Source: Mesoterricola sediminis (lineage in GTDB: Bacteria; Acidobacteriota; Holophagae; Holophagales; Holophagaceae). From it: 64,000 nt of DNA. Location of the stretch: positions 4,199,001 to 4,263,000 of the forward strand of contig NZ_AP027081.1 of the NCBI RefSeq assembly GCF_030295425.1, given 5' to 3'. The notes beneath the pieces were generated by a model, which saw only the letters and a program-made list of their open reading frames with translations, did not search any database and was not told the DNA's origin. The position numbers and the translations under genes are program-made. Positions 1 through 64,000 of this stretch are shown here, piece after piece (within the stretch, counting starts at the first letter, position 1; each line of letters opens with the position of its first letter).

Positions 1-550
1 CGCCCTCGGGGGTGGACTTGCCCAGGATGGGGGTCTCCACCTCCACGAAGTCGTGCTTCAGGAAGTAGCTGCGGACGATCTGGGCGACCTGGCTCCGCAG
101 GAGCATGTTGCGCTGGAGGCTCTCGCGGCGGAGGTCGAGGAAGCGCCACTTGAGGCGGAGGTCCTCGTTGGCCTCGGCGGAGTCGTCCACGGGGATGGGC
201 GGGGTCTGGGCGGTGTTGAGGATGCGCAGGTCGGTGAGGCGGACCTCGATGTCGCCCGTGGGCAGGTTGGGGTTCTTCTGCTCCCGCTCGGCCACGACGC
301 CCTCGGCCCCCAGGACGAACTCGCCGCGCACCGCCTTGAGGCGGGCCAGGAGCTCGGGGGAGACTTCCGTCTCGTTGGCCACCAGCTGCACGACGCCCCA
401 GCGGTCCCGCAGATCCAGGAAGACCAGGGAACCGAGGTTCCGGATGCGCTTGCACCAGCCCAGGAGTCGCACGCGCTTGCCGGCGTCCCCGATGCGGAGG
501 TCGCCGTTGCGGTGAGTACGTTGGAAGTCGCCAAAGGGATCGAGTTTCAT
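1..550 (-). CDS. aspS: Aspartyl-tRNA synthetase, N-terminal part (cut by window edge)
   Basis: Class II aminoacyl-tRNA synthetase that charges tRNA-Asp in the cytoplasm. Only the first ~183 codons are present; the gene continues past base 1. It starts ATG with MKLDPFGDFQRTH, followed by the OB-fold anticodon-binding domain (GWCKRIRNLGSLVFLDLRD, about residues 30-50) and reaches the start of the catalytic core, where ETPILGKSTPEG is the usual motif preceding the flipping loop. The acidobacterial enzyme may be discriminating or non-discriminating; that cannot be told from this part. It lies 48 bp downstream of the metallo-hydrolase gene on the same strand, so co-transcription with marR and that gene is possible. 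Confidence 0.95.
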   Translation of the reverse strand, partial: MKLDPFGDFQRTHRNGDLRIGDAGKRVRLLGWCKRIRNLGSLVFLDLRDRWGVVQLVANETEVSPELLARLKAVRGEFVLGAEGVVAEREQKNPNLPTGDIEVRLTDLRILNTAQTPPIPVDDSAEANEDLRLKWRFLDLRRESLQRNMLLRSQVAQIVRSYFLKHDFVEVETPILGKSTPEG

Positions 551-598
551 AGCCTTCTAGGATCGCACCCGGACGCCTCCGGCTCAAGGATCCCGGCG

Positions 599-1531
599 TC
601 AGGACCGGGGCGTTCTGCCGGGACCCTGCCCGCTGGCGACGGCGAACAGGTTCTCCCAGGAGACGAAGCCCGGGCTGGGCCGGTAGTCGGACCAGGCCCC
701 CGTGTCGAAGGCCGCCGCCAGGGCCGCGGGGGCCTTGCCGGGGTTCGCCTTCACATGGGCCTGGACGGCCTTCAGGAAATCCCGGTAGCGCAGCAGCTCC
801 TTCCTGCCGGCCACAGGCCCGTGGCCGGGGATGATGCGGGCGCCCTCCGGGACCCAGCCCGCCACGGCCTCCACCTGGGACACCAGGCCCTCGAAGCTGC
901 CGCCGCTGTCCGTGTCGATGTAGGGGAGGAGCCCATGGAAGAAGAGATCCCCCATGTGGAGCACCCGCTCCGCGGGGTAGCCGAAGAGCACGTCGCCGTC
1001 GGTGTGGCCCGGCCCCAGGTGGAGCAGGTGGAACTCGGCCCCGCCCAGGTGGATGTCGAGCCGGGCCCGGATCCGCGGATCCTCCTCGCCGAAGGCCAGC
1101 TCCGGCAGGCCGCCTCGCTTGGCCGGTTCCAGGGGGGCCTGGGCCAGCACCATCCGGCGCCGGACGTTGGCGTGGGCGACGATGGCCATCACCTGCTTCT
1201 CCAGCACGAGGTTGGCGCCCACGTGGTCGGGGTGGGCGTGGGTGTTCACCAGGTAGCGGATGGGCTTGTCCGTCACGGAGCGGATGGCCTTGAGCAGGCC
1301 CGGCGCCAGGTGCTCGAACTGGTCGTCCACCAGGACCGCGTAGGCGTCCGTCACGAAGAGCCCCACGTTGCCGCCCTGCCCGAAGAGGACGTAGGCGTGG
1401 TCCGAGAGCTTCTCCACCCGGTGGATCGCTTTCTCCTCCTGGGCGGTCGGCGCCGGCCGGTGCCGGGGGTGGGCCTGGAGGGGAAGAACCGCCAGGAGGG
1501 TGGCCAGGGGCCAAAGGGAGCGGACGCGCAT
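599..1531 (-). CDS. Secreted metallo-beta-lactamase-fold hydrolase
   Basis: A 310-residue protein with an N-terminal signal peptide (about residues 1-20, cut after LQA), so probably periplasmic. Metal ligands of the MBL fold are visible: THAHPDH at 97-103, GHTDGD at 175-180, GDLFFHG near 194-200 and PGHGPV at 235-240. The order resembles class B1/QuinoproteinAH-like cyclases rather than glyoxalase II. The substrate is unknown; the family includes beta-lactamases, lactonases and sulfatases. The start was chosen at 1531, where CCGGAGG sits 6-9 nt upstream and the signal peptide begins; an upstream alternative at 1594 would bury the signal. A perfect TATAAT lies 19-24 nt upstream. Confidence 0.85.
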   Translation of the reverse strand: MRVRSLWPLATLLAVLPLQAHPRHRPAPTAQEEKAIHRVEKLSDHAYVLFGQGGNVGLFVTDAYAVLVDDQFEHLAPGLLKAIRSVTDKPIRYLVNTHAHPDHVGANLVLEKQVMAIVAHANVRRRMVLAQAPLEPAKRGGLPELAFGEEDPRIRARLDIHLGGAEFHLLHLGPGHTDGDVLFGYPAERVLHMGDLFFHGLLPYIDTDSGGSFEGLVSQVEAVAGWVPEGARIIPGHGPVAGRKELLRYRDFLKAVQAHVKANPGKAPAALAAAFDTGAWSDYRPSPGFVSWENLFAVASGQGPGRTPRS

Positions 1532-1549
1532 GGGAGCCTCCGGGGTCCC

Positions 1550-1555
1550 ATTATA
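1550..1555 (-). promoter_or_regulatory. -10 box upstream of the MBL-fold hydrolase
   Basis: The minus strand reads TATAAT here, 18 nt before the ATG at 1531. No good -35 is visible 16-18 bp upstream because a GC hairpin (1561-1582) occupies that position. The hydrolase may have its own promoter as well as readthrough from marR. Confidence 0.45.
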
Positions 1556-1560
1556 GGGAC

Positions 1561-1582
1561 GCCCCGCCGGAAGGGGCGGGGC
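1561..1582 (-). terminator. GC hairpin between marR and the hydrolase
   Basis: GCCCCGCC (1561-1568) and GGCGGGGC (1575-1582) form a perfect 8-bp stem with a 6-nt loop, 20 nt past the marR stop codon. There is no U-run after it, so it may be only a weak or Rho-assisted terminator or attenuator. Confidence 0.4.
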
Positions 1583-1601
1583 GCCGGGGCACACGGGTCC
1601 T

Positions 1602-2126
1602 TCAGGACACCGAGGAGAGGCTTCCGGGCTCCGCGTCCTTGGGGTGGGGGCGGATGGGCATCCCGGGCAGGTCGTTGGCGACCATCACGTCCAGGTTGCG
1701 CATGTACTTGGTGAGGAGGGCCCGGAGGGCCTCCGTCTCCTCCTCGGTCATGCCCCGCTCCGACTGGAGGCGGAGCCCCTCCCCGAGGGCCTCCAGCTGC
1801 TCGCAGAGGGTGACGCCCTCGGGCGTGAGGCGGATCCGGATGCGGCGCCCGTGATTGGGGTCGGGCCCCACCACCAGGTAACCCCGCTGGGTCATCTGCT
1901 GGACCATGCGGGAGATGGTGGGATTGTCCATCCACATGGCCCGGGCCAGCTCGCCGAGGGAGAGGGGCGCGGCCCGGGAGATCACCAGGAGCATCCACAC
2001 GTGGTGGGGGGTGAGGTCCAGGGGGACGGCCTTGGCCGCGACCAGCTGACGAATGGACCGTCGAGCCGCGACGATCAACATCCCGATGTTCGAGATGGCC
2101 AGGCCTATTTCTGATGAGTGGGACAT
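1602..2126 (-). CDS. MarR-family transcriptional regulator
   Basis: A 174-residue winged-helix regulator. The MarR core spans about residues 30-135: LTPHHVWMLLVIS (helix 2), LSLGELARAMWMDNPTISRM (HTH recognition region) and the wing DPNHGRRIRIRLTPEG with the DxRxxR-like basic turn. MarR dimers usually bind palindromes and respond to phenolic or other ligands; the ligand here is unknown. The start was placed at ATG 2126, which has GGAGG 8 nt upstream; a TTG at 2177 would lie inside the predicted operator. A palindrome overlapping the -10 box just upstream suggests autorepression. The neighbouring hydrolase downstream may be a co-regulated target. Confidence 0.88.
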   Translation of the reverse strand: MSHSSEIGLAISNIGMLIVAARRSIRQLVAAKAVPLDLTPHHVWMLLVISRAAPLSLGELARAMWMDNPTISRMVQQMTQRGYLVVGPDPNHGRRIRIRLTPEGVTLCEQLEALGEGLRLQSERGMTEEETEALRALLTKYMRNLDVMVANDLPGMPIRPHPKDAEPGSLSSVS

Positions 2127-2161
2127 ACCCTTACCCTCCAGGCTGTGGGGGACTTGACGTA

Positions 2162-2193
2162 TTGAATTATCATTCAAAAACGCGGCTTGTCAA
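2162..2193 (-). promoter_or_regulatory. marR promoter with overlapping palindromic operator
   Basis: The minus strand shows TTGACA at 2193-2188, a 16-bp spacer and GATAAT at 2171-2166, a near-consensus sigma-70 promoter about 33 nt upstream of the marR start. A perfect inverted repeat, TTGAAT-N4-ATTCAA (2162-2177), covers the -10 box. Its size and half-site style fit MarR-family operators, so binding by the adjacent regulator would block its own transcription. The promoter is directly readable; the operator assignment is inferred. Confidence 0.7.
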
Positions 2194-2450
2194 TAAAACT
2201 TTTATCCATTTCTTCTTCCACAGACCACCGCCCATCAGCCGCCCCCGGCTTGGAACCCCGTGAAAGGGCACAGAAAATACTATTCCGTAGCGCATGTGCC
2301 AGGCCACCCCGCAGGCAGCTGCACATTTACAACCGGAATGGCATATTTATGCATTACAACGTTTACAAATTCAATTCATAATCTCAACGCTGGGCATATG
2401 AATTAATTTTCATTTTCATAACTTCAAAACACGCCCATTCGGGGCATCCA
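2194..2450. other. AT-rich intergenic stretch, no gene seen
   Basis: This stretch is markedly poorer in G+C than the rest of the window. It holds short palindromes (GCATA-TT-TATGC at 2341-2352; CATATG at 2395) but no convincing coding sequence: a 64-codon frame at 2187-2381 has no ribosome-binding site and no coding bias. It separates the marR promoter from repeat copy 1 and may be regulatory or anciently acquired DNA. Confidence 0.5.
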
Positions 2451-2464
2451 GGGGAGGCGTTCAT

Positions 2465-2572
2465 ATGAATGATATAAGTCTAGTGGAGGTACATCCAATC
2501 ACCGGAACGATCGGGTCCCGATCCTTCGTGCCGGCAAGGGTAAGTAAAGGACCCGTACGCCGAGTGCGCTGA
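2465..2572 (+). pseudogene. Small ORF interrupted by repeat copy 1
   Basis: A 35-codon frame beginning MNDISLVEVHP. A strong Shine-Dalgarno sequence, GGGGAGG at 2451-2457, sits 7 nt before the ATG, unusual for a random frame in an AT-rich gap. After about ten codons the frame runs into the left end of the repeat and continues with repeat-encoded residues (ITGTIGSRSFVPARVSK) to a stop at 2570. It looks like the 5' end of a gene cut by the element, or a fortuitous start. No family is recognised. Confidence 0.35.
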
Positions 2573-2668
2573 GACGCCGGGTCACGCTGACTCGGCGGCT
2601 CAGCGCACTCGGCCTACGGGTCCTTTACCTACCGAAGGATCGGGACACGATCGTTCCGGTGATTCGAT
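2493..2668. repeat. Foldback repeat family, copy 1 (176 bp, minimal form)
   Basis: A near-palindromic element. Its left end reads inward AATCACCGGAACGATCGGGT and its right end is the inverted complement (ACGATCGTTCCGGTGATTCG), as in the copies at 24726-25505 and 35857-36464. The arms share the words AAGGGTAAGTAAAG, ACCCGTACGCCGAG and GTGCGCTGAG. Only arm sequence is left; the central core of the larger copies is absent. It lies between the hisS 3' end and the AT-rich region upstream of marR. No target duplication was identified. Confidence 0.85.
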
Positions 2669-2685
2669 CTACCTGCCCGAGCGGA

Positions 2686-3939
2686 TCAGTCCTGATGCGC
2701 CCGGAGCCGCTCGGCCACCTCGTCCCAGGTCCAGGCGGCCTGGGTGCCGGCCGCCAGGTCCTTCACCGTGACCTCCCCCTTCTCCAGCTCCCCCTCCCCG
2801 AGGAGGAGGGCCAGGGGGGCTCCCGTGCGGTTGGCGGTGGTGAGGGCCTTCTTGAGGGCCGAGCCCCGGGTCTCCAGGGTGAAGGCGGCGCCCTGGGCCC
2901 ACCAGGTGCGGGCAAGGGCGAGGGCCTTCAGGGCCGCGACGGGTCCCAGGGGGATGAGGACCGGCAGGGCGGCGCCCCGGGTCTCCCCGTGGAGCTGCTG
3001 CATGAGCATGGCCAGCCGGTCCAGGCCGATGGACCAGCCGAAGGCCGCCACCTGGGGGCCGCCCAGCTGCTTGACCAGCCCGTCGTAGCGGCCACCGCCC
3101 AGCAGGGCCGACTGGGCCCCCAGGTCGGAGGAGAGGACCTCGAAGGCCGTGCGGGTGTAGTAGTCCAGGCCCCGGACCAGGCGGGGGTTCTCCTGGAAGG
3201 GCAGCCCCAGCTCCGTGAGGACCTCCTTGAGGCGCGCGTGGTGCTCCCGGGAGGCGGGGTCGAGGAAGTCGACCATGACCGGGTGCCCCTCGAGGGCCAC
3301 CTGGCAGGAGGCGTTCTTGCAGTCCAGGACGCGCAGGGGGTTCTCCTGGATGCGCCGGTGGCAGTCGTCGCAGAACTGGGCCTCGCGCGCCTGGAAGAAG
3401 GCCCGGAAGGCCTCGTGGAAGGCCGGCCTGCACTCGGGGGTCCCGACGGAGTTGATGCTGAAGGAGAGGTGCTCCAGGCCCAGCTCCCGGAGGAAGTCGT
3501 AGAGCATGACCAGGGATTCCGCCTCGGATTCCGGCGTCGACACCTGGAAGCTCTCGGCGCCGATCTGCCAGAACTGGCGGTAGCGGCCGGCCTGCATGCG
3601 CTCGTACCGGAACATGGGGCCGATGTAGTAGAGGAGCTGGGGGTCGCTGGCCTCCAGCATCCGGTGCTGGATCGCGGCCCGGACCACGCCCGCGGTGTTC
3701 TCCGGCCGCATGGCGACGTGGCGCCCGCCCTTGTCCACGAAGTCGTACATCTCCTTGTGGACGATGTCGCTGCTTTCCCCCACACTGCGCTTGAAGACCT
3801 CGATCTCCTCGAGAATCGGGGTCCGGATCTCCCGGTAGCCGTGGCGGTGGAAGGCGCGCCTTGCGGTATCCTCGATACGCTGGAACCAGTCGAGTTCCTT
3901 CCCGAACAAATCGCGCGTGCCTTTGACGGATTGGGCCAT
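2686..3939 (-). CDS. hisS: Histidyl-tRNA synthetase
   Basis: Class II synthetase that charges tRNA-His; 417 residues, normal for the bacterial enzyme. It starts MAQSVKGTRDLFG, the usual GTRD N-terminus. Further signatures are RPENTAGVVRA (motif 2 region, ~80-90), MFRYERMQAGRYRQFWQIG, the histidine-specific GLDYYTRTAFE, and GGGRYDGL followed by FGWSIGLDRL (motif 3). A C-terminal anticodon-binding domain follows. The ATG at 3939 has GTGGAG 8-12 nt upstream; an in-frame ATG at 3960 would overlap more of the divergent amidase. Its 5' end abuts or overlaps the divergent gene, so its promoter must lie inside that reading frame. Confidence 0.96.
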   Translation of the reverse strand: MAQSVKGTRDLFGKELDWFQRIEDTARRAFHRHGYREIRTPILEEIEVFKRSVGESSDIVHKEMYDFVDKGGRHVAMRPENTAGVVRAAIQHRMLEASDPQLLYYIGPMFRYERMQAGRYRQFWQIGAESFQVSTPESEAESLVMLYDFLRELGLEHLSFSINSVGTPECRPAFHEAFRAFFQAREAQFCDDCHRRIQENPLRVLDCKNASCQVALEGHPVMVDFLDPASREHHARLKEVLTELGLPFQENPRLVRGLDYYTRTAFEVLSSDLGAQSALLGGGRYDGLVKQLGGPQVAAFGWSIGLDRLAMLMQQLHGETRGAALPVLIPLGPVAALKALALARTWWAQGAAFTLETRGSALKKALTTANRTGAPLALLLGEGELEKGEVTVKDLAAGTQAAWTWDEVAERLRAHQD

Positions 3940-4720
3940 CTTGAAACTCCACGGAATCATTCCGCTGCTGCTTACCAGCCTACTGGCTCCCGCCCAAACC
4001 CCCAAGCGCCCCGGGGAGGGGGCCCGGCTCGTCGTGTACGTCGACCCGGGCCACGGGGGGGAGGACACCGGCGCCAAGGGGCCCCGGGGCCTCCGGGAGA
4101 AGGACGCCGTCCTCGACCTCGCGGCCGCCCTGGCGCGGGAGCTGGAGGCCTCGGGCATGGAGGCCCGGCTCACCCGGGACGCCGACGCCTTCGTCCCCCT
4201 CTGGGACCGGGCCCGCATGGCCAACCAGGCCGGGGCCGACCTCTTCGTCAGCCTCCACCTGAACGCCGCCCGCACCCGAGCGGCCAAGGGGTCGGAGGTC
4301 TACTTCCTCAGCCTGGGCGCCGGGGACCGGGAGTCCGCCGCCATCGCGGCCCAGGAGAACGGCGCCGGCCCCGGTCCCCTGAGCCCCGATCCGGCCAATG
4401 TGGTGGCCGGCATCCTGGACGACCTCGCCCAGGAAGCCTACCTCCGGGAATCCGAGAAGCTCGCCGTGGCCATCCAGGCCCAGCTCAACCGCCTGGGGGG
4501 CGTCCGCCAGCGGGGCGTGAAGCAGGCCCCCTTCGTCGTGCTCCGGGGCGCCGCCATGCCCGCCGTCCTCGTCGAGACCGTCTTCATCTCCAACCCGCGG
4601 GAGGAGGCCCGGGCCCGGGATCCCATCTTCCTCAGGAAGGCGGCCCAGGCGATCACCCAGGGCATCCGCCACTACTTCGCCGGGGTGGAGGCCACCCCCC
4701 GCCGGCGTCCCCAGGGCTGA
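3917..4720 (+). CDS. N-acetylmuramoyl-L-alanine amidase (Amidase_3, AmiC-like)
   Basis: Zinc amidase that cleaves the bond between muramic acid and the stem peptide, acting in the periplasm during cell separation or sporulation-like remodelling. From a GTG at 3917 it has 267 residues with an export signal (GIIPLLLTSLLAPAQ, about 13-27). Zinc ligands and catalytic residues are visible: DPGHGGED (His46), REKD (Glu61), SLHLNA (His114) and VETVFISN (catalytic Glu near 222). There is no AMIN or SPOR domain. The start is uncertain: a TTG at 3941 would give MKLHGIIPLLL, a tidy signal peptide, and avoid overlap with hisS. The hisS start at 3939 is head-to-head with it. Confidence 0.88.
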   Translation: MPLTDWAILKLHGIIPLLLTSLLAPAQTPKRPGEGARLVVYVDPGHGGEDTGAKGPRGLREKDAVLDLAAALARELEASGMEARLTRDADAFVPLWDRARMANQAGADLFVSLHLNAARTRAAKGSEVYFLSLGAGDRESAAIAAQENGAGPGPLSPDPANVVAGILDDLAQEAYLRESEKLAVAIQAQLNRLGGVRQRGVKQAPFVVLRGAAMPAVLVETVFISNPREEARARDPIFLRKAAQAITQGIRHYFAGVEATPRRRPQG

Positions 4721-4729
4721 CGCCGCGGG

Positions 4730-6022
4730 TCATTCGTAGCGCAGCGCGTCGATGGGATCCTGGGCGGCGGCCTTCATCGCGGGCCAGAGGCCGAAGCCCA
4801 GGCCGATGGCCGTGCTGATGCCGAAGCCCAGCACCACGCTCCAGAGCGGGGCGGCCGCGGGGAAGTCGAAGGCGTACCGCACGAGGAAGGCGATGCCGAA
4901 GCCGGCGGCGATGCCCACGGCCCCGCCCGTGCAGGTGAGGGCCACCGCCTCCACCAGGAACTGGGCGGCGATGTCCTTGCGGGTCGCCCCGAGGGCCTTG
5001 CGGACGCCGATCTCCCGGGTGCGTTCGGTGACGCTGACGAGCATGATGTTCATGATGCCGACCCCGCCGACGAGGAGGGCGATGGCCGCGATGAGGACCA
5101 TGGCCATCGTCACGCCGCCGGTGACCTGCTGGAAGGTCTGGAGGCCCTCCTCGGAGGTCCGGATCGCGAAGTCGTTGGGCTGGTGGGCCTTGAGTCCGCG
5201 GTGGGCGCGGAGGATGGCCACCTCCTGGTCCGTCATCTCATGCACCTGCTCCGGGTCCCGGGGGACGGTGGCGATGTGGAGGGTGTCGCCGCGCCCGTTC
5301 TTGATCTGGGGGAACATCTCGTCGAAGACCGTCAGCGGGATGAGCATGAGGTTGTCGGCGCTGCCGCCCATCTGGGAGCCCTTCTTCTCGAGCACGCCGA
5401 TCACCCGCAGCGCCACGCCGCCGACCAGCACCTCCTGGCCGATGGGATCGCGCCCGGGGAAGAGGGGCTTGGCGACGTCCCAGCCGATCACGCACACGTG
5501 GGCCCCGTGGGTGAGGTCCGTCTCGGAGATGAACCGGCCGTCCTCCAGGGTGCTGTTGTTCGCCGTGAGGTAGTCGGGGACCACGCCGCCGATGGTGGGG
5601 CCGTTGGCCTCGGTGCCCTGGCGGTTCTTCACCGCCCCGGTGCCCGATGCCTGGTAGTACCGCTCGGGGGAGACCGCCCCCGCCAGGGTCGCCAGGCGCT
5701 TGAGGGCCGCGGCGTCCTCCAGCGTCAGGTCGCGCCGGCGCCGCTGGTCCTCGGGGATGAGCCCCGGAGGCCCCCCGAAGCGCGGCTCGTACTTCTGGAA
5801 CTGGACCAGGGTCGTCCCGAAGGCCGAGAAGGCCCCGGTGACGGCCTCGTTGAACCCCGCCACGAAGCTCACCATGGCGATGACCGTGGCCACCCCCGCG
5901 ACGATGCCCAGCAGGGTCAGGAAGCTGCGCAGCTTCTGCGAGACGATGGCCCGGAAGGCGAAGAGAACGTTCTCCCGGCCCAGGGCGTGGAGGAAGGGGC
6001 TGTTTCGGATGGCCTTGAACAT
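4730..6022 (-). CDS. MacB-like ABC transporter permease
   Basis: A 430-residue integral membrane protein: one N-terminal transmembrane helix after QKLRSFLTLLGIVAGVATVI (~residues 28-50), a long periplasmic MacB_PCD domain, then three C-terminal helices in the FtsX fold. The hallmark GVGIMNIMLVSVTERTREIG and RKALGATRKDI are present, and it ends IDALRYE. The family couples ATP hydrolysis to transport across the periplasm together with a MacA-type fusion protein. No nucleotide-binding domain is fused, and no ATPase gene is nearby, so the ATPase must be supplied from elsewhere. It is the last gene of a three-gene operon, 8 bp after the sister permease. Confidence 0.9.
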   Translation of the reverse strand: MFKAIRNSPFLHALGRENVLFAFRAIVSQKLRSFLTLLGIVAGVATVIAMVSFVAGFNEAVTGAFSAFGTTLVQFQKYEPRFGGPPGLIPEDQRRRRDLTLEDAAALKRLATLAGAVSPERYYQASGTGAVKNRQGTEANGPTIGGVVPDYLTANNSTLEDGRFISETDLTHGAHVCVIGWDVAKPLFPGRDPIGQEVLVGGVALRVIGVLEKKGSQMGGSADNLMLIPLTVFDEMFPQIKNGRGDTLHIATVPRDPEQVHEMTDQEVAILRAHRGLKAHQPNDFAIRTSEEGLQTFQQVTGGVTMAMVLIAAIALLVGGVGIMNIMLVSVTERTREIGVRKALGATRKDIAAQFLVEAVALTCTGGAVGIAAGFGIAFLVRYAFDFPAAAPLWSVVLGFGISTAIGLGFGLWPAMKAAAQDPIDALRYE

Positions 6023-6030
6023 GCCGTCCC

Positions 6031-7256
<1,226 letters not shown>

Positions 7257-7257
<1 letters not shown>

Positions 7258-8477
7258 CAGCCTTCCTTCTTGGGCGCGGCGGCCTTCTTCTTCTCCACGC
7301 GGATGTCCTCGCCGCCCTTGAGGTCACGCAGGACCTTGAAGGGGCCGATCACCAGCTTCTCGCCGCCGTTGAGGCCGCTGGCGACCTCCACGTTCATGTC
7401 GCCGGTGAGGCCGGTCTTGATGGGCCTGAACACCGCCTTGCCGCCCTCCATCACGAAGACGCCCTCCTCCTCGCGGGGTTCGCCCGGCTTGAAGGTCTGC
7501 CCGGGCTTGAGCTTGATCTCCTTCATCACGAGGGCCTGGAGGGGCACGGCCAGGACGTTGTCGCGGCTGCCGGTGAAGATGTCGGCCTGGGCCGAGAGGC
7601 CGGGCTTGATGGTGATAGGGGGGTTCTTGATCTGGACCTTGACCTTGAACTTGATGGCCTCGTTGGTGCTGGTCTGGACGATGGGGCTGCCGCCCACCTC
7701 GGTGACCACGCCCTGGAACACCTGGTTGGGGTAGGCGTCGATGCGGACCTGGGCCTCCTGCCCGAGGCGGACGGTGGGGATGGAGGCCTCGTCGACCTCC
7801 ATCTCGGCCTCGACCTTGTTCATGTCGGAGACGGTGACCAGCACGGTGCCGGGCTGGTTCTGGAGGCCGATGACCGCGGTCTCGCCCAGCTCGATGCGCT
7901 TGGCGGTGACGACGCCGTCCATGGGGGCGGTGATGCGGGTCTTGTTCAGGGTGTCCCGGCCGCCGGCGAGATCGGCCCTGGCCTGGTCCACGCGCTGCTG
8001 GGCGCCGGCGAAGGCGGACTGGGCGGTGCGGAAGGCGGTGGAGGACTGCTCGTAGTCGCTCTGGGAGATGATGCCGGCCTTGTGGTTCGCCTCGGCGCGC
8101 CGGAAGTCGGAGCGGGCCTGCTCCAGCCGGGCCTTCGCCGTCTCGAAATCGTGGCTCGTGGCCTGGTACGAGGCCTGGAGGCTCGCCACCGTGGCCTTGG
8201 ACCGGACGGGGTCGATCTCCAGGAGGAGGTCCCCCTTGCGGACGACGTCCCCCTCCTTGACCTTGAGCTGGGTGACCGGACCCATCACATTGGCGGTGAT
8301 GTCCACCTTCTTGACGGCCTGGACCTTGCCGTTGGCGCTCACCTTGGCCTGGATGTTCTCCTTGGCGACCGTGGCGACCTGGACGGGAAGGCCCTTGTCA
8401 CCGCGGCTGGCCGCGATCCCGATGACCACGACGGCGGCCAATCCGCCGCCAAGAATCCACATCTGCTTGGGTTTCAT
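7257..8477 (-). CDS. Periplasmic membrane fusion protein (MacA/HlyD type)
   Basis: A 406-residue adaptor anchored by an N-terminal helix (MWILGGGLAAVVVIGIAAS). It has the biotinyl-lipoyl halves (VSANGKVQAVKKVDITANV; ITAPMDGVVTAKRIELGET) flanking an alpha-helical hairpin rich in Ala, Gln and Arg (~90-160), then beta-barrel and membrane-proximal domains. It bridges the inner-membrane permease and an outer-membrane factor. It is the first gene of the operon with the two permeases. The intergenic region to the divergent MFS gene (8478-8650) should contain its promoter; none stands out. Confidence 0.9.
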
Positions 8478-8595
8478 CGAAACGACCTCCCGGACCGCGG
8501 CCCATGGACAATAAACGGAGGGCCGGGGTCGTTCGTTTAGTTAACCACGGGGACCGGGAGCGGTTCTGCCCGCGGACGGCACTTTTGCAAATATT

Positions 8596-8619
8596 CCGGA
8601 CGGTCCGGCGTCCTATGAT
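8596..8619 (+). promoter_or_regulatory. Palindrome and -10-like box before the MFS gene
   Basis: CCGGAC-G-GTCCGG (8596-8608) is a perfect 13-bp palindrome lying 5 bp upstream of TATGAT (8614-8619), itself 31 nt before the MFS start. The geometry suggests an operator between the -35 and -10 positions. No -35 box can be assigned with confidence. Confidence 0.35.
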
Positions 8620-8650
8620 CGAAGGGGCCCCCCGGGCCCGCCGGAGCGCC

Positions 8651-9898
8651 ATGTCCCGAATGCCTGAATCCCTGCGATCCCTCGGGTTCCGCAACTTCCG
8701 CCTCTTCTTCATGGGCCAGCTGGTGTCCCTGATCGGCACCTGGATGCAGAGCGTCGCCCTGTCCTGGCTCGTCTACCGCCTCACGGGCAAGGCCGCCCTC
8801 CTGGGCCTGGTGGCCTTCGCCAGCCAGATCCCCATCTTCCTCCTGGGCAGCTTCGGCGGGGTATTGGCGGACCGGGTCGATCCCCGGCGCCTCCTCATCC
8901 TCACCCAGGCCCTCCAGATGGCGCAGGCCTTCGTCCTCGCCGCGCTGACCCTGACGGGGTGGATCCGCCCCTGGCAGATCCTCGCCCTGGCCACGGGGCT
9001 GGGCGTCATCAACGCCTTCGACCTGCCGGGGCGCCAGGTCCTCGTGGCCCGGACCGTGGACCGGGAGCATCTGCCCAACGCGATCGCGCTCAACAGCTCC
9101 ATCTTCCACGGCAGCCGCGTCCTGGGCCCGGCGGTGGCGGGGCTCCTGGTGGCGGCCATCGGCGAGGGCTGGTGCTTCCTGGCCAACGGCGTCAGCTTCC
9201 TGGCCGTCATCGCCGGCCTGGCCATGATGGACCTCCCGCCCTGGGTGTCCCGGGACGACCATCCCCCCGTCCTCACCCACATCGCCGAAGGCCTGCGCTT
9301 CGTGGCCGCGAACCGGCGGGTGGGCCTCCTCCTCCTGCTCCTGGGGGTCGTGTGCCTCATGGCCATGCCCTACACCGTGCTGATGCCCATCTTCGCGGAC
9401 AGCATCCTCAAGGGCGGCGCCAGGGGCCTGGGCCTCCTCATGGGCGCCTCCGGCCTCGGCGCCGTCCTGGGCGCCGCAGCCCTGGCCGGGAGGAAGGGGC
9501 ACGCGGGCCTGGAGCGCACGGCCTGGGTGGGCGCCGCCGCCGTGGGGATCGTCCTCACCGCCTTCGCCTTCTCCAGGGTCTTCTGGCTCTCCATGGTCCT
9601 CATGGTCCCGGCGGGCATGGCCATGGTCTCCCACATGACGAGCAACAACACCCTCGTCCAGATGCTGATCCCGGACGCCATGCGGGGCCGGGTGATGGCC
9701 TTCCACGCCATGACCTTCACGGTGGCCATGCCCATCGGCGCGCTCGTCATGGGCCTCCTGGCCCACAGGCTGGGGGCCCCCCTCACCGTCGCCCTCGGCG
9801 GCCTCGGCTGCGTCGCCGGGGCCCTCGCCTTCGCCGCGGCCTACCCCCGTCCGGAGGAGGACCCGGCGGGGCTCAGCGATCCATCTCGCCCGCGATGA
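8651..9898 (+). CDS. MFS efflux transporter (EntS/MFS_3-like)
   Basis: A 415-residue, 12-helix major facilitator. It begins RSLGFRNFRLFFMGQLVSLI, the typical start of the MFS_3/enterobactin-exporter group, followed by GTWMQSVALSWLVY and the loop motif GVLADRVDPRRLL (~residues 70-82). Members export siderophores or drugs; the substrate is not deducible. The start at 8651 was preferred because GGAG lies 6 nt upstream and the family N-terminus follows; extension to 8504 adds a non-conserved leader. Its 3' end overlaps the convergent nuoD by 26 bp. Confidence 0.88.
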   Translation: MSRMPESLRSLGFRNFRLFFMGQLVSLIGTWMQSVALSWLVYRLTGKAALLGLVAFASQIPIFLLGSFGGVLADRVDPRRLLILTQALQMAQAFVLAALTLTGWIRPWQILALATGLGVINAFDLPGRQVLVARTVDREHLPNAIALNSSIFHGSRVLGPAVAGLLVAAIGEGWCFLANGVSFLAVIAGLAMMDLPPWVSRDDHPPVLTHIAEGLRFVAANRRVGLLLLLLGVVCLMAMPYTVLMPIFADSILKGGARGLGLLMGASGLGAVLGAAALAGRKGHAGLERTAWVGAAAVGIVLTAFAFSRVFWLSMVLMVPAGMAMVSHMTSNNTLVQMLIPDAMRGRVMAFHAMTFTVAMPIGALVMGLLAHRLGAPLTVALGGLGCVAGALAFAAAYPRPEEDPAGLSDPSRPR

Positions 9899-11090
9899 TG
9901 TTCATGGCGCCGAGGACGGAGACGGCGTCCGCGATGAGGCGGCCCTTCACCTGCTCGTCGAAGGAGCTGAAGATGGGGAAGCAGGGCGGACGCACGTGGA
10001 TGCGGTACGGGCTCTTGGTGCCGTCGGAGACGATGTAGAAGCCCAGCTCGCCGTTGGCGGCCTCGGTGGCCGAGTAGACCTCGCCCACGGGCATCTCGAT
10101 GCCGTGCATGATGAGCTTGAAGTGGTGGATCAGGCTCTCCATGCGGGTGTAGACCTTCTCCTTGGGCGGCAGGGCGACCTTGTAGTCGTCCACGATGACC
10201 GGGCCGGGCCCGATCTCCTTGAGCCGGTCCAGGCACTGGCGCACGATCCGCAGCGACTGGCGCATCTCCTCGGTGCGGACCAGGTAGCGGTCGTAGACGT
10301 CGCCGGTGGTGCCGACGGCGATGTCGAACTGGTAGGTCTCGTAGTCCAGGTAGGGCTGGGCGACCCGCAGGTCGTGGGCCACGCCGGCCGCGCGGAGGCA
10401 GGGGCCCGTGTAGCCCCAGTTGATGGCGTTCTCGGGCGTGATCGCGCCGACCCCCTTGGTGCGGTCGGCCCAGATGGGGTTGTGGGTGAGGAGCTTCTCC
10501 ATCTCGTCGATGGTGCGCTCGCAGCTCTCGAGGAACTGGCCGCACAGGGGCTCGAACTCCGCCGGGATGTCCCGGAAGAGGCCGCCGATGCGGGTGAAGC
10601 TGGAGTGCAGGCGCTGGCCGGCCATCATCTCGAAGAGGTCGTAGATGGTCTCCCGCTCCTTGAACATGTAGAGGAAGGCCGTGTAGGCGCCGATGTCCAC
10701 GGCGTTGATGCCGATGCAGACCAGGTGGTCCCCGATGCGGGCCAGTTCCGAGCAGAGCACCCGCAGCACCCGCGAGCGGGGCGGGTCCTGCACGCCCAGG
10801 AGCTTCTCCACCGCCAGGGTGTAGCCCACGTTGTTCATGAGGGAGCTGCAGTAGTTCAGGCGGTCCGTGAGGGGGATGAACTGCTGGTAGGTCAGGTTCT
10901 CGCCCAGCTTCTCGACGCCCCGGTGGAGGTAGCCGATCTGGGGGGTGGCCTTCACGATGATCTCGCCCTCGAGCTCCAGCACGATGTGGAGGGTCCCGTG
11001 GGTGACCGGGTGGGAGGGCCCCATATTGACGATCATGCGGTCGCCGTCGGAGGCCTGGGCGGTGGGGTTGGGTGCCATCGTCTTAGACAT
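9873..11090 (-). CDS. nuoD: NADH-quinone oxidoreductase subunit D
   Basis: The 49-kDa subunit of complex I, which with NuoB forms the quinone-binding site in the peripheral arm. It has 405 residues and the family signatures NMGPSHPVTHGTLHIVLELE (~22-41), GYLHRGVEKL and RIGDHLVCIG, and ends GAMNIIAGEMDR. The GPSHP variant replaces the more usual GPQHP. The gene overlaps nuoC by 8 bp (NuoC ends AATGTCTAA, within which NuoD starts), so the two are translationally coupled. It is the last gene in this nuoABCD cluster; nuoE and later genes do not follow. Confidence 0.97.
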   Translation of the reverse strand: MSKTMAPNPTAQASDGDRMIVNMGPSHPVTHGTLHIVLELEGEIIVKATPQIGYLHRGVEKLGENLTYQQFIPLTDRLNYCSSLMNNVGYTLAVEKLLGVQDPPRSRVLRVLCSELARIGDHLVCIGINAVDIGAYTAFLYMFKERETIYDLFEMMAGQRLHSSFTRIGGLFRDIPAEFEPLCGQFLESCERTIDEMEKLLTHNPIWADRTKGVGAITPENAINWGYTGPCLRAAGVAHDLRVAQPYLDYETYQFDIAVGTTGDVYDRYLVRTEEMRQSLRIVRQCLDRLKEIGPGPVIVDDYKVALPPKEKVYTRMESLIHHFKLIMHGIEMPVGEVYSATEAANGELGFYIVSDGTKSPYRIHVRPPCFPIFSSFDEQVKGRLIADAVSVLGAMNIIAGEMDR

Positions 11091-11601
11091 TGAGGGATCT
11101 CGCGTCGGGGGAATAGGAGGCGCCGATGTCCTGGCTGCAGAACACGTCCCCGCCGTCCAGCGGGAAGTCCTTGCGCAGGGGGTGGCCCGGGAAGTCCTCC
11201 CACATCAGGAGGCGGCGCGGGTCGGGGTGGCCCTCGAAGGGGATGCCGAACATGTCCATGGTCTCCCGCTCGGCCCAGTCCGCCGACTTGAACCGGCTCA
11301 CGAGGCTGGGGACCGCCTCGCCCTCGCCCACCCGCATCTTGATGCGGAGGCGCTCCTGGCTGGCCAGGTTGAGGAGGTGGTAGACGACGTCGAAGCGGGG
11401 ATCCCGCTGCCCGCCGTCCACCGCGGTCACGTCGAGGAGCAGCTGGAACCCCTCCCGGTAGACCAGGTCGATCACCTCCAGGAAGCGGTCGCGGCCGACG
11501 ACGATGGTCTGGTCGCCCCGGAAGGCGTGCCTGTCCAGCACGGCCCCGGGAAGGATTTCGTCAATGCGTTCAGTCACCATGCGCGCGTCCTCGAAGCTCA
11601 C
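11083..11601 (-). CDS. nuoC: NADH-quinone oxidoreductase subunit C
   Basis: The 30-kDa subunit of the complex I peripheral arm; 172 residues. The conserved C-terminal block is [20 protein letters not shown] followed by [20 protein letters not shown]. It is separate from NuoD, not fused as in enterobacteria. The start overlaps the nuoB stop by 4 bp (ATGA), and the stop overlaps nuoD. The short tail after LRKDFPL is typical. Confidence 0.95.
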
Positions 11602-12206
11602 CAGATCCGTTGATCGCCGTTTTCACCGGCGGCCAGCACCATCTCGCGGACCACCTGGTGATTGGAAAGGCCCCGGGCCTCCTGGAGGGCCTCCTGCCGG
11701 GCCATGGACGCGTAGAACCGCTCGATGTGCTCCCGCCGGCCCTTGAGGGTCTCCTGCGTGATCTTCTCCTGGAGCTTCATGGCGCCGTAGATCATGGACT
11801 CGGGCCTGGGCGGGCACCCGGGGACGTACACGTCCACCGGCACCACGCGGTCGATGCCCTGCAGGGTGGAGTAGGTGCGGTACATCCCCCCGCTGGAGGC
11901 GCACACGCCCACCGCCAGGACCCACTTGGGCTCGGCCATCTGGGAGTAGACCTGGCGCAGGATGGGGGCCTGCTTGTTGGTGATGGTGCCCAGGACGAGG
12001 AGCATGTCGCTCTGCCGCGGGGAGAAGCGCAGGGCCTCGGCCCCGAAGCGGGAGAAGTCGTAGCGGCTGGCCATCATGGACATGAACTCGATGGCGCAGC
12101 AGGCGGTGCCGAAGGGCAGCGGCCACAGGCTGTTCTTGCGGGCCCAGTTGACCACGGCGTCGAGCCGGGTCGTCATCACCGAATCGTCGAGGTGGATGCC
12201 GGTCAT
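11598..12206 (-). CDS. nuoB: NADH-quinone oxidoreductase subunit B
   Basis: Carries iron-sulfur cluster N2, the last electron donor to quinone. In this 202-residue protein the four cluster ligands are visible: the tandem Cys36-Cys37 in [10 protein letters not shown], Cys102 in [11 protein letters not shown] and Cys131 in [10 protein letters not shown]. The C-terminal tail (about residues 150-202) is helical and longer than in many homologues. One base separates it from nuoA and it overlaps nuoC by 4 bp, so the cluster is one operon. Confidence 0.97.
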
Positions 12207-12207
12207 G

Positions 12208-12591
12208 TCAGCGCTCCCATTCCAGGGCGCCCTTGCCCCAGGCGTAGGCGTAACCCACCAGGAGCGTGGCCACGAAGCTCAGGCAGGCCCAGAAGGTCCA
12301 GAGGTGGGCCTTGTACTGGACGGCCCAGGGGAAGAGGAAGGCCGCCTCCACGTCGAACAGGATGAAGAGCATGGCCACCAGGTAGAACTTGATGCTGTAG
12401 CGGTGCCGCGCGCCCTCCTGGAGGGGCGGGGCGCCGCACTCGTAGGGGGTCAGCTTGTAGGGCTGGGGGTTCTCCGGCTTGAGGAGGCCGGGCAGGATCT
12501 TGCCGGAGACCACCAGGATGGCGGCGCCGACGAGGGCCGCCAGCAGGAGCAGCAGCAGAACGGGCAGGAAGGGGTGGGAGGTGTCGGTCAT
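12208..12591 (-). CDS. nuoA: NADH-quinone oxidoreductase subunit A
   Basis: Small membrane subunit of complex I, 127 residues with three transmembrane helices (~8-30, 62-85, 95-118). The loop after TM1 has the conserved [20 protein letters not shown], and TM2 contains the acidic [11 protein letters not shown]. The start is set at ATG 12591 because helix 1 begins soon after; the upstream in-frame GTG/other starts add a non-conserved leader. It is the first gene of nuoABCD. Confidence 0.95.
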
Positions 12592-12666
12592 GGGGGTTCC
12601 GGGGCGTCGGAGCGCCAATCCATGATCATAGCCTCAAGTGCCGGGGTTTTGCCCCGGGCTCCTCGC

Positions 12667-12672
12667 TATAAT
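12667..12672 (+). promoter_or_regulatory. -10 box 7 nt before the SPOR gene start
   Basis: A perfect TATAAT ends 7 nt before the ATG at 12680, and no Shine-Dalgarno sequence is present between them. Transcription would begin at or next to the start codon, giving a leaderless mRNA. A GC hairpin (CCGGGG-TTTTG-CCCCGG, 12641-12657) lies just upstream. Confidence 0.5.
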
Positions 12673-12679
12673 CCCCCCC

Positions 12680-13261
12680 ATGGCCATCCGCGATTCCCAG
12701 ACCGTCGTCCTCAGCCGGCAGGCCATCCTCCTGGTGACGGCGGTGGGGGTGGGGCTCCTGACCCTCTGTTACGTGCTTGGCGTGCAGGTCGGCAAGCAGA
12801 GCGCCGCCCTCCGCCGGCCCCTGTCCAAGGGCGCTGGGGAGGAACTGGACGAATTGCCCGCGAGTCTGGCCGACCAGCTCAAGGCCCTGGAACAGACGGG
12901 CGCTGGCGCCGGCTTCACCAAGCCCCAGAAGCCGGTCGAGCCCAAGCCCGAGGCGCCGGCCGAGACGAAGGCCCCCGCCGCGCCCGAACCGGCCCGCAAG
13001 GACCCGGAGCCGGCCCCGGCCAAGGAGGCGGAGGCCGAGGGCCTCTGGGTCCTCCAGATCGTGTCGACCCCGGACGCCGCGGAGGCCAAGGCCATGCTGG
13101 CCAAGGCGAGGGCCGCGGGCTTCCAGGCCCAGACGGTCCATGAAAAGAATCTGTACAAGGTCCGGGTCCAACCGGCGGCCAAGCGCGCCGTGGCCGATGC
13201 GACAGCCAAGAAGCTGAAGAACCACGGATTCAAGCCCTTCGCCGTCCGGGCGGAACCATGA
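12680..13261 (+). CDS. SPOR-domain protein, single-pass membrane
   Basis: A 193-residue bitopic protein. After a short cytoplasmic start comes one transmembrane helix (AILLVTAVGVGLLTLCYVLG, ~15-34), then a Pro/Ala/Lys/Glu-rich linker (~75-115) and a C-terminal SPOR domain (LWVLQIVSTPDAAEAKAML to the end). SPOR domains bind denuded glycan strands at division sites, so a role in septal cell-wall metabolism is likely. The start at 12680 is preferred over 12638 because the topology begins here and a TATAAT lies immediately upstream. Its stop overlaps the next gene by 4 bp. Confidence 0.85.
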   Translation: MAIRDSQTVVLSRQAILLVTAVGVGLLTLCYVLGVQVGKQSAALRRPLSKGAGEELDELPASLADQLKALEQTGAGAGFTKPQKPVEPKPEAPAETKAPAAPEPARKDPEPAPAKEAEAEGLWVLQIVSTPDAAEAKAMLAKARAAGFQAQTVHEKNLYKVRVQPAAKRAVADATAKKLKNHGFKPFAVRAEP

Positions 13262-14730
13262 AGAACCTGATCCCCTCCTTCCTGCCCACCCCCCGCCCCG
13301 CGCTCCAGGAAGGCCCCACCGAGATCCCCCACGCCCGGCGCATCTTCCCCCTCCGGAACCTCCACTTCCGGGACGTGAAGGCCGTCGGGTTCGACATGGA
13401 CTACACCCTGAGCCACTACCGGTCCCCCGAGATCGAGGACTTGGCCTACCAGCACTCCGTCCGGCTCCTGGTGGCGGAGAAGGGCTACCCCGCCTGGCTC
13501 CTCGACACCCGCTTCGACCCCGCCTTCGCCATCCGCGGGCTGGTGCTCGACGGCGGGCGGGGCAATCTGCTCAAGCTGAACAGCGAGCGCCAGGTGGTCC
13601 GGGCGTCCCATGGCACCCGGCCCCTCACCCGGGAGGAGATCGACGCCACCTATGAACGCCGGCGGCTGATCAGCCGGGGCGGCAGCTACCGGAGCATCGA
13701 CACCCTGTTCGAGATCCCCGAATGCCACCTCTACGCCGTCCTGGTGGACGCGGCCGAGGCGGGTCGTCTGCCGGGTAAGGACCCCCTCCTCCTCTTCCAG
13801 GATGTCCGCTGGGCCATCGATTCCGCCCACCGCCTGGGCGTCATGAAAGCCGAGATCCTGGGAAATCTTGATTTGTTCATCATAAGGGACCCGGACCTGC
13901 CCGCGGCCCTGGACCGGTGGAAGCGGGCGGGTAAAAAGCTCTTCGTCGTCAGCAACAGTGAATGGAGTTTTACACAAGGCGTGCTCAGCTACTTGCTGGA
14001 CGGCCAGGATCCGGGCCGGCCGCTTTGGACCGATTATTTCGACTTGGTCGTCGTAAGTGCCCGGAAGCCCGTTTTTTTCCTGGAAACGCCCGAGCCCGAA
14101 CCCCTTCCCGGGCAGACGGCCGCCTACCGGGGCGGCAATGCCCTCTGGATGGAAGAATTATTGGATGCCCGGGGGGAGGAGATCCTGTACGTGGGCGACC
14201 ACATCTACGGCGACATCCTCCGCTCCAAGAAGAACGTCAGCTGGCACACCATGCTTCTAATCCCAGAACTCACAGCGACTTTGGAGCAATTCGAAGAGCA
14301 GGCGCACGAACTGCAGGAATTCATGCGCCTGGAAGCCGACCGGAGGAAATCCGAACTCCGGGCCGGTTTCCTGGACAACCTCCTGAAGCGGAACCGGGAG
14401 CACCGCCACCTCCTCTCCGGGCGTCTTTCTCCTGAAGCCATGCACGCGCTCGACTTAGAAGCCGTCCAACTCCGGTCGGAACGGGATGCCCGCCTGGAGG
14501 CGGCCGCCCGCGACAGCGCCCGCATCGCCCAGCTGGACGAACGTCTGGAGGCCACCTTCAATCGCCCCTGGGGAAGCATATTCCGGGACGGTTACGACCA
14601 AACCCGCTTTGCCGACCAGATCCAAACCTATGCTTGCGCGTACACTGGGCGGATCAGTAACCTGTATATGGTTGATCCCTCAACCGCACTTTATGCACCG
14701 GTTCCGACACTTCCGCACGAGCAGGCCTGA
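13258..14730 (+). CDS. HAD-superfamily 5'-nucleotidase (cN-II-like)
   Basis: A 490-residue enzyme of the HAD-IG 5'-nucleotidase family (related to eukaryotic cytosolic purine nucleotidase II), expected to dephosphorylate IMP/GMP-type nucleotides. HAD motif I is FDMDYTL (catalytic Asp46 and Asp48), motif II is FVVSNSEWSF, and motif III/IV is ILYVGDHIYGDI. A helical, charge-rich region (~340-430) matches the long C-terminal extension of this family. It is translationally coupled to the SPOR gene (ATGA overlap). Part of it (about 13860-14300) uses more AT-ending codons than its neighbours. Confidence 0.88.
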   Translation: MKNLIPSFLPTPRPALQEGPTEIPHARRIFPLRNLHFRDVKAVGFDMDYTLSHYRSPEIEDLAYQHSVRLLVAEKGYPAWLLDTRFDPAFAIRGLVLDGGRGNLLKLNSERQVVRASHGTRPLTREEIDATYERRRLISRGGSYRSIDTLFEIPECHLYAVLVDAAEAGRLPGKDPLLLFQDVRWAIDSAHRLGVMKAEILGNLDLFIIRDPDLPAALDRWKRAGKKLFVVSNSEWSFTQGVLSYLLDGQDPGRPLWTDYFDLVVVSARKPVFFLETPEPEPLPGQTAAYRGGNALWMEELLDARGEEILYVGDHIYGDILRSKKNVSWHTMLLIPELTATLEQFEEQAHELQEFMRLEADRRKSELRAGFLDNLLKRNREHRHLLSGRLSPEAMHALDLEAVQLRSERDARLEAAARDSARIAQLDERLEATFNRPWGSIFRDGYDQTRFADQIQTYACAYTGRISNLYMVDPSTALYAPVPTLPHEQA

Positions 14731-14746
14731 AGCTTTTTCACCAGGG

Positions 14747-14799
14747 CGGGTCTTGAAAATGCATGGAACAGGCTTCAGTTTCTGTTCATCAAAGACCCG
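14747..14799 (+). other. Nested hairpin between nucleotidase and XRE genes
   Basis: Two nested perfect stems can be drawn: the outer CGGGTCTT (14747-14754) with AAGACCCG (14792-14799), and the inner GAACAG (14766-14771) with CTGTTC (14782-14787). The region is AT-richer than the flanks. It could be a terminator for the nucleotidase, an operator for the XRE protein, or a small structured RNA. No U-run follows. Confidence 0.4.
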
Positions 14800-14826
14800 T
14801 GCCGTTGCATAAGGTAGGGCATTTAG

Positions 14827-16338
14827 TCATGCTGTCATGAAACCAGGAGCGTCCAAATTGAAGCGATTCGATTCCAATTCCGAAGCCCCGCTTTCCACGG
14901 CTACCCTGGGTGACCGGATCAAGGCCGTACGACTTACCTGGCGATGGTCCCAGGAGGAGATGGCCGAGGCCCTCCGCGTGGACCAGGCCTCCATCTCCTT
15001 CTGGGAACGCGACAAGATCAAGCCCTCGGGCTCCGCCATCGTCGCGCTGGCCTCCCTGTTCCGCACGAGCACCGAGGCCCTGGAGGCGGGCACGGGCTTC
15101 AAGATTCCGGATCCGCCCTCGCACCCGGAATCCGCGAAGGTCGATCGCGAGTTCCCCCGGAGCGTGAGCCTGCCGGCCGGCAGCGAGGACGTGGTCATGG
15201 TCGTCGACCTGGCCGACGGCTCCTCCAAGGGCAAGCAGCTCTCGGAGGCCATGATGAGCCTCGTGCAGGGCGTCAAGGACAGCCGGCGCGTCTGGGTCGT
15301 CCTCGAGTAGCAGCCTCCCCTCCGCCAGGCCGCCTTGGCCTCATCCAGGAGCCGCGGGAGCCAACGGTCCATCTGGTGCCGGAACCGCTGGACCAGGCCC
15401 TCGGGCGTCTCCCCTTGGACGAGGACGATGGGCACCGGGCGGGTGACGGCGGCCCCGCCCCCGTCCAGGAGGGTGGCCCGGGCCTCCAGGTGGTAGGTGG
15501 CCCCGCGGGCGCCGTCGGGGCTGGCGAAGATGAACGCCGGCCCCGCCGCCCCGCCTGAAAAGGCCAGGTCCAGCACCAGGTCGGGCGCCGCATCCCGGGG
15601 CGTCGGCCCGCAGCTGGCCGCCAGGGCCCGGAGGTAGGCCTCCACGCCGGGGGGCAACTCGGCGTTGGTGCGCAGGGCCAGGGTCAGCTTCGCCAGGTCC
15701 AGGGGGGGCAGCGGCGCCCGGCCCAGCTCCTCCAGGCGCGCCGCCACCACCGCCTGCTCCGCGCGCATGGCCGCCAATAAGTCCGGACCGGCCTCCAGCC
15801 GCTCGGCGTCGAGCGCCAGGCGGTCCAGGTCCGAAGCCGCCTGCCGCGTCCGCCACAGCGCCCGGCGGCTCACCTCGGGCCCGAGGCGGAGCCGGGCCTC
15901 CCGGAGCCGATCCAAGCGAACGGCCAGGGCCCGGCGGGCCTGGTCGAGGTCCAGGTAGGCCAGGGCGAAGACCGTGCGGGCCGCCCTGTCGGTGAAGGTC
16001 CGGGCCACCCCGAGGCCGGGCAGGTCCACGGCCGCGGCGCCGACCTGCACGTCCTCCCACACCTGGCGCCCGCTCGCTCCGGCCCCCCGGGGTTCCACCA
16101 GCCGGGTCGCCACCCGGGTCTCCCCCCGCACCGTCGCCCCCAGCCGGGCCACCACATTGAAGCGGGCGCGGTCCGAGGCCTGGGCGATGGCCCGCCCTTC
16201 CTGGTCGCCCAGCTCCGCCGTGCCCAGGGCATAGATCCGCCCCGGCGCCTCGGGGAGGGACTCCACCCAGGCGGGCCGGGGCGGGGCCGGCGCTTGAAGA
16301 AGGCAAAGGAGGGCGAAGGGGGCGACGTGCGGGTCCAC
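14827..16338 (-). CDS. LPP20-like protein with abnormal antisense C-terminal extension
   Basis: The first ~340 residues look real: an N-terminal hydrophobic stretch (APFALLCLLQAPAPP) then an LPP20-like domain (PAWVESLPEAPGRIYALGTA, ~23-150), an Ala/Arg/Leu-rich helical region and a C-terminal domain ending near KAAWRRGG. The family is found in secreted lipoproteins linked to envelope and flagellar functions, but no lipobox Cys is evident. The GTG start has GGAGG just upstream. No stop codon occurs where the domain ends; the frame runs a further ~160 codons antisense through the entire XRE gene. That tail is Ser/Arg/Thr-rich and shadow-like, so a stop has probably been lost or the true end lies near 15310. 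Confidence 0.6.
   Translation of the reverse strand: MDPHVAPFALLCLLQAPAPPRPAWVESLPEAPGRIYALGTAELGDQEGRAIAQASDRARFNVVARLGATVRGETRVATRLVEPRGAGASGRQVWEDVQVGAAAVDLPGLGVARTFTDRAARTVFALAYLDLDQARRALAVRLDRLREARLRLGPEVSRRALWRTRQAASDLDRLALDAERLEAGPDLLAAMRAEQAVVAARLEELGRAPLPPLDLAKLTLALRTNAELPPGVEAYLRALAASCGPTPRDAAPDLVLDLAFSGGAAGPAFIFASPDGARGATYHLEARATLLDGGGAAVTRPVPIVLVQGETPEGLVQRFRHQMDRWLPRLLDEAKAAWRRGGCYSRTTQTRRLSLTPCTRLIMASESCLPLEEPSARSTTMTTSSLPAGRLTLRGNSRSTFADSGCEGGSGILKPVPASRASVLVRNREASATMAEPEGLILSRSQKEMEAWSTRRASAISSWDHRQVSRTALIRSPRVAVESGASELESNRFNLDAPGFMTA
14837..15310 (+). CDS. XRE-family HTH regulator
   Basis: A 157-residue protein with a Cro/CI-type helix-turn-helix (about residues 24-75: LGDRIKAVRLTWRWSQEEMA and VDQASISFWERDKIKPSG). 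The C-terminal ~80 residues (PRSVSLPAGSEDVVMVVDLA onward to VWVVLE) form a small alpha/beta domain I do not recognise. No ligand or partner can be named. The nested hairpin just upstream is a candidate binding site. The opposite strand carries an open frame of the neighbouring gene across its full length. Confidence 0.8.
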   Translation: MKPGASKLKRFDSNSEAPLSTATLGDRIKAVRLTWRWSQEEMAEALRVDQASISFWERDKIKPSGSAIVALASLFRTSTEALEAGTGFKIPDPPSHPESAKVDREFPRSVSLPAGSEDVVMVVDLADGSSKGKQLSEAMMSLVQGVKDSRRVWVVLE

Positions 16339-16362
16339 CCCCTCCAGGTTGGTCCGGATCGC

Positions 16363-17550
16363 CTACTTCGCCAGGATCTGGCGGATGGCCGCCACCACCT
16401 GGTCCTGGTCGTCCTCCGTGAGGCCCGGCCACAGGGGCAGGCTCATGAGGCGCTCCCCGCTCCACTCCGTGTGGGGCAGGCCGTCCTTGGGCAGCGCGCC
16501 GGGATGGGCGGCGTAGAAGTCGCGGTAGAAGGAATGGACGTGGGCGGGGCGGTAGTGGATGCCCGTGCCGATGTTCTCGTCCTTCAGGCGGGCCACGAAG
16601 GCGTCGCGGTCCATGCCGGCCTTCTCGGGCCGGATGCGGAGCACGAACAGGTGGAAGCAGTGCGCGTGGACGTCGTCCCCGGGCGAGGGGAGGACGACCT
16701 CGGGCAGGTCGGCCAGGAGCTCCAGGTAGCGCCGGAAGAGCACGCCGCGCCGGGCGTTGAACCCGTCGAGCTTCTTGATCTGGTGCAGGCCCATGGCGGC
16801 CTGGATGTCCATGAAGTTGGCCTTGCGGGAGGGCTCGGTGACGTCGAAGTGGGGGCTGCCCTCCTTGGCGAACCGCTTCCAGGCGTCCCGCTCGATGCCG
16901 TGGAAGCGCAGGCGCTTGATGCGCGGCTCGTGCGCGGCGTCGTGGAAGGCGATGGCGCCGCCCTCCCCCGTGGTCATGTTCTTGTTGGGGTGGAAGCTGT
17001 AGACGGAGAAGACCGAGCGCGGGTCCGCGCCGATCTTCCGGCCGCGGTAGGAGGCCCCCATGGCCTGGGCGGCGTCCTCCACGACCCAGAGGCCGTGCCG
17101 CTCCGCGATGGCCCAGATCTCGTCCATCGGGCAGGGCAGGCCCGTGAGGTGGACCGGGATGATCCCCTTGGTCCGGGGGGTGATGGCCGCCTCCAGGCCC
17201 CGGGGGTCCAGGTTGAGGGTGACCGGGTCGATGTCGACGAGGACGGGAATGCCGCCCTGGAGGATGATGGTGCTCAGGGTGGAGACCCAGGTGAGGGCCG
17301 TGGTGATCACCTCGTCCCCGGGCTGGATGCCCAGGCACTGCATGGTGATCTCCTGGGCCGTGGTCGCGCTGTTCATGGCCAGGACGTGGGGGATCCCGTT
17401 GTACGCCTGGAGGGCCTCCTCGAACTTCGCGGCCTTGGGGCCCGTCGTGAGCCAGCCGCTCTCGATCGAATCGATGATCTCGGCGATCTCCTCCTGGCCG
17501 ACCATGGGGCGGGTGAAGGGCAGGAACGCCTCGCGGCGCTTGTAGGTCAT
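16363..17550 (-). CDS. DegT/DnrJ/EryC1 family PLP aminotransferase
   Basis: A 395-residue sugar aminotransferase type that transfers an amino group from glutamate to keto-sugar nucleotides for cell-surface polysaccharide. Fold-type I landmarks: TTAQEI, VVEDAAQAMG (Asp159 binds the PLP ring nitrogen) and SFHPNKNMTTGEGG (Lys190, Schiff base). C-terminal NIGTGIHYRPAHVHSFYRD is typical of ArnB/PseC-like members. It starts ATG 17550 with CCGGAGG 5 nt upstream. It lies 23 bp downstream of folD and 24 bp upstream of the LPP20-like gene, so the three may be one operon; no other sugar genes are near. Confidence 0.92.
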   Translation of the reverse strand: MTYKRREAFLPFTRPMVGQEEIAEIIDSIESGWLTTGPKAAKFEEALQAYNGIPHVLAMNSATTAQEITMQCLGIQPGDEVITTALTWVSTLSTIILQGGIPVLVDIDPVTLNLDPRGLEAAITPRTKGIIPVHLTGLPCPMDEIWAIAERHGLWVVEDAAQAMGASYRGRKIGADPRSVFSVYSFHPNKNMTTGEGGAIAFHDAAHEPRIKRLRFHGIERDAWKRFAKEGSPHFDVTEPSRKANFMDIQAAMGLHQIKKLDGFNARRGVLFRRYLELLADLPEVVLPSPGDDVHAHCFHLFVLRIRPEKAGMDRDAFVARLKDENIGTGIHYRPAHVHSFYRDFYAAHPGALPKDGLPHTEWSGERLMSLPLWPGLTEDDQDQVVAAIRQILAK

Positions 17551-17573
17551 GGTTCCTCCGGTTCCTTGCGTGT

Positions 17574-18479
17574 TCAGCGGCAGGCCTGCAGCGTGTTGGC
17601 CATCAGGCCCGCGCGGGTGAGGAGGCCGACCCCTCCGGGCACGGGGGTGATGGCCCCGGCCACCAGGGCCGCCTCGGCGTAGCGGACGTCGCCGCACAGG
17701 ACGCCGCCCTTCGCCTTGAGGGTCGCGAGCCGGGCGGGATCGGCCGCGAAGATGCGCTCCCCGAGGGCCACGTCCTCGACGCGGTTGATCCCCACGTCGA
17801 TGACCACGGCCCCGGGCTTGACCCAGCTCCCCTCCACCATCCCCGGGCGCCCCACGGCGGCCACCAGGATGTCGGCCTCGCGGCAGAGCCCGGGCAGGTC
17901 CCGGGTCCGGCTGTGGGCGATGGTGACGGTGGCGTGGGCCTCCAGGAGCATGAGGGCCATGGGCTTGCCCACGATCTCGCTGCGGCCCAGGACGACGGCG
18001 CGGGTGCCCTTGGGATCGATGCCGTGGGCCTTGAGCAGGCTCATGCATGCCGAGGGGGTGCAGGGGCGCAGCCCGGGGAGGCCCTCCAGGAGCAGGCCCT
18101 GGTTCACGGGATGGAAGCCGTCCACGTCCTTGGCCGGATCGAGGAGGTGCAGGACCCGCTTGGCGTCCAGGCCAGCGGGCAGCGGGAGCTGGACGAGGAT
18201 GCCGTCCACGGCGGGGTCGGTGTTGAGGGTGCGGACCAGGGCCTCCAGGTCCGCCTGGGGGGTCTCGGCCGGCAGCCGGTGCTCCACGGACCGGATCCCG
18301 GTCCGGGCGCAGTCCGCCACCTTCCCCCTGACGTAGACATGGCTGGCGGGATCCTCCCCCACCAGCACCACCGCGAGACACGGGGGGCGGTGCCCCCGGG
18401 CGATCCGGTCGGCGACGCCCGCGGCCACCTCCGCGAGCATGCGTTCCGCATGGGCCTTGCCGTCCAGGATGAGGGTCAT
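17574..18479 (-). CDS. folD: Methylenetetrahydrofolate dehydrogenase / cyclohydrolase
   Basis: Bifunctional enzyme of one-carbon metabolism that makes 10-formyl-THF for purine and fMet-tRNA synthesis. It has 301 residues, normal length. Signatures: [10 protein letters not shown] (catalytic Lys), [25 protein letters not shown] (NADP-binding loop) and [18 protein letters not shown]. The Arg in LLTRAG replaces the more common Val/Met. The ATG at 18479 has ACGGAG upstream; longer starts add a non-conserved leader. It provides substrate for PurH, encoded elsewhere in this window. Confidence 0.96.
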
Positions 18480-18565
18480 GGTCGCGTCTCCGTCACCCCC
18501 CCATGTTCCCACAAGCTCCTCCCCGCCAGGAGGCCTGGATGGTTTGGAATTCAAGGATTATTTCC

Positions 18566-18592
18566 TTGTTTATAGGACCAAAGGGCGATAAT
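18566..18592 (+). promoter_or_regulatory. Candidate promoter of the rimP-nusA-infB operon
   Basis: TTGTTT (18566-18571) and GATAAT (18587-18592) lie 15 bp apart in an AT-rich patch, 136 nt upstream of rimP. The long leader is typical of this operon, which is often autoregulated by NusA. Spacing is slightly short, so this is a moderate call. Confidence 0.4.
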
Positions 18593-18727
18593 CTTTCCTG
18601 CTGAATTCGGCCTGGATCTTCCGGGCTCAAGGGCAATCGGTGGAATACCGGCCGCTGCACCCGGAGCTTGAAAGAGACGTGTCGGGTGGGTCCGTCCCGC
18701 CTCCCCCAGCCTTTCCCCCGGTACCCC

Positions 18728-19282
18728 ATGGATCTCAAGAAGCTCAAGGAACCCATCGAACGCCAGCTCGGCCTGCTGGGCTTCGAGCTGGTCTGCCTCG
18801 AGACCGCCCGCGAGGGCCGGGACGAGGTGCTCCGCCTCTACATCGATCACCTGGACGGCGCCCGTCCCATCACCCTGGACGACTGCGTCGCCGCCAACGA
18901 CGGCCTCGTGGCCTGGCTCGACGTGGAGTTCCCCAGCCTGCGCGAGGCCTTCGGCCTCGAGATCAGCAGCCCCGGCCTGGAGCGTCCCCTGGTGAAGCCC
19001 GCCCACTACCGCCGGTTCATGGGCCGCCTCTGCCGCATCCAGACCCTGGCCCCCCTCGCGGGCCAGAAGCGGTTCAAGGGCTGGATCCAGGCCGTGGCCG
19101 ACGAGGCCGTGACCGTGGAGGAGGACGGCGTCCTGAAGACCATCCCCCTGGACCAGGTCCAGAAAGCGCGTCTGGCGCCCTTCGACGAGGAGAAGGCGCC
19201 GAAACCCCGGCATGCGCCGGAACAACCCCTGGATGCCGGCGTAGAGAAAAGCGCCGGCGAGGAGACAGCATGGCACTCGTAG
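18728..19282 (+). CDS. rimP: Ribosome maturation factor RimP
   Basis: 30S subunit assembly factor; 184 residues. The N-terminal domain reads LGLLGFELVCLETAREGRDE, then ITLDDCVAAND, and the hallmark EISSPGLERPLVKPAHYRRF (~77-96). The C-terminal SH3-like domain is followed by a ~25-residue Lys/Pro/Glu tail. No convincing Shine-Dalgarno precedes ATG 18728; an upstream TTG at 18668 has a better site but adds a non-conserved leader. It is the first gene of rimP-nusA-infB and overlaps nusA by 13 bp. Confidence 0.9.
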   Translation: MDLKKLKEPIERQLGLLGFELVCLETAREGRDEVLRLYIDHLDGARPITLDDCVAANDGLVAWLDVEFPSLREAFGLEISSPGLERPLVKPAHYRRFMGRLCRIQTLAPLAGQKRFKGWIQAVADEAVTVEEDGVLKTIPLDQVQKARLAPFDEEKAPKPRHAPEQPLDAGVEKSAGEETAWHS

Positions 19283-20586
19283 CTACCAGCTTTTTCGACA
19301 GCGTGAAGATGATCGCGGCCGAAAAGGGGATCCCCGAAGAGGAGGTCTTCAAGGCCGTCGAGGAGTCCCTCGTCAAGGCCGCGGAGAAGTACTTCCAGGG
19401 CTTCGACTTCTACGGCAACTTCCAGGCCCAGATGGACCGCGAGACCGGCGAGTTCCACGTCTACGCCCTCAAGCAGGTCGTCCCCGTCGTCGAGGAGGAG
19501 GACCTGGAGATCAGCCTCGAGGAGGCCCAGGCCCTCAATCCCGACGCCGCCGAGGGCGACACCCTCTGGCTCCCCCAGGACACCTCCCAGCTCGGGCGCA
19601 TCGCGGCCCAGGCCGCCAAGCAGGTCCTGGTCCAGAAGGTCCGCGAGGCCGAGCGGGACCGGATCTTCACCGACTTCGCCGACCGCATCGGCGAGGTGGT
19701 GGTCGGCGAGGTGAAGCGCTTCGAGAAGAGCGCCATCATCCTCGAGGTCGACCGGGTCGAGGCCATGCTGCGCCGCAGCGAGGCCCTCCGCGGCGACCGC
19801 TTCGACAAGGGCCAGCGCATCAAGGTCGTCATCTCCGCGGTGGACAAGTCCGCCAAGGATCCCCAGGTCCAGGTGAGCCGCACCGATCCGCGGCTGCTGA
19901 TCAAGCTCTTCGACCAGGAGGTCCCCGAGATCCACGACGGCACCGTCGTCATCCGCTCCTGCGTCCGCGAGGCCGGGGACCGGGCCAAGGTCGCGGTCCA
20001 CAGCCTGGATCCCGACGTCGATCCCGTGGGCGCCTGCGTGGGCCTCAAGGGGAGCCGCGTCCAGGCCATCATCCGCGAGCTCAAGAACGAGAAGATCGAC
20101 ATCGTCCGCTACGACGACGACAACAGCCGCTACATCGCCAACGCCCTCAACCCGGCCAAGGCCCTCCGCGTCACCGTCACCGACCCCGAGCACCGCCGGG
20201 TGGAGGTCGTGGTCGACGACGAGCAGCTGAGCATCGCCATCGGCAAACGGGGCCAGAACGTCCGCCTTGCCGCTAAGTTGACCGGCTGGAACATCGACGT
20301 CCGCTCCGAGGCCGAGAAGCGCAAGGACACCGAGGCGGCCATGGGCCAGGCCCTGGCCGCCCCCGCCTTCACCGAGGAGGTCCGGCCCCAGAGCCGCCTG
20401 CTCGAGGAGCTGGGTCCCATCGAGGGACTCACCGAGGAGCTCGTCGAAAACCTCGCCAACGCTGGCCATCTGGACGCCAAATCCCTGTACACTGTGACGG
20501 TAGAGCAACTGCTCGCCATCGAAGGGATGGACCAGGATCTCGCCATCCGACTCATCGACGCCGTGCACGACCGGTTCGGAGAGTAG
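19270..20586 (+). CDS. nusA: Transcription termination/antitermination protein NusA
   Basis: RNA polymerase-binding factor controlling pausing, termination and antitermination. It has 438 residues: N-terminal polymerase-binding domain (1-125), S1 domain (GEVVVGEVKRFEKSAIILEV, ~135-200), two KH domains (including DPVGACVGLKGSRVQAIIRE and LSIAIGKRGQNVRLAAKLTG), and a C-terminal helix-hairpin-helix-like region of about 65 residues, shorter than the two acidic repeats of E. coli. The start ATG 19270 lies within the end of rimP and has GAGGAG 6 nt upstream. Confidence 0.95.
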   Translation: MALVATSFFDSVKMIAAEKGIPEEEVFKAVEESLVKAAEKYFQGFDFYGNFQAQMDRETGEFHVYALKQVVPVVEEEDLEISLEEAQALNPDAAEGDTLWLPQDTSQLGRIAAQAAKQVLVQKVREAERDRIFTDFADRIGEVVVGEVKRFEKSAIILEVDRVEAMLRRSEALRGDRFDKGQRIKVVISAVDKSAKDPQVQVSRTDPRLLIKLFDQEVPEIHDGTVVIRSCVREAGDRAKVAVHSLDPDVDPVGACVGLKGSRVQAIIRELKNEKIDIVRYDDDNSRYIANALNPAKALRVTVTDPEHRRVEVVVDDEQLSIAIGKRGQNVRLAAKLTGWNIDVRSEAEKRKDTEAAMGQALAAPAFTEEVRPQSRLLEELGPIEGLTEELVENLANAGHLDAKSLYTVTVEQLLAIEGMDQDLAIRLIDAVHDRFGE

Positions 20587-20646
20587 CCCAGGGGTCCGCC
20601 CCCCGCGCCCCTTCCGTCCCTTCCACCTATCGAGGTATGCCCCTTC

Positions 20647-23600
20647 ATGCTGCGCATCAACCAGTTAGCCAAAGAGCTTGGCGTAAGCAACCACGAGGTC
20701 ATCGAGGCCCTCGAGAAGCGCCTGAACATCCAGGGCAAGAGCCACAGCTCCAACCTGACCGATGACCAGGTGTCCTCGCTGCGGCGCGTCATGACGGGCA
20801 AGGGCGGCTCCGAGGAGCCCGCGGCCCCCAAGCCGGTGCCTCCCCCCGTGCGCATCGTGAAGCCGGCCCAGGCCCCCGCGGCCGCCGTGCCGCCTCCGCC
20901 CCCGGCCCCGCCGGTCCTCATCAAGAAGGCCGAACCCGCCCCCGCGCCGGTTCCGCCTCCGCCTGCTCCGGCCCCCGTGGCCCAGGAGCCCACCGCCCCG
21001 GCGCCGGCTCAGGCCGAACCCGTGGCCAAGGAGCCCGTAGTGCCGGCCCCCGCCCCCGCCGCCCCGGTGGTCAAGGAACCCGCCCCGGCCGCGCCCGTGG
21101 TAGCTCGCCAGTCCGAGCCCACTCCCGCCCCCCGGCCAGCGCAGCCCGCGCCCACCCGACCCGCGCCCACCCAGGCGCCCGCCCGTCAGGTCCCCGCCCA
21201 GCCCGAGTTCTCCCGCCTGCGGGTCTCCCAGGCCCCGGCCCCGGCCCCCAAGGCCCAGGAACCGGCCCGCTACATCCAGCTGCCCCAGCCCGCCGCCGCC
21301 AAGGTCCGCCCCGAAGCCGGGGCCCGGCCCGTCATCCAGCGGCCCGGCCAGCAGCCCCAGGTCCAGCGCTCCGGCCAGCCCCAGCCCGAGAAGACGGTGC
21401 TCCCCATGGCCTCCAACACCGGCAAGGGGGAGGTCCGCCACGAGCCGGCCCAGCCGCAGCAGCCCGCCCGCCGTCCCTTCATTCCGCCCAGCATCACCGA
21501 GCTGAGGCCCGACACGGGCTTCACCCGGATCAAGATGTCGGACACCCCGGCGCCGGCCCCCAAGCCCCAGGAGCCCGCCCGCTACATCCAGCTGCCCCAG
21601 GCCCGTCCGGCCGGCGGTCAGCGTCCCGGCCCCGGCTCCCGTCCCGGCGGCCCCGGTCGGCCTGGCGGCCCCGGCGGTCCCCGTCCCGGCGGTCCTGGCG
21701 GCCCCCGCGCCGGCGGTCCCGGCCGTCCCGGCGGCCCCGGCCGTCCTGGCGGTCCCGGCCGGCCCGGCGGCCCTGGCCGCGGCCCGAGCCTGCCCACCAC
21801 CACCTCCATCGATCCCAACGCCCAGAAGGGCCCCGGCCGCGGCGGCCACTTCACCGGCAAGAAGAAGGACGACAAGCGCTCCAAGGCCGAGAAGGTCGCC
21901 GAGGAGCTGGAGCTGAAGCTCCGGCAGCCCCGCAGCCGCGCCCAGCAGATCGCCACGGAGTACGTGGCCGACGAGATCGGCATCGTGATGCTCTCCGAGG
22001 GCGTGACGGTGAAGGAGCTCGCCGAGAAGTGCAACCGCCCCGCCAAGGACGTGGTCGCCAAGCTCCTGCACCGGGGCGTCTTCGCCACCATCAACCAGCC
22101 CCTGGACACGGAGCTGGCCAAGGAAATCGCCCGTGAGTTCGGCTACCTGGCCGACATCGTCTCCTTCGAAGAGGACGTCCAGCTGGCGGCTGAAGAAGCG
22201 AGCGAGGTCCAGGGCGAGAAGCTCCGCCGTCCGCCCGTGGTCACCATCATGGGCCACGTCGACCACGGCAAGACCTCCCTCCTGGACGCCGTCCGCACCA
22301 GCAAGATCGCCGCGGGCGAGGCCGGCGGCATCACCCAGGCCATCGGCGCCTACCACGTGGACGTCCACGACGGCGAGGGCAAGGAGCGCCAGGTGGTGTT
22401 CATCGACACGCCGGGCCACGAGGCCTTCACCAAGATGCGCGCCCGGGGCGCCAAGGTCACCGACATCGTCATCCTCGTGGTGGCGGCGGACGACGGCGTG
22501 ATGCCCCAGACCATCGAGGCCATCAACCACACCAAGGCCGCCGACGTGCCCATGGTCGTGGCCGTCAACAAGATCGACAAGCCCGGCGCGAACCCCGACA
22601 AGGTCGAGCAGATGCTCCTCCAGTACGGCGTCCAGACCGAGGCCTACGGCGGCGAGGTCCCCTGCGTCCACGTCAGCGCCAAGACCAAGCAGGGCCTCGA
22701 CCTCCTGCTCGAGACCCTCCTGCTCGTGGCCGACCTCAAGGACCTGAAGGCGGTCTACGACTGCGCCGCCGCCGGCAGCATCCTGGAGGCCCGGCTCGAC
22801 CGGGGCCGCGGTCCCGTGGCCACCGTCCTCGTGCAGCAGGGCACCCTGCGCGCCGGGGAGACCTTCGTCGCCGGCGCCACCATGGGCCGCGTCCGCGCCA
22901 TGTTCAACGACCGGGGCGACAAGGTCGAGGAGGCCACCCCCTCCATGGCCGTCCAGATCCTCGGCTTCGAGGCCGTCCCCGTCTCGGGCGACAACCTCCA
23001 GGTCGTCGAGGACGAGTCCAAGGCCCGCACCATCGTCAGCTTCCGGCAGGAGAAGGCCAAGGCCGCCGCGCAGCTCAAGCAGCGCGTCACCCTGGAGAAC
23101 CTCTTCAGCACCCTCAAGGAAGGCCAGATCAAGGAACTGCCCCTCATCATCAAGGCCGACACCTCGGGCTCCGTCGAGTCCCTCGTGGGCAGCCTCGAGC
23201 GCCTCTCCACGGAGAAGGTGCGGGTGCGGATCATCCACGCCGCCGCCGGCACCGTCACCGAGAACGACGTGCTCCTGGCCGAGGCCTCCAAGGCGACCAT
23301 CATCGCCTTCTCGGTCAAGGCCGAGCGCAAGACGGAGGAGCTGGCCCAGGAAGAGGGCGTGGACATCCGGTTCCACGAGATCATCTACAAGGTCACCGAG
23401 GAGATCACGGCGGCCATGATGGGCCTGCTGGACGCCGAGGAGCGCGAGACCATCCAGGGCGCCGCCGAAGTCCGGCAGATCTTCAAGGTCGGCAAGTCGG
23501 TCATCGCCGGCAGCTTCGTCACCGAGGGCAAGGTCCAGAAGGCCTTCAGGGTCCGCGTCAAGCGCGGCACCGACGTCCTCTGGGAAGGCAGCCTGAAGAC

Positions 23601-23745
23601 CCTCAAGCGCTTCAAGGACGAGGTCTCGGAGGTCAAGAACGGCCTGGACTGCGGCATCGACCTGGACGGCTTCACGGGCCTGAAGGAAGGCGACATCCTG
23701 GAGTTCTTCACCCGGGAGAAGGTGGCCGCCACCAGCCTTTCCTGA
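20647..23745 (+). CDS. infB: Translation initiation factor IF-2
   Basis: GTPase that brings fMet-tRNA to the 30S subunit; 1032 residues. Order: IF2_N domain ([20 protein letters not shown]), a ~350-residue low-complexity linker rich in Pro, Ala and Gly, a second IF2_N-type domain (~residues 420-500), then the G domain with GHVDHGKTS (G1, ~535), DTPGHE (G3) and NKIDKPG (G4), and domains II-IV ending [12 protein letters not shown]. The linker contains a duplicated module (about residues 184-213 and 288-320, each with PARYIQLPQ) and a GPGRPGG run. It follows nusA by 60 bp. Confidence 0.97.
21627..21783 (+). repeat. Gly-Pro-rich tandem repeat inside infB
   Basis: A degenerate 9-12 bp repeat of the GGCCCCGGC/CGTCCCGGC type encodes successive GGPGRP and GGPGGP units (about residues 327-379 of IF-2). 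It is an intragenic low-complexity tract likely to vary in length between strains. Confidence 0.8.
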
Positions 23746-23783
23746 TTCCGGTGAACCTGGCCGCCCCTGGGCGCATACTCTGG

Positions 23784-23789
23784 TAAGGT
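23784..23789 (+). promoter_or_regulatory. TANNNT box 6 nt before the pilin-like gene
   Basis: TAAGGT ends 6 nt before the ATG at 23796, without a Shine-Dalgarno between. This matches the spacing at four other starts in the window and suggests a leaderless transcript. As a -10 box it is weak on its own. Confidence 0.3.
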
Positions 23790-23795
23790 CCAAGC

Positions 23796-24188
23796 ATGCA
23801 CGGTCGTCAAAGGGGTTTCTCGCTTCTCGAACTGCTCACGGTGATGACCATCATGGCCATCCTGGCCACGGTGGGCATCGTCGGGTACCGGCGCCACACC
23901 AGAGCGACCAAGGAGGCGGTCCTCAAGGAGGACCTCTTCCAGCTCAACCACTGCCTGGAGCAATTCCGGGCGGACAAGGGCAAGTACCCCACCTCCATCT
24001 CGGCGCTGCGGGACCAGGGCTACATCCGGGACATCCCGGTGGACCCCATGACCCAGTCCAAGGACACCTGGGTGACGGAGTTCGAATCCCCCGACCCCGA
24101 CAGTCCCGACGCCGAAGTGGGCATCTTCCGGATCCGGAGCGGCTCCACCGACGTCGGTGAGAACCAGATCCCCTACAACGAGTGGTGA
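23796..24188 (+). CDS. Type IV pilin / GspG-like pseudopilin
   Basis: A 130-residue prepilin-type protein. The leader MHGRQRG is followed by the methylation motif FSLLELLTVMTIMAILATVG; cleavage after Gly7 would leave Phe1 and the key Glu5. The remainder is a short globular domain with YPTSISALRDQGYIRDIPVD and a C-terminal block (DSPDAEVGIFRIRSGS) resembling the major pseudopilin GspG. It could be part of a type II secretion or type IV pilus system; the processing peptidase is encoded at 34936-35850. It stands alone here, after infB and just before a membrane-protein gene. Confidence 0.85.
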   Translation: MHGRQRGFSLLELLTVMTIMAILATVGIVGYRRHTRATKEAVLKEDLFQLNHCLEQFRADKGKYPTSISALRDQGYIRDIPVDPMTQSKDTWVTEFESPDPDSPDAEVGIFRIRSGSTDVGENQIPYNEW

Positions 24189-24190
24189 CC

Positions 24191-24715
24191 ATGCGCAAAC
24201 TCGCCCGGTTCGACGCCCTGGCTGCTGCCTGCCTGCTTCTCTGGGTCGGCATGGTCCTGGGCTTCGCCTTCCTTGTCGCCCCCCTGCTCTTCTCCACCCT
24301 CCCGAGCCGGGACGTGGCCGGGGCCATTGCTGGTCGCGTGGTCAATCGGCTGGACATCGCCGCCTGGGTGGCCTTCGGCGCCGCCCTGATCCTGGCCCTG
24401 TTCCCCCGCTGGCTCCAGGAGGTGCGGGAGGACGCCCCGGTCGGTCCCCAGCGCCTGTGGGCCGCCGCCCTCCTGGTGGCCCTCCTCATGACCTTCACCA
24501 GCCAATGGATCGTCACCGCGAGCCTCGGCCGCACCCGCGCGCGCATGGCCGCGCCCGTGGAGACCCTGCCCCAGGATCACCCTGATCGCATCGCCTACCA
24601 GAAGGCCCATGCCATCAGCCGGCAGCTGATGTTCATCCGCCTCCTCCTCGCCCTGGGCCTGGCCGCCGGGGTCGCGGCCCTCCCCCGCAGGGCCGATCAG
24701 GAGCCTGGCCGCTAA
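24191..24715 (+). CDS. DUF4149-like integral membrane protein
   Basis: A 174-residue protein with four predicted transmembrane helices (about 10-35, 52-72, 90-108, 148-165). The layout and residues such as GMVLGFAFLVAPLLF and the late RQLMFIRLLLALG are consistent with the DUF4149/TMEM205-like family, whose function is unknown. The start ATG 24191 is preferred over the GTGs at 24182/24185, which overlap the pilin stop. It lies 2 bp after the pilin gene. Repeat copy 2 begins 10 bp after its stop. Confidence 0.7.
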   Translation: MRKLARFDALAAACLLLWVGMVLGFAFLVAPLLFSTLPSRDVAGAIAGRVVNRLDIAAWVAFGAALILALFPRWLQEVREDAPVGPQRLWAAALLVALLMTFTSQWIVTASLGRTRARMAAPVETLPQDHPDRIAYQKAHAISRQLMFIRLLLALGLAAGVAALPRRADQEPGR

Positions 24716-24725
24716 AGGCGGTAGC

Positions 24726-25505
24726 TCGAATCACCGGAACGATCGTGTCCCGTTCCTTCGGAACGGCAAGGGTAAGTAAAGAACCCGTACGCCGAGTGCG
24801 CCGGGACACCGAGTTGCGCTGAGCCGGCTTCGCGATCCACCGCGCCGACCCATTCCGCCCAGGCCCTGGCCCGCTGCCGCGGGCCGCGATGCTGCGCATC
24901 GCTCGGCTGGGGGCTCCGGGCCTTCCGCATGCACGCCTGTGGGTGCCCTGCGCCCCCAGCCTTGGACGGGCCTGGGCTCAGCCGGCTCGGTAAACCTCGG
25001 TTTCGGGCACACACGCCGACCTGCTGGAAGTCCACCTGGACATCACCTTCGAGGGGCTTCTGATTCCCGACTCCTACCTGCTCGATCCCATGATCGATGA
25101 CCCGGGGATCGTGGAAGCCAAGGAGGTGGGACGGCTTCTCAACGTCTGGGCCTGCCCGTTGAACCTTGCGCTCCGCCGTGAGGCTGGCCTTTCGCCACCG
25201 CCGGACGGGGTTGTAACCCACCTGGAGCTGGTCGGCGGCGGGTCGAACCTCAAACCCAGGCCCGTCCAAGGCTGGGGGCGCAGGGCACCCGCAGGCGTGC
25301 CTGCGGAAGGCCCGGAGCCCCCAGCCGAGCGATGCGCAGCATCGCGGCCCGCAGGAGCGGGCCAGGGCCTGGGCGGTATGGGTCGGCGTGCTGAACCGCG
25401 AAGCCGACTCCGCGTGACTCCGCATCTCGGCGCACTCGGTGTACGGGTTGTTTACTTACCCTTGCCGTTACGAAGGAACGGGACCCGATCGTTCCGGTGA
25501 TTCGA
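24726..25505. repeat. Foldback repeat family, copy 2 (780 bp, fullest form)
   Basis: Two inverted arms of equal length, 24726-24976 and 25255-25505 (251 bp each, about 90% identical by eye), enclose a 278-bp core. The ends read inward TCGAATCACCGGAACGATCG. It fills the gap between two convergent genes. The core and right arm carry one stop-free plus-strand frame (24994-25500) with coding-like base composition: low GC at codon position 2, high at position 3. That frame has no recognisable product and no good start. No transposase is present, so this is either a non-autonomous (MITE/foldback-like) element or a decayed one. Confidence 0.85.
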
Positions 25506-25518
25506 TCGACCTCCAGGA

Positions 25519-27048
25519 CTAGAGCCGGAAGCGGCCCACGACGGTCTTGAGGCCCTCGGCCACCTGGGAGAGGTCCTCGGCGGTGCGGGCGACCTCCTTC
25601 ACGGCGGTGGCCATCTGCTGGGCGGCGGCGGCGTTCTGGTCCAGCTGGAGGGTGGTGGCGTCCATCAGGCGGCCCACGGCCTGGCTGGTGCCCGCCTGCT
25701 CCTGGCTGAGCCCGCCGATGCCCTGGATGCGCGTGGCGATCTCCGAAATGCGCCGGCGGATGGCCTCCAGGTGGGCGAGGGTGGTGCGGACGGAGGTGTC
25801 CCCGCTCGCCACCGCGTCCTCGGTCACGCGAATGATGCCCTCGATCTCCCGGGCGCTCTGGGCGCTGCGCTCGGCCAGCTTGCGCACCTCCTCGGCCACC
25901 ACGGCGAAGCCCTTGCCCGCGGCCCCGGCCTTGGCGGCCTCGATGGCGGCGTTGAGGGAGAGGAGGTTGGTCTGGCGGGCGATGCCCTGGATGGCCTGGA
26001 CGGCGCTGACGATGCGGGTGGTGGCGTCCTGGATGGCCCGCATGCCCTCGGAGGTGCCCCGGCCTTCCTGGGCGCCCTTGTCCGTGTCCGCCACGGCCGC
26101 GTCGGCCTCGGCGCCCGTGTGGCGGGATTCGCCGGCCATGCGCTCCACGTTGGCGTCCAGGCGCCGCAGGGCCTCCTGGACGCCGCGGCCGGAGGCCTTG
26201 AGGTCCAGGCTCGTGCCCGCCACCTCGGCCACGGTCCGGCTCATCTCCTCCGCGCTCGCGGCCAGCTGGACGCTGCCGGAGGCCACCTCCTGGGAGGCCT
26301 GCCGTACCTGCTGAAGCGCGCCGCTGAGCTGCTCGGCCATGGCATTGAAGGACCCGGCCAGCTGGCCGATCTCGTCCCGGCTGGCCACCTCGGCCCGGGC
26401 CCGCAGGTCCCCCTGGGCCATGCGGCCGAAGGACTCCGACAGCCCGCCCAGGGGCCGGAGCACATGGCGCTTCACGGACGTGGTCACCAGGAGGCTCACC
26501 ACGGCCAGCAGGGCCAGGCCCGCCCCCGTGGCCACGAGGCGGGTGCGGCGCACGCCGCGCTGCAGTTCCTCGGTGGAGACGGACACCCCGAACAGGCCCA
26601 CCATGTCGCCGAGCTTCCGGTCCTTGTACGTGTCCAGGCCCACGGCGGTGTGGCAGAGGACGCACTCCTCCTTCAGGCGCGCCGGGGCCAGCACGTACTT
26701 GAACTCCTCACCCTTCTCCCCCCGGTACTCGCCGGAGAAGGCGTCCAGCGCGGGATTGCCGTGGAAGGCGTCCAGCGCCGCCCGCTCCACCTGGCCCGTG
26801 GGGCCCTGGCTGAGCCGGGACGGGTCGACCCGGTGGTAGGTCATGCCCCGCGCGGCGCAGTACTGCTCCGCGCTCTGGTGGAACATGTTGCGGGAGGCCA
26901 CCGAGAGCGTCGTGAGGTTGTCGGCGAAGGCCGCTTCCAGGAGACCCTCCTCCCGGGCGCTCACCACCCAGATCACCGCCACGATCACGGCGGCCAGGAC
27001 GGCCCCGACGGAAAGGAAGATCTTGAAAGCGAGCTTCTGCCTGTTCAT
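25519..27048 (-). CDS. Methyl-accepting chemotaxis protein with c-type haem sensor
   Basis: A 509-residue transmembrane chemoreceptor. TM1 spans about 8-30; the periplasmic sensor (31-165) contains CVLCH (Cys129, Cys132, His133), a covalent c-haem attachment motif in a DUF3365/Tll0287-like domain; TM2 spans about 168-190 and is followed by a HAMP domain. The cytoplasmic signalling domain has the conserved tip NLLSLNAAIEAAKAGAAGKG and FAVVAEEVRKLAERS. It probably signals redox potential or a small gas/electron acceptor to CheA. ATG 27048 has GGGAG 7 nt upstream. There are no CheW/CheA genes nearby. Repeat copy 2 abuts its 3' end. Confidence 0.92.
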   Translation of the reverse strand: MNRQKLAFKIFLSVGAVLAAVIVAVIWVVSAREEGLLEAAFADNLTTLSVASRNMFHQSAEQYCAARGMTYHRVDPSRLSQGPTGQVERAALDAFHGNPALDAFSGEYRGEKGEEFKYVLAPARLKEECVLCHTAVGLDTYKDRKLGDMVGLFGVSVSTEELQRGVRRTRLVATGAGLALLAVVSLLVTTSVKRHVLRPLGGLSESFGRMAQGDLRARAEVASRDEIGQLAGSFNAMAEQLSGALQQVRQASQEVASGSVQLAASAEEMSRTVAEVAGTSLDLKASGRGVQEALRRLDANVERMAGESRHTGAEADAAVADTDKGAQEGRGTSEGMRAIQDATTRIVSAVQAIQGIARQTNLLSLNAAIEAAKAGAAGKGFAVVAEEVRKLAERSAQSAREIEGIIRVTEDAVASGDTSVRTTLAHLEAIRRRISEIATRIQGIGGLSQEQAGTSQAVGRLMDATTLQLDQNAAAAQQMATAVKEVARTAEDLSQVAEGLKTVVGRFRL

Positions 27049-27115
27049 CAGCCACTCCCGCACGCCATGCTACACCAGCCGGACAAACGGTATGCCGAAT
27101 TTGAACCAGGACCCG

Positions 27116-28252
27116 CTAGATCTCCCAAGGCTCCAGCTCCCGGGGGCGGGGCGGGCCCGGGACCAGTTCGAGGAGCCATTCCCGGACCTCCTCCAGCCCC
27201 TCGCGGGTGAGGGCGCAGGCCTGGACGGCCCCGGGATGGGCGCGCTTCAGGTCCAGGCGCCGGGGACGGGTCACCCGGTCCACCTGGTTGAGGACCAGGA
27301 GGCGGGGGTGGTCCCCGCAGCCGATCTCCTTGAGGGTGGACCCGACCACCTTGAGATGGTCCTCCAGCTCGGGGCTGGACGCGTCGGCGACCACCAGGAG
27401 CGCGTCGGCGGTGCGGACCTCGCCCAGGGTGGAGCGGAACGCGGCCACGAGCTGGTGGGGCAGCTTGCGGATGAAGCCGACGGTGTCCGACACGAGGGCG
27501 TGCCTGGGCTCGTGGGTCTCCTCGTCCACGCCGAGCCAGGCCTTCCGGGTCGTCGTGTCCAGGGTCGCGAAGAGCAGGTTCCGGGGCTCCCCCTCGCCGG
27601 TGAGGGCCTTGAGCAGGCTGGTCTTGCCCGCGTTGGTGTAGCCCACCAGGGCGATCCGGGGCACCTTGGGGCTCCGCCCCTGCCCCTGGGTCCGCCGCAC
27701 CCGCTGCAGGTGCTCCAGCTCCCGCTTGAGCTGGCTGATCCGGAGGCGGGTCATGCGCCGGTCCACCTCGATCTGGGTCTCGCCCGCGCCGCCGCGGACG
27801 CCGACGCCGCCCACCTGGCGCTCCAGGTGGGTCCAGGCCCCCTTCAGGCGGGGCAGCTCGTATTCGTACCGGGCCAGCTCCACCTGGGCCCTGGCCTCCC
27901 GGGTCTGGGCCCGGCGCTCGAAAATGGCGAGGATGAGGCCGGTCCGGTCCAGGCAGGTGAAGCCCGTGGCCTTCTCGAGGTTCCGGACCTGGCTCCCGGA
28001 GAGCTCGTTGTCGCAGAGGAGGAGGGTGGCCCCCAGGTTCCGGGCCTTCGCGGCGACGGCCTCGATCTGGCCCTTGCCGTAGAAGGTCCGGGAGTCGATC
28101 GTCGCCCGCTTGAGGCGCTCCCGCCCCGCGGGCTCGAGGTCGCAGGCCCGGGCCAGCTCCTCCAGCTCGGTCAGGTGCACTTCGATATCATGGTCATGAT
28201 CCTGGGGCCCCTGGTGGGCGATCAGGTAACATCGAGCGGGCAGTTCCGGCAT
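27116..28252 (-). CDS. hflX: Ribosome-associated GTPase HflX
   Basis: GTPase that splits stalled or heat-damaged 70S ribosomes. Starting at ATG 28252 it has 378 residues: the HflX N-terminal domain (RTFYGKGQIEAVAAKARNLG; LCDNELSGSQVRNLEK), a long coiled-coil linker (VGGVGVRGGAGETQIEVDRR) and the G domain with GYTNAGKTSLLKAL (G1), DTVGFIRKLPH (G3) and NQVDR (G4). A further ATG 18 bp upstream (28270) gives an 384-residue form. Neither start has a clear Shine-Dalgarno; a TAACCT box lies 8 nt before 28252. Confidence 0.92.
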   Translation of the reverse strand: MPELPARCYLIAHQGPQDHDHDIEVHLTELEELARACDLEPAGRERLKRATIDSRTFYGKGQIEAVAAKARNLGATLLLCDNELSGSQVRNLEKATGFTCLDRTGLILAIFERRAQTREARAQVELARYEYELPRLKGAWTHLERQVGGVGVRGGAGETQIEVDRRMTRLRISQLKRELEHLQRVRRTQGQGRSPKVPRIALVGYTNAGKTSLLKALTGEGEPRNLLFATLDTTTRKAWLGVDEETHEPRHALVSDTVGFIRKLPHQLVAAFRSTLGEVRTADALLVVADASSPELEDHLKVVGSTLKEIGCGDHPRLLVLNQVDRVTRPRRLDLKRAHPGAVQACALTREGLEEVREWLLELVPGPPRPRELEPWEI

Positions 28253-28344
28253 AGGCAACGAGGTTACCATCAATTGTCGGGTCCGCCGGAGTCCATGGAC
28301 CCATCCGGGCTTCCGGTGCATCATGAAGCAAACCCAGAGGTGAT

Positions 28345-29700
28345 ATGGCCCTTTTCGGCTTCGGGAAGGACAAGAAGGACGGCGGGAACGGGCAGGAGCT
28401 CGTCCTGGCCTACCTGGAGGACGCCCAGCGCGTGCGGGCCCCCTTCATCCTCGCCGGCCCCCGCAAGACGGAGACCCCCGCCATCCTCCAGTCCCTCGAC
28501 GAGGGCGCGGGCACGGTCACCTTCCAGATCACGGGCCCCCTCATGGCCGACAAGGGCCAGACCATCGAGCTCACCTTCATCCAGGAGAGCCTGCGCGTGG
28601 GGGGCAGCGCCCGCCTCCTGGAGAGCCGCCCCGGGGTCGCCGTGCTGGAACTGCCGGACACCCTGGACCTGGCCGAGCGCCGGAAGCACCCCCGGGCCCG
28701 CCTGAACCCCAAGGAGGGCGCCACGCTCACGGCCCTCACGGGCCTCTTCGAAGGCGTTGGCATCACGGGCGTCCTGGAGAACATCTCCGAGGGCGGCGCC
28801 CGGGTGCGCGTCGAGAAGGCCATGAGCATCAAGGGGGAGAAGAAGCTGCCCCTGGCCACCGGCCTCGTCCCCGTGGGCCAGCCGTTCATGCTCATCAAGC
28901 TGAACAAGGTGCCCAAGTGCCCGCCGGTGCTGGAACTCGAAGGCACGGCGGTGTACCTGGACCTCGGTTCGAGCGGCCTCACCCTGGGCATCAAGTTCGG
29001 CAAGGTCCGCTCCGACGTGGCGTCGTCCATCCGGAACCTCGTCTCCTCGCGGGCCTCGGCCATCCCCTCCTCCCTGCCGCCCAAGACCCGCCGCCGGCCG
29101 GAAGCCTCCGGAGGCGGCCTGGACGACGAGCCCCTGGTCCCCCTCTCCCGCGGCGCCAGCCGGTCCGAGCCGGAGCCTCGGCCCACCCCCGCCAAGGCCG
29201 CCCCCGCCCCGCCCCCGCCGGCCGCACCTCCGCCGGCCCCGGATCCGGCCCCGGAGGCCTCCGCCGCCGAGGCCGAGGCCGCCCAGCAGGCCGGGCGGAG
29301 CGAAACCCTCCTCCGCCTCAAGAAGCGGAGCCGCGCCGTCGTGGCCCTGAGCCGGTCCGCCGCCTTCAACGAGATCCTGAAGGGCTTCCTGGAGGAGGAC
29401 GGGTTCGGCCGGGTGCTGACCACCACCTTCCCCGAGGAGGTCGTCGAGCTCCTGCGGCAGCCCAACCTGGGCGTGCTCTTCCTGGACGGGAACATGTCCG
29501 TGATGGAGTCCCTGGAATTCGTCCAGAAGCTGCGGGGGGCCTTCCACGAGCTGCCGCCCATCGTGCTGGCCGCGGAGGACATCTCCACGGCCATCGTCCT
29601 CGCGGCCCGGAGGAACGGCGTGAACCAGATGATCGTCCGGCCCTACGCCCTGGACGCCGCCTTCTCCTCGGTGCTCACCGAGCAGATGGCGCTCAAATAG
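28345..29700 (+). CDS. PilZ-domain protein with C-terminal receiver-like domain
   Basis: A 451-residue cytoplasmic protein. An N-terminal YcgR-like barrel (~15-108) precedes a PilZ domain with both c-di-GMP motifs intact: the RxxxR in ERRKHPRARL (Arg113/Arg117) and the NxSxxG in ENISEGGARV (146-151). After a Pro/Ala/Glu linker (~250-320) comes a receiver-like domain: VLFLDGNMSVMESLEF has an Asp at the phosphorylation position, but the late Lys is replaced by Arg (IVRPYAL). It may convert c-di-GMP level into output on motility or pili. It is followed 8 bp later by the DUF3187 gene. Confidence 0.85.
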   Translation: MALFGFGKDKKDGGNGQELVLAYLEDAQRVRAPFILAGPRKTETPAILQSLDEGAGTVTFQITGPLMADKGQTIELTFIQESLRVGGSARLLESRPGVAVLELPDTLDLAERRKHPRARLNPKEGATLTALTGLFEGVGITGVLENISEGGARVRVEKAMSIKGEKKLPLATGLVPVGQPFMLIKLNKVPKCPPVLELEGTAVYLDLGSSGLTLGIKFGKVRSDVASSIRNLVSSRASAIPSSLPPKTRRRPEASGGGLDDEPLVPLSRGASRSEPEPRPTPAKAAPAPPPPAAPPPAPDPAPEASAAEAEAAQQAGRSETLLRLKKRSRAVVALSRSAAFNEILKGFLEEDGFGRVLTTTFPEEVVELLRQPNLGVLFLDGNMSVMESLEFVQKLRGAFHELPPIVLAAEDISTAIVLAARRNGVNQMIVRPYALDAAFSSVLTEQMALK

Positions 29701-29708
29701 GACCCGCC

Positions 29709-30665
29709 ATGAAGCTGAACGTCCGGTCCGCCCTGGCGGCCCTCGCCGTGTCCCTGGGCCTGGGCGCCCAGGAGACGCCCCACCCCAACCGTCTGGCCTG
29801 GCTGTCGATCCTGCCCGAACCCCTGCCCGAGGGGACCACCCAGTTCGCCCTGGAGGGCAGCAACCAGTTCCTCCGCCCCGACCGGCGGGACACCGCCGAC
29901 GGCCGGACCCACGCGTACCTCCAGGGCGAGGACTGGAGCCTCGTCTCGGACCTGGCCTGCGCCCTCGGCCCCGGGCGGTTCAACCTGCGGACCCGGGTGA
30001 CCTACCGGTCCTCGGGCATCGCGAGCCGGGCCATCATGAACTGGCACGACCTCCTGGGCGTCGAGCAGGGCGGCCGGGACCAGGCACCCACCTTCGACGA
30101 TGTCTACCACCTGGACCGCGACGGCGTGACCGTCTTCGACCTGCGCAAGCCGCGCCTGCAGATCCAGGGCGTGGACGCGGCCTGGGTGCTCCCCTTCGGG
30201 ACGGGCGCCAACGGCGGCCGCGCCGGGGCCAGCCTCCAGATCCCCACCGGCCACCTGGACACCCTCCAGAGCAGCGGCGGCCTGGGCTTCCTCGCGGGCC
30301 TGGCGGGTTGGCGCACCCTCGGCCCCATCCGGGTGTGGGCCCAGGCGGAGCAGGCCTGGATGGACCTGCCGGAGCACAGCCCCCTCAAGGCCGTCATCAG
30401 CCGCCGGCACGTCTTCCGGGCCTACGCCGGCGCCAGCTTCGAGGGACCGGGCGGGTCCCTCCTCCGGGGCCTGGGCCTGGACCTGTCCTGGGCCTATGCC
30501 GAGACCCCCTACCGCACCGGCCTCGTCCGCATCGACAAGTACGGCCTCCAGCAGACCTGGGTCTTCCGGCACCGCAACCTGCCCCGCTGGCGCTTCGGAT
30601 TCACCGAGAAGGGCGGGACCTTCACCAACCCGGAGATCACCGGCTTCGTCGTCTTCCGGCCCTGA
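29709..30665 (+). CDS. DUF3187-family outer-membrane protein
   Basis: A 318-residue secreted protein with a signal peptide (LAALAVSLGLGAQ, ~9-20). The rest has alternating aromatic/hydrophobic strands, many Gly and Trp, and an aromatic end (ITGFVVFRP) typical of outer-membrane beta-barrels. The pattern (NRLAWLSILPEPLPEG early; GLDLSWAYAETPYRTG late) fits the DUF3187 family, whose role is unknown. It is likely co-transcribed with the PilZ gene. Confidence 0.7.
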   Translation: MKLNVRSALAALAVSLGLGAQETPHPNRLAWLSILPEPLPEGTTQFALEGSNQFLRPDRRDTADGRTHAYLQGEDWSLVSDLACALGPGRFNLRTRVTYRSSGIASRAIMNWHDLLGVEQGGRDQAPTFDDVYHLDRDGVTVFDLRKPRLQIQGVDAAWVLPFGTGANGGRAGASLQIPTGHLDTLQSSGGLGFLAGLAGWRTLGPIRVWAQAEQAWMDLPEHSPLKAVISRRHVFRAYAGASFEGPGGSLLRGLGLDLSWAYAETPYRTGLVRIDKYGLQQTWVFRHRNLPRWRFGFTEKGGTFTNPEITGFVVFRP

Positions 30666-30676
30666 TCCGGAACCGG

Positions 30677-30704
30677 TTGCAGATTTCATTGAATGGTTTA
30701 TAAT
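30677..30704 (+). promoter_or_regulatory. Promoter of the PAS-GAF gene
   Basis: TTGCAG (30677-30682), a 16-bp spacer and a perfect TATAAT (30699-30704) form a good sigma-70 promoter, ending 44 nt before the ATG at 30749. It sits in an AT-rich patch right after the DUF3187 stop codon. Confidence 0.65.
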
Positions 30705-30748
30705 TTCTCCTGACAAGACACGCGGCCCAGGGGCCGCCGGGAGGACGC

Positions 30749-31948
30749 ATGGACCAGGCGCAGCAGCCGGGAAGACAGTGGAAGCGGCTCGCCCTGCGCC
30801 GGGCCCGCTTCTCGCCGGATCAGCCCTTCTTCAAGCTGAGTCCTCATCCCATCCTCATCTTCGACGAGGAGACCCTCCAGATCGTCGAGGTCAACCCCGC
30901 GGCCGAGGCCCATTACGGCTACCCGCGGGAGACCTTCAAATCCATGACCATGCTGGATATCCGGCCGCCGGAAGACATCCCCCGCCTCCTGGCCTACACG
31001 GCGGACGCCCGGGGATCCTCCCAGGCCCATGCCGCCCTGTGGCGCCACCGCAAGAGTGATGGACAAATCATATATGTCCACATTTCCAATCACCCCCTCC
31101 GCCTGGGCGGGCGCCGCTGCCGGGTGACCTTCATCGCCGACATCACCGAGCGGCTTCGCATGTCGGAGCGCCTGATCCGTGTGCGGGAGGACCAGGACTG
31201 GCAGATTTCCCTGCGCACCGCTGAACTCCGGGAATCAGAGCACCAGCTGCGGCGGACGGTCCGGATCCTCCGCCTCACCCAGGAGATCAACCAGACGCTC
31301 CAGTCGGCCCAGGATCCGGAGGAACTGCTGGCTTCGGCCTGCCGGCTTCTCACCGAGGAGGGGGGGTACACCCTGGCCTGGGTGGGCTACCGCGATGGGA
31401 ACGCCGAGGGCGACGTCCGCCTTGTGGCGAAGGCCGGCCCGGACATGGCCTACCTGGACACCCTCCGGGTCCGGTGGGCGGACGAACCCCAGGGCCAGGG
31501 CCCCACCGGCATCGCCATCCGCACCGGCAAGGCCGCCGTGGCCCGGGACATCCGCACGGATCCGCGCATGGGCCCCTGGCGGGAGGAGGCGCGGCGCACG
31601 GGGTTCGGCTCCTCCATCGCCCTGCCCCTGAAGGCCGGCGGGCACACCTTCGGCGCCCTCACCCTGTACGCGCGTCAGCCCGACGCCTTCTGCCTGGATG
31701 AGCAGCGCCTCCTGGCCTCCCTGGCGGACACCCTGGCCTTTGGCGTCACCGCCCTCCTGGACCGGGCGGAACGGGCCCGGGTGGAGGAGGAGGCGCGCCG
31801 CCTGGCCGGGGTGGTGGGCCAGGCCGCCTCCGTCCTCCTGCCGTCCCCGGAGGAACGCCATCCGGCCGGCCCGCCCTCACTCCTGGACACCATCCGCCGT
31901 GCCTACGAGCAGGCCATCGCGATGCGCGGGCGCCTCCGGCTGGTCTGA
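30749..31948 (+). CDS. PAS-GAF sensory protein without an output domain
   Basis: A 399-residue soluble protein. A PAS domain (~30-140: PHPILIFDEETLQIVEVNPA, with GYPRETF) is followed by a short coiled coil (QISLRTAELRESEHQLRRTV) and a GAF domain (~180-340: GGYTLAWVGYRDGN, TGIAIRTGKAAVARDI, GSSIALPLKAGG). The last ~55 residues are Ala/Arg-rich without a histidine kinase, GGDEF or EAL signature. It resembles the sensory half of a hybrid kinase and could act by protein-protein contact. The start has GGGAGG 5 nt upstream. Confidence 0.85.
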   Translation: MDQAQQPGRQWKRLALRRARFSPDQPFFKLSPHPILIFDEETLQIVEVNPAAEAHYGYPRETFKSMTMLDIRPPEDIPRLLAYTADARGSSQAHAALWRHRKSDGQIIYVHISNHPLRLGGRRCRVTFIADITERLRMSERLIRVREDQDWQISLRTAELRESEHQLRRTVRILRLTQEINQTLQSAQDPEELLASACRLLTEEGGYTLAWVGYRDGNAEGDVRLVAKAGPDMAYLDTLRVRWADEPQGQGPTGIAIRTGKAAVARDIRTDPRMGPWREEARRTGFGSSIALPLKAGGHTFGALTLYARQPDAFCLDEQRLLASLADTLAFGVTALLDRAERARVEEEARRLAGVVGQAASVLLPSPEERHPAGPPSLLDTIRRAYEQAIAMRGRLRLV

Positions 31949-31990
31949 GCCCGGAGGCTGCCGTTGCTCCTGCCCGGCTCGACCAGGCCT

Positions 31991-32006
31991 CCCGGCCGAG
32001 GCCGGG
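31991..32006. terminator. Short GC hairpin between convergent genes
   Basis: CCCGGC-CGAG-GCCGGG forms a 6-bp stem with a tetraloop between the PAS-GAF gene and the convergent lipoamide dehydrogenase gene. It could serve both directions; there is no U-run. Confidence 0.35.
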
Positions 32007-32027
32007 GTGAAGGTGCTGGACAGGGGC

Positions 32028-33431
<1,404 letters not shown>

Positions 33432-33487
33432 GGGAAACTCCTGGTGCACGGGCTGTGAAAGACCAGCCCCCATGTTCCCATCCTTCC

Positions 33488-34216
33488 CTATCCTTTGGCC
33501 ACCAATGCTTTCACCGCGGTCCAGGCCTCGTCTCTGAGGACCTCCAGGTCCGGATGTTCGGAGGGGTGGATGGGGGCGCCGACGTGGATGCGGAAGGTCC
33601 CCGGCTTCACCCTCAGGCTGCCGGCCGGAAGCATCTCGAAGCCCCCCGTGAGGCCGATGGGGACCAGCGGAACCCCGGCATCGAGGGCCAGGTTGAAGAT
33701 CCCCTTCTTGAACGGCAGCAGCTGGCCGTCCCGGGTGCGCGTCCCCTCCGGGAAGGCCGCGATGGTGGCGCCGCCGCGGATGCGCTCAGCGGCGCGCTTG
33801 AGGGACGCGATGGCCTTCGGGCGGTTCCGGCGGTTGATGAAGATGACCCCGCCCATCCAGCAGGCCACGCCCAGCACGGGGATGAAGAGCATCTCGACCT
33901 TCGCGAGGAAGGTGGGGCGGTTGGGCAGGTAGCAGGTGAGCATCATGGCGTCGAGGTACGACGTATGGTTGGCGATGTAGATCACCGGCTGGCGCCCGTC
34001 CAGGATCTCCGGAGGCAGGTTCTCCAGCCCCTCGATCTCGTGCTCGACCCCCCAGATGCGGCTCATGTGCCGGAAGTAGGCCTCCCCGATGTGCCACATC
34101 GCCTTGCGGCGCCCCATGAAGGGCGCCAGCACGTAGCCCCACGTGGTGAACACGAAGAGCATGAAGAAGGCGTAGAGGAGCGTCAGGAACGGCTTGACCA
34201 CCGGCTCCCGGCTCAT
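33488..34216 (-). CDS. 1-acyl-sn-glycerol-3-phosphate acyltransferase (PlsC-like)
   Basis: Membrane enzyme that acylates lysophosphatidate to phosphatidate in phospholipid synthesis. It has 242 residues: an N-terminal hydrophobic segment (FLTLLYAFFMLFVFTTWGYV), motif I NHTSYLD (catalytic His-x4-Asp), motif II region GGVIFINRRNR, motif III FPEGTRTRDG and motif IV VPLVPIGLTGG. It starts at ATG 34216, overlapping the cyclophilin stop (ATGA), so the two are coupled. Confidence 0.92.
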   Translation of the reverse strand: MSREPVVKPFLTLLYAFFMLFVFTTWGYVLAPFMGRRKAMWHIGEAYFRHMSRIWGVEHEIEGLENLPPEILDGRQPVIYIANHTSYLDAMMLTCYLPNRPTFLAKVEMLFIPVLGVACWMGGVIFINRRNRPKAIASLKRAAERIRGGATIAAFPEGTRTRDGQLLPFKKGIFNLALDAGVPLVPIGLTGGFEMLPAGSLRVKPGTFRIHVGAPIHPSEHPDLEVLRDEAWTAVKALVAKG

Positions 34217-34848
34217 TCGGCGACCACCTCGGCGCTCTTGATGCGCACGGGGTACTCGGGGACGTTCTGCATCCCCTTGCGGATCACCGTGGTGACCTTC
34301 GCGATCTTGTCGACGGCCTCCATGCCGGAGACGACGCGGCCGAAGGCGCAGTAGCCGTAGCCGGCGTCGGAGCGGTCCTTGTGGTCGAGGGCGGGGTTGT
34401 CGACGACGTTGATGAAGAACTGGGAGGTGGCCGAGCCCGGCGCGTCGGTGCGGGCCATGGCGATGGTCCCGCGGACGTTCCGGAGGCCGCCCGCGCTGGT
34501 CTCGGCCGCCTCGTTGCGGATCGAGGCCCGGCCCGGCTTCTCCTGGAGGTCCTTGTCCAGGCCGCCGCCCTGGATCATGAAGTCGGGGATGACCCGGTGG
34601 AAGATGGTGCCTGCGTAGAAGCCGGAGCGCACGTACGCGAGGAAGTTGGCCACCGTCTCCGGCGCGAGGGCGGGCTCCAGCTCGACCTCCACCGGGCCGT
34701 AGCTGGTGACGAGCCGCACCCGGGGCTTCGCCTTCGGGGTCTCCGCCTTCGGAGCCTCCGCCTTCGGGGCCTCCGGGACGGGGGCCTGCGCGGCGGCGGG
34801 AACGGGCCAGAGGGCGAAGGCGAGGATGGCGGCGAGGACGGCTTTCAT
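34213..34848 (-). CDS. Secreted cyclophilin-type peptidyl-prolyl isomerase
   Basis: A 211-residue periplasmic folding catalyst. It has a signal peptide (VLAAILAFALWPVPAAAQ, cut around residue 20), a short tandem PKAEA/PKAET linker (~27-41), and a cyclophilin domain with FHRVIPDFMIQGGG, TIAMARTDAPGSATSQFFIN and FGRVVSGMEAVDKI. Active-site Arg, Phe, Gln and Phe positions are retained, but the Trp of eukaryotic cyclophilins is absent, as usual in bacteria. It forms an operon with plsC. Confidence 0.93.
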   Translation of the reverse strand: MKAVLAAILAFALWPVPAAAQAPVPEAPKAEAPKAETPKAKPRVRLVTSYGPVEVELEPALAPETVANFLAYVRSGFYAGTIFHRVIPDFMIQGGGLDKDLQEKPGRASIRNEAAETSAGGLRNVRGTIAMARTDAPGSATSQFFINVVDNPALDHKDRSDAGYGYCAFGRVVSGMEAVDKIAKVTTVIRKGMQNVPEYPVRIKSAEVVAE

Positions 34849-34923
34849 GACAACTCCCGGGGCCCATTCTAAGTGATTTATTTCTCAAGAATGTCAGGGA
34901 AGGCGCCGAGGTTCCCCCCTTGC

Positions 34924-34929
34924 TATGCT
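34924..34929 (+). promoter_or_regulatory. -10 box 6 nt before the prepilin peptidase gene
   Basis: TATGCT, preceded by TGC (extended -10), ends 6 nt before ATG 34936 with no Shine-Dalgarno. This supports a leaderless transcript for the prepilin peptidase. Confidence 0.45.
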
Positions 34930-34935
34930 TTTGCC

Positions 34936-35850
34936 ATGCCGGCGGTCGATTTCCCCACGTGGTTCCTTTCCCTCGTCCTGGCCCCCTTCGGGCTGCTCCT
35001 GGGTTCCTTCGCCAATGTCCTGATCCACCGCCTGCCCCTGGAAGCGCCGGCGGACCGGGACGTGGTCCGCAAGCCGAGCCATTGCCCGGCCTGCAAGGCC
35101 CGCATCCGGCCCGTCCACAACATCCCCGTGCTGAGCTGGATCTGGCTCCGGGGGCGGTGCGCGGCCTGCGGCGCGCGGATCCCCATCCGCTATCCCCTGG
35201 TGGAGCTGCTGGGCGGCGCGCTCCTGGCCGGCTCCGTGTGGGTGTTCCCCATCGGGACCCTCATCTGGGCCAAGGGCGTCATCTGCGGCTACGCCCTGAT
35301 CGTCCTCTTCTTCACGGACCTGACGGCCTTCATCCTGCCCGACGCGATCCAGTTCCCCCTCATGGGCCTCGGCGTGCTCCTCACCCTGCCCCAGCTCGCG
35401 TGGCCCTTCCGCCTCGTCTCGGTCTGGGCCCCCGGGCCCTCGCTCCTCCAGGTGGACGCCACGGCCAACGGGATCCAGCCCGCCCCGGCCTGGCCCTTCC
35501 TGGGCGGCCGCGTCACCTGGCTGGACAGCCTCCTGGGCCTGGCCATCGGCTACGGCGTGCCCTGGCTCCTCAACCGCGTCTACCGCGCCGTGCGCAAGAC
35601 CGACGGCATCGGCATGGGCGACTTCAAGATGCTGGCCTGGCTCGGCGCCTTCTGGGGCTGGGGGCCCATGCTGGGCATCCTCTTCGGCGGCGCCCTCCTG
35701 GGCAGCGCCGTGGGCCTCCCCCTGATGCTCTTCCGGAAGACGGGCGGTCAGACGATGCTCCCCTTCGGCTGCACCCTCGCCCTGGCGACGCCCGTGGTGG
35801 TCTTCTATGGGCCGGCGCTGTGGATGGCCTACCTCGGGGTGCTGCGCTAG
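34936..35850 (+). CDS. pilD: Prepilin peptidase / N-methyltransferase
   Basis: Bifunctional inner-membrane protease that cleaves and N-methylates type IV prepilins and pseudopilins. It has 304 residues and about eight helices. The N-terminal methylase domain has LLLGSFANVLIHRLP and two Cys pairs (CPACKARI; CAACGARIPIRYP). The aspartyl protease motifs are FTDLTAFILPD and GIGMGDFKM. The pilin-like protein at 23796 is a plausible substrate. The gene stands alone, with its stop 6 bp before repeat copy 3. Confidence 0.94.
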   Translation: MPAVDFPTWFLSLVLAPFGLLLGSFANVLIHRLPLEAPADRDVVRKPSHCPACKARIRPVHNIPVLSWIWLRGRCAACGARIPIRYPLVELLGGALLAGSVWVFPIGTLIWAKGVICGYALIVLFFTDLTAFILPDAIQFPLMGLGVLLTLPQLAWPFRLVSVWAPGPSLLQVDATANGIQPAPAWPFLGGRVTWLDSLLGLAIGYGVPWLLNRVYRAVRKTDGIGMGDFKMLAWLGAFWGWGPMLGILFGGALLGSAVGLPLMLFRKTGGQTMLPFGCTLALATPVVVFYGPALWMAYLGVLR

Positions 35851-35856
35851 CGCGGA

Positions 35857-36464
35857 TGGATCGAATCACCGGAACGATCGTGTCCCGTTCCTTCGTAACG
35901 GCAAGGGTAAGTCAAGAACCCGTACGCCGAGACACCGAGTTGCGCTGAGCCGGCTTCGCGATCCACCGCGCCGACCTGCTGGAAGTCCTCCTGGACATCA
36001 CCTTCGAGGGGCTTCTGATTCCCGACTCCTACCTGCTCGATCCCATGATCGATGACCCGGTGATCGTGGAAGCCAAGGAGGTGGGACGGCTTCTCAACGT
36101 CTGGGCCTGCCCGTTGAACCTTGCGCTCCGCCGCGAGGCTGGCCTTTCGCCACCGCCGGACGGGGTTGTAACCCACCTGGAGCTGGTCGGCGGCGGGTCG
36201 AACCTCAAACCCAGGCCCGTCCAAGGCTGGGGGCGCAGGGCACCCGCAGGCGTGCCTGCGGAAGGCCCGGAGCCCCCAGCCGAGCGATGCGCAGCATCGC
36301 GGCCCGCAATAGCGGGCCAGGGCCTGGGCGCGATGGGTCGGCGTGCTGAACCGCGAAGCCGACTCCGCGTGACTCCGCATCTCGGCGCACTCGGTGTACG
36401 GGTTGTTTACTTACCCGTGCCGTTACGAAGGAACGGGACACGATCGTTCCGATGATTCGATCCA
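35857..36464. repeat. Foldback repeat family, copy 3 (608 bp, deletion derivative)
   Basis: The ends are TGGATCGAATCA (35857-35868) and its inverted complement (36453-36464). The core and right arm match copy 2 with only about ten differences in ~490 bp. The left arm stops early: it joins the core at a GCCGAC, where copy 2 has an extra 171 bp between two CGCCGACC direct repeats. The stop-free plus-strand frame of copy 2 is kept at the same length from the shared ATG (36045-36455). It lies between pilD and the cysteine synthase gene. Confidence 0.85.
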
Positions 36465-36545
36465 CCTCCACGAGGAGCCTGGCTCCGGGTCGCTTCATGA
36501 GCCTCTTTTTCCGTTTCGGGCCGTGTCCTGCCAGGATGGCGGCCC

Positions 36546-37442
36546 ATGAGCGCCTCCGCCCACCCCCTCCTGGACATCATCGGGAACACGCCCCTCCTGC
36601 CCCTGCGCCGCATCGCGCCGGCCCTGCCCCCGGGGGTGCTGCTCCTGGGGAAGGCCGAGCACCTGAACCCCAGCGGCTCCCTCAAGGACCGCCCCGCCCG
36701 GGCCCTCATCCTGGAGGCCGCCGCCTCGGGGCGGTGGCGCCCGGGCATGGCCCTGCTGGACGCCACGAGCGGCAACGCCGGGATCGCCTACGCCATGGTG
36801 GGGGCGGCCCTGGGCATCCCGGTCACGCTCTGCCTCCCCGCGGGCGCCACGCCGGCGCGCCGGCAGATGCTGTCGGCCTTCGGGGCCCGCGTCCTGGAGA
36901 CGCCCGCGGAGGCCGGGTCGGAGGGGGCCCGGGCGGAGGCGGCCCGCCTCGCCCGGGAGGAGCCCTGGCGCTGGTGCCTCCTGGACCAGTACGGCGCCGA
37001 CGCCAACTGGAAGGCCCACCGGGACGGCACCGGGGCGGAGATCTGGGACCAGACGCGGGGGACCGTCACGCACCTGGTGGCGGGGGTGGGGACGTCGGGG
37101 ACCCTCGTGGGCGCCTCCCGCCTCCTGAAGGGGCGCAAGCCCTCGGTGCGGGTCACGGCGGTGATTCCCGACCGGCCCGACCACGGGCTCCCCGGCCTCC
37201 GGCACCTGCCGTCCGTCCGGGCCCCGGCCATCTGGGACCCCCGCGCGGCGGACGCGGTCGCGGAGGTGGCCACGGTGGCGGGGCGCACCATGGCGACGCG
37301 GCTGGCCCAGGCCGAGGGCCTGCTGGTGGGGCCCAGCACCGGGGCGGTGGTCCACGCCGCCGTTCGGCTGGCGCGGGGCCTCCACCCCGGCAGTGTCGTC
37401 GTCGCCGTCCTGGCCGACTCGGGCGATCGCTATCTGGCTTGA
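36546..37442 (+). CDS. Cysteine synthase family PLP enzyme
   Basis: A 298-residue beta-family (fold type II) PLP enzyme, expected to make cysteine from O-acetylserine (or O-phosphoserine/cystathionine) and sulfide. The Schiff-base Lys47 is in LNPSGSLKDRPA; the substrate loop is ATSGNAGIAYAM; the phosphate-binding loop GVGTSGTLVG is present, and the C-terminal GPSTGAVVHAA. SGSLKDR replaces the usual GGSVKDR. It is somewhat shorter than CysK (~310) and closer to CysM size. It follows repeat copy 3 and is convergent with alaS. Confidence 0.88.
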   Translation: MSASAHPLLDIIGNTPLLPLRRIAPALPPGVLLLGKAEHLNPSGSLKDRPARALILEAAASGRWRPGMALLDATSGNAGIAYAMVGAALGIPVTLCLPAGATPARRQMLSAFGARVLETPAEAGSEGARAEAARLAREEPWRWCLLDQYGADANWKAHRDGTGAEIWDQTRGTVTHLVAGVGTSGTLVGASRLLKGRKPSVRVTAVIPDRPDHGLPGLRHLPSVRAPAIWDPRAADAVAEVATVAGRTMATRLAQAEGLLVGPSTGAVVHAAVRLARGLHPGSVVVAVLADSGDRYLA

Positions 37443-37452
37443 GGGCGGCGCC

Positions 37453-40086
<2,634 letters not shown>

Positions 40087-40098
40087 GTCGTTGGGTCT

Positions 40099-41634
40099 CT
40101 AGTGGCGGAAGTGGCGGGTGCCGGTGAAGAAGAGCCAGACGCCGAGGCGCTGGGCGGCCTCGATGACGTCCTTGTCGCGGAGGCTGCCGCCCGGCTCGAT
40201 GAAGGCGGTGACGCCGTGCTGGACGGCCACCTCGAGGCCATCGGCGAAGGGGAAGAAGGCGTCGGAGCCCAGGATGGCGCCCTTGGCCCGGTCCCCGGCC
40301 TTGCGGCAGGCGATCTCGACGGAATCCACGCGGCTCATCTGGCCCGCGCCGATGCCGACGGTGCCGCCGTCCCGCACGAGGACGATGGCGTTGGACTTGA
40401 CGGCCTTGGCGACGGTCTGGGCCAGGACCATGTCCTCCATGAGGGGCCGGGGGCCGCGGCCGGTGGCCTTGACCTGCCACTGCTCGACCGGGGTGAAGGC
40501 GTCGTCGGGACGCTGGACGAGGAAGCCGCCGCCGATGCTGCGCAGGTCGAGCCCGTGGGCCGACAGGGGCCAGGTGGCGGGGGTCTCCAGGATCCGCAGC
40601 TGCTTCTTGGCGGCGAAGATGGCCAGGGCCTCGGCGGAGAACCCGGGGGCCATGACGACCTCCCAGAAGCTCTGGACCATGGCCTGGGCGACCTCGACGC
40701 CCACGGGGCGGTTGAAGGCGACGATGCCCCCGAAGGAGGAGACCGGGTCCCCGGCCTGGGCCTTCAGGAAGGCCTCGAGGACGTGCGGGCCGCGGCCGAC
40801 CCCGCAGGGGTTGTTGTGCTTGACGATGACGCAGGAGGGGGCGGCGAACTGGAAGACCGTGCGGGCCGCGGCGTCCGCGTCCAGCAGGTTGTTGAAACTC
40901 AGTTCCTTGCCCTGGAGCTGCCGGCTGGCGGCGATCCCCTCCTCGGGGGCGCCGGGCCGGACGTAGAAGGCCGCGTGCTGGTGGGGGTTCTCGCCGTAGC
41001 GGAGCCCCTGCTTGGCCTCCAGGCCGATGCTGAAGCGCTCGGGCAGGGCCTCCGCGTCCAGGGCGATGGCCATCCAGGCGCTGATGGCGGCGTCGTAGGC
41101 CGCCGTGCGCTGGAAGGCGGCCAGGGCGCAGGCCTTCCGGTCCGCCAGGGACCAGGTGCCCTCGGCCAGCTTGGACAGGAACATTTCATACTGACCCGGG
41201 TCGGTCAGGACGGTCACGGCGGCGTGGTTCTTGGCGGCGGAGCGGATCATGCTGGGGCCGCCGATGTCGATCTGCTCGATGCACTCGGCCGGGGTGACCC
41301 CGGGCCGGGCCGCGGTGGCCTCGAAGGGGTAGAGGTTCACGACGACGAGGTCGATGGGCGGGATGTCGAGGCGCTCCGCGTCGGCCACGTGGGAGGCCTC
41401 CTCCCGGCGGTACAGGAGGCCGCCGTGGATGCGGGGGTGGAGGGTCTTGACCCGCCCGCCGAAGGCTTCCGGGGCGCCGGTGTAGTCCGCCACCTCCTGG
41501 ACCGGCAGCCCCGCCTCCAGAAGGGCCTTCAGCGTGCCTCCGGTGGCCAGCAGGTGCCAGCCCAGGCCATGCAGGCCTTCCGCCAGGGGCAGGAGCCCCG
41601 TCTTGTCGTACACCGAGAGCAGCGCCGTAGCCAT
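40099..41634 (-). CDS. purH: Bifunctional AICAR transformylase / IMP cyclohydrolase
   Basis: Catalyses the last two steps of de novo IMP synthesis using 10-formyl-THF. It has 511 residues, normal length. The N-terminal cyclohydrolase (MGS fold) has ATGGTLKAL and VKTLHPRIHGGLL; the transformylase has LRYGENPHQHAAFY, VIVKHNNPCGVG and SDAFFPFADG. ATG 41634 has GGGGA 7 nt upstream. It is the first gene of a purH-alaS operon, divergent from the 112-residue unknown gene. Confidence 0.97.
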   Translation of the reverse strand: MATALLSVYDKTGLLPLAEGLHGLGWHLLATGGTLKALLEAGLPVQEVADYTGAPEAFGGRVKTLHPRIHGGLLYRREEASHVADAERLDIPPIDLVVVNLYPFEATAARPGVTPAECIEQIDIGGPSMIRSAAKNHAAVTVLTDPGQYEMFLSKLAEGTWSLADRKACALAAFQRTAAYDAAISAWMAIALDAEALPERFSIGLEAKQGLRYGENPHQHAAFYVRPGAPEEGIAASRQLQGKELSFNNLLDADAAARTVFQFAAPSCVIVKHNNPCGVGRGPHVLEAFLKAQAGDPVSSFGGIVAFNRPVGVEVAQAMVQSFWEVVMAPGFSAEALAIFAAKKQLRILETPATWPLSAHGLDLRSIGGGFLVQRPDDAFTPVEQWQVKATGRGPRPLMEDMVLAQTVAKAVKSNAIVLVRDGGTVGIGAGQMSRVDSVEIACRKAGDRAKGAILGSDAFFPFADGLEVAVQHGVTAFIEPGGSLRDKDVIEAAQRLGVWLFFTGTRHFRH

Positions 41635-41722
41635 GTCAATCCCCGCAAAGATCCATTCTTTCATGGAGGGGCGGCCGGGAAAACCCTGGCGGTCCCCCGC
41701 CGGGGCCTTGAAGATATTCAGG

Positions 41723-41728
41723 GATAAT
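41723..41728 (+). promoter_or_regulatory. Candidate -10 box before the 112-residue gene
   Basis: GATAAT lies 34 nt before the ATG at 41763 in an AT-rich patch of the divergent purH intergenic region. No -35 box is clear. Confidence 0.3.
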
Positions 41729-41762
41729 GATTGAGCCGCCGAAGAGGTGGGAGGAGGCATCG

Positions 41763-42101
41763 ATGGACGTTCAGGTGGAGGTCCAGTTCACGGTCCAGCA
41801 CACCCTGGAGGAGCTGAAGGAGCATTTCGTGAAGCGGGCCCACATCCCCGCCTGGCGGGTCATGGACGCGGACACCCGGCCCCAGCTCTTCTTCGAGACC
41901 CGGATCGTGAGCTTCAACCTCTCCACCGAGGCGGAGCGCTTCGCCTGGTTCGTGTTCTCCATGGAGGCCTGCGGGGAGCTCCGCAAGCGGATCGAGATCC
42001 GGAACGTGGTCCCCTCGGGGGTCAACATCGATATCCCCGACCTGGACGAATTCCTGGCCTTCTGCCGCCACTGCCTGGTGGCCTCCCCCGCCGAAGCCTG
42101 A
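41763..42101 (+). CDS. Hypothetical protein (112 aa)
   Basis: I do not recognise a family. The protein (MDVQVEVQFTVQHTLEELKE) is acidic, soluble and without signal peptide or membrane segments; it looks like a small alpha/beta domain with a late Cys-His-Cys (FCRHC) near residue 104. A strong Shine-Dalgarno (GGAGGAGG) precedes ATG 41763, and codon usage matches neighbours, so it is a real gene. It lies 60 bp upstream of nuoG on the same strand, so the two may be co-transcribed; a link to complex I is speculation. Confidence 0.75.
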   Translation: MDVQVEVQFTVQHTLEELKEHFVKRAHIPAWRVMDADTRPQLFFETRIVSFNLSTEAERFAWFVFSMEACGELRKRIEIRNVVPSGVNIDIPDLDEFLAFCRHCLVASPAEA

Positions 42102-42161
42102 TCCCCCCTGGTCCAAAAAGCCCGGATGCCTCATGCTAAAGGCCGTGAAGCAGGAAGAACC

Positions 42162-43592
42162 ATGCCAACGCTGAAGATCAACGATGTCGAAGTGAAGGTG
42201 GAGCCCGGAACGCTCCTCCTGGACGCCTGCGCCCAGGCCGGGTTCCCGGTGCCGAGCTACTGCTACCATCCGACCCTCACCCCGGTGGCGACCTGCCGCA
42301 TGTGCGTGGTGGAGATCAAGGGCCAGCCCAAGCTGGCGACCAGCTGCACCACCCTGGCCGCGGACGGCCAGGAGGTGTTCACCGAGTCCCCGGCCGTCAA
42401 AGACGGGCGAGCGGGCGTCATGGAGTTCCTCCTCATCAACCACCCCCTGGACTGCCCCATCTGCGACCAGGCCGGGGAGTGCAAGCTCCAGGACTACAGC
42501 TACCAGTACGGCCAGGACGACAGCCGCATGGTGGAGCCCAAGCGGCGCTACCGCTACGAGGACCTGGGCGCCAAGATCGTCATCGACAAGAACCGGTGCA
42601 TCCACTGCACCCGCTGCGTGCGCTTCACCAAGGAGATCTCGGGCACCTACGAGCTCACGGTGGCCAACCGCGGCTCCAACCTCGAGGTGACCACGTACGC
42701 CGGCCGCAGCATGGACGAGAACCCCCTGGCCGGGAACGTCGTGGACCTGTGCCCCGTGGGGGCCCTCACGAGCCGGGACTTCCGCTTCAACAAGCGCGTC
42801 TGGTACCTCAAGCCCGTGCCCACCATCAACCGCCACAGCCCCATGGCCAACCCCATGTGGGCGGACGTGGACAAGAACCGGGTGTGGCGCTTCCGGCCCC
42901 GGCCCCAGGGCACCCAGGTCAGCACCCACTACATGTTCGACGAGGAGCGCCTGGCCTGGCACCGGTACGACCTCGACCCCGCCGTCCGCGTCGCCACCCC
43001 GGTGCTCCGGGGGGCCCCGGCCTCCGTCGAGGCCGTCGCGGCCGCGCTCCGCGAGGGCGCCACGGCCGTGGTGGGCCAGGGCACCTTCGGCTGCGATTCG
43101 GCCCAGCGCCTCGGCGACCTGGCCTCCGCCCCCGAGCTGCGCTACGGCAGCGGCGACCGGGTGGTCCAGATCCAGTTCCCCGCCCTCCAGCTCAGCAGCG
43201 ACGGGGTCCTGAACCGCCGGGGCTTCTCCGAGCGCGGCTACCGCTTCGGGCACCTGGACGAGCTCCTCGCCAAGGTGAAGGGCGGCGAGGTCCGGTCGGT
43301 GATCCTGCTCCACGACGAGGCCTTCTCCAGCCGGGCCGAGGCGGCGAAACTGCGGGAGATCGTCGAGGCCGCGCCCTTCAGCCTGGTCCTCGAGCCGATC
43401 CCCGGCGAGCTCAGCGGCCTCGCCACGGCGACCCTGCCGGTGACCACCTTCCTCGAGGAGGCCGACTTCGTCATCGACCACGAGGGCGTCCTCAAGCGCT
43501 ACCAGAAGGCCCTCCAGGCCCCCAAGGGCGTGAAGACCGTGGCCGCCTGGGCGAAGGAGCTGGCCGCGGCGACCCAAGCCGCGCATGCCTAG
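42162..43592 (+). CDS. nuoG: NADH-quinone oxidoreductase subunit G, short form
   Basis: Iron-sulfur subunit of the complex I peripheral arm. Cluster motifs: [2Fe-2S] Cys34, Cys45, Cys48 and Cys62; HPLDCPICDQAGEC (His94, Cys98, Cys101, Cys107); and CIHCTRC with CPVG (Cys146, 149, 152, 197). After the [4Fe-4S] domain the molybdopterin-like region is heavily shortened: the protein is only 476 residues, against roughly 700-900 for typical NuoG. No frameshift is visible; the end (VKTVAAWAKELAAATQ) looks natural. The gene is alone, ~30 kb from nuoABCD and ~16 kb from nuoLMN. The next gene overlaps by 8 bp. Confidence 0.92.
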   Translation: MPTLKINDVEVKVEPGTLLLDACAQAGFPVPSYCYHPTLTPVATCRMCVVEIKGQPKLATSCTTLAADGQEVFTESPAVKDGRAGVMEFLLINHPLDCPICDQAGECKLQDYSYQYGQDDSRMVEPKRRYRYEDLGAKIVIDKNRCIHCTRCVRFTKEISGTYELTVANRGSNLEVTTYAGRSMDENPLAGNVVDLCPVGALTSRDFRFNKRVWYLKPVPTINRHSPMANPMWADVDKNRVWRFRPRPQGTQVSTHYMFDEERLAWHRYDLDPAVRVATPVLRGAPASVEAVAAALREGATAVVGQGTFGCDSAQRLGDLASAPELRYGSGDRVVQIQFPALQLSSDGVLNRRGFSERGYRFGHLDELLAKVKGGEVRSVILLHDEAFSSRAEAAKLREIVEAAPFSLVLEPIPGELSGLATATLPVTTFLEEADFVIDHEGVLKRYQKALQAPKGVKTVAAWAKELAAATQAAHA

Positions 43593-43896
43593 TCCCCTCG
43601 TCCTGGTCTACGACGCCGAGGATGCCCGCTGCCGCCGCCTGGCGGACTGGGTCGCCCGGCGTGACCGGGAAGGCCTCGTGGTGCCCTTCCCCAGCCAGAA
43701 CGGCGAGGTGGCCCGGGTGGCCCCCGAGCTGGCCGGCCGGGTCGCGCCCGGGCTGCTCCTCGTCCTCGACACGGGCACCCGCCAGGTGGAGGCCGGCCCC
43801 CGGGTCATGGGCCCCATCCTGGCCCGCCTCCCCGGGTGGCGTGTCCTGGCCGCCCTCGGCCTGGCCGGGCTCGTCTTCCGGGTGGTCGCCCGATAG
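43585..43896 (+). CDS. Small DCC/DUF393-like protein, degenerate
   Basis: A 103-residue thioredoxin-like small protein. VLVYDAEDARCRRLADWVAR resembles the DUF393 (DCC family) start YDGxCxxC, but only the second cysteine (Cys16) remains. DTGTRQVEAGPRVMGPILAR and the C-terminal hydrophobic segment (AALGLAGLVFRVVAR) follow the family layout. The start overlaps nuoG by 8 bp, so translation is likely coupled. The redox role is doubtful without the CxxC pair. Confidence 0.65.
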   Translation: MPSPLVLVYDAEDARCRRLADWVARRDREGLVVPFPSQNGEVARVAPELAGRVAPGLLLVLDTGTRQVEAGPRVMGPILARLPGWRVLAALGLAGLVFRVVAR

Positions 43897-43995
43897 CGGG
43901 GCCGCCAGCACGGCGGGGCGGACCCGGGGGGTTCCCGCCCCCCTCCCAGGCCTCCCCGCGCATCCCCGGCCCAAAATCAGCTGGGACGGGGCGGA

Positions 43996-44646
43996 TCAGA
44001 ACGCGATTCCCACGCCGAAGGTCCACATGCGCTCGAATTCCTGCCCGGAGCCCTGGGCGCTGAGCAGGGACCCCAGGTCGGAGACGCTGGAGACCTTCAC
44101 GGGGCGGTCCTTGGTGATGGGCTGCTGGTAGCTGGCGGTGAGGTAGGGGTTCACGACGGGCAGGGGGAGGCTGTACCGGAGGGCCACCCGGAGCCACGGG
44201 CGGGCGATGTCCTTGTCCTGGCGGGCGCCGCCCACGTCCAGCTTGTAGGACTGGAAGCGCTCGATGGCGCCGATCTCCCCGGCCAGGCCGGTGAAGGGCA
44301 CCCAGAACTGGGCGTTCACGCCCAGGCCCAACCCCACCTGCTTGAGGCGGCTGTCGGCGGTCACGGCGCCGTTGGCGACGACGCCGTCGGCCTGCCAGCT
44401 GGCGAACTCGGCCCCCCACTCGAACTTGAGCACGGGCCCCACCCGGATGATGCGATGGCTGGCCGTCAGGATGAAGCCCCGGCCGGTGTCCAGGCGCTTC
44501 TGGCTGATGAGCTGGGAGGTGCCCTGGATCAGGGTATCGGGCAGGTTCTGGCCCTGGGGCATGGGCACTTCCAGCCGGACATCCCAGGCCTGGGCGGACA
44601 GGGGCAGGGCCAGGGCGGCCAGGGCGAGGGTGGGGCGCATGCGCAT
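43996..44646 (-). CDS. Putative outer-membrane beta-barrel protein
   Basis: A 216-residue secreted protein. A signal peptide (LALAALALPLSAQA) is followed by alternating strands with Gly and aromatic residues and a terminal Phe (WTFGVGIAF), as needed for barrel assembly by BamA. About eight strands could fit, similar to small OmpA/OmpW-like barrels. No family is recognised. ATG 44646 has GGAGG 5 nt upstream. It is divergent from the sigma-54 activator gene. Confidence 0.65.
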   Translation of the reverse strand: MRMRPTLALAALALPLSAQAWDVRLEVPMPQGQNLPDTLIQGTSQLISQKRLDTGRGFILTASHRIIRVGPVLKFEWGAEFASWQADGVVANGAVTADSRLKQVGLGLGVNAQFWVPFTGLAGEIGAIERFQSYKLDVGGARQDKDIARPWLRVALRYSLPLPVVNPYLTASYQQPITKDRPVKVSSVSDLGSLLSAQGSGQEFERMWTFGVGIAF

Positions 44647-44776
44647 GGGGACCTCCGGATCAGCCTCCAGGATGCCCCGGGGCGGCCTCCCGGAAAAGGA
44701 ATCCCGCCATGTGTCATGTTTTTGACTTGACCCTTGCAACGGAGGATCTAGCCTATTTACAACTACGAAACCCTTG

Positions 44777-46198
44777 ATGCCCTCCCTCCTCCGTCTGCAT
44801 TGGTCCACCCTCGGCGAGCCCACCCTTGGGCTCGAGCATCGCTGGGCCGGCGTATGGGATCTCACGGTGGATCGCAGCGGCCAACCCGCTGTCCCGCCGC
44901 GGGACACGGACCTCTGGGTGATCTCCGCCGGCGCCCCGGAACCGCCCCCGGCCCTCGTGCGGGCCGCCGCGGAAGTGGGGTCGCTGCCCATCCTCCTGGT
45001 GCTGGATCCGGCCGCCGCGCCCCTGCCGCCCGCCGTGCTCGCCCAGTGGAGCGCCCTGGGTTCAGTCCGGTGGGGCCTCCTCCAGGATGACCCGCCCCAG
45101 CCGGGGCTCCGGCCCGCCGTCCAGCCTTCGCCCAGTCTGTCCGTCACCCAGGCCCTGGCCCTGGGCCTGGTGGGCATCGGGCCCGCCATGCAGGACGTGC
45201 TCGGCAAGGCCCGCGCCGCCAGCGCCACCCGGGCCACGGTGCTGCTCCAGGGCGAGAGCGGCACGGGCAAGGAGATCATCGCCCGGGCCATCCACGCCAT
45301 GAGCGGCCAGGCCGACCAGCCCTTCGTGCCGGTCCACTGCGGCGCCATCCCCGACAACCTCATCGAATCGGAGCTCTTCGGCTTCACCAAGGGCGCCTTC
45401 ACCGACGCCCGCAAGGACGCCCCCGGCAAGTTCCGCGAGGCCTCGGGGGGCACCATCTTCCTGGACGAGGTGAGCACCATGCCCATGGGCGCCCAGGTGC
45501 GCCTGCTGCGGGTCCTCCAGGAGCGCGAGGTCCAGCCCCTGGGCGGCGGCGGCCCCGTCAAGGTGGACGTGCGCGTCATCGCCGCCACGAACCAGGATCT
45601 CTGGCAGCGGGTGCAGGAGGGCCATTTCCGGGAGGACCTCTTCTACCGCCTGGAAGTCGTGCCCATCACCCTGCCCCCCCTCCGGACGCGCCGGGAGGAG
45701 ATCCCCTTCCTCGCCCAGCACTTCCTCAATCGCAAGGCCCGGGAACACGGCCTCTACCCCAAGGCCCTGCACCCCAGCGTGGATTCGCTGCTGATGGCCC
45801 TGCCCTGGAACGGCAACGTGCGCCAGCTGGAGAACGCCATCGAGCGCGCCATCGTCCTGTCCGCGGCCCGGCCCGTGCTCACCCGGGAGGATTTCACCTT
45901 CCTCACGGAGCGTCTCCCCGAGGGGCCCCGCATCGTCCAGGAGCTGCCCCCGGTGGAGAGCTTCTCCCTGGCGGCCGCCGTTCCGTCCGTCCCCTCCCTG
46001 GACCTGCCCGCCGAAGGGGTGGATCTCAACCAGGTGGTCTCGGACATGGAGAAGAAGCTCATGCTCCAGAGCCTCCAGGTGACCCGGGGCAACAAGAAGC
46101 GCGCCGCCGAACTCCTGGGCCTGAAGCGGACCACCTTCCTCGAGAAGATGAAGCGCCTGGACCTGGAGGACCCCGCCCCCGAGGGCGCCGAGGGCTGA
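44777..46198 (+). CDS. Sigma-54-dependent transcriptional activator
   Basis: A 473-residue bacterial enhancer-binding protein. The N-terminal ~120 residues form a receiver-like domain with no visible phospho-Asp cluster. The AAA+ domain (~135-370) has GESGTGKE (Walker A), GTIFLDEV (Walker B) and the sigma-54 contact loop, here GAFTDA in place of GAFTGA. A Fis-type HTH closes the protein ([20 protein letters not shown]). It may be controlled by protein binding rather than phosphorylation. The ATG at 44777 is preceded directly by an in-frame TTG. Targets cannot be named; no -24/-12 promoter was found nearby. Confidence 0.9.
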
Positions 46199-46224
46199 GC
46201 CGGCCAGGCCCCCATGCCATCTGG

Positions 46225-46230
46225 TAGGCT
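46225..46230 (+). promoter_or_regulatory. TANNNT box 6 nt before prmA
   Basis: TAGGCT ends 6 nt before ATG 46237. GGAGG lies between but only 1 nt from the ATG, too close for normal use, so a leaderless start is possible. Confidence 0.3.
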
Positions 46231-46236
46231 GGAGGC

Positions 46237-47106
46237 ATGGCGAACGTACCCCTCCACACCCGATGGCTGCTCGTGGTTCCGGAGGCCGCGGAGGACTCCC
46301 TGGGCGACTGGCTCACCGAGCGCGGCGCGACCGCGACCTACCGCGAGGCCGACGGCGCCCGGACCTTCTATGCCTATTTCCCCCCGGGCCTGACGCCCCC
46401 CGATCCCGCCGGGCTCGCGGCCTTCCCCGGGGTCGCCCTGGCCCGGGAGGAGCGCTTCGAGGACGAGGACTGGCTGGCCAGGAGCCGCGAGGGCTTCGGA
46501 TCCCTCGAGGTGGGCCGGGGCTTCCACATCCAGCCCCTGTGGGCGCGCGGCGAGGCCCCCGGCGGCCGCACCCCGGTCGTCGTCAATCCCGGCCTGGCCT
46601 TCGGCACCGGCGGCCACGAGACCACCCGCCTCTGCATGGCCCTCCTGGAGGACCTGCGGGACGAGGGCCGCCTGCAGGACCCCGTCCTCGACATCGGCGC
46701 GGGCACCGGGATCCTCTCCCTCGCGGCGTGGCTCTGCGGCGCCCGGCGGATCACCGCCCTGGACAACGACCCGGACTGCGGCCCGGCCATGGAGGAGTTC
46801 ATCGAGCTGAACCAGGGCGTCCTGGGCGGGGCGCGGCCCTACGCGCACTTCGTGGGCCTCCTGGACGACCCCCGCGCCGACGGGCCCTGGTGCACGGTCC
46901 TCGCCAACATCCTCCTGGAGACCATCCAGATGCTGCTGCCCCGCATGGCCGACATCACCGCGCCCGGGGGCAGGCTGGTGGCCTCGGGCATCCTCGCCGA
47001 GCGCCAGGACGAGGCCCTCATCAGCCTGGTGGCCTACGGCTTCCGGCCTCTGCGGGTCGTCCAGGAAGGGGCCTGGATCGCCATCCTCGCGGAGCGGACG
47101 GCGTGA
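46237..47106 (+). CDS. prmA: Ribosomal protein L11 methyltransferase (PrmA-like)
   Basis: SAM-dependent methylase that trimethylates ribosomal protein L11. It has 289 residues with an N-terminal substrate-recognition domain (~1-90) and a Rossmann methyltransferase domain: NPGLAFGTGGHETTRLCM, VLDIGAGTGILSLAAWLCGA (motif I) and LANILLETI (the NPPY-equivalent ANIL motif). GGHETT replaces the usual GTHPTT. It is the first gene of prmA-murI-YiiX-like; murI overlaps its stop by 4 bp. Confidence 0.88.
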   Translation: MANVPLHTRWLLVVPEAAEDSLGDWLTERGATATYREADGARTFYAYFPPGLTPPDPAGLAAFPGVALAREERFEDEDWLARSREGFGSLEVGRGFHIQPLWARGEAPGGRTPVVVNPGLAFGTGGHETTRLCMALLEDLRDEGRLQDPVLDIGAGTGILSLAAWLCGARRITALDNDPDCGPAMEEFIELNQGVLGGARPYAHFVGLLDDPRADGPWCTVLANILLETIQMLLPRMADITAPGGRLVASGILAERQDEALISLVAYGFRPLRVVQEGAWIAILAERTA

Positions 47107-47906
47107 GCCGGGGCCCCGGCCGGGCGGAGCAGCCCATCGGCGTCTTCGACTCCGGCATCGGGGGCCTCACGGTGGTGCGCGCGCTGCGGCGCCTGCTCCC
47201 CGGGGAGCGCATCGTCTACCTCGGCGACACGGCCCGGGTGCCCTACGGCAACAAGTCCCACGCCACCATCGAGCGCTACGCCCTGCAGGCCGGCCAGATC
47301 CTGGGGCGGCACGACCCCAAGCTCATGGTCATCGCCTGCAACACGGCCTCCGCCCACGGCCTCGCGGCCCTGCAGGCGGCGGCCCCCTGCCCCGTCATCG
47401 GGGTCATCGAGCCCGGCGCCGAGGCGGCCGCCGCCGCGAAGGGCCCCGTGGGGATCATGGGGACGCTGGCCACGGTGCAGAGCGGCGCCTACGAGGACGC
47501 CATCCGGCGGCGGAACCCGGGCGCCCTCATCCACAGCCTCGCCTGCCCGCTCCTGGTGAGCTTCGCGGAGGAGGGCTGGCTGGACGATCCCATCACCGAC
47601 GCCATCTGCCGCCGGTACCTGAACCAGATCCCCTTCGAGGTGCGCACCATCGTCCTGGGCTGCACCCACTACCCGATCCTGATGCCGAGCCTGGCCCGCA
47701 CGCGGCCCGGAACCACGTGGCTGGACAGCGGCGAGCTCGCGGCCCAGGCGGTGGAGGACATCCTGCGGGGCTCCCTGGGCTTCCGCACGGGCAGCGCCCG
47801 CGGGGACCTGCGCATCCTCCTCACCGACGCGGGAACGCGGCTCCAGGAGATCGGCGCGCGCTTCCTGGGCGAGCCCCTCGAGACGGTGGAGCTGGTGGAG
47901 CTCTGA
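47103..47906 (+). CDS. murI: Glutamate racemase
   Basis: Supplies D-glutamate for peptidoglycan. It has 267 residues from a GTG start (GTGA overlap with prmA; GGAG 8 nt upstream). Catalytic cysteines are in VIACNTASAHG and VLGCTHYPIL; the N-terminal IGVFDSGIGGLTV and the DTARVPYGNKS segment are canonical. It is coupled to the downstream gene by a shared base (TGATG). Confidence 0.94.
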   Translation: MSRGPGRAEQPIGVFDSGIGGLTVVRALRRLLPGERIVYLGDTARVPYGNKSHATIERYALQAGQILGRHDPKLMVIACNTASAHGLAALQAAAPCPVIGVIEPGAEAAAAAKGPVGIMGTLATVQSGAYEDAIRRRNPGALIHSLACPLLVSFAEEGWLDDPITDAICRRYLNQIPFEVRTIVLGCTHYPILMPSLARTRPGTTWLDSGELAAQAVEDILRGSLGFRTGSARGDLRILLTDAGTRLQEIGARFLGEPLETVELVEL

Positions 47907-48664
47907 TGTTCCTCCACGACGCCCTCACCGAAGCGATGGTGGCGTACCTCACCGCCCAGGTCCCCGGCTACCAGCGGCGCATCCCCAACGACCTGGCCCT
48001 GCTCAAGGAGCGCCTGAGGCCGGGGGACGTGGTCCTCGTGGAAGGGGACACCCGCATCAGCCAGGTCATCAAGTACCTCACCCAGAGCAGCTGGAGCCAC
48101 GCGGCGATCTACGTGGGCGACGCCCTCCTGCGGTGGGGCGGCCCCCACGCGGAACGGGCCCTGGAGCGCTACGGCAGCGAGGCCGCCCACCTCATCGTCG
48201 AGAGCGACCTCAAGGAGGGGGTCGTCGTCGTCCCCCTCTCCAAGTACCTGGAGAGCAACCTGCGCATCTGCCGGCCCCAGGGCCTGCGCCCGGGGAGCCT
48301 GGACCGGGTGATGGCCGAGCTCTTCGACCACCTCGGCGTGCGCTACGACCAGCGCAACATCCTGGACCTGGCGCGCTACCTGCTGCCCTTCCACCTCCTG
48401 CCGCGGCGGTTCCGCCCCCGCAGCCTTTACCTGGGCAGCTCCACCAGCCGGGAGGTGATCTGCTCGGCCCTCATCGCCAAGGCCTTCTACCGGGCCGGCC
48501 TCGCGGTCCAGCCCCCGGTGGCCCGCACCGCCCGGGGCGGCTCCTTCGCCGTGCGCCACCCCAGCTACATCATGCCCCGGGATTTCGACCTCTCGGCCAG
48601 CTTCCAGATCCTCAAGATCCTGCCCCCCGCCCCGGCCTTCGCGGCGCCCGTGCCCTGGGACTAG
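47906..48664 (+). CDS. YiiX/YebB-like permuted NlpC/P60 protein
   Basis: A 252-residue predicted papain-like amidohydrolase of the YiiX type. SWSHAAIYVGD supplies the family's permuted catalytic His, and VICSALIAKAFYRAGL the Cys; YIMPRDFDLS closes the domain. RPGDVVLVEGDTRISQVIKY is the N-terminal family motif. Members cut amide bonds in lipids or peptidoglycan; the link to murI suggests a cell-wall role. No signal peptide is present, so it may be cytoplasmic or peripheral. Confidence 0.75.
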   Translation: MFLHDALTEAMVAYLTAQVPGYQRRIPNDLALLKERLRPGDVVLVEGDTRISQVIKYLTQSSWSHAAIYVGDALLRWGGPHAERALERYGSEAAHLIVESDLKEGVVVVPLSKYLESNLRICRPQGLRPGSLDRVMAELFDHLGVRYDQRNILDLARYLLPFHLLPRRFRPRSLYLGSSTSREVICSALIAKAFYRAGLAVQPPVARTARGGSFAVRHPSYIMPRDFDLSASFQILKILPPAPAFAAPVPWD

Positions 48665-48851
48665 CCCACCAGGAGGGTGGCCAAGCAATCGCCCGTGTCC
48701 CGGACGCTTTGCGGACGCTGCGCCAGGGTGTGTCCGTAATCTAGGATAGTAATGGCTAATACCCATCCGTGCCGGAGCATGGAGGAGCTGGAATAGTGAG
48801 TCTGTGCTGCAGTGCCTGATGGCGCCGCGCATTCGCAGCATCCTATTGGAG
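48665..48851. other. Intergenic stretch, nothing identified
   Basis: No coding frame, promoter or RNA gene was recognised. A weak CCACC-AGGAG-GGTGG hairpin (48666-48680) just after the YiiX-like stop may help termination. AT content is higher than the flanks, and the mobile island begins downstream. Confidence 0.4.
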
Positions 48852-49206
48852 CGCGGAGGCGCGGAGGATCTCGCTGAGGCTCGCGGAGAAAGGATCAAGC
48901 CCACAAGCCCCCTCCACTCGATATCCAGGAAAACCTCCCGCTTCACCTTATGGCCGGCCAGTCTCAGGGAGTGCGCCAGACAGACCTTGTAGGGATCTTC
49001 CAGGAGTCCGTGCCCCAGAGCCTTCTGGATCTCGATGGCCTCCCCGATGATGGCCTGGGTGATCTCCTTGTGCGGATGATCCTCCCCGTCGACCTCTCCC
49101 CAATGCCTTCCCATCACGCCTCCCGTTGGGACGTGTCATTGGGAGGTGGCAGGTTCCAGGAGCGCTTTCCTCCGCGACCCTCTGCGAGATCCTCCGCGCC
49201 TCCGCG
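48852..49206. repeat. Inverted repeat pair flanking the GxxExxY remnant
   Basis: The left copy (48852-48893) and right copy (49165-49206) are inverted complements, with a perfect 23-bp block CGCGGAGGCGCGGAGGATCTCGC at 48852-48874 (20 or fewer bases: CGGAGGCGCGGAGGATCTCG) matched by 49184-49206. They enclose the GxxExxY fragment. Similar CTCCGCG-rich repeats often surround GxxExxY genes in other genomes (from memory), so this looks like a small cassette or MITE. Confidence 0.65.
48905..49114 (-). pseudogene. GxxExxY protein, N-terminal fragment
   Basis: The first ~70 residues match the GxxExxY family: HKEITQAIIGEAIEIQKALG, the motif GHGLLEDPY, and HSLRLAGHKVKREVFLDIEW. The homology stops around 48905, next to the left inverted repeat, and no domain core (the catalytic-like ELK region) remains; the frame then stays open through non-homologous sequence. 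ATG 49114 has GGGAGG upstream, and this site can pair with an upstream CCTCCC. The function of the family is unknown. It is an inactivated remnant. Confidence 0.75.
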
Positions 49207-49250
49207 TTTCATAGGATCAATGAGGATCCGGAACGCTTGTCACCCTCCGC

Positions 49251-49682
49251 TCATAGCCTCAGCCAGATCACGATGCAGGCCAAAGCCACCTGGGCTGAGA
49301 AACTTCGCGCCGTTTTGTCGAACCTGGTGGCCAGCGCCCTGAACTGTTTGAGCTTGGCGAACCCATGCTCGATGGCATGGCGGGCCTTGTATAGGTGTGA
49401 GTCCCAGGCCGCCGGATTCTTGCGCCGGGGATGAGGTGGGATGACGGCTGTCGCACCCATGGCCTCGATCGCCTTCCATACCGGGTTCCCATCGTAGGCC
49501 CGATCTCCGAACACGTACTCTGCCTGCCAACCGCACAGCAATCCTTCAGCAGACCGGCTTTCATGGGCTTGCCCCGGAGTGACCAGGAAATCCAAAGGAT
49601 TACCGTGGGCATCGCAGATCAAATGGATCTTGGTCGAGCATCCACCCCGAGATCGTCCGAGCGCCTGGTTCCAGAGCCCCCC
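49251..49682 (-). CDS. IS5-family transposase, second frame (OrfB part)
   Basis: This frame carries the second Asp and the Glu of the DDE catalytic triad and ends with SFSAQVALACIVIWLRL. It would be expressed as a fusion with the first frame after -1 slippage on the G-run. It has no good start codon of its own at the junction. Relevant residues from the junction: KGGLWNQALGRSRGGCSTKI. Confidence 0.7.
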   Translation of the reverse strand, partial: GGLWNQALGRSRGGCSTKIHLICDAHGNPLDFLVTPGQAHESRSAEGLLCGWQAEYVFGDRAYDGNPVWKAIEAMGATAVIPPHPRRKNPAAWDSHLYKARHAIEHGFAKLKQFRALATRFDKTARSFSAQVALACIVIWLRL

Positions 49683-50023
49683 CTTTTGCCTGCTGAAGGT
49701 TGATGAGCGCGAAGGATGGTGCCATCCAGCATGACCCACTCCAGGTCGGCTTCCTTGCGCAGGAACTCCAGGATCCTTTGCCACACGCCGCGCTTGGTCC
49801 AGGCCTCAAATCGCGTGTACACGCTTGTCCAAGGTCCAAATTCCTCCGGCAGGTCCCTCCACGGGGCAAGGTCCCTCCACGGCGCCCCAGTCCTGTGCCT
49901 CCACAGGATCGCCTCCACCATGGGACGGTTGGGGTGACGGGATCGCCCCATCCCTCCACGCTCTGGCGGAAGGAGCGGTTCAAGCTTTGCCCACATGGCA
50001 TCGGTCAGGAAACTTCTCGGCAT
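49619..50023 (-). CDS. IS5-family transposase, first frame (OrfA part)
   Basis: A 134-residue frame with the DUF4096-type N-terminal domain (SFLTDAMWAKLEPLLPPERG) and the first catalytic Asp (VMLDGT). An in-frame 18-bp direct duplication gives GAPWRDLAPWRDLPEEFG where relatives have one APWRDL; this extra turn may impair the protein. After the G-run the frame reads low-complexity sequence to a nearby stop. Confidence 0.7.
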   Translation of the reverse strand: MPRSFLTDAMWAKLEPLLPPERGGMGRSRHPNRPMVEAILWRHRTGAPWRDLAPWRDLPEEFGPWTSVYTRFEAWTKRGVWQRILEFLRKEADLEWVMLDGTILRAHQPSAGKRGGSGTRRSDDLGVDARPRSI

Positions 50024-50111
50024 CGTTACCCCAGGAAAATTCGTGGTGTACGAGCCTTTACGTATGAGTACAAGTTAACTATTTATCTAATCTATAGATT
50101 CCGAACACAGC
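50024..50111. other. AT-rich stretch between the IS and rsgA
   Basis: No gene. It contains CTATAGATT and TTAACT words and the possible right end of the IS. It is much richer in A+T than the flanks, as seen at other sites of acquired DNA in the window. Confidence 0.4.
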
Positions 50112-51203
50112 CTAGCGGTGCACGTTCTGGTTGGGGTTGCGCTCCTCCATCTCGGCCCACAGGCGCTGGAGGCTCTGGAGGCGCTCGGGGTAGTCGAGGC
50201 CGAGGGCCTCGTCCTCCGGGTCCAGGGCCATGGGATCCTCGATCCACTCGGCCGGGAACTCGGGGAAGACCGTGGGCAGCAGCGTCCGGGGGAAGCCGCG
50301 CACGCTGAGGGTCCGGATGCCCGGGGTGTCGATGAGGGTGGCGTCCGGTCCCGCCGGCAGCCAGCGGGCGCTCGTCGTCGTCTGGCGCCCGGTGCCGTAG
50401 CGGCTCACGTCGCCGGTGCGGAGGTTGTGGTCGGGCGCGACGGCGTTCACCAGGGAACTCTTCCCCACGCCGCTGTGGCCCACCAGGACCACCGACCGCC
50501 CCCGCAGCAGGTCCCGGAAGGCGTCCAGGCCCTGTCCCGTCTTCACGCTGGTCTCCAGGATGGGGAGCCCCTGGGCCCGCAGGGGGTCCAGTTCCGGAAG
50601 GGTGTCCCGGACCGAGGCCCGGTCGCGCTTCGTGACGATCACCCGGAAGCCCATGCCCGCGGCCAGGGCCAGGGTCTGGGCGCGCTCCAGGAGGCCGGGG
50701 CGCAGGGGCGGATCCACCACGGCCGCGCAGGCCCACAGCTCGTCGGCGTTGGCGCAGATGAGCTGCCAGGGCTCCCGGTCGTCGATGCCCCCCCGCTTCA
50801 GGAGGGTCCGCCGGGGCAGGACCGCGACCACCTGGGCCTGGGGCAGGCCGGGGTCGGCCGCCTCCACCGGCACGGGGGAGAACCGGACCCGGTCGCCCAC
50901 CACGAGCTTCACCCCCTTGAGCTTGCCCGCGAGGGTGGCCCGCAGGGGGACCCGCCCCTCCAGCTCCAGGTCCACGATCTGGCTGTGGCGGCACACGAGG
51001 GTCGCCTCCTGCAGGTGGGCCCAGGGGGACGCGTCCGGCAGGAGCAGCATGGATTCGGAATCGTGGACTTCCGCCTCGGTGGCGAGCTTCTCCGCCGTCT
51101 GCTGGCGGCGCTTGCTCTGGGCCCGGCCCTCCCGGGCGTAGGCGTCCGGGGCGTCCAGCTCGTGGGCGTCCCGGCTCTGCCCGAGGCGGAACTTCCGGAC
51201 CAT
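50112..51203 (-). CDS. rsgA: Ribosome small-subunit GTPase RsgA, lacking the zinc finger
   Basis: Circularly permuted GTPase that checks 30S assembly; 363 residues. An N-terminal Lys/Arg-rich extension and OB-fold (~60-130) precede the G domain in permuted order: VTKRD (G4), GHSGVGKSSLVNAV (G1), and DTPGIRTLSVRG (G3). Normally a zinc motif (CxxxxCxHxxEPGC) follows; here the sequence VFPEFPAEWIEDPMALDPED has no Cys or His ligands at all. The rest is a short helix. The gene overlaps the efp stop (TGATG), so it is coupled to it. Confidence 0.9.
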   Translation of the reverse strand: MVRKFRLGQSRDAHELDAPDAYAREGRAQSKRRQQTAEKLATEAEVHDSESMLLLPDASPWAHLQEATLVCRHSQIVDLELEGRVPLRATLAGKLKGVKLVVGDRVRFSPVPVEAADPGLPQAQVVAVLPRRTLLKRGGIDDREPWQLICANADELWACAAVVDPPLRPGLLERAQTLALAAGMGFRVIVTKRDRASVRDTLPELDPLRAQGLPILETSVKTGQGLDAFRDLLRGRSVVLVGHSGVGKSSLVNAVAPDHNLRTGDVSRYGTGRQTTTSARWLPAGPDATLIDTPGIRTLSVRGFPRTLLPTVFPEFPAEWIEDPMALDPEDEALGLDYPERLQSLQRLWAEMEERNPNQNVHR

Positions 51204-51778
51204 CAGGCCCGCCCCGCGAACTCCCGCGTCTCGGTGGACACCTTCACCTTCTCGCCCTCCTTGATGAAGAGCGGCACGCGGATCTCGATGCCGGTCTCGA
51301 GCTTGGCGGGCTTGGTGACGTTGCCGCTGGCCGTGTCGCCGCGGGCGCCGGGCTCGGTGTAGGTGACCTCGAGCTCCACGTGGGTGGGGAGCTGGAGCCC
51401 GATGGGGTTGCCGTTGAACTTCTGGATCTGGATGATGGCCCCCTCCACCAGGAAGTCGAGGGCGTCGCCCACCATCTCGCCGTCGAGGGTGAGGGTCTCG
51501 TAGCTCTCCTGGTCCATGAAGTGGGACCCGTCGCCGTCCGAGTAGAGGTAGGAGGCCTGGACCATGACGAGATCCGGCTCCTTGAACTTGTCCCCGGCCT
51601 TGAAGGTCTTGTCGAAGACGGCGCGGGTGATCAGGTTGCGCATCTTGAGCCGGACCAGGGTCTGGCCGCCCCGGGCGGTGGGGGTGCTGACCTCCGCGTC
51701 GAGGCAGTGGAAGGGGGTGTCTTCGAATTCGAAGAACATCTTTCGCTTGATGGAGATCGCTTCGATAAGTGCGGCCAT
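51203..51778 (-). CDS. efp: Elongation factor P family protein with EfpL-like loop
   Basis: Rescues ribosomes stalled on polyproline. It has 191 residues in three domains (KOW-like, OB, C-terminal). The C-terminal signature VTYTEPGARGDTASGNVTKP with KLETGIEIRVPLF is standard EF-P. The loop that normally carries the modified Lys34 (KPGKGQ in E. coli EF-P) reads STPTARGGQT here, close to the PTARG loop of the EF-P paralogue YeiP/EfpL, with Arg at the tip. No epmA/epmB or earP is in the window. ATG 51778 has GAGGAA 5 nt upstream. Confidence 0.9.
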   Translation of the reverse strand: MAALIEAISIKRKMFFEFEDTPFHCLDAEVSTPTARGGQTLVRLKMRNLITRAVFDKTFKAGDKFKEPDLVMVQASYLYSDGDGSHFMDQESYETLTLDGEMVGDALDFLVEGAIIQIQKFNGNPIGLQLPTHVELEVTYTEPGARGDTASGNVTKPAKLETGIEIRVPLFIKEGEKVKVSTETREFAGRA

Positions 51779-51957
51779 GGATTCCTCGGTGCAACAGTTT
51801 CCCACAGAGCCGGCCGGAACGGTCGGGCGGTTCTGGCGGGCCCCAGGGTCCATGGTGCCATGATCCCCGATCGTCCGCTCCCCCCCAAGAATCGCCCACG
51901 GAAGAAGATGGGAAATATCCGTCACCATCGTTATGATGGGGGCCAGGGCCCCAGATT

Positions 51958-53172
51958 ATGGCGGAAACTCCCAGGACCATCGGCAGGTATGCCGTGAAGC
52001 GCGCCATCGGCCAAGGCGCCATGGGGGTCGTCTACCTGGCGGAGGACCCCCTCCTGAAGCGGCGGCTGGCCATCAAGGTGGTCCGCGCGACCGGCGAGGA
52101 GCGGGACCAGGCCCTGGAGCGGTTCAAGCGGGAGGCCGAGATCTCGGCCCAGCTGAACCACCCCAACATCGTGACGGTCTACGACGTGGGCGAGGAGCCC
52201 AGCATCGGCCCTTTCATCGCCATGGAGTACGTGGAGGGCAACAGCCTGGGCCGGTTCATCCGGGACGCCAGCCTGGACCTGGAGACCCGCTTCGGCATCC
52301 TCATCCAGACCATGCGCGCCCTGCGCGCGGCGCACCGGAACGCCATCGTCCACCGGGACGTCAAGCCCGACAACATCCTCGTCGCCGAGGACGGCCGGGT
52401 GAAGCTGATGGACTTCGGCATCGCCAAGACCATGGCCCCCCGGCTCACCAACGCCGGCGAGTTCCTGGGCTCCCCCGCCTACAGCGCCCCCGAGCTCCTC
52501 CGCGGCGGCGACCCCACCCCCGCCTCGGACCGCTACGCCTTCGCCGTCACGGCCTTCGAGCTCCTCACCGGCCAGCTGCCCCACCCCGGCGGCAACGTGG
52601 CGGCGGTCATCACCCACATCCTCACCGAACCCCCCGTCTTCCCCGCCGGCATGTCCGGGGACATCGCCAAGGTCTTCCGCCAGGCCCTGGCCCAGGATCC
52701 CGACGAGCGCCAGGCCACCCTGATGGACTTCCTCCTCCCCCTGGTGGACGCCCATCCCCTGGATCCCGTGGCCCGCCAGCGCGTGGACGAGCTCTTCCGC
52801 CACGACGACCACGCCGGGGACATCGTGCCGCTCCGGCGCCTGCGGCCCGGCGTCCCGACCCCCGAGCCCCCCGCCGGGGCCAGTTCCTCGGGCTGGTCCG
52901 GCAGCCACACCCTCCCCGGGGCCCGGGCGACCCCCGCGCGTCCCGTCCCTTCCTACACCCAGCCGAGCCCCGTGAAGATCGAGCTGGAGACCGCCTCGCC
53001 GACCGCCACCCGCCCCCCGGGCTGGGAGGAGGCCCGCAAGCGCCGGAAGCCCCAGTCCAGCCTTACCGCCTGGACCTTGGTCAAGTGGTTCATCGCCATC
53101 CTGGTGGCGGGGCAGCTCTGCTGGTGGGCCTGGAGCTTCCTCCAGGCGAACATCAACGCCGCGCCCCGGTAG
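51958..53172 (+). CDS. Hanks-type serine/threonine protein kinase
   Basis: A 404-residue kinase. Kinase domain (~9-265): GQGAMGVVYLAED (P-loop), AIKVVRA (Lys), YVEGNSLGRFI, HRDVKPDNILV (catalytic loop), DFGIAK and SPAYSAPE. A Pro/Ser/Thr-rich linker leads to one C-terminal transmembrane helix (LVKWFIAILVAGQLCWWAWS, ~373-393), with almost nothing outside; no PASTA repeats. The catalytic residues are all present. No partner phosphatase gene is near. Start ATG 51958 is preceded by TATGAT at 51932-51937. Confidence 0.92.
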   Translation: MAETPRTIGRYAVKRAIGQGAMGVVYLAEDPLLKRRLAIKVVRATGEERDQALERFKREAEISAQLNHPNIVTVYDVGEEPSIGPFIAMEYVEGNSLGRFIRDASLDLETRFGILIQTMRALRAAHRNAIVHRDVKPDNILVAEDGRVKLMDFGIAKTMAPRLTNAGEFLGSPAYSAPELLRGGDPTPASDRYAFAVTAFELLTGQLPHPGGNVAAVITHILTEPPVFPAGMSGDIAKVFRQALAQDPDERQATLMDFLLPLVDAHPLDPVARQRVDELFRHDDHAGDIVPLRRLRPGVPTPEPPAGASSSGWSGSHTLPGARATPARPVPSYTQPSPVKIELETASPTATRPPGWEEARKRRKPQSSLTAWTLVKWFIAILVAGQLCWWAWSFLQANINAAPR

Positions 53173-53180
53173 CGCGCCTC

Positions 53181-53211
53181 CGGGCCGGGGGAGCCGCGCC
53201 CCCCCGGCCCG
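53181..53211. terminator. Bidirectional GC hairpin between convergent genes
   Basis: CGGGCCGGGGG (53181-53191) pairs with CCCCCGGCCCG (53201-53211), an 11-bp perfect stem with a 9-nt loop, exactly between the kinase stop and the convergent epimerase stop. No U-run; probably a shared terminator. Confidence 0.6.
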
Positions 53212-53228
53212 CGGACGCCGCCGCCAGC

Positions 53229-53636
53229 CTAATGGGGCGACTGGCAGAGCTCCATGAGGACGCCGCCGGTCTCGGCCGGGTGGATGAAGGCGATGCGGCA
53301 CCCGTGCGCCCCGGCCCGGGGGGCCTTGTCGATCATCCGGACGCCCTTGGCCAGCAGTTCCTGCACGGCGGCGTCGACGTCGTCCACCTCGAAGGCGATG
53401 TGGTGGATGCCGGGCCCCTTCTTCTCCAGGAACTTGCCCACGGGGCCCTCGGGATCCGTGGACTCCAGGAATTCCAGGGTGCTGGGCCCCACGGGGAAGA
53501 AGGCGGTGCGGACCCGCTGGTCGGGGACCTCCTCCACGTGGTCGGCGGCCATGCCGAAGAGGCGGTCCATGCGGTCCATGGCCTCGGCCAAGGCGGGGGA
53601 GGCGATGCCCAGGTGATTGACGCGCAGCAGCTTCAT
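53229..53636 (-). CDS. mce: Methylmalonyl-CoA epimerase
   Basis: Converts (S)- to (R)-methylmalonyl-CoA in propionate/odd-chain acid metabolism. It has 135 residues, one vicinal-oxygen-chelate domain with the family features NHLGIASPALAEA (His metal ligand), VGPSTLEFLES, KKGPGIHHIAFEVDD (His) and HPAETGGVLMELCQ (Glu). ATG 53636 has GCAGGAG upstream. No mutase gene is adjacent. Confidence 0.92.
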   Translation of the reverse strand: MKLLRVNHLGIASPALAEAMDRMDRLFGMAADHVEEVPDQRVRTAFFPVGPSTLEFLESTDPEGPVGKFLEKKGPGIHHIAFEVDDVDAAVQELLAKGVRMIDKAPRAGAHGCRIAFIHPAETGGVLMELCQSPH

Positions 53637-53767
53637 GACGGATCTCCTGCCCCCAGTGTAGGCGCCTCCCCCTGTGACAGGTGGCATCCCCGGCGGACCG
53701 GAAGCCGCATTGGGCGGTCCCGGCCCACCGTTGGGCGGGGACCGGGAACCCACCCGGCGGCCTGCGG

Positions 53768-53773
53768 CATGCT
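53768..53773 (+). promoter_or_regulatory. CATGCT box 6 nt before the small secreted protein
   Basis: The hexamer CATGCT ends 6 nt before ATG 53780 and lies at the same spacing as the TATGCT of pilD. It deviates from TANNNT at its first base, so it is weaker evidence. Confidence 0.25.
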
Positions 53774-53779
53774 AGGGGC

Positions 53780-54145
53780 ATGCTGCCCCTGGTCCTCGCT
53801 CTCGCCCTCGTGCCCGACGCGTCAGCCGCCCCCTCCCCCGGCCCGACCCCGCCGCCCGTGAAGGGCCTGATCAAGCCCCTGGCCCAGGGGGCGGGGGTCG
53901 CCGACTACGTCCGCTGGTCGCTCAAGGAAGTGGGCCAGGCGGTGGTGGTCGTGGAGGGCGAGGCCGGGCTTCCCCTCCCCACCCTCGCCGCCGGGATCAA
54001 GGTCTTCGACGGGAACCTGAAGCTCTTCCGGCCCCGGCTGCCCCTGCCCAGCGAAATCCCGGCCCCGGCCTGGATGGACGCCAACACCGTCATGGCCGGG
54101 GGCAACGTGGTCCAGAAGACTTACCCCATCGGGTGGGGTTATTAA
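53780..54145 (+). CDS. Hypothetical secreted protein (121 aa)
   Basis: No family recognised. A signal peptide (MLPLVLALALVPDASAA) is followed by a Pro-rich linker (PSPGPTPPPVKG) and a small globular domain (GVADYVRWSLKEVGQAVVVV) with a Pro-rich surface stretch and an aromatic end (PIGWGY). Codon use is like its neighbours. A hairpin (CCCCA-N5-TGGGG, 54124-54138) overlaps the stop region. Confidence 0.7.
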   Translation: MLPLVLALALVPDASAAPSPGPTPPPVKGLIKPLAQGAGVADYVRWSLKEVGQAVVVVEGEAGLPLPTLAAGIKVFDGNLKLFRPRLPLPSEIPAPAWMDANTVMAGGNVVQKTYPIGWGY

Positions 54146-54155
54146 AAAAACGTGC

Positions 54156-54161
54156 TAGAAT
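54156..54161 (+). promoter_or_regulatory. Extended -10 box of tpx
   Basis: TGCTAGAAT contains an extended -10 (TGn-TAGAAT) preceded by an A-run, 38 nt before the tpx start. The -35 position is poor, as allowed for extended -10 promoters. Confidence 0.5.
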
Positions 54162-54199
54162 GCCTCACCTGGGCTCCCAGGAGCCCCAAGGAGTCGACC

Positions 54200-54697
54200 A
54201 TGGCCCAAGTGACCCTCAAAGGCAATCCCATCCACACGTCCGGCGAGCTGCCCCGGGTCGGCGCCCCCGCCCCCGCGTTCACCCTCACCCGCAAGGACCT
54301 CTCCGACGCGACCCTGGCCGACCTCAAGGGCCAGCGGGTGGTGCTGAACATCTTCCCCAGCATCGACACGCCCACCTGCGCCACCTCGGTCCGCACCTTC
54401 AACGCCAAGGCCTCCGCCCTGCCCAACACCGTCGTGCTCTGCGTCTCCGAAGACCTGCCCTTCGCGGCGGGCCGCTTCTGCGCCGCCGAGGGCCTCGACA
54501 ACGTCGTGCCCGCGAGCGCCTTCCGGAGCCCCGAGTTCGGCCAGGCCTACGGCGTCACGCTCGTGGACGGCCCCCTGCGCGGCCTGCTGGCCCGCTCCGT
54601 GGTGGTCCTGGACGAGGCCGGCAAGGTCCTCCACACCGAGCTGGTGCCCGAGATCGCCCAGGAGCCCGACTACACCAAGGCCCTGGCCGTCCTGTAG
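54200..54697 (+). CDS. tpx: Thiol peroxidase
   Basis: Atypical 2-Cys peroxiredoxin that reduces H2O2 and lipid hydroperoxides with thioredoxin. It has 165 residues. The peroxidatic Cys60 is in [16 protein letters not shown] and the resolving Cys94 in [14 protein letters not shown], the same spacing as E. coli Tpx (Cys61/Cys95). The N-terminal [20 protein letters not shown] is also typical. AAGGAG lies 6 nt before the ATG. Confidence 0.97.
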
Positions 54698-54718
54698 ACA
54701 GCGGACCTCGCCCTGGCA

Positions 54719-54757
54719 GGCCCCCGCGGCGCGCCCCCCAGGCGCGCCGCGGGGGCC
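54719..54757. terminator. Strong bidirectional hairpin (17-bp perfect stem)
   Basis: Two 17-nt arms (54719-54735 and 54741-54757) are perfect inverted complements around a 5-nt loop, ending GGCGCGCC next to the loop. It sits between convergent tpx and DUF2752 genes and is very likely the shared terminator. No U-run. Confidence 0.75.
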
Positions 54758-54766
54758 GGACGGTGG

Positions 54767-55105
54767 TCAGCCGCGGACCAGGAGGTAGAGCCAGTTGGCG
54801 AGGACCGTGGCGACGCCGCCGAGGATCCAAACGCGGCGGGGGACTCCGTCCAGGCGGCGCCGGCAGGCCGCCAGGAGGAGAAGGACGGGCGGGGCCAGCA
54901 CGGCCAGCGGGTTCCAGGCCAGGGCCGCCAGGGGGTGGCCGGTGAGCAGGGCCAGGGCGGCGCGGCTGCCGCCGCAGGTGGGACAGGGCCGGCCGGTCAG
55001 TTCCCGGAAGGCGCAGCCGCCCAGGCCCGTCCAGGCCTGGAGGGCCGCGGCCAGGCCCAGGCCCAGGAAGGCCGCGGCGGCGATGAGCGGGGTCCGGTGG
55101 CGCAC
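54767..55105 (-). CDS. DUF2752 membrane protein
   Basis: A 112-residue protein with three transmembrane helices (~8-28, 62-82, 92-110). GRPCPTCGGSRA with GHPLAALAWNPLAVLAP is the DUF2752 signature. The function is unknown; the CPxCGG could bind a metal. The start is a GTG with a very close GGAAG, so the exact start is uncertain. It is downstream of and probably co-transcribed with the MFS gene. Confidence 0.8.
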   Translation of the reverse strand: MRHRTPLIAAAAFLGLGLAAALQAWTGLGGCAFRELTGRPCPTCGGSRAALALLTGHPLAALAWNPLAVLAPPVLLLLAACRRRLDGVPRRVWILGGVATVLANWLYLLVRG

Positions 55106-55142
55106 CTTCCCATGCTCCCCCGCGGGCCCGCGGGGATCAAGC

Positions 55143-56369
55143 TCAGCCCGTGATCCGCTTCAGCCGTCGCAGTTCGGGGACCCGCCACCCGATGACGCCC
55201 ACCACGCCCAGCGTCATGAGCCCGCCGAAGACCACGGAGGGCACGACCCCCAGGAGCCGGGCCGCGACGCCCGACTCGAAGCTGCCCACCTCGTTGCTGG
55301 AGCCGATGAAGAAGCCGTTGACCGCCTGAACCCGCCCCATCATCTCCGGCGGGGTGGACATCTGGACGAGGGTCCCCCGGAGGACCATGCTTACCGCGTC
55401 CATGCAGCCGCTGGCGAAGAGCAGGAGGAGGGCCGGCACGAACCAGGGCGTCAGGGCGAAGGCCGCCCAGCAGAGCCCGAACCCGGCCACGCAGGCCAGG
55501 AGCACCCATCCGGCCCGCTTGCGCGGGGGGTGGTGGGCCAGCCACAGGCCCATGGCCACCGAGCCCACCGCGGGCGCGGCCCGGAGCACGCCCAGCCCCT
55601 GGGGGCCCACCCGCAGGATGTCCGCGGCGAAGACGGGCAGCATGGCCACGCCCCCGCCGAAGAGCACCGCGAAGAGGTCCAGGGACAGGGCGCCCAGGAT
55701 GACCCGGCGCGTGAACACGAAGACCACCCCCTCCGTGAGGCTCTTCAGGACGGGCCCCTGGGTGCCCTGCCGGGGCCGGGGGCGGATGTGGAGCAGGGCG
55801 AAGAAGGCGAAGGCCATCAGGACCACTTCGGCGGAGTACGCGATGACCGCGCTCCCGAAGCCGTAGAGCAGGCCCCCCAGGGCCGGCCCGGTGATCTGGG
55901 CCATCTGCATGGAGGAGCTGCGCCACGTGGTCCCGTTCTGGTAGGCCTCGCGGGGGACGAGCTCCGTGGACAGGGCGAGGGTCGCGGGGCGGTTGAAGGC
56001 CCGCGCGACCCCGGCGAAGGCCTGGATGGCGTAGAAGGGCCAGGCCGAGTCCACCAGCCCCCGGGCGTTCAGGACCAGGAGGGAGCCGCCCCCGAGGAGG
56101 AGCAGGCTCGTGGTCAGCAGGCCGATGGTGCGGCGGTCCTCGCGGTCCGCCATCCAGCCGCCGAAGAGGGCCAGGGTCAGGAAGGGGATCGCCTCGGACA
56201 GGCCGATGAGGCCCAGGCTCAGCGGGTCGTGGGTGATGTGGTAGACCTGCCAGCCCATGACGAGGGTCTGGATCTGGGTCCCCATGGTCAGGGTCACCAC
56301 GCCCGCCAGGAACCAGCGGAACTCGGGAAACCTCAGGGCCTGGTAGGGATCGTGGCGGTCGTCACTCAT
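55143..56369 (-). CDS. MFS transporter (MFS_3-like)
   Basis: A 408-residue, 12-helix transporter. It opens ALRFPEFRWFLAGVVTLTMG and has the A-type loop GGWMADREDRRTIG and NRPATLALSTELVP as in EntS-like exporters. It overlaps the MacB-like permease gene by 8 bp, so it belongs to the MacA-MacB-MFS operon. The combination hints at export of one compound by two steps, but no substrate is evident. Confidence 0.88.
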   Translation of the reverse strand: MSDDRHDPYQALRFPEFRWFLAGVVTLTMGTQIQTLVMGWQVYHITHDPLSLGLIGLSEAIPFLTLALFGGWMADREDRRTIGLLTTSLLLLGGGSLLVLNARGLVDSAWPFYAIQAFAGVARAFNRPATLALSTELVPREAYQNGTTWRSSSMQMAQITGPALGGLLYGFGSAVIAYSAEVVLMAFAFFALLHIRPRPRQGTQGPVLKSLTEGVVFVFTRRVILGALSLDLFAVLFGGGVAMLPVFAADILRVGPQGLGVLRAAPAVGSVAMGLWLAHHPPRKRAGWVLLACVAGFGLCWAAFALTPWFVPALLLLFASGCMDAVSMVLRGTLVQMSTPPEMMGRVQAVNGFFIGSSNEVGSFESGVAARLLGVVPSVVFGGLMTLGVVGVIGWRVPELRRLKRITG

Positions 56370-57588
56370 AGCGCAGGGCGTCGATGACGTCCAGCTTCGC
56401 CGCTTTCAGCGCGGGCAGGAAGCCCGCAATGATGCCCACCACGCCGGAGAATCCGAGGCCCAGGGCCACGGCCCAGGGCTCGGCCACGGCTGGCAGCACC
56501 GCGAAGTATTTGAGGATCCAGATGATGAGGTAGGCCAGGCCGACGCCGATCAGGCCGCCGAGGATGGACAGGACCACGGCCTCGGTGAGGAACTGCATCA
56601 GCACGCTGTGGCGGGTGGCCCCCAGGGCCCGGCGCACGCCGATCTCCCGGGTGCGCTCGGTGACGCTGACCAGCATGATGTTGGAGATGCCGATGCCGCC
56701 CACGATGAGGGAGATGCTGGCGGCCATGGCCAGGAAGGTGGTGAGGACGCTGGCCTGCTGGTCCTGCATCTTCACCCAGTCGTCCTGCTTGCGGATCATG
56801 AAGGGGTTCTCGTCCTTGGGGGTCAGGCGCAGCCGCTGCCGGAGCAGGGCCGTGATCTCCATCTCCGCGAGGTCGGCCTTGCCCTCCTGGGCGCTGACCA
56901 TGATGTTCTGGATGCGGTCCACGCCGATGATCTTCCGCATGACCGTCTTGTAGGGGGCGACGATGACGTCGTCCTGGTCGCCCATCATGCCGGCGCCCTT
57001 GGATTCCAGGACGCCCACCACCTCGAAGGGCAGGGCCGCGATGCGGATGGTCTTGCCGACGGGGTCCTCCCCGTCGGGGAAGAGCTCGTCCCGGACCGTG
57101 GTCCCCAGCACGCAGACCTTGGCCTGGCCCTTGACCTCCTGCTCCGTGAAGAAGCGCCCGCTGAGCACCTCCCAGCCGCGGATCTGGAGGAACTGCACGC
57201 CGGAACCCTGGATGGTGGTGACCGCGTTGTTGTTCTGGTAGATGCAGGCGCGGTTGGCGCGCACCTGGGGCGTCGCAGCCACCACGCTCGAGTTGGAGAG
57301 CTCCCGCTCGATGAGGGCCGCGTCGTCCTCCAGGAGGATGGGGACCGACCCCATGCCCATGGGGCCCATGCGGGAATTGGATCCGCCGCCGCCGTTGAAG
57401 ATGGTCAGCATGTTCGAGCCCATGTTCTGGATGATCTCGATGGAGGCCTTCTTGGAGCCCTGGCCGATGCCGATCATGGCGATGACGGCGCCCACGCCGA
57501 TGATGATCCCCAGCATGGTGAGGAAGGCCCGGGTCTTGTTCCGGACGATGGAGGAGAAGGCCAGCTTGATGAAGTCGAGGATGTTCAT
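56362..57588 (-). CDS. MacB-like ABC transporter permease
   Basis: A 408-residue permease with an FtsX/MacB layout: NKTRAFLTMLGIIIGVGAVI (TM1, ~18-38), a MacB_PCD domain (including a GGGGSNSRMGPMGMGS loop), and three C-terminal helices with GIGISNIMLVSVTERTREIG. It ends IDALRYE, like the permease at 4730-6022, and is a paralogue of it. No nucleotide-binding domain is attached or adjacent. It works with the fusion protein 24 bp upstream. Confidence 0.92.
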   Translation of the reverse strand: MNILDFIKLAFSSIVRNKTRAFLTMLGIIIGVGAVIAMIGIGQGSKKASIEIIQNMGSNMLTIFNGGGGSNSRMGPMGMGSVPILLEDDAALIERELSNSSVVAATPQVRANRACIYQNNNAVTTIQGSGVQFLQIRGWEVLSGRFFTEQEVKGQAKVCVLGTTVRDELFPDGEDPVGKTIRIAALPFEVVGVLESKGAGMMGDQDDVIVAPYKTVMRKIIGVDRIQNIMVSAQEGKADLAEMEITALLRQRLRLTPKDENPFMIRKQDDWVKMQDQQASVLTTFLAMAASISLIVGGIGISNIMLVSVTERTREIGVRRALGATRHSVLMQFLTEAVVLSILGGLIGVGLAYLIIWILKYFAVLPAVAEPWAVALGLGFSGVVGIIAGFLPALKAAKLDVIDALRYE

Positions 57589-57612
57589 GGGCGGATCTCC
57601 CGGATGCGCGCC

Positions 57613-59145
57613 CTAGCGGCGCGGCCCGCCGGGGCCTCCGAGGGGCGAGGCCGCGGGCATCGCCGCCTTCTTCAGGTCCTCGACGCCCAGGAGGATGCTC
57701 ATGCCCTCCGTGATCCCGTCGCCGCTGATCTCGGTGAACATGCCGTCGCTGGCGCCCACCTTGACGGGGATGGCCTTGGGCTTGCCGTTCTCGAGGATCC
57801 AGATGCGGTCCTCGCGGCGGGCCACCATGCCCTTGCCGCCGCCCTGGCGGTTGCCCGGGGCCGCGGCCGGGCGGTTGCCCTGCGCGCCGGCCTGGCCAGG
57901 GGCGCCCTGGGCCGGGCGCGGGCCCTGGGCCGGCGTGTCCTTGAGGAAGGCGTTGGGGTTGAAGCGCAGGGCGGAACTGGGCACCCGGAGCACGTCCTGG
58001 CGCTCCATGGTGACGATGGCGCAGTTGGCCGTCATGCCGGGGAAGAGGGCCAGGTCGCCCCGGTAGATGAGGCTGCCGGGCACGATGTAGCGGGCCGTGC
58101 CGGCCTCCAGGTCCGTGGCGGGGGAACCCGTCAGGCCGGTCTTGGGACCGCCGAGGCGCTCCATGCGGGGCCCGGCCTGGGGCCCACCGGCGTGGGGCCC
58201 GCCGCGGTGGGCGCCGGGGCCTTCACCGGGCTTGCCGGCGGGGGCCTCGCCCCGCTTCCAGGGGCGGTCGCCGTGCCGGCCTTCGCCCCCCTTGGCCTCG
58301 CCGCCCTTGCCTTCGGCGGGAGCGCTGCCGGCCACCCGGGGCTCGTTGGTGACTTCCATGACCACGTTGTAGGTGACCACGTTCTGGTTGATGACCGGGT
58401 TCAGCTGGACCTGGCTCACGACCCCCCGGAACTGCTTCTCGGGGTAGGAATCCACAGTGAAGAAGGCCCGCTGGCCCACCTGGACCTGGCCGATGTCGGC
58501 CTCGTCGATGGCCGCCTGGACCTTCATCTTGGACAGATCGGCGGCGATGTTGAACATGTTGGGGGTGGAGTAGCTGGCGGCCACCGTCTGGCCCACGTCC
58601 ACCAGGCGCGCGACCACCACGCCGTCCACGGGGGCCCGGAGGGTGCAGTAGTCCAGGTTCAGCTTGGCCCGGTCCAGGTTCGCCTTGGCCGAATCCACGG
58701 CCGCCTTGGCGGTCTTCAGGGCCAGGTCCTTGGCGTCCAGGTCCGCGTCGGAGATGAGCTTCTGCTCCCACAGGCGCTTGTTCCGCTTGTAGTCGCTGTC
58801 GGCGTTGAAGAGGCTGGCCTTGGCCCGCTCCAGCGTCGCCTTGGCGTCGTTGACGGCGGCGATCCAGGGGGTCTCGTCGATCTTGCCGATGACCTGCCCC
58901 TTCTTCACGAGGCTGTTGAAGTCGGCCATGAGGTTGGTGACCAGGCCGGACACCTGGGTGCCCACCGGCACCTGGATGAGGGCGTTGAGGGTGCCCGTGG
59001 CGCTGATGCGCGCGGTGATGTTGCCCCGGTCCACTTTCCCGGTGCGCCACTTCACCTCATCCTTGTCGCCCCGCATCAGGAGGGCGGCCCCGCCGCCCAC
59101 CGCGACGATGGCCACGCCGACGCCAATCCAAGCCTTACGATTCAT
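57613..59145 (-). CDS. MacA-like membrane fusion protein with Gly/Pro-rich insert
   Basis: A 510-residue periplasmic adaptor, longer than usual (~380-400). It has an N-terminal anchor (GVGVAIVAVGGGAALLM), a split lipoyl domain (ISATGTLNALIQVPVGTQVS; APVDGVVVARLVDVGQTVAA), an alpha hairpin and barrel domain. Two low-complexity, Gly/Pro/Arg-rich inserts (~280-330 and ~405-435) account for the extra length. It is the first gene of the operon; a palindrome-rich leader precedes it. Confidence 0.92.
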   Translation of the reverse strand: MNRKAWIGVGVAIVAVGGGAALLMRGDKDEVKWRTGKVDRGNITARISATGTLNALIQVPVGTQVSGLVTNLMADFNSLVKKGQVIGKIDETPWIAAVNDAKATLERAKASLFNADSDYKRNKRLWEQKLISDADLDAKDLALKTAKAAVDSAKANLDRAKLNLDYCTLRAPVDGVVVARLVDVGQTVAASYSTPNMFNIAADLSKMKVQAAIDEADIGQVQVGQRAFFTVDSYPEKQFRGVVSQVQLNPVINQNVVTYNVVMEVTNEPRVAGSAPAEGKGGEAKGGEGRHGDRPWKRGEAPAGKPGEGPGAHRGGPHAGGPQAGPRMERLGGPKTGLTGSPATDLEAGTARYIVPGSLIYRGDLALFPGMTANCAIVTMERQDVLRVPSSALRFNPNAFLKDTPAQGPRPAQGAPGQAGAQGNRPAAAPGNRQGGGKGMVARREDRIWILENGKPKAIPVKVGASDGMFTEISGDGITEGMSILLGVEDLKKAAMPAASPLGGPGGPRR

Positions 59146-59181
59146 GACTACCTCGCCACCAAGGGTTCAGACATCTCTACC

Positions 59182-59224
59182 TTGCCATGTGAGGCAACAA
59201 TTGGCAAAAAGGTTGAGACGTCTC
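59182..59224 (-). promoter_or_regulatory. Palindromes upstream of the MacA-MacB-MFS operon
   Basis: TTGCC-N6-GGCAA (59182-59197), another TTGGCAA (59201-59207) and the perfect 10-bp palindrome GAGACGTCTC (59215-59224) lie 37-79 nt upstream of the operon start. They are candidate operators for a TetR- or MarR-type regulator; no promoter boxes are certain. Confidence 0.35.
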
Positions 59225-59244
59225 CGGATTTTGTGCAAACGATC

Positions 59245-59278
59245 GCAGGCCCCCGGTGCCTTGGCGCCGGGGGCCTGC
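59245..59278 (-). terminator. Hairpin downstream of nuoN
   Basis: GCAGGCCCCCGGTGCC (59245-59260) and GGCGCCGGGGGCCTGC (59263-59278) form a 16-bp stem with one G-T mismatch, 12 nt past the nuoN stop codon. It is a likely terminator for the nuo operon, although the following sequence has no long U-run. Confidence 0.6.
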
Positions 59279-59290
59279 GGACGGGGTCGA

Positions 59291-60778
59291 TCAACGAACG
59301 ATATGGAAGGCGTCTTCGACCACCCGCTTGGCAAACCCCTTGTAGAGGGTGCCGGGGAAGAGCCCCATCACCACCACGAGGAAACCGCACACCAGGAGGG
59401 CGGCACCGGCCAGGGGCGCCCGGAACCCGGGACGCTCGGCATCCTCGCGCTCGGCCTTCTCGCTGCGCTTGTCCAGGAAGAGGGCCACCGGGAGCCGCAG
59501 GTAGTAGTACACCGACACGAGGCTCGCCAGCACGCCGGCCACCGCCATGCCCACGTGGCCCTGGAGGATCAATTCCTTGAAGATCATGTACTTGCCATAG
59601 AAGCCCGCCAGGGGCGGAATACCGGCCAGGCTGAACATGCAGAGGGTGGCCAGCACGGCCAGGTCGGGCCGCTTCCAGCCCAGGCCCTTCACGTCATCGA
59701 AGGTGGTTCGGTCGCCCACCAGTCCGAAGCAGCTGAGGAGGCCGAAGGCGCCCATGTTCATGGCCAGGTAGGCGGCCAGGTAGAAGATGATGCCCGTGTA
59801 GGCCTCGGCGGTGCCGGCCACCACGCCCAGCAGGAGGTAGCCCGCGTGGCTGATGCTGGAGTAGGCCAGCATGCGCTTGATGTTCTCCTGGGCCAGGGCG
59901 GCCAGGTTGCCCAGCACCAGGGTCAGGATGGCGACCACGGCCACGGCGCTCTGGATGCGCAGGGCGCCCGGGGCGGGCACGCCGGCGCCCAGCACCCGCA
60001 GGAGGGCCAGGACGGCCGCGGCCTTGGTGGCCACGGACATGAAGGCGGTGATGGGATGGGGCGCGGCCTCGTAGACGTCGGGGGTCCACTGGTGGAAGGG
60101 CACGGCGCTGATCTTGAAGAGGAACCCGCCCAGCACGAGGGCGGTCCCCACCAGCACCAGGGGGTCGGGGCGGGCCGCGCCGATGAACTGGCCGATGGTG
60201 GACAGCTCCATGGAGCCGGTGACGCCGTAGAGGAGCACCGAACCCATGAGGAAGCAGGACGCCGCCACGGCGCCGGTGAGGAAGTACTTCATGCCGCCCT
60301 CGAAGGCCTGGGGGCGGGTGCGGACGGTGGCCGTGAGCGCATAGAGGGGGATGCTCAGGAGCTCCAGGCCGAGGAAGAGGAGGATCAGGTTGGAGCTGCT
60401 GGCGAAGAGGACCATGCCGGTCGCCGAGAAGAGCAGCAGGGAGAGCGTCTCGCCCTTCACCCAGCCCTCCTGGTGGAGGTGGTCCCACAGCTGGAGCACC
60501 GCCAGGGCGGCCGCGACGTAGGTGAAGATACAGGCGAACTGGCCCAGGCGGTCCATCTGGAGGGGGCCGTAGGTCGGCTGGGCGCCCGAGGCCCAGAGGC
60601 GGGCGACGTACAGGAACCCGCCAGCGAGGCTGAAGAGGGCCATCAGGAACATGGCGCCCCGGACCCACTTCACCGTCGCCTGGTCCTTGTCCAGGGCGGC
60701 CAGCGGCAGGAGGCAGGCCCCCAGGGCCGGGATGAGGAGGGGCAGGATGGCGGAGAATTCGCCCGCGGAGAGGTACAT
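59291..60778 (-). CDS. nuoN: NADH-quinone oxidoreductase subunit N
   Basis: Antiporter-like membrane subunit of complex I; 495 residues, ~14 helices. Signatures: EGGMKYFLTGAVAASCFLMG (TM7 region), SAVPFHQWTPDVYEAAPHPI and NIKRMLAYSSISHAGYLLLG. Proton-channel Lys and Glu positions are retained. The start ATG 60778 lies in a TGATG with the nuoM stop (GAGGTGA just upstream). It is the last gene of the nuoLMN cluster. Confidence 0.95.
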   Translation of the reverse strand: MYLSAGEFSAILPLLIPALGACLLPLAALDKDQATVKWVRGAMFLMALFSLAGGFLYVARLWASGAQPTYGPLQMDRLGQFACIFTYVAAALAVLQLWDHLHQEGWVKGETLSLLLFSATGMVLFASSSNLILLFLGLELLSIPLYALTATVRTRPQAFEGGMKYFLTGAVAASCFLMGSVLLYGVTGSMELSTIGQFIGAARPDPLVLVGTALVLGGFLFKISAVPFHQWTPDVYEAAPHPITAFMSVATKAAAVLALLRVLGAGVPAPGALRIQSAVAVVAILTLVLGNLAALAQENIKRMLAYSSISHAGYLLLGVVAGTAEAYTGIIFYLAAYLAMNMGAFGLLSCFGLVGDRTTFDDVKGLGWKRPDLAVLATLCMFSLAGIPPLAGFYGKYMIFKELILQGHVGMAVAGVLASLVSVYYYLRLPVALFLDKRSEKAEREDAERPGFRAPLAGAALLVCGFLVVVMGLFPGTLYKGFAKRVVEDAFHIVR

Positions 60779-62331
60779 CACTTCACCTCGGCATCAAACA
60801 CGGGGGTCCGGGCCGCGGGGGCCTGGGCCTGGACGAGGGCCCGCGACACCTGCGTCTCGGAATGGCCCAGGAAGGTCTGCGGGTGGATGCCCATCCAGAA
60901 GATGAGGACCACCAGCGGCAGCATGACGGCGATCTCGCGGGGGGTGAGGTCCGCGTGGAGGTGATGCGTCCCGCTCTCGGGGTCGGGATTCTCGGGGCCC
61001 CAGAAGACGCGCTTGACCATCCAGAGCATGTAGGCCGCGCTCAGGAGGACGCCCAGGGTGGCGAAGCAGGCCGTGGCGCGGCCCCAGCCGAAGCCGGAGA
61101 GCCAGGTCCCGTTCAGGATCAGGAACTCGCCCGTGAACCCGTTGGTGAGGGGCAGGCCGATGCTGCTGAGGGTCACGATCAGGAAGAAGGCCGTGAACAC
61201 GGGCATCCTCAGGGCCACGCCGCCGAAGTCGGCGATGCGGCGGGTGTGGGCCCGGTCGTAGATCATGCCGACCAGGAGGAAGAGGGCGCCGGTGGAGATG
61301 CCGTGGTTCAGCATCTGGAGCATCGCGCCCTGGGTGCCCACCACGGTGAAGGAGGCGATGCCCAGCATCACGAAGCCCATGTGGCTCACGGAGGAGTAGG
61401 CCACGAGCTTCTTGATGTCGGTCTGCATCATGGCCACCAGGGCGCCGTAGATGATGGCGACCGTGGAGAGGGCGGCGAGGGTGCCGGCGTAGTGCACGGC
61501 GGACCCGGGGAAGATGGGGATGGCGAAGCGCAGGAACCCGTAGGAGCCCAGCTTCAGCAGCACGCCGGCGAGGATGACCGAGCCCGCGGTGGGGGCCTCG
61601 GTGTGGGCGTCGGGGAGCCAGGTGTGCAGGGGGAAGAGGGGGACCTTGACCGCGAAGGCCAGGGCGAAGGTCAGGAAGAGCAGGTTCTGGGCCTTCACGG
61701 GCATGCGGGCCGCGGCCTGGGCCATGACCTCGGGGGAGAAGCTCCCGGCGTGGCCGGCCGTATACAGGAGCGCGACCAGCCAGAGGAGGGAGCCCGCCAG
61801 GGTGAAGAGCATGAACTTGGTGGCGGCGTACTTGCGCTCGGCCCCGCCCCAGACGCCGATGAGGAAGTACATCGGCAGCAGCATGGCCTCCCAGAACAGG
61901 TAGAAGAGGAGCAGGTCCTGGGCCACCAGGGCCCCCAGCATGCCGGATTCCAGCATGAGGAAGAGGGCGAAGGCGGATCCGGCGCGGCTGGTGAGGCTGT
62001 TCCAGGTCCCCAGCATGGTCAGGGGCACGAGGAACACTGTCAGGATCACGAGCCAGAAGTTCAGGCCGTCCAGGGAGAGGTGGTATTCCACGGGCACGCC
62101 CACGGCGGTGAACCAGTAGCTCCGCTCCACGAAGAGCGCGCCGGCGGCGCCGGGCTGCATCCGGAAGAGGTGGGCGGCCGCGATGGCCAGGAGGCCCGTC
62201 GCGCCCAGGATGGCCAGGAGCTTGGCCAGCGGCGCCTGCCGCTCCGGGAACAGCAGGAGGACCGCCCCCAGGATGAACGGGGCGAACACGAGGAAGGTGA
62301 GGAGGTGTGAATTGAGCCAGGGCGTGATCAC
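60778..62331 (-). CDS. nuoM: NADH-quinone oxidoreductase subunit M
   Basis: Antiporter-like proton-pumping subunit; 517 residues, ~14 helices. It has LDGLNFWLVILTVFLVPLTM, FWEAMLLPMYFLIGVWGG (conserved Glu), VKVPLFPLHTWLPDAHTEAP (Lys, His) and DIKKLVAYSSVSHMGFVMLG. The start is a GTG with AGGA upstream, 9 bp after the nuoL stop. It is coupled to nuoN. Confidence 0.96.
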   Translation of the reverse strand: MITPWLNSHLLTFLVFAPFILGAVLLLFPERQAPLAKLLAILGATGLLAIAAAHLFRMQPGAAGALFVERSYWFTAVGVPVEYHLSLDGLNFWLVILTVFLVPLTMLGTWNSLTSRAGSAFALFLMLESGMLGALVAQDLLLFYLFWEAMLLPMYFLIGVWGGAERKYAATKFMLFTLAGSLLWLVALLYTAGHAGSFSPEVMAQAAARMPVKAQNLLFLTFALAFAVKVPLFPLHTWLPDAHTEAPTAGSVILAGVLLKLGSYGFLRFAIPIFPGSAVHYAGTLAALSTVAIIYGALVAMMQTDIKKLVAYSSVSHMGFVMLGIASFTVVGTQGAMLQMLNHGISTGALFLLVGMIYDRAHTRRIADFGGVALRMPVFTAFFLIVTLSSIGLPLTNGFTGEFLILNGTWLSGFGWGRATACFATLGVLLSAAYMLWMVKRVFWGPENPDPESGTHHLHADLTPREIAVMLPLVVLIFWMGIHPQTFLGHSETQVSRALVQAQAPAARTPVFDAEVK

Positions 62332-62340
62332 GTGGGCGTC

Positions 62341-64000
62341 CTACTTCAAGAAGATCCAGAGCAGGAGCACGGTCCCGAAGGCCATGCCCAGCGCGTAGTT
62401 GCGGACCCGGCCCGTCTGGGTGCGGGCGGTGAAGTCGCCGGCGATGCGGGTGACGGCGCCGGGCAGGTTGACCCCGACGCCGTCGATGAGGATGACGTCG
62501 AAGAACTTCCAGGCCAGGTTGGCCATCCAGCGCGTCGGGGCCAGGATGAAGGCCTCGACGCCCTCGTCCACGAAGTACTTGTTGGCCAGCACCTTGTAGA
62601 GGAAGGGGTGCCGGCCCTCGAAGGCCTCCTCGGCGGCGGTGCCCTTGCGGTAGATGGACCAGCCCAGGAAGCCGCTGGCGAGGGCCACGGCGGTGCTGAT
62701 CCCCATCAGGCCCCAGGCCAGGGCGTGGGAGCCGTGCTCCACGGCCTCCCCGGCCTCGGCCATGCCGAAGGTGACGGAGGGCTCGAGCCAGTGCTCGATG
62801 GCGAAGGTGCCGCCCCAGATCCGGGGGATGCCCAGCAGGCCCGCGGCCAGGGCCCCCACGGCCAGGAGGGCCAGGGGGAGGGTCATGGTCCAGGGGCTCT
62901 CGTGGGCGTGGTCGTAGGCGTGGTGGTCCCGGGGCTCGCCCCAGAAGGCCAGGCCCATGAGCCGCCACATGTAGAAGGCGGTGCAGGCGGCGCCGGCGAG
63001 GCCCACGGCCCAGAGGGCCGGGCTCTTCAGGTAGGCGAGGTAGAGGATCTCGTCCTTGCTGAAGAAGCCGGAGGTGCCGGGGAAGCCCATGATGCAGAGG
63101 GTGGCGATCGCCATCGTCCAGAAGGTCACGGGCATCTTGGCCTTGAGGCCGCCCATCCGGAACAGGTCCTGCTGGTGATGGAGGCCGTGGATGACGCTGC
63201 CGGCGCCAAGGAAGAGGAGGGCCTTGAACCAGGCGTGGGTGAACACGTGGAGGAAGCCGGCCGCGAAGCCCGCGGCGCCCAGGCCCAGGAACATGTAGCC
63301 CAGCTGGGAGACGGTGGAGTAGGCCAGGACCTTCTTGATGTCCCGCTGGAAGAGGCCCATGGTGGCCGCGAAGAGGGCGGTGGCCCCGCCCGTCCAGGCG
63401 ATGACCGTCAGGGTCGTGGGCGTCAGCACGAAGACGGGCGCCAGGCGGCAGATGAGGTAGATGCCCGAGGTGACCATGGTGGCGGCGTGGATGAGGGCGC
63501 TGACCGGGGTCGGGCCCGCCATGGCGTCGGGAAGCCAGAGGTACAGGGGGATCTGGGCGCTCTTGCCGGTGGCGCCCAGGAACATCATCAGGGTGGCGAA
63601 GGTGAGCAGGCCGAAGGTGGCCTCCTGGGGCAGGTGGCCCGCCTTGCCGAGGATCTCGGAGACGGTCAGGGTCCCGAAGGCGCCGAAGAGGGCCATCATG
63701 CCCATCGTCATGCCCAGGTCGCCCACGCGGTTGAAGAGGAAGGCCTTGAGGCCCGCCGCCGGCGCGTAGTCCGTCTCGATGTAGTAGCCGATGAGCAGGT
63801 AGGAGCAGAGGCCCACGCCCTCCCAGCCCACGAAGAGCAGGGGCAGGCTGGAGCCCAGCACCAGGGTGAGCATGAAGAAGACGAAGAGGTTCAGGTAGCA
63901 GAAGTACCGGGCATAGCCCTCCTCCTCCCACATGTAGCCGACGGAGTAGAGGTGGATGAGGGCGCCGATGCCGCTGACCACCAGGGCCATGACCGTGGAG
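62341..64000 (-). CDS. nuoL: NADH-quinone oxidoreductase subunit L (5' end outside window)
   Basis: Largest antiporter-like complex I subunit, with the lateral helix. About 553 codons are visible and the frame runs off the edge at 64000: the first ~95 residues are missing (it enters at STVMALVVSGIGALIHLYSV, a mid-protein site). Features: FVGWEGVGLCSYLLIGYYIE, ALIHAATMVTSGIYLICRLA, DIKKVLAYSTVSQLGYMFLG, and the C-terminal lateral-helix segment after ~residue 400. nuoK, expected upstream, is not in the window. Confidence 0.96.
   Translation of the reverse strand, partial: STVMALVVSGIGALIHLYSVGYMWEEEGYARYFCYLNLFVFFMLTLVLGSSLPLLFVGWEGVGLCSYLLIGYYIETDYAPAAGLKAFLFNRVGDLGMTMGMMALFGAFGTLTVSEILGKAGHLPQEATFGLLTFATLMMFLGATGKSAQIPLYLWLPDAMAGPTPVSALIHAATMVTSGIYLICRLAPVFVLTPTTLTVIAWTGGATALFAATMGLFQRDIKKVLAYSTVSQLGYMFLGLGAAGFAAGFLHVFTHAWFKALLFLGAGSVIHGLHHQQDLFRMGGLKAKMPVTFWTMAIATLCIMGFPGTSGFFSKDEILYLAYLKSPALWAVGLAGAACTAFYMWRLMGLAFWGEPRDHHAYDHAHESPWTMTLPLALLAVGALAAGLLGIPRIWGGTFAIEHWLEPSVTFGMAEAGEAVEHGSHALAWGLMGISTAVALASGFLGWSIYRKGTAAEEAFEGRHPFLYKVLANKYFVDEGVEAFILAPTRWMANLAWKFFDVILIDGVGVNLPGAVTRIAGDFTARTQTGRVRNYALGMAFGTVLLLWIFLK

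Follow-up and report, generated by a model that had tools for sequence, protein, structure and literature searches.

An EfpL-type EF-P paralog with an arginine-tipped loop in Mesoterricola sediminis, whose second EF-P has an asparagine tip

The EfpL subfamily of EF-P relieves ribosomes arrested at proline-rich XP(P)X sequences without being modified and, as defined by Sieber et al. (2024, PMC11611912), is recognized by a loop of more than seven residues with an arginine at its tip and an invariant proline three residues before this arginine. According to the mass spectrometry described in that paper, R33 of Escherichia coli EfpL is unmodified; its survey reports that EfpL mostly co-occurs with a beta-lysylated EF-P and lists Acidobacteria among the carriers. 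The same source counts 474 of the 528 EfpLs of its EfpL branch as named accordingly in RefSeq. Asparagine at the EF-P tip accompanies a proline two residues upstream, as reported in PMC6544042, and some of the bacteria concerned also possess a deoxyhypusine-synthase-like (DHS-like) protein.

Here we analysed a window (the whole stretch of 64,000 nucleotides of contig NZ_AP027081.1) of Mesoterricola sediminis in which one gene encodes an EF-P paralog, P0002, with a long arginine-tipped loop. We read P0002 as the EfpL of this Holophagaceae bacterium, a P/E-site factor for stalled prolyl-tRNA beside an Asn-tip second EF-P, with a probability of about 0.82. The Acidobacteriota EfpL branch to which it belongs is probably, we infer, among those left unnamed in RefSeq. 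The observation made in the first-pass annotation was correct and its explanation is mostly ordinary: an EfpL branch already reported for Acidobacteria, here with an Asn-tip EF-P as partner.

Table 1. Features of the efpL-type locus, in window coordinates
Feature	Position	Strand	Description
efpL-type gene	51203..51778	(-)	EF-P paralog P0002, 191 aa; KOW, OB-II and OB-III domains
beta3-Omega-beta4 loop	51659..51685	(-)	residues 32-40, TPTARGGQT, 9 residues
Arg36 codon (tip residue)	51671..51673	(-)	Pro33 three residues upstream
Gly147-Asp148-Thr149	51332..51340	(-)	counterpart of E. coli EF-P G144-D145-T146, d3 loop I
rsgA	50112..51203	(-)	363 aa, directly downstream of the efpL-type gene; product taken to be RsgA/YjeQ, small-subunit GTPase, from its sequence
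serine/threonine protein kinase-like gene	51958-53172	+	404 aa, divergent start just upstream of the efpL-type gene; product presumed kinase-like from its sequence

Gene, loop and family assignment

The reading frame of P0002 coincides exactly with the interval in Table 1, from an ATG start to a TGA stop; the opposite strand is also open there, but its composition is different and low-complexity. All three domains expected of an EfpL were matched in Pfam (EFP_N, EFP and Elong-fact-P_C). The loop, in the context E-V-S-T-P-T-A-R-G-G-Q-T-L-V-R, agrees with the published definition of EfpL in its length of more than seven residues, its arginine tip and its proline three residues upstream; it departs from the canonical EF-P pattern of a seven-residue loop with lysine or an EarP-type arginine at the tip. 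Pro33 and Arg36 are both retained in 94 of the 94 distinct P0002-type proteins gathered, and 86 of these keep the exact string STPTARGGQT, so that the loop is not a product of chance. In the predicted structure, strand 3 ends at residue 31 and strand 4 starts at residue 41, which would leave Arg36 central in a nine-residue loop; the model is of low confidence (mean pLDDT 65.3, below 50 in OB-III), and these loop boundaries, of moderate confidence, are the sole use made of it. A Foldseek search with the same low-confidence model ranked EF-P structures first and EfpL 17th, the model being too weak to discriminate. The first-pass description of a loop longer than canonical, EfpL/YeiP-like and tipped by arginine is borne out on the minus strand, where the reading frame itself lies.

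Against the EfpL reading, NCBIfam scores favour EF-P: P0002 reaches 197.1 with TIGR00038 (NCBIfam EF-P; cut-off 185.8) and falls below both EfpL models (NF003392, 155.6 against 216; TIGR02178, 137.6 against 264). In addition, position 183 is Phe, not Tyr, in 94/94 P0002-type proteins. EfpL is accordingly used here in the sense of the published subfamily and does not imply a match to NF003392 or TIGR02178.

With E. coli EfpL/YeiP (PDB 8S8U), as described in PMC11611912, P0002 shares the three EF-P domains, a nine-residue P-T-A-R-G loop with its arginine tip and invariant proline, and the co-occurrence of a second EF-P. The two proteins are 33% identical in alignment, and P0002 differs in having GDT rather than GAS in d3 loop I, Phe rather than Tyr at position 183, an asparagine-tipped partner in a genome without EpmA, where the E. 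coli partner bears a beta-lysylated lysine, and a gene that overlaps rsgA. Canonical EF-P (TIGR00038, e.g. E. coli efp) resembles P0002 in fold, domain order, GDT and passage of the NCBIfam EF-P cut-off, whereas the loop of P0002 is two residues longer, its tip is Arg, not Lys, and its clade is another. EarP-type arginine EF-Ps (Pseudomonas, Shewanella, Ilyobacter) also present arginine at the loop tip, but on a seven-residue SGRN loop without the proline, with earP as an adjoining gene and in a separate clade (support 100/99). The Asn-tip EF-Ps of Acidobacteriota (TPGN) are of the EF-P family as well and differ in their seven-residue loop, asparagine tip and lack of Asp145.

Phylogenetic placement and the d3 loop I motif

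The d3 loop I motif (G144-D145-T146 of E. coli EF-P) contacts the E-site codon, as described in section 9 of PMC11611912. Asp145 and Thr146 occur together in 88 of 94 P0002-type proteins, 11 of 17 other Acidobacteriota long-loop proteins and 21 of 47 Lys-tip (PGK) EF-Ps from the genome sample; among Asn-tip (PGN) EF-Ps, both the pair and Asp145 alone are found in 0/56, and the EfpLs of E. coli, Proteus and Klebsiella read GAS at this site. Because Asp145 is also present in 13 of the 17 other Acidobacteriota long-loop proteins, GDT looks ancestral rather than grafted; on sequence comparison the best reading is that P0002 retains an ancestral trait which E. coli EfpL and the partner EF-P have lost. 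The C-terminal domain, called canonical in the first-pass annotation, is so in keeping GDT, unlike E. coli EfpL, although this would be inheritance and not a hybrid graft. As a separate observation, the tip lysine and Asp145 seem to have been lost together among EF-Ps (Asp145 in 0/56 PGN proteins, e.g. L004:1492-2058, and 21/47 PGK proteins).

Phylogenetic reconstruction relied on a hand-made selection of 88 of the 263 EF-P proteins, from which those shorter than 180 residues (L015, L018 and L128) were omitted. In the full-length tree with the loop masked, P0002 belonged to a group of 14 rows, all of the P0002 type (100/99), joined by three other long-loop Acidobacteriota paralogs (100/100; 100/98 with the OB domains alone). 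Both are contained in a 28-row clade composed exclusively of Acidobacteriota long-loop Arg-tip paralogs (100/95), which holds 28 of the 29 such rows. The three gammaproteobacterial EfpLs and Acidobacteriota row L245 were placed elsewhere on long branches. L245 (genome G099) is itself a long-loop paralog that groups with gammaproteobacterial EfpL and not with the other 28 (100/99), possibly by transfer or as an older branch.

This separation would be expected had the long Arg-tip loop arisen twice, the Acidobacteriota and gammaproteobacterial clades then being convergent look-alikes, an alternative that we consider unlikely. The published EfpL tree was built, according to its methods (PMC11611912), on KOW domain sequences that retained the loop, so that loop similarity may have contributed to the published branch. 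Our own KOW tree with the loop recovered the 32-row long-loop set (96, quick method), and the set was absent once the loop was masked (50 columns); single-domain KOW trees, with 50-65 columns, resolve little. Against two origins, a single clade of all 32 long-loop rows is neither rejected nor shown by the loop-masked full-length tree (p 0.372), in which long branches are involved, and in the OB-only tree a single branch (87/94, moderate) sets off all 32 rows, with E. coli EfpL among them.

A natural EF-P/EfpL hybrid, as proposed in the first-pass annotation, would carry an EfpL loop or KOW domain on a canonical EF-P body, acquired by recombination or convergence. The EF-P-like GDT motif of P0002 in OB-III, its higher NCBIfam score for EF-P than for EfpL and the best loop-masked tree, in which gammaproteobacterial EfpL stands apart from the long-loop proteins of Acidobacteriota, are in line with such an origin; in the OB-only tree, a topology that shuts the P0002 type out of the remaining long-loop rows costs 14 log units and is not rejected (p 0.216). 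However, the KOW domain with its loop and the OB domains each unite all 32 long-loop rows, the same three long-loop Acidobacteriota paralogs are the nearest neighbours of the whole protein and of its OB domains, and the distribution of Asp145 speaks for ancestry. Grouping the OB domains of the P0002 type with all 10 non-Acidobacteriota Lys-type EF-Ps of the set is rejected (p 3.9e-9); their union with five E. coli-type EF-Ps, at a cost of 39 log units, is only marginally disfavoured (p 0.0645). Given the loop-masked clade and the position of the OB domains with EfpL, and with alternatives not firmly rejected, we regard a hybrid as very unlikely. Our reading of these alignments is that P0002 would be an EfpL with no domain swap.

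The partner EF-P and modification enzymes

The genome consists of a single contig of 4,524,604 bases, in which two EF-P family genes were found. P0002 is therefore not the only EF-P, as the first-pass annotation had supposed it might be: a second protein of 188 aa, encoded near position 803,000 (G000:C1) and 31% identical to P0002, has a loop of canonical length with an asparagine tip (H-Q-T-P-G-N-L-P-A-R). Neither paralog has a lysine tip that known enzymes modify. A second, canonical EF-P together with a place for P0002 in the EfpL clade had been named as evidence against a hybrid, and this is largely what we observe, except that the tip of the second EF-P is Asn, not Lys; the clade is that of the long-loop Arg-tip paralogs with the loop masked.

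The nearest titled relatives of P0002 belong to Holophagaceae (94% to 91% identity; Geothrix rubra 87%), in the phylum Acidobacteriota. Among 31 relatives, the window's family accounts for 19 genomes, 18 with an Asn-tip EF-P and 16 with a P0002-type gene, one of the latter truncated before the loop. When a phylum sample of 90 genomes (88 with a match) was combined with the 31 relatives, an intact P0002-type gene was present in 28 genomes. An aligned Asn-tip EF-P accompanies it in 26 of these and a truncated copy reading TPGN in G017, while no second EF-P was found in G005 (83% complete); a Lys-tip EF-P occurred in 0/28. A different long-loop Arg-tip paralog was present in 17 other genomes, with a partner of Lys-tip (8), Asn-tip (7) or Arg-tip (1) type, or none (1). 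Co-occurrence with another EF-P thus holds for P0002, but the usual beta-lysylated type of partner does not, and the Acidobacteriota pairing departs in this respect from the published pattern.

Two further observations concern variation within the phylum. G012 (Holophagaceae, 1.2 Mb, 96% complete) keeps the Asn-tip EF-P, and no P0002-type gene was seen in it; this is a possible natural loss of efpL, which, if true, would make efpL dispensable there. Other Acidobacteriota EF-P tips are unusual, reading HTQGRGYA, VGTARGQA, VKIANRRA, TPGRWKA and TPGRYKS (L183, L215 and L219 of family f7; L227, L228, L222, L231 and L239).

EarP was not found in the genome, nor among the 31 genomes examined (own and relatives). 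The 14 control genomes lacked a full EarP and four named records were added, of which the EarP search detected both earP-annotated ones (2/2) and neither of those with epmB (0/2). That P0002 is an arginine-type EF-P rhamnosylated by EarP, as its tip and the closeness of the published EfpL branch to the EarP-type branch (PMC11611912) might suggest, is most improbable: the search that recovered its positive controls returned no EarP from the genome or its 30 relatives, and the loop of P0002 is two residues longer and contains a proline missing from EarP-type EF-Ps. EpmB likewise gave no match in the genome, in a search whose control passed the cut-off in 1/14 genomes. The best EpmA match, a 509-aa protein with 247.5 bits, remained below the cut-off of 286.9; from its LysS-type layout we take it to be LysS-like, and reject it as an EpmA. 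Across the 31 relatives EpmA exceeded the cut-off in six, which make up all 6/6 of the neighbouring family f3, against 0/19 of the window's family and 0/6 of f2. Since the f3 genomes are those that carry a PGKGQ Lys-tip EF-P (plus a PSARG paralog), EpmA follows the PGKGQ EF-P within the class. YmfI chemistry would not apply either, because both paralogs lack a tip lysine. The first-pass expectation that lysylation enzymes would not act agrees with the lack of EpmB and the LysS-like nature of the EpmA-like match; of the genes it had named for searching, a second efp was found, earP was absent and the epmA candidate is explained as LysS.

The genome also encodes a DHS-like protein (L271, about 5561-6553; match G000:C1:1736626-1737537). 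Matches were obtained in 18/19 genomes of the window's family against 0/12 of two other families of the class, and, in the phylum sample, in 44/45 Asn-tip genomes, 18/35 Lys-tip genomes and 0/8 others, where faint partial hits in G062 and G110 were scored as none. A role as modifier of the Asn-tip EF-P is not supported for this protein, with only three independent contrasts on well-supported branches (p 1). It may be a polyamine enzyme, its nearest NCBIfam model being homospermidine biosynthesis, far below the cut-off.

Gene history and proposed role

The ATG of rsgA overlaps the stop codon of the efpL-type gene (TGATG), which makes an operon with coupled translation likely. At 51 of 80 titled loci of relatives, rsgA is the immediate neighbour, and in L040 and L052 it is a little displaced, or the reading frame picked runs through it. 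No rsgA match was found at 27/80, at least two of which end too early for a decision; the 27 include every one of the 14 loci titled Acidobacteriaceae. P0002-type proteins of the window's family share 65-81% identity with those of family f10 (median 71, 70 pairs), and the EF-Ps of the two families only 40-48% (median 43, 70 pairs), the medians within the window's family being 83 and 79, respectively. A quick tree of 95 rows nests the Acidobacteriaceae copies among those of Holophagaceae (31 rows, 98) and suggests, at quick-tree confidence, that efpL was transferred from Holophagaceae to Terriglobia. With such a transfer in view, the fact that efpL is the better conserved gene does not speak cleanly for a larger role. 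In the open-access literature searched, we found no printed description of the Asn/Arg pairing, the rsgA operon or a cross-class transfer of efpL.

In the mechanism we propose, P0002, like EF-P, would bind a ribosome stalled with a prolyl-tRNA, moving in between its P and E sites, and would work beside the Asn-tip EF-P. The ribosome site, the contact of the loop with the CCA end, the reading of the codon and the lack of modification are all drawn by analogy from E. coli EfpL and EF-P, from which relief of proline stalls by an unmodified factor emerges as the most likely function. Family, loop, paralog, tree placement, the lack of EarP and EpmB matches, the LysS explanation and the rsgA overlap were computed or observed here. 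Tentatively, the two factors may have exchanged roles in Holophagaceae and some Terriglobia, with EfpL as the main proline-stall factor, the Asn-tip EF-P as accessory and polyproline rescue proceeding without any known EF-P modification. This possibility is based on the retention of GDT in efpL, its far greater conservation relative to its partner, and the loss of both a modifiable lysine and Asp145 from the Asn-tip EF-P.

EfpL appears here as a partner also of EF-Ps without a modifiable tip. Annotation by the usual HMM cut-offs masks this EfpL branch as EF-P, and the codon-reading loop of E. coli EfpL is not typical of the subfamily. Members of Holophagaceae, for instance Geothrix, would offer a test case for proline-stall rescue in which no EF-P modification through a known pathway is expected.
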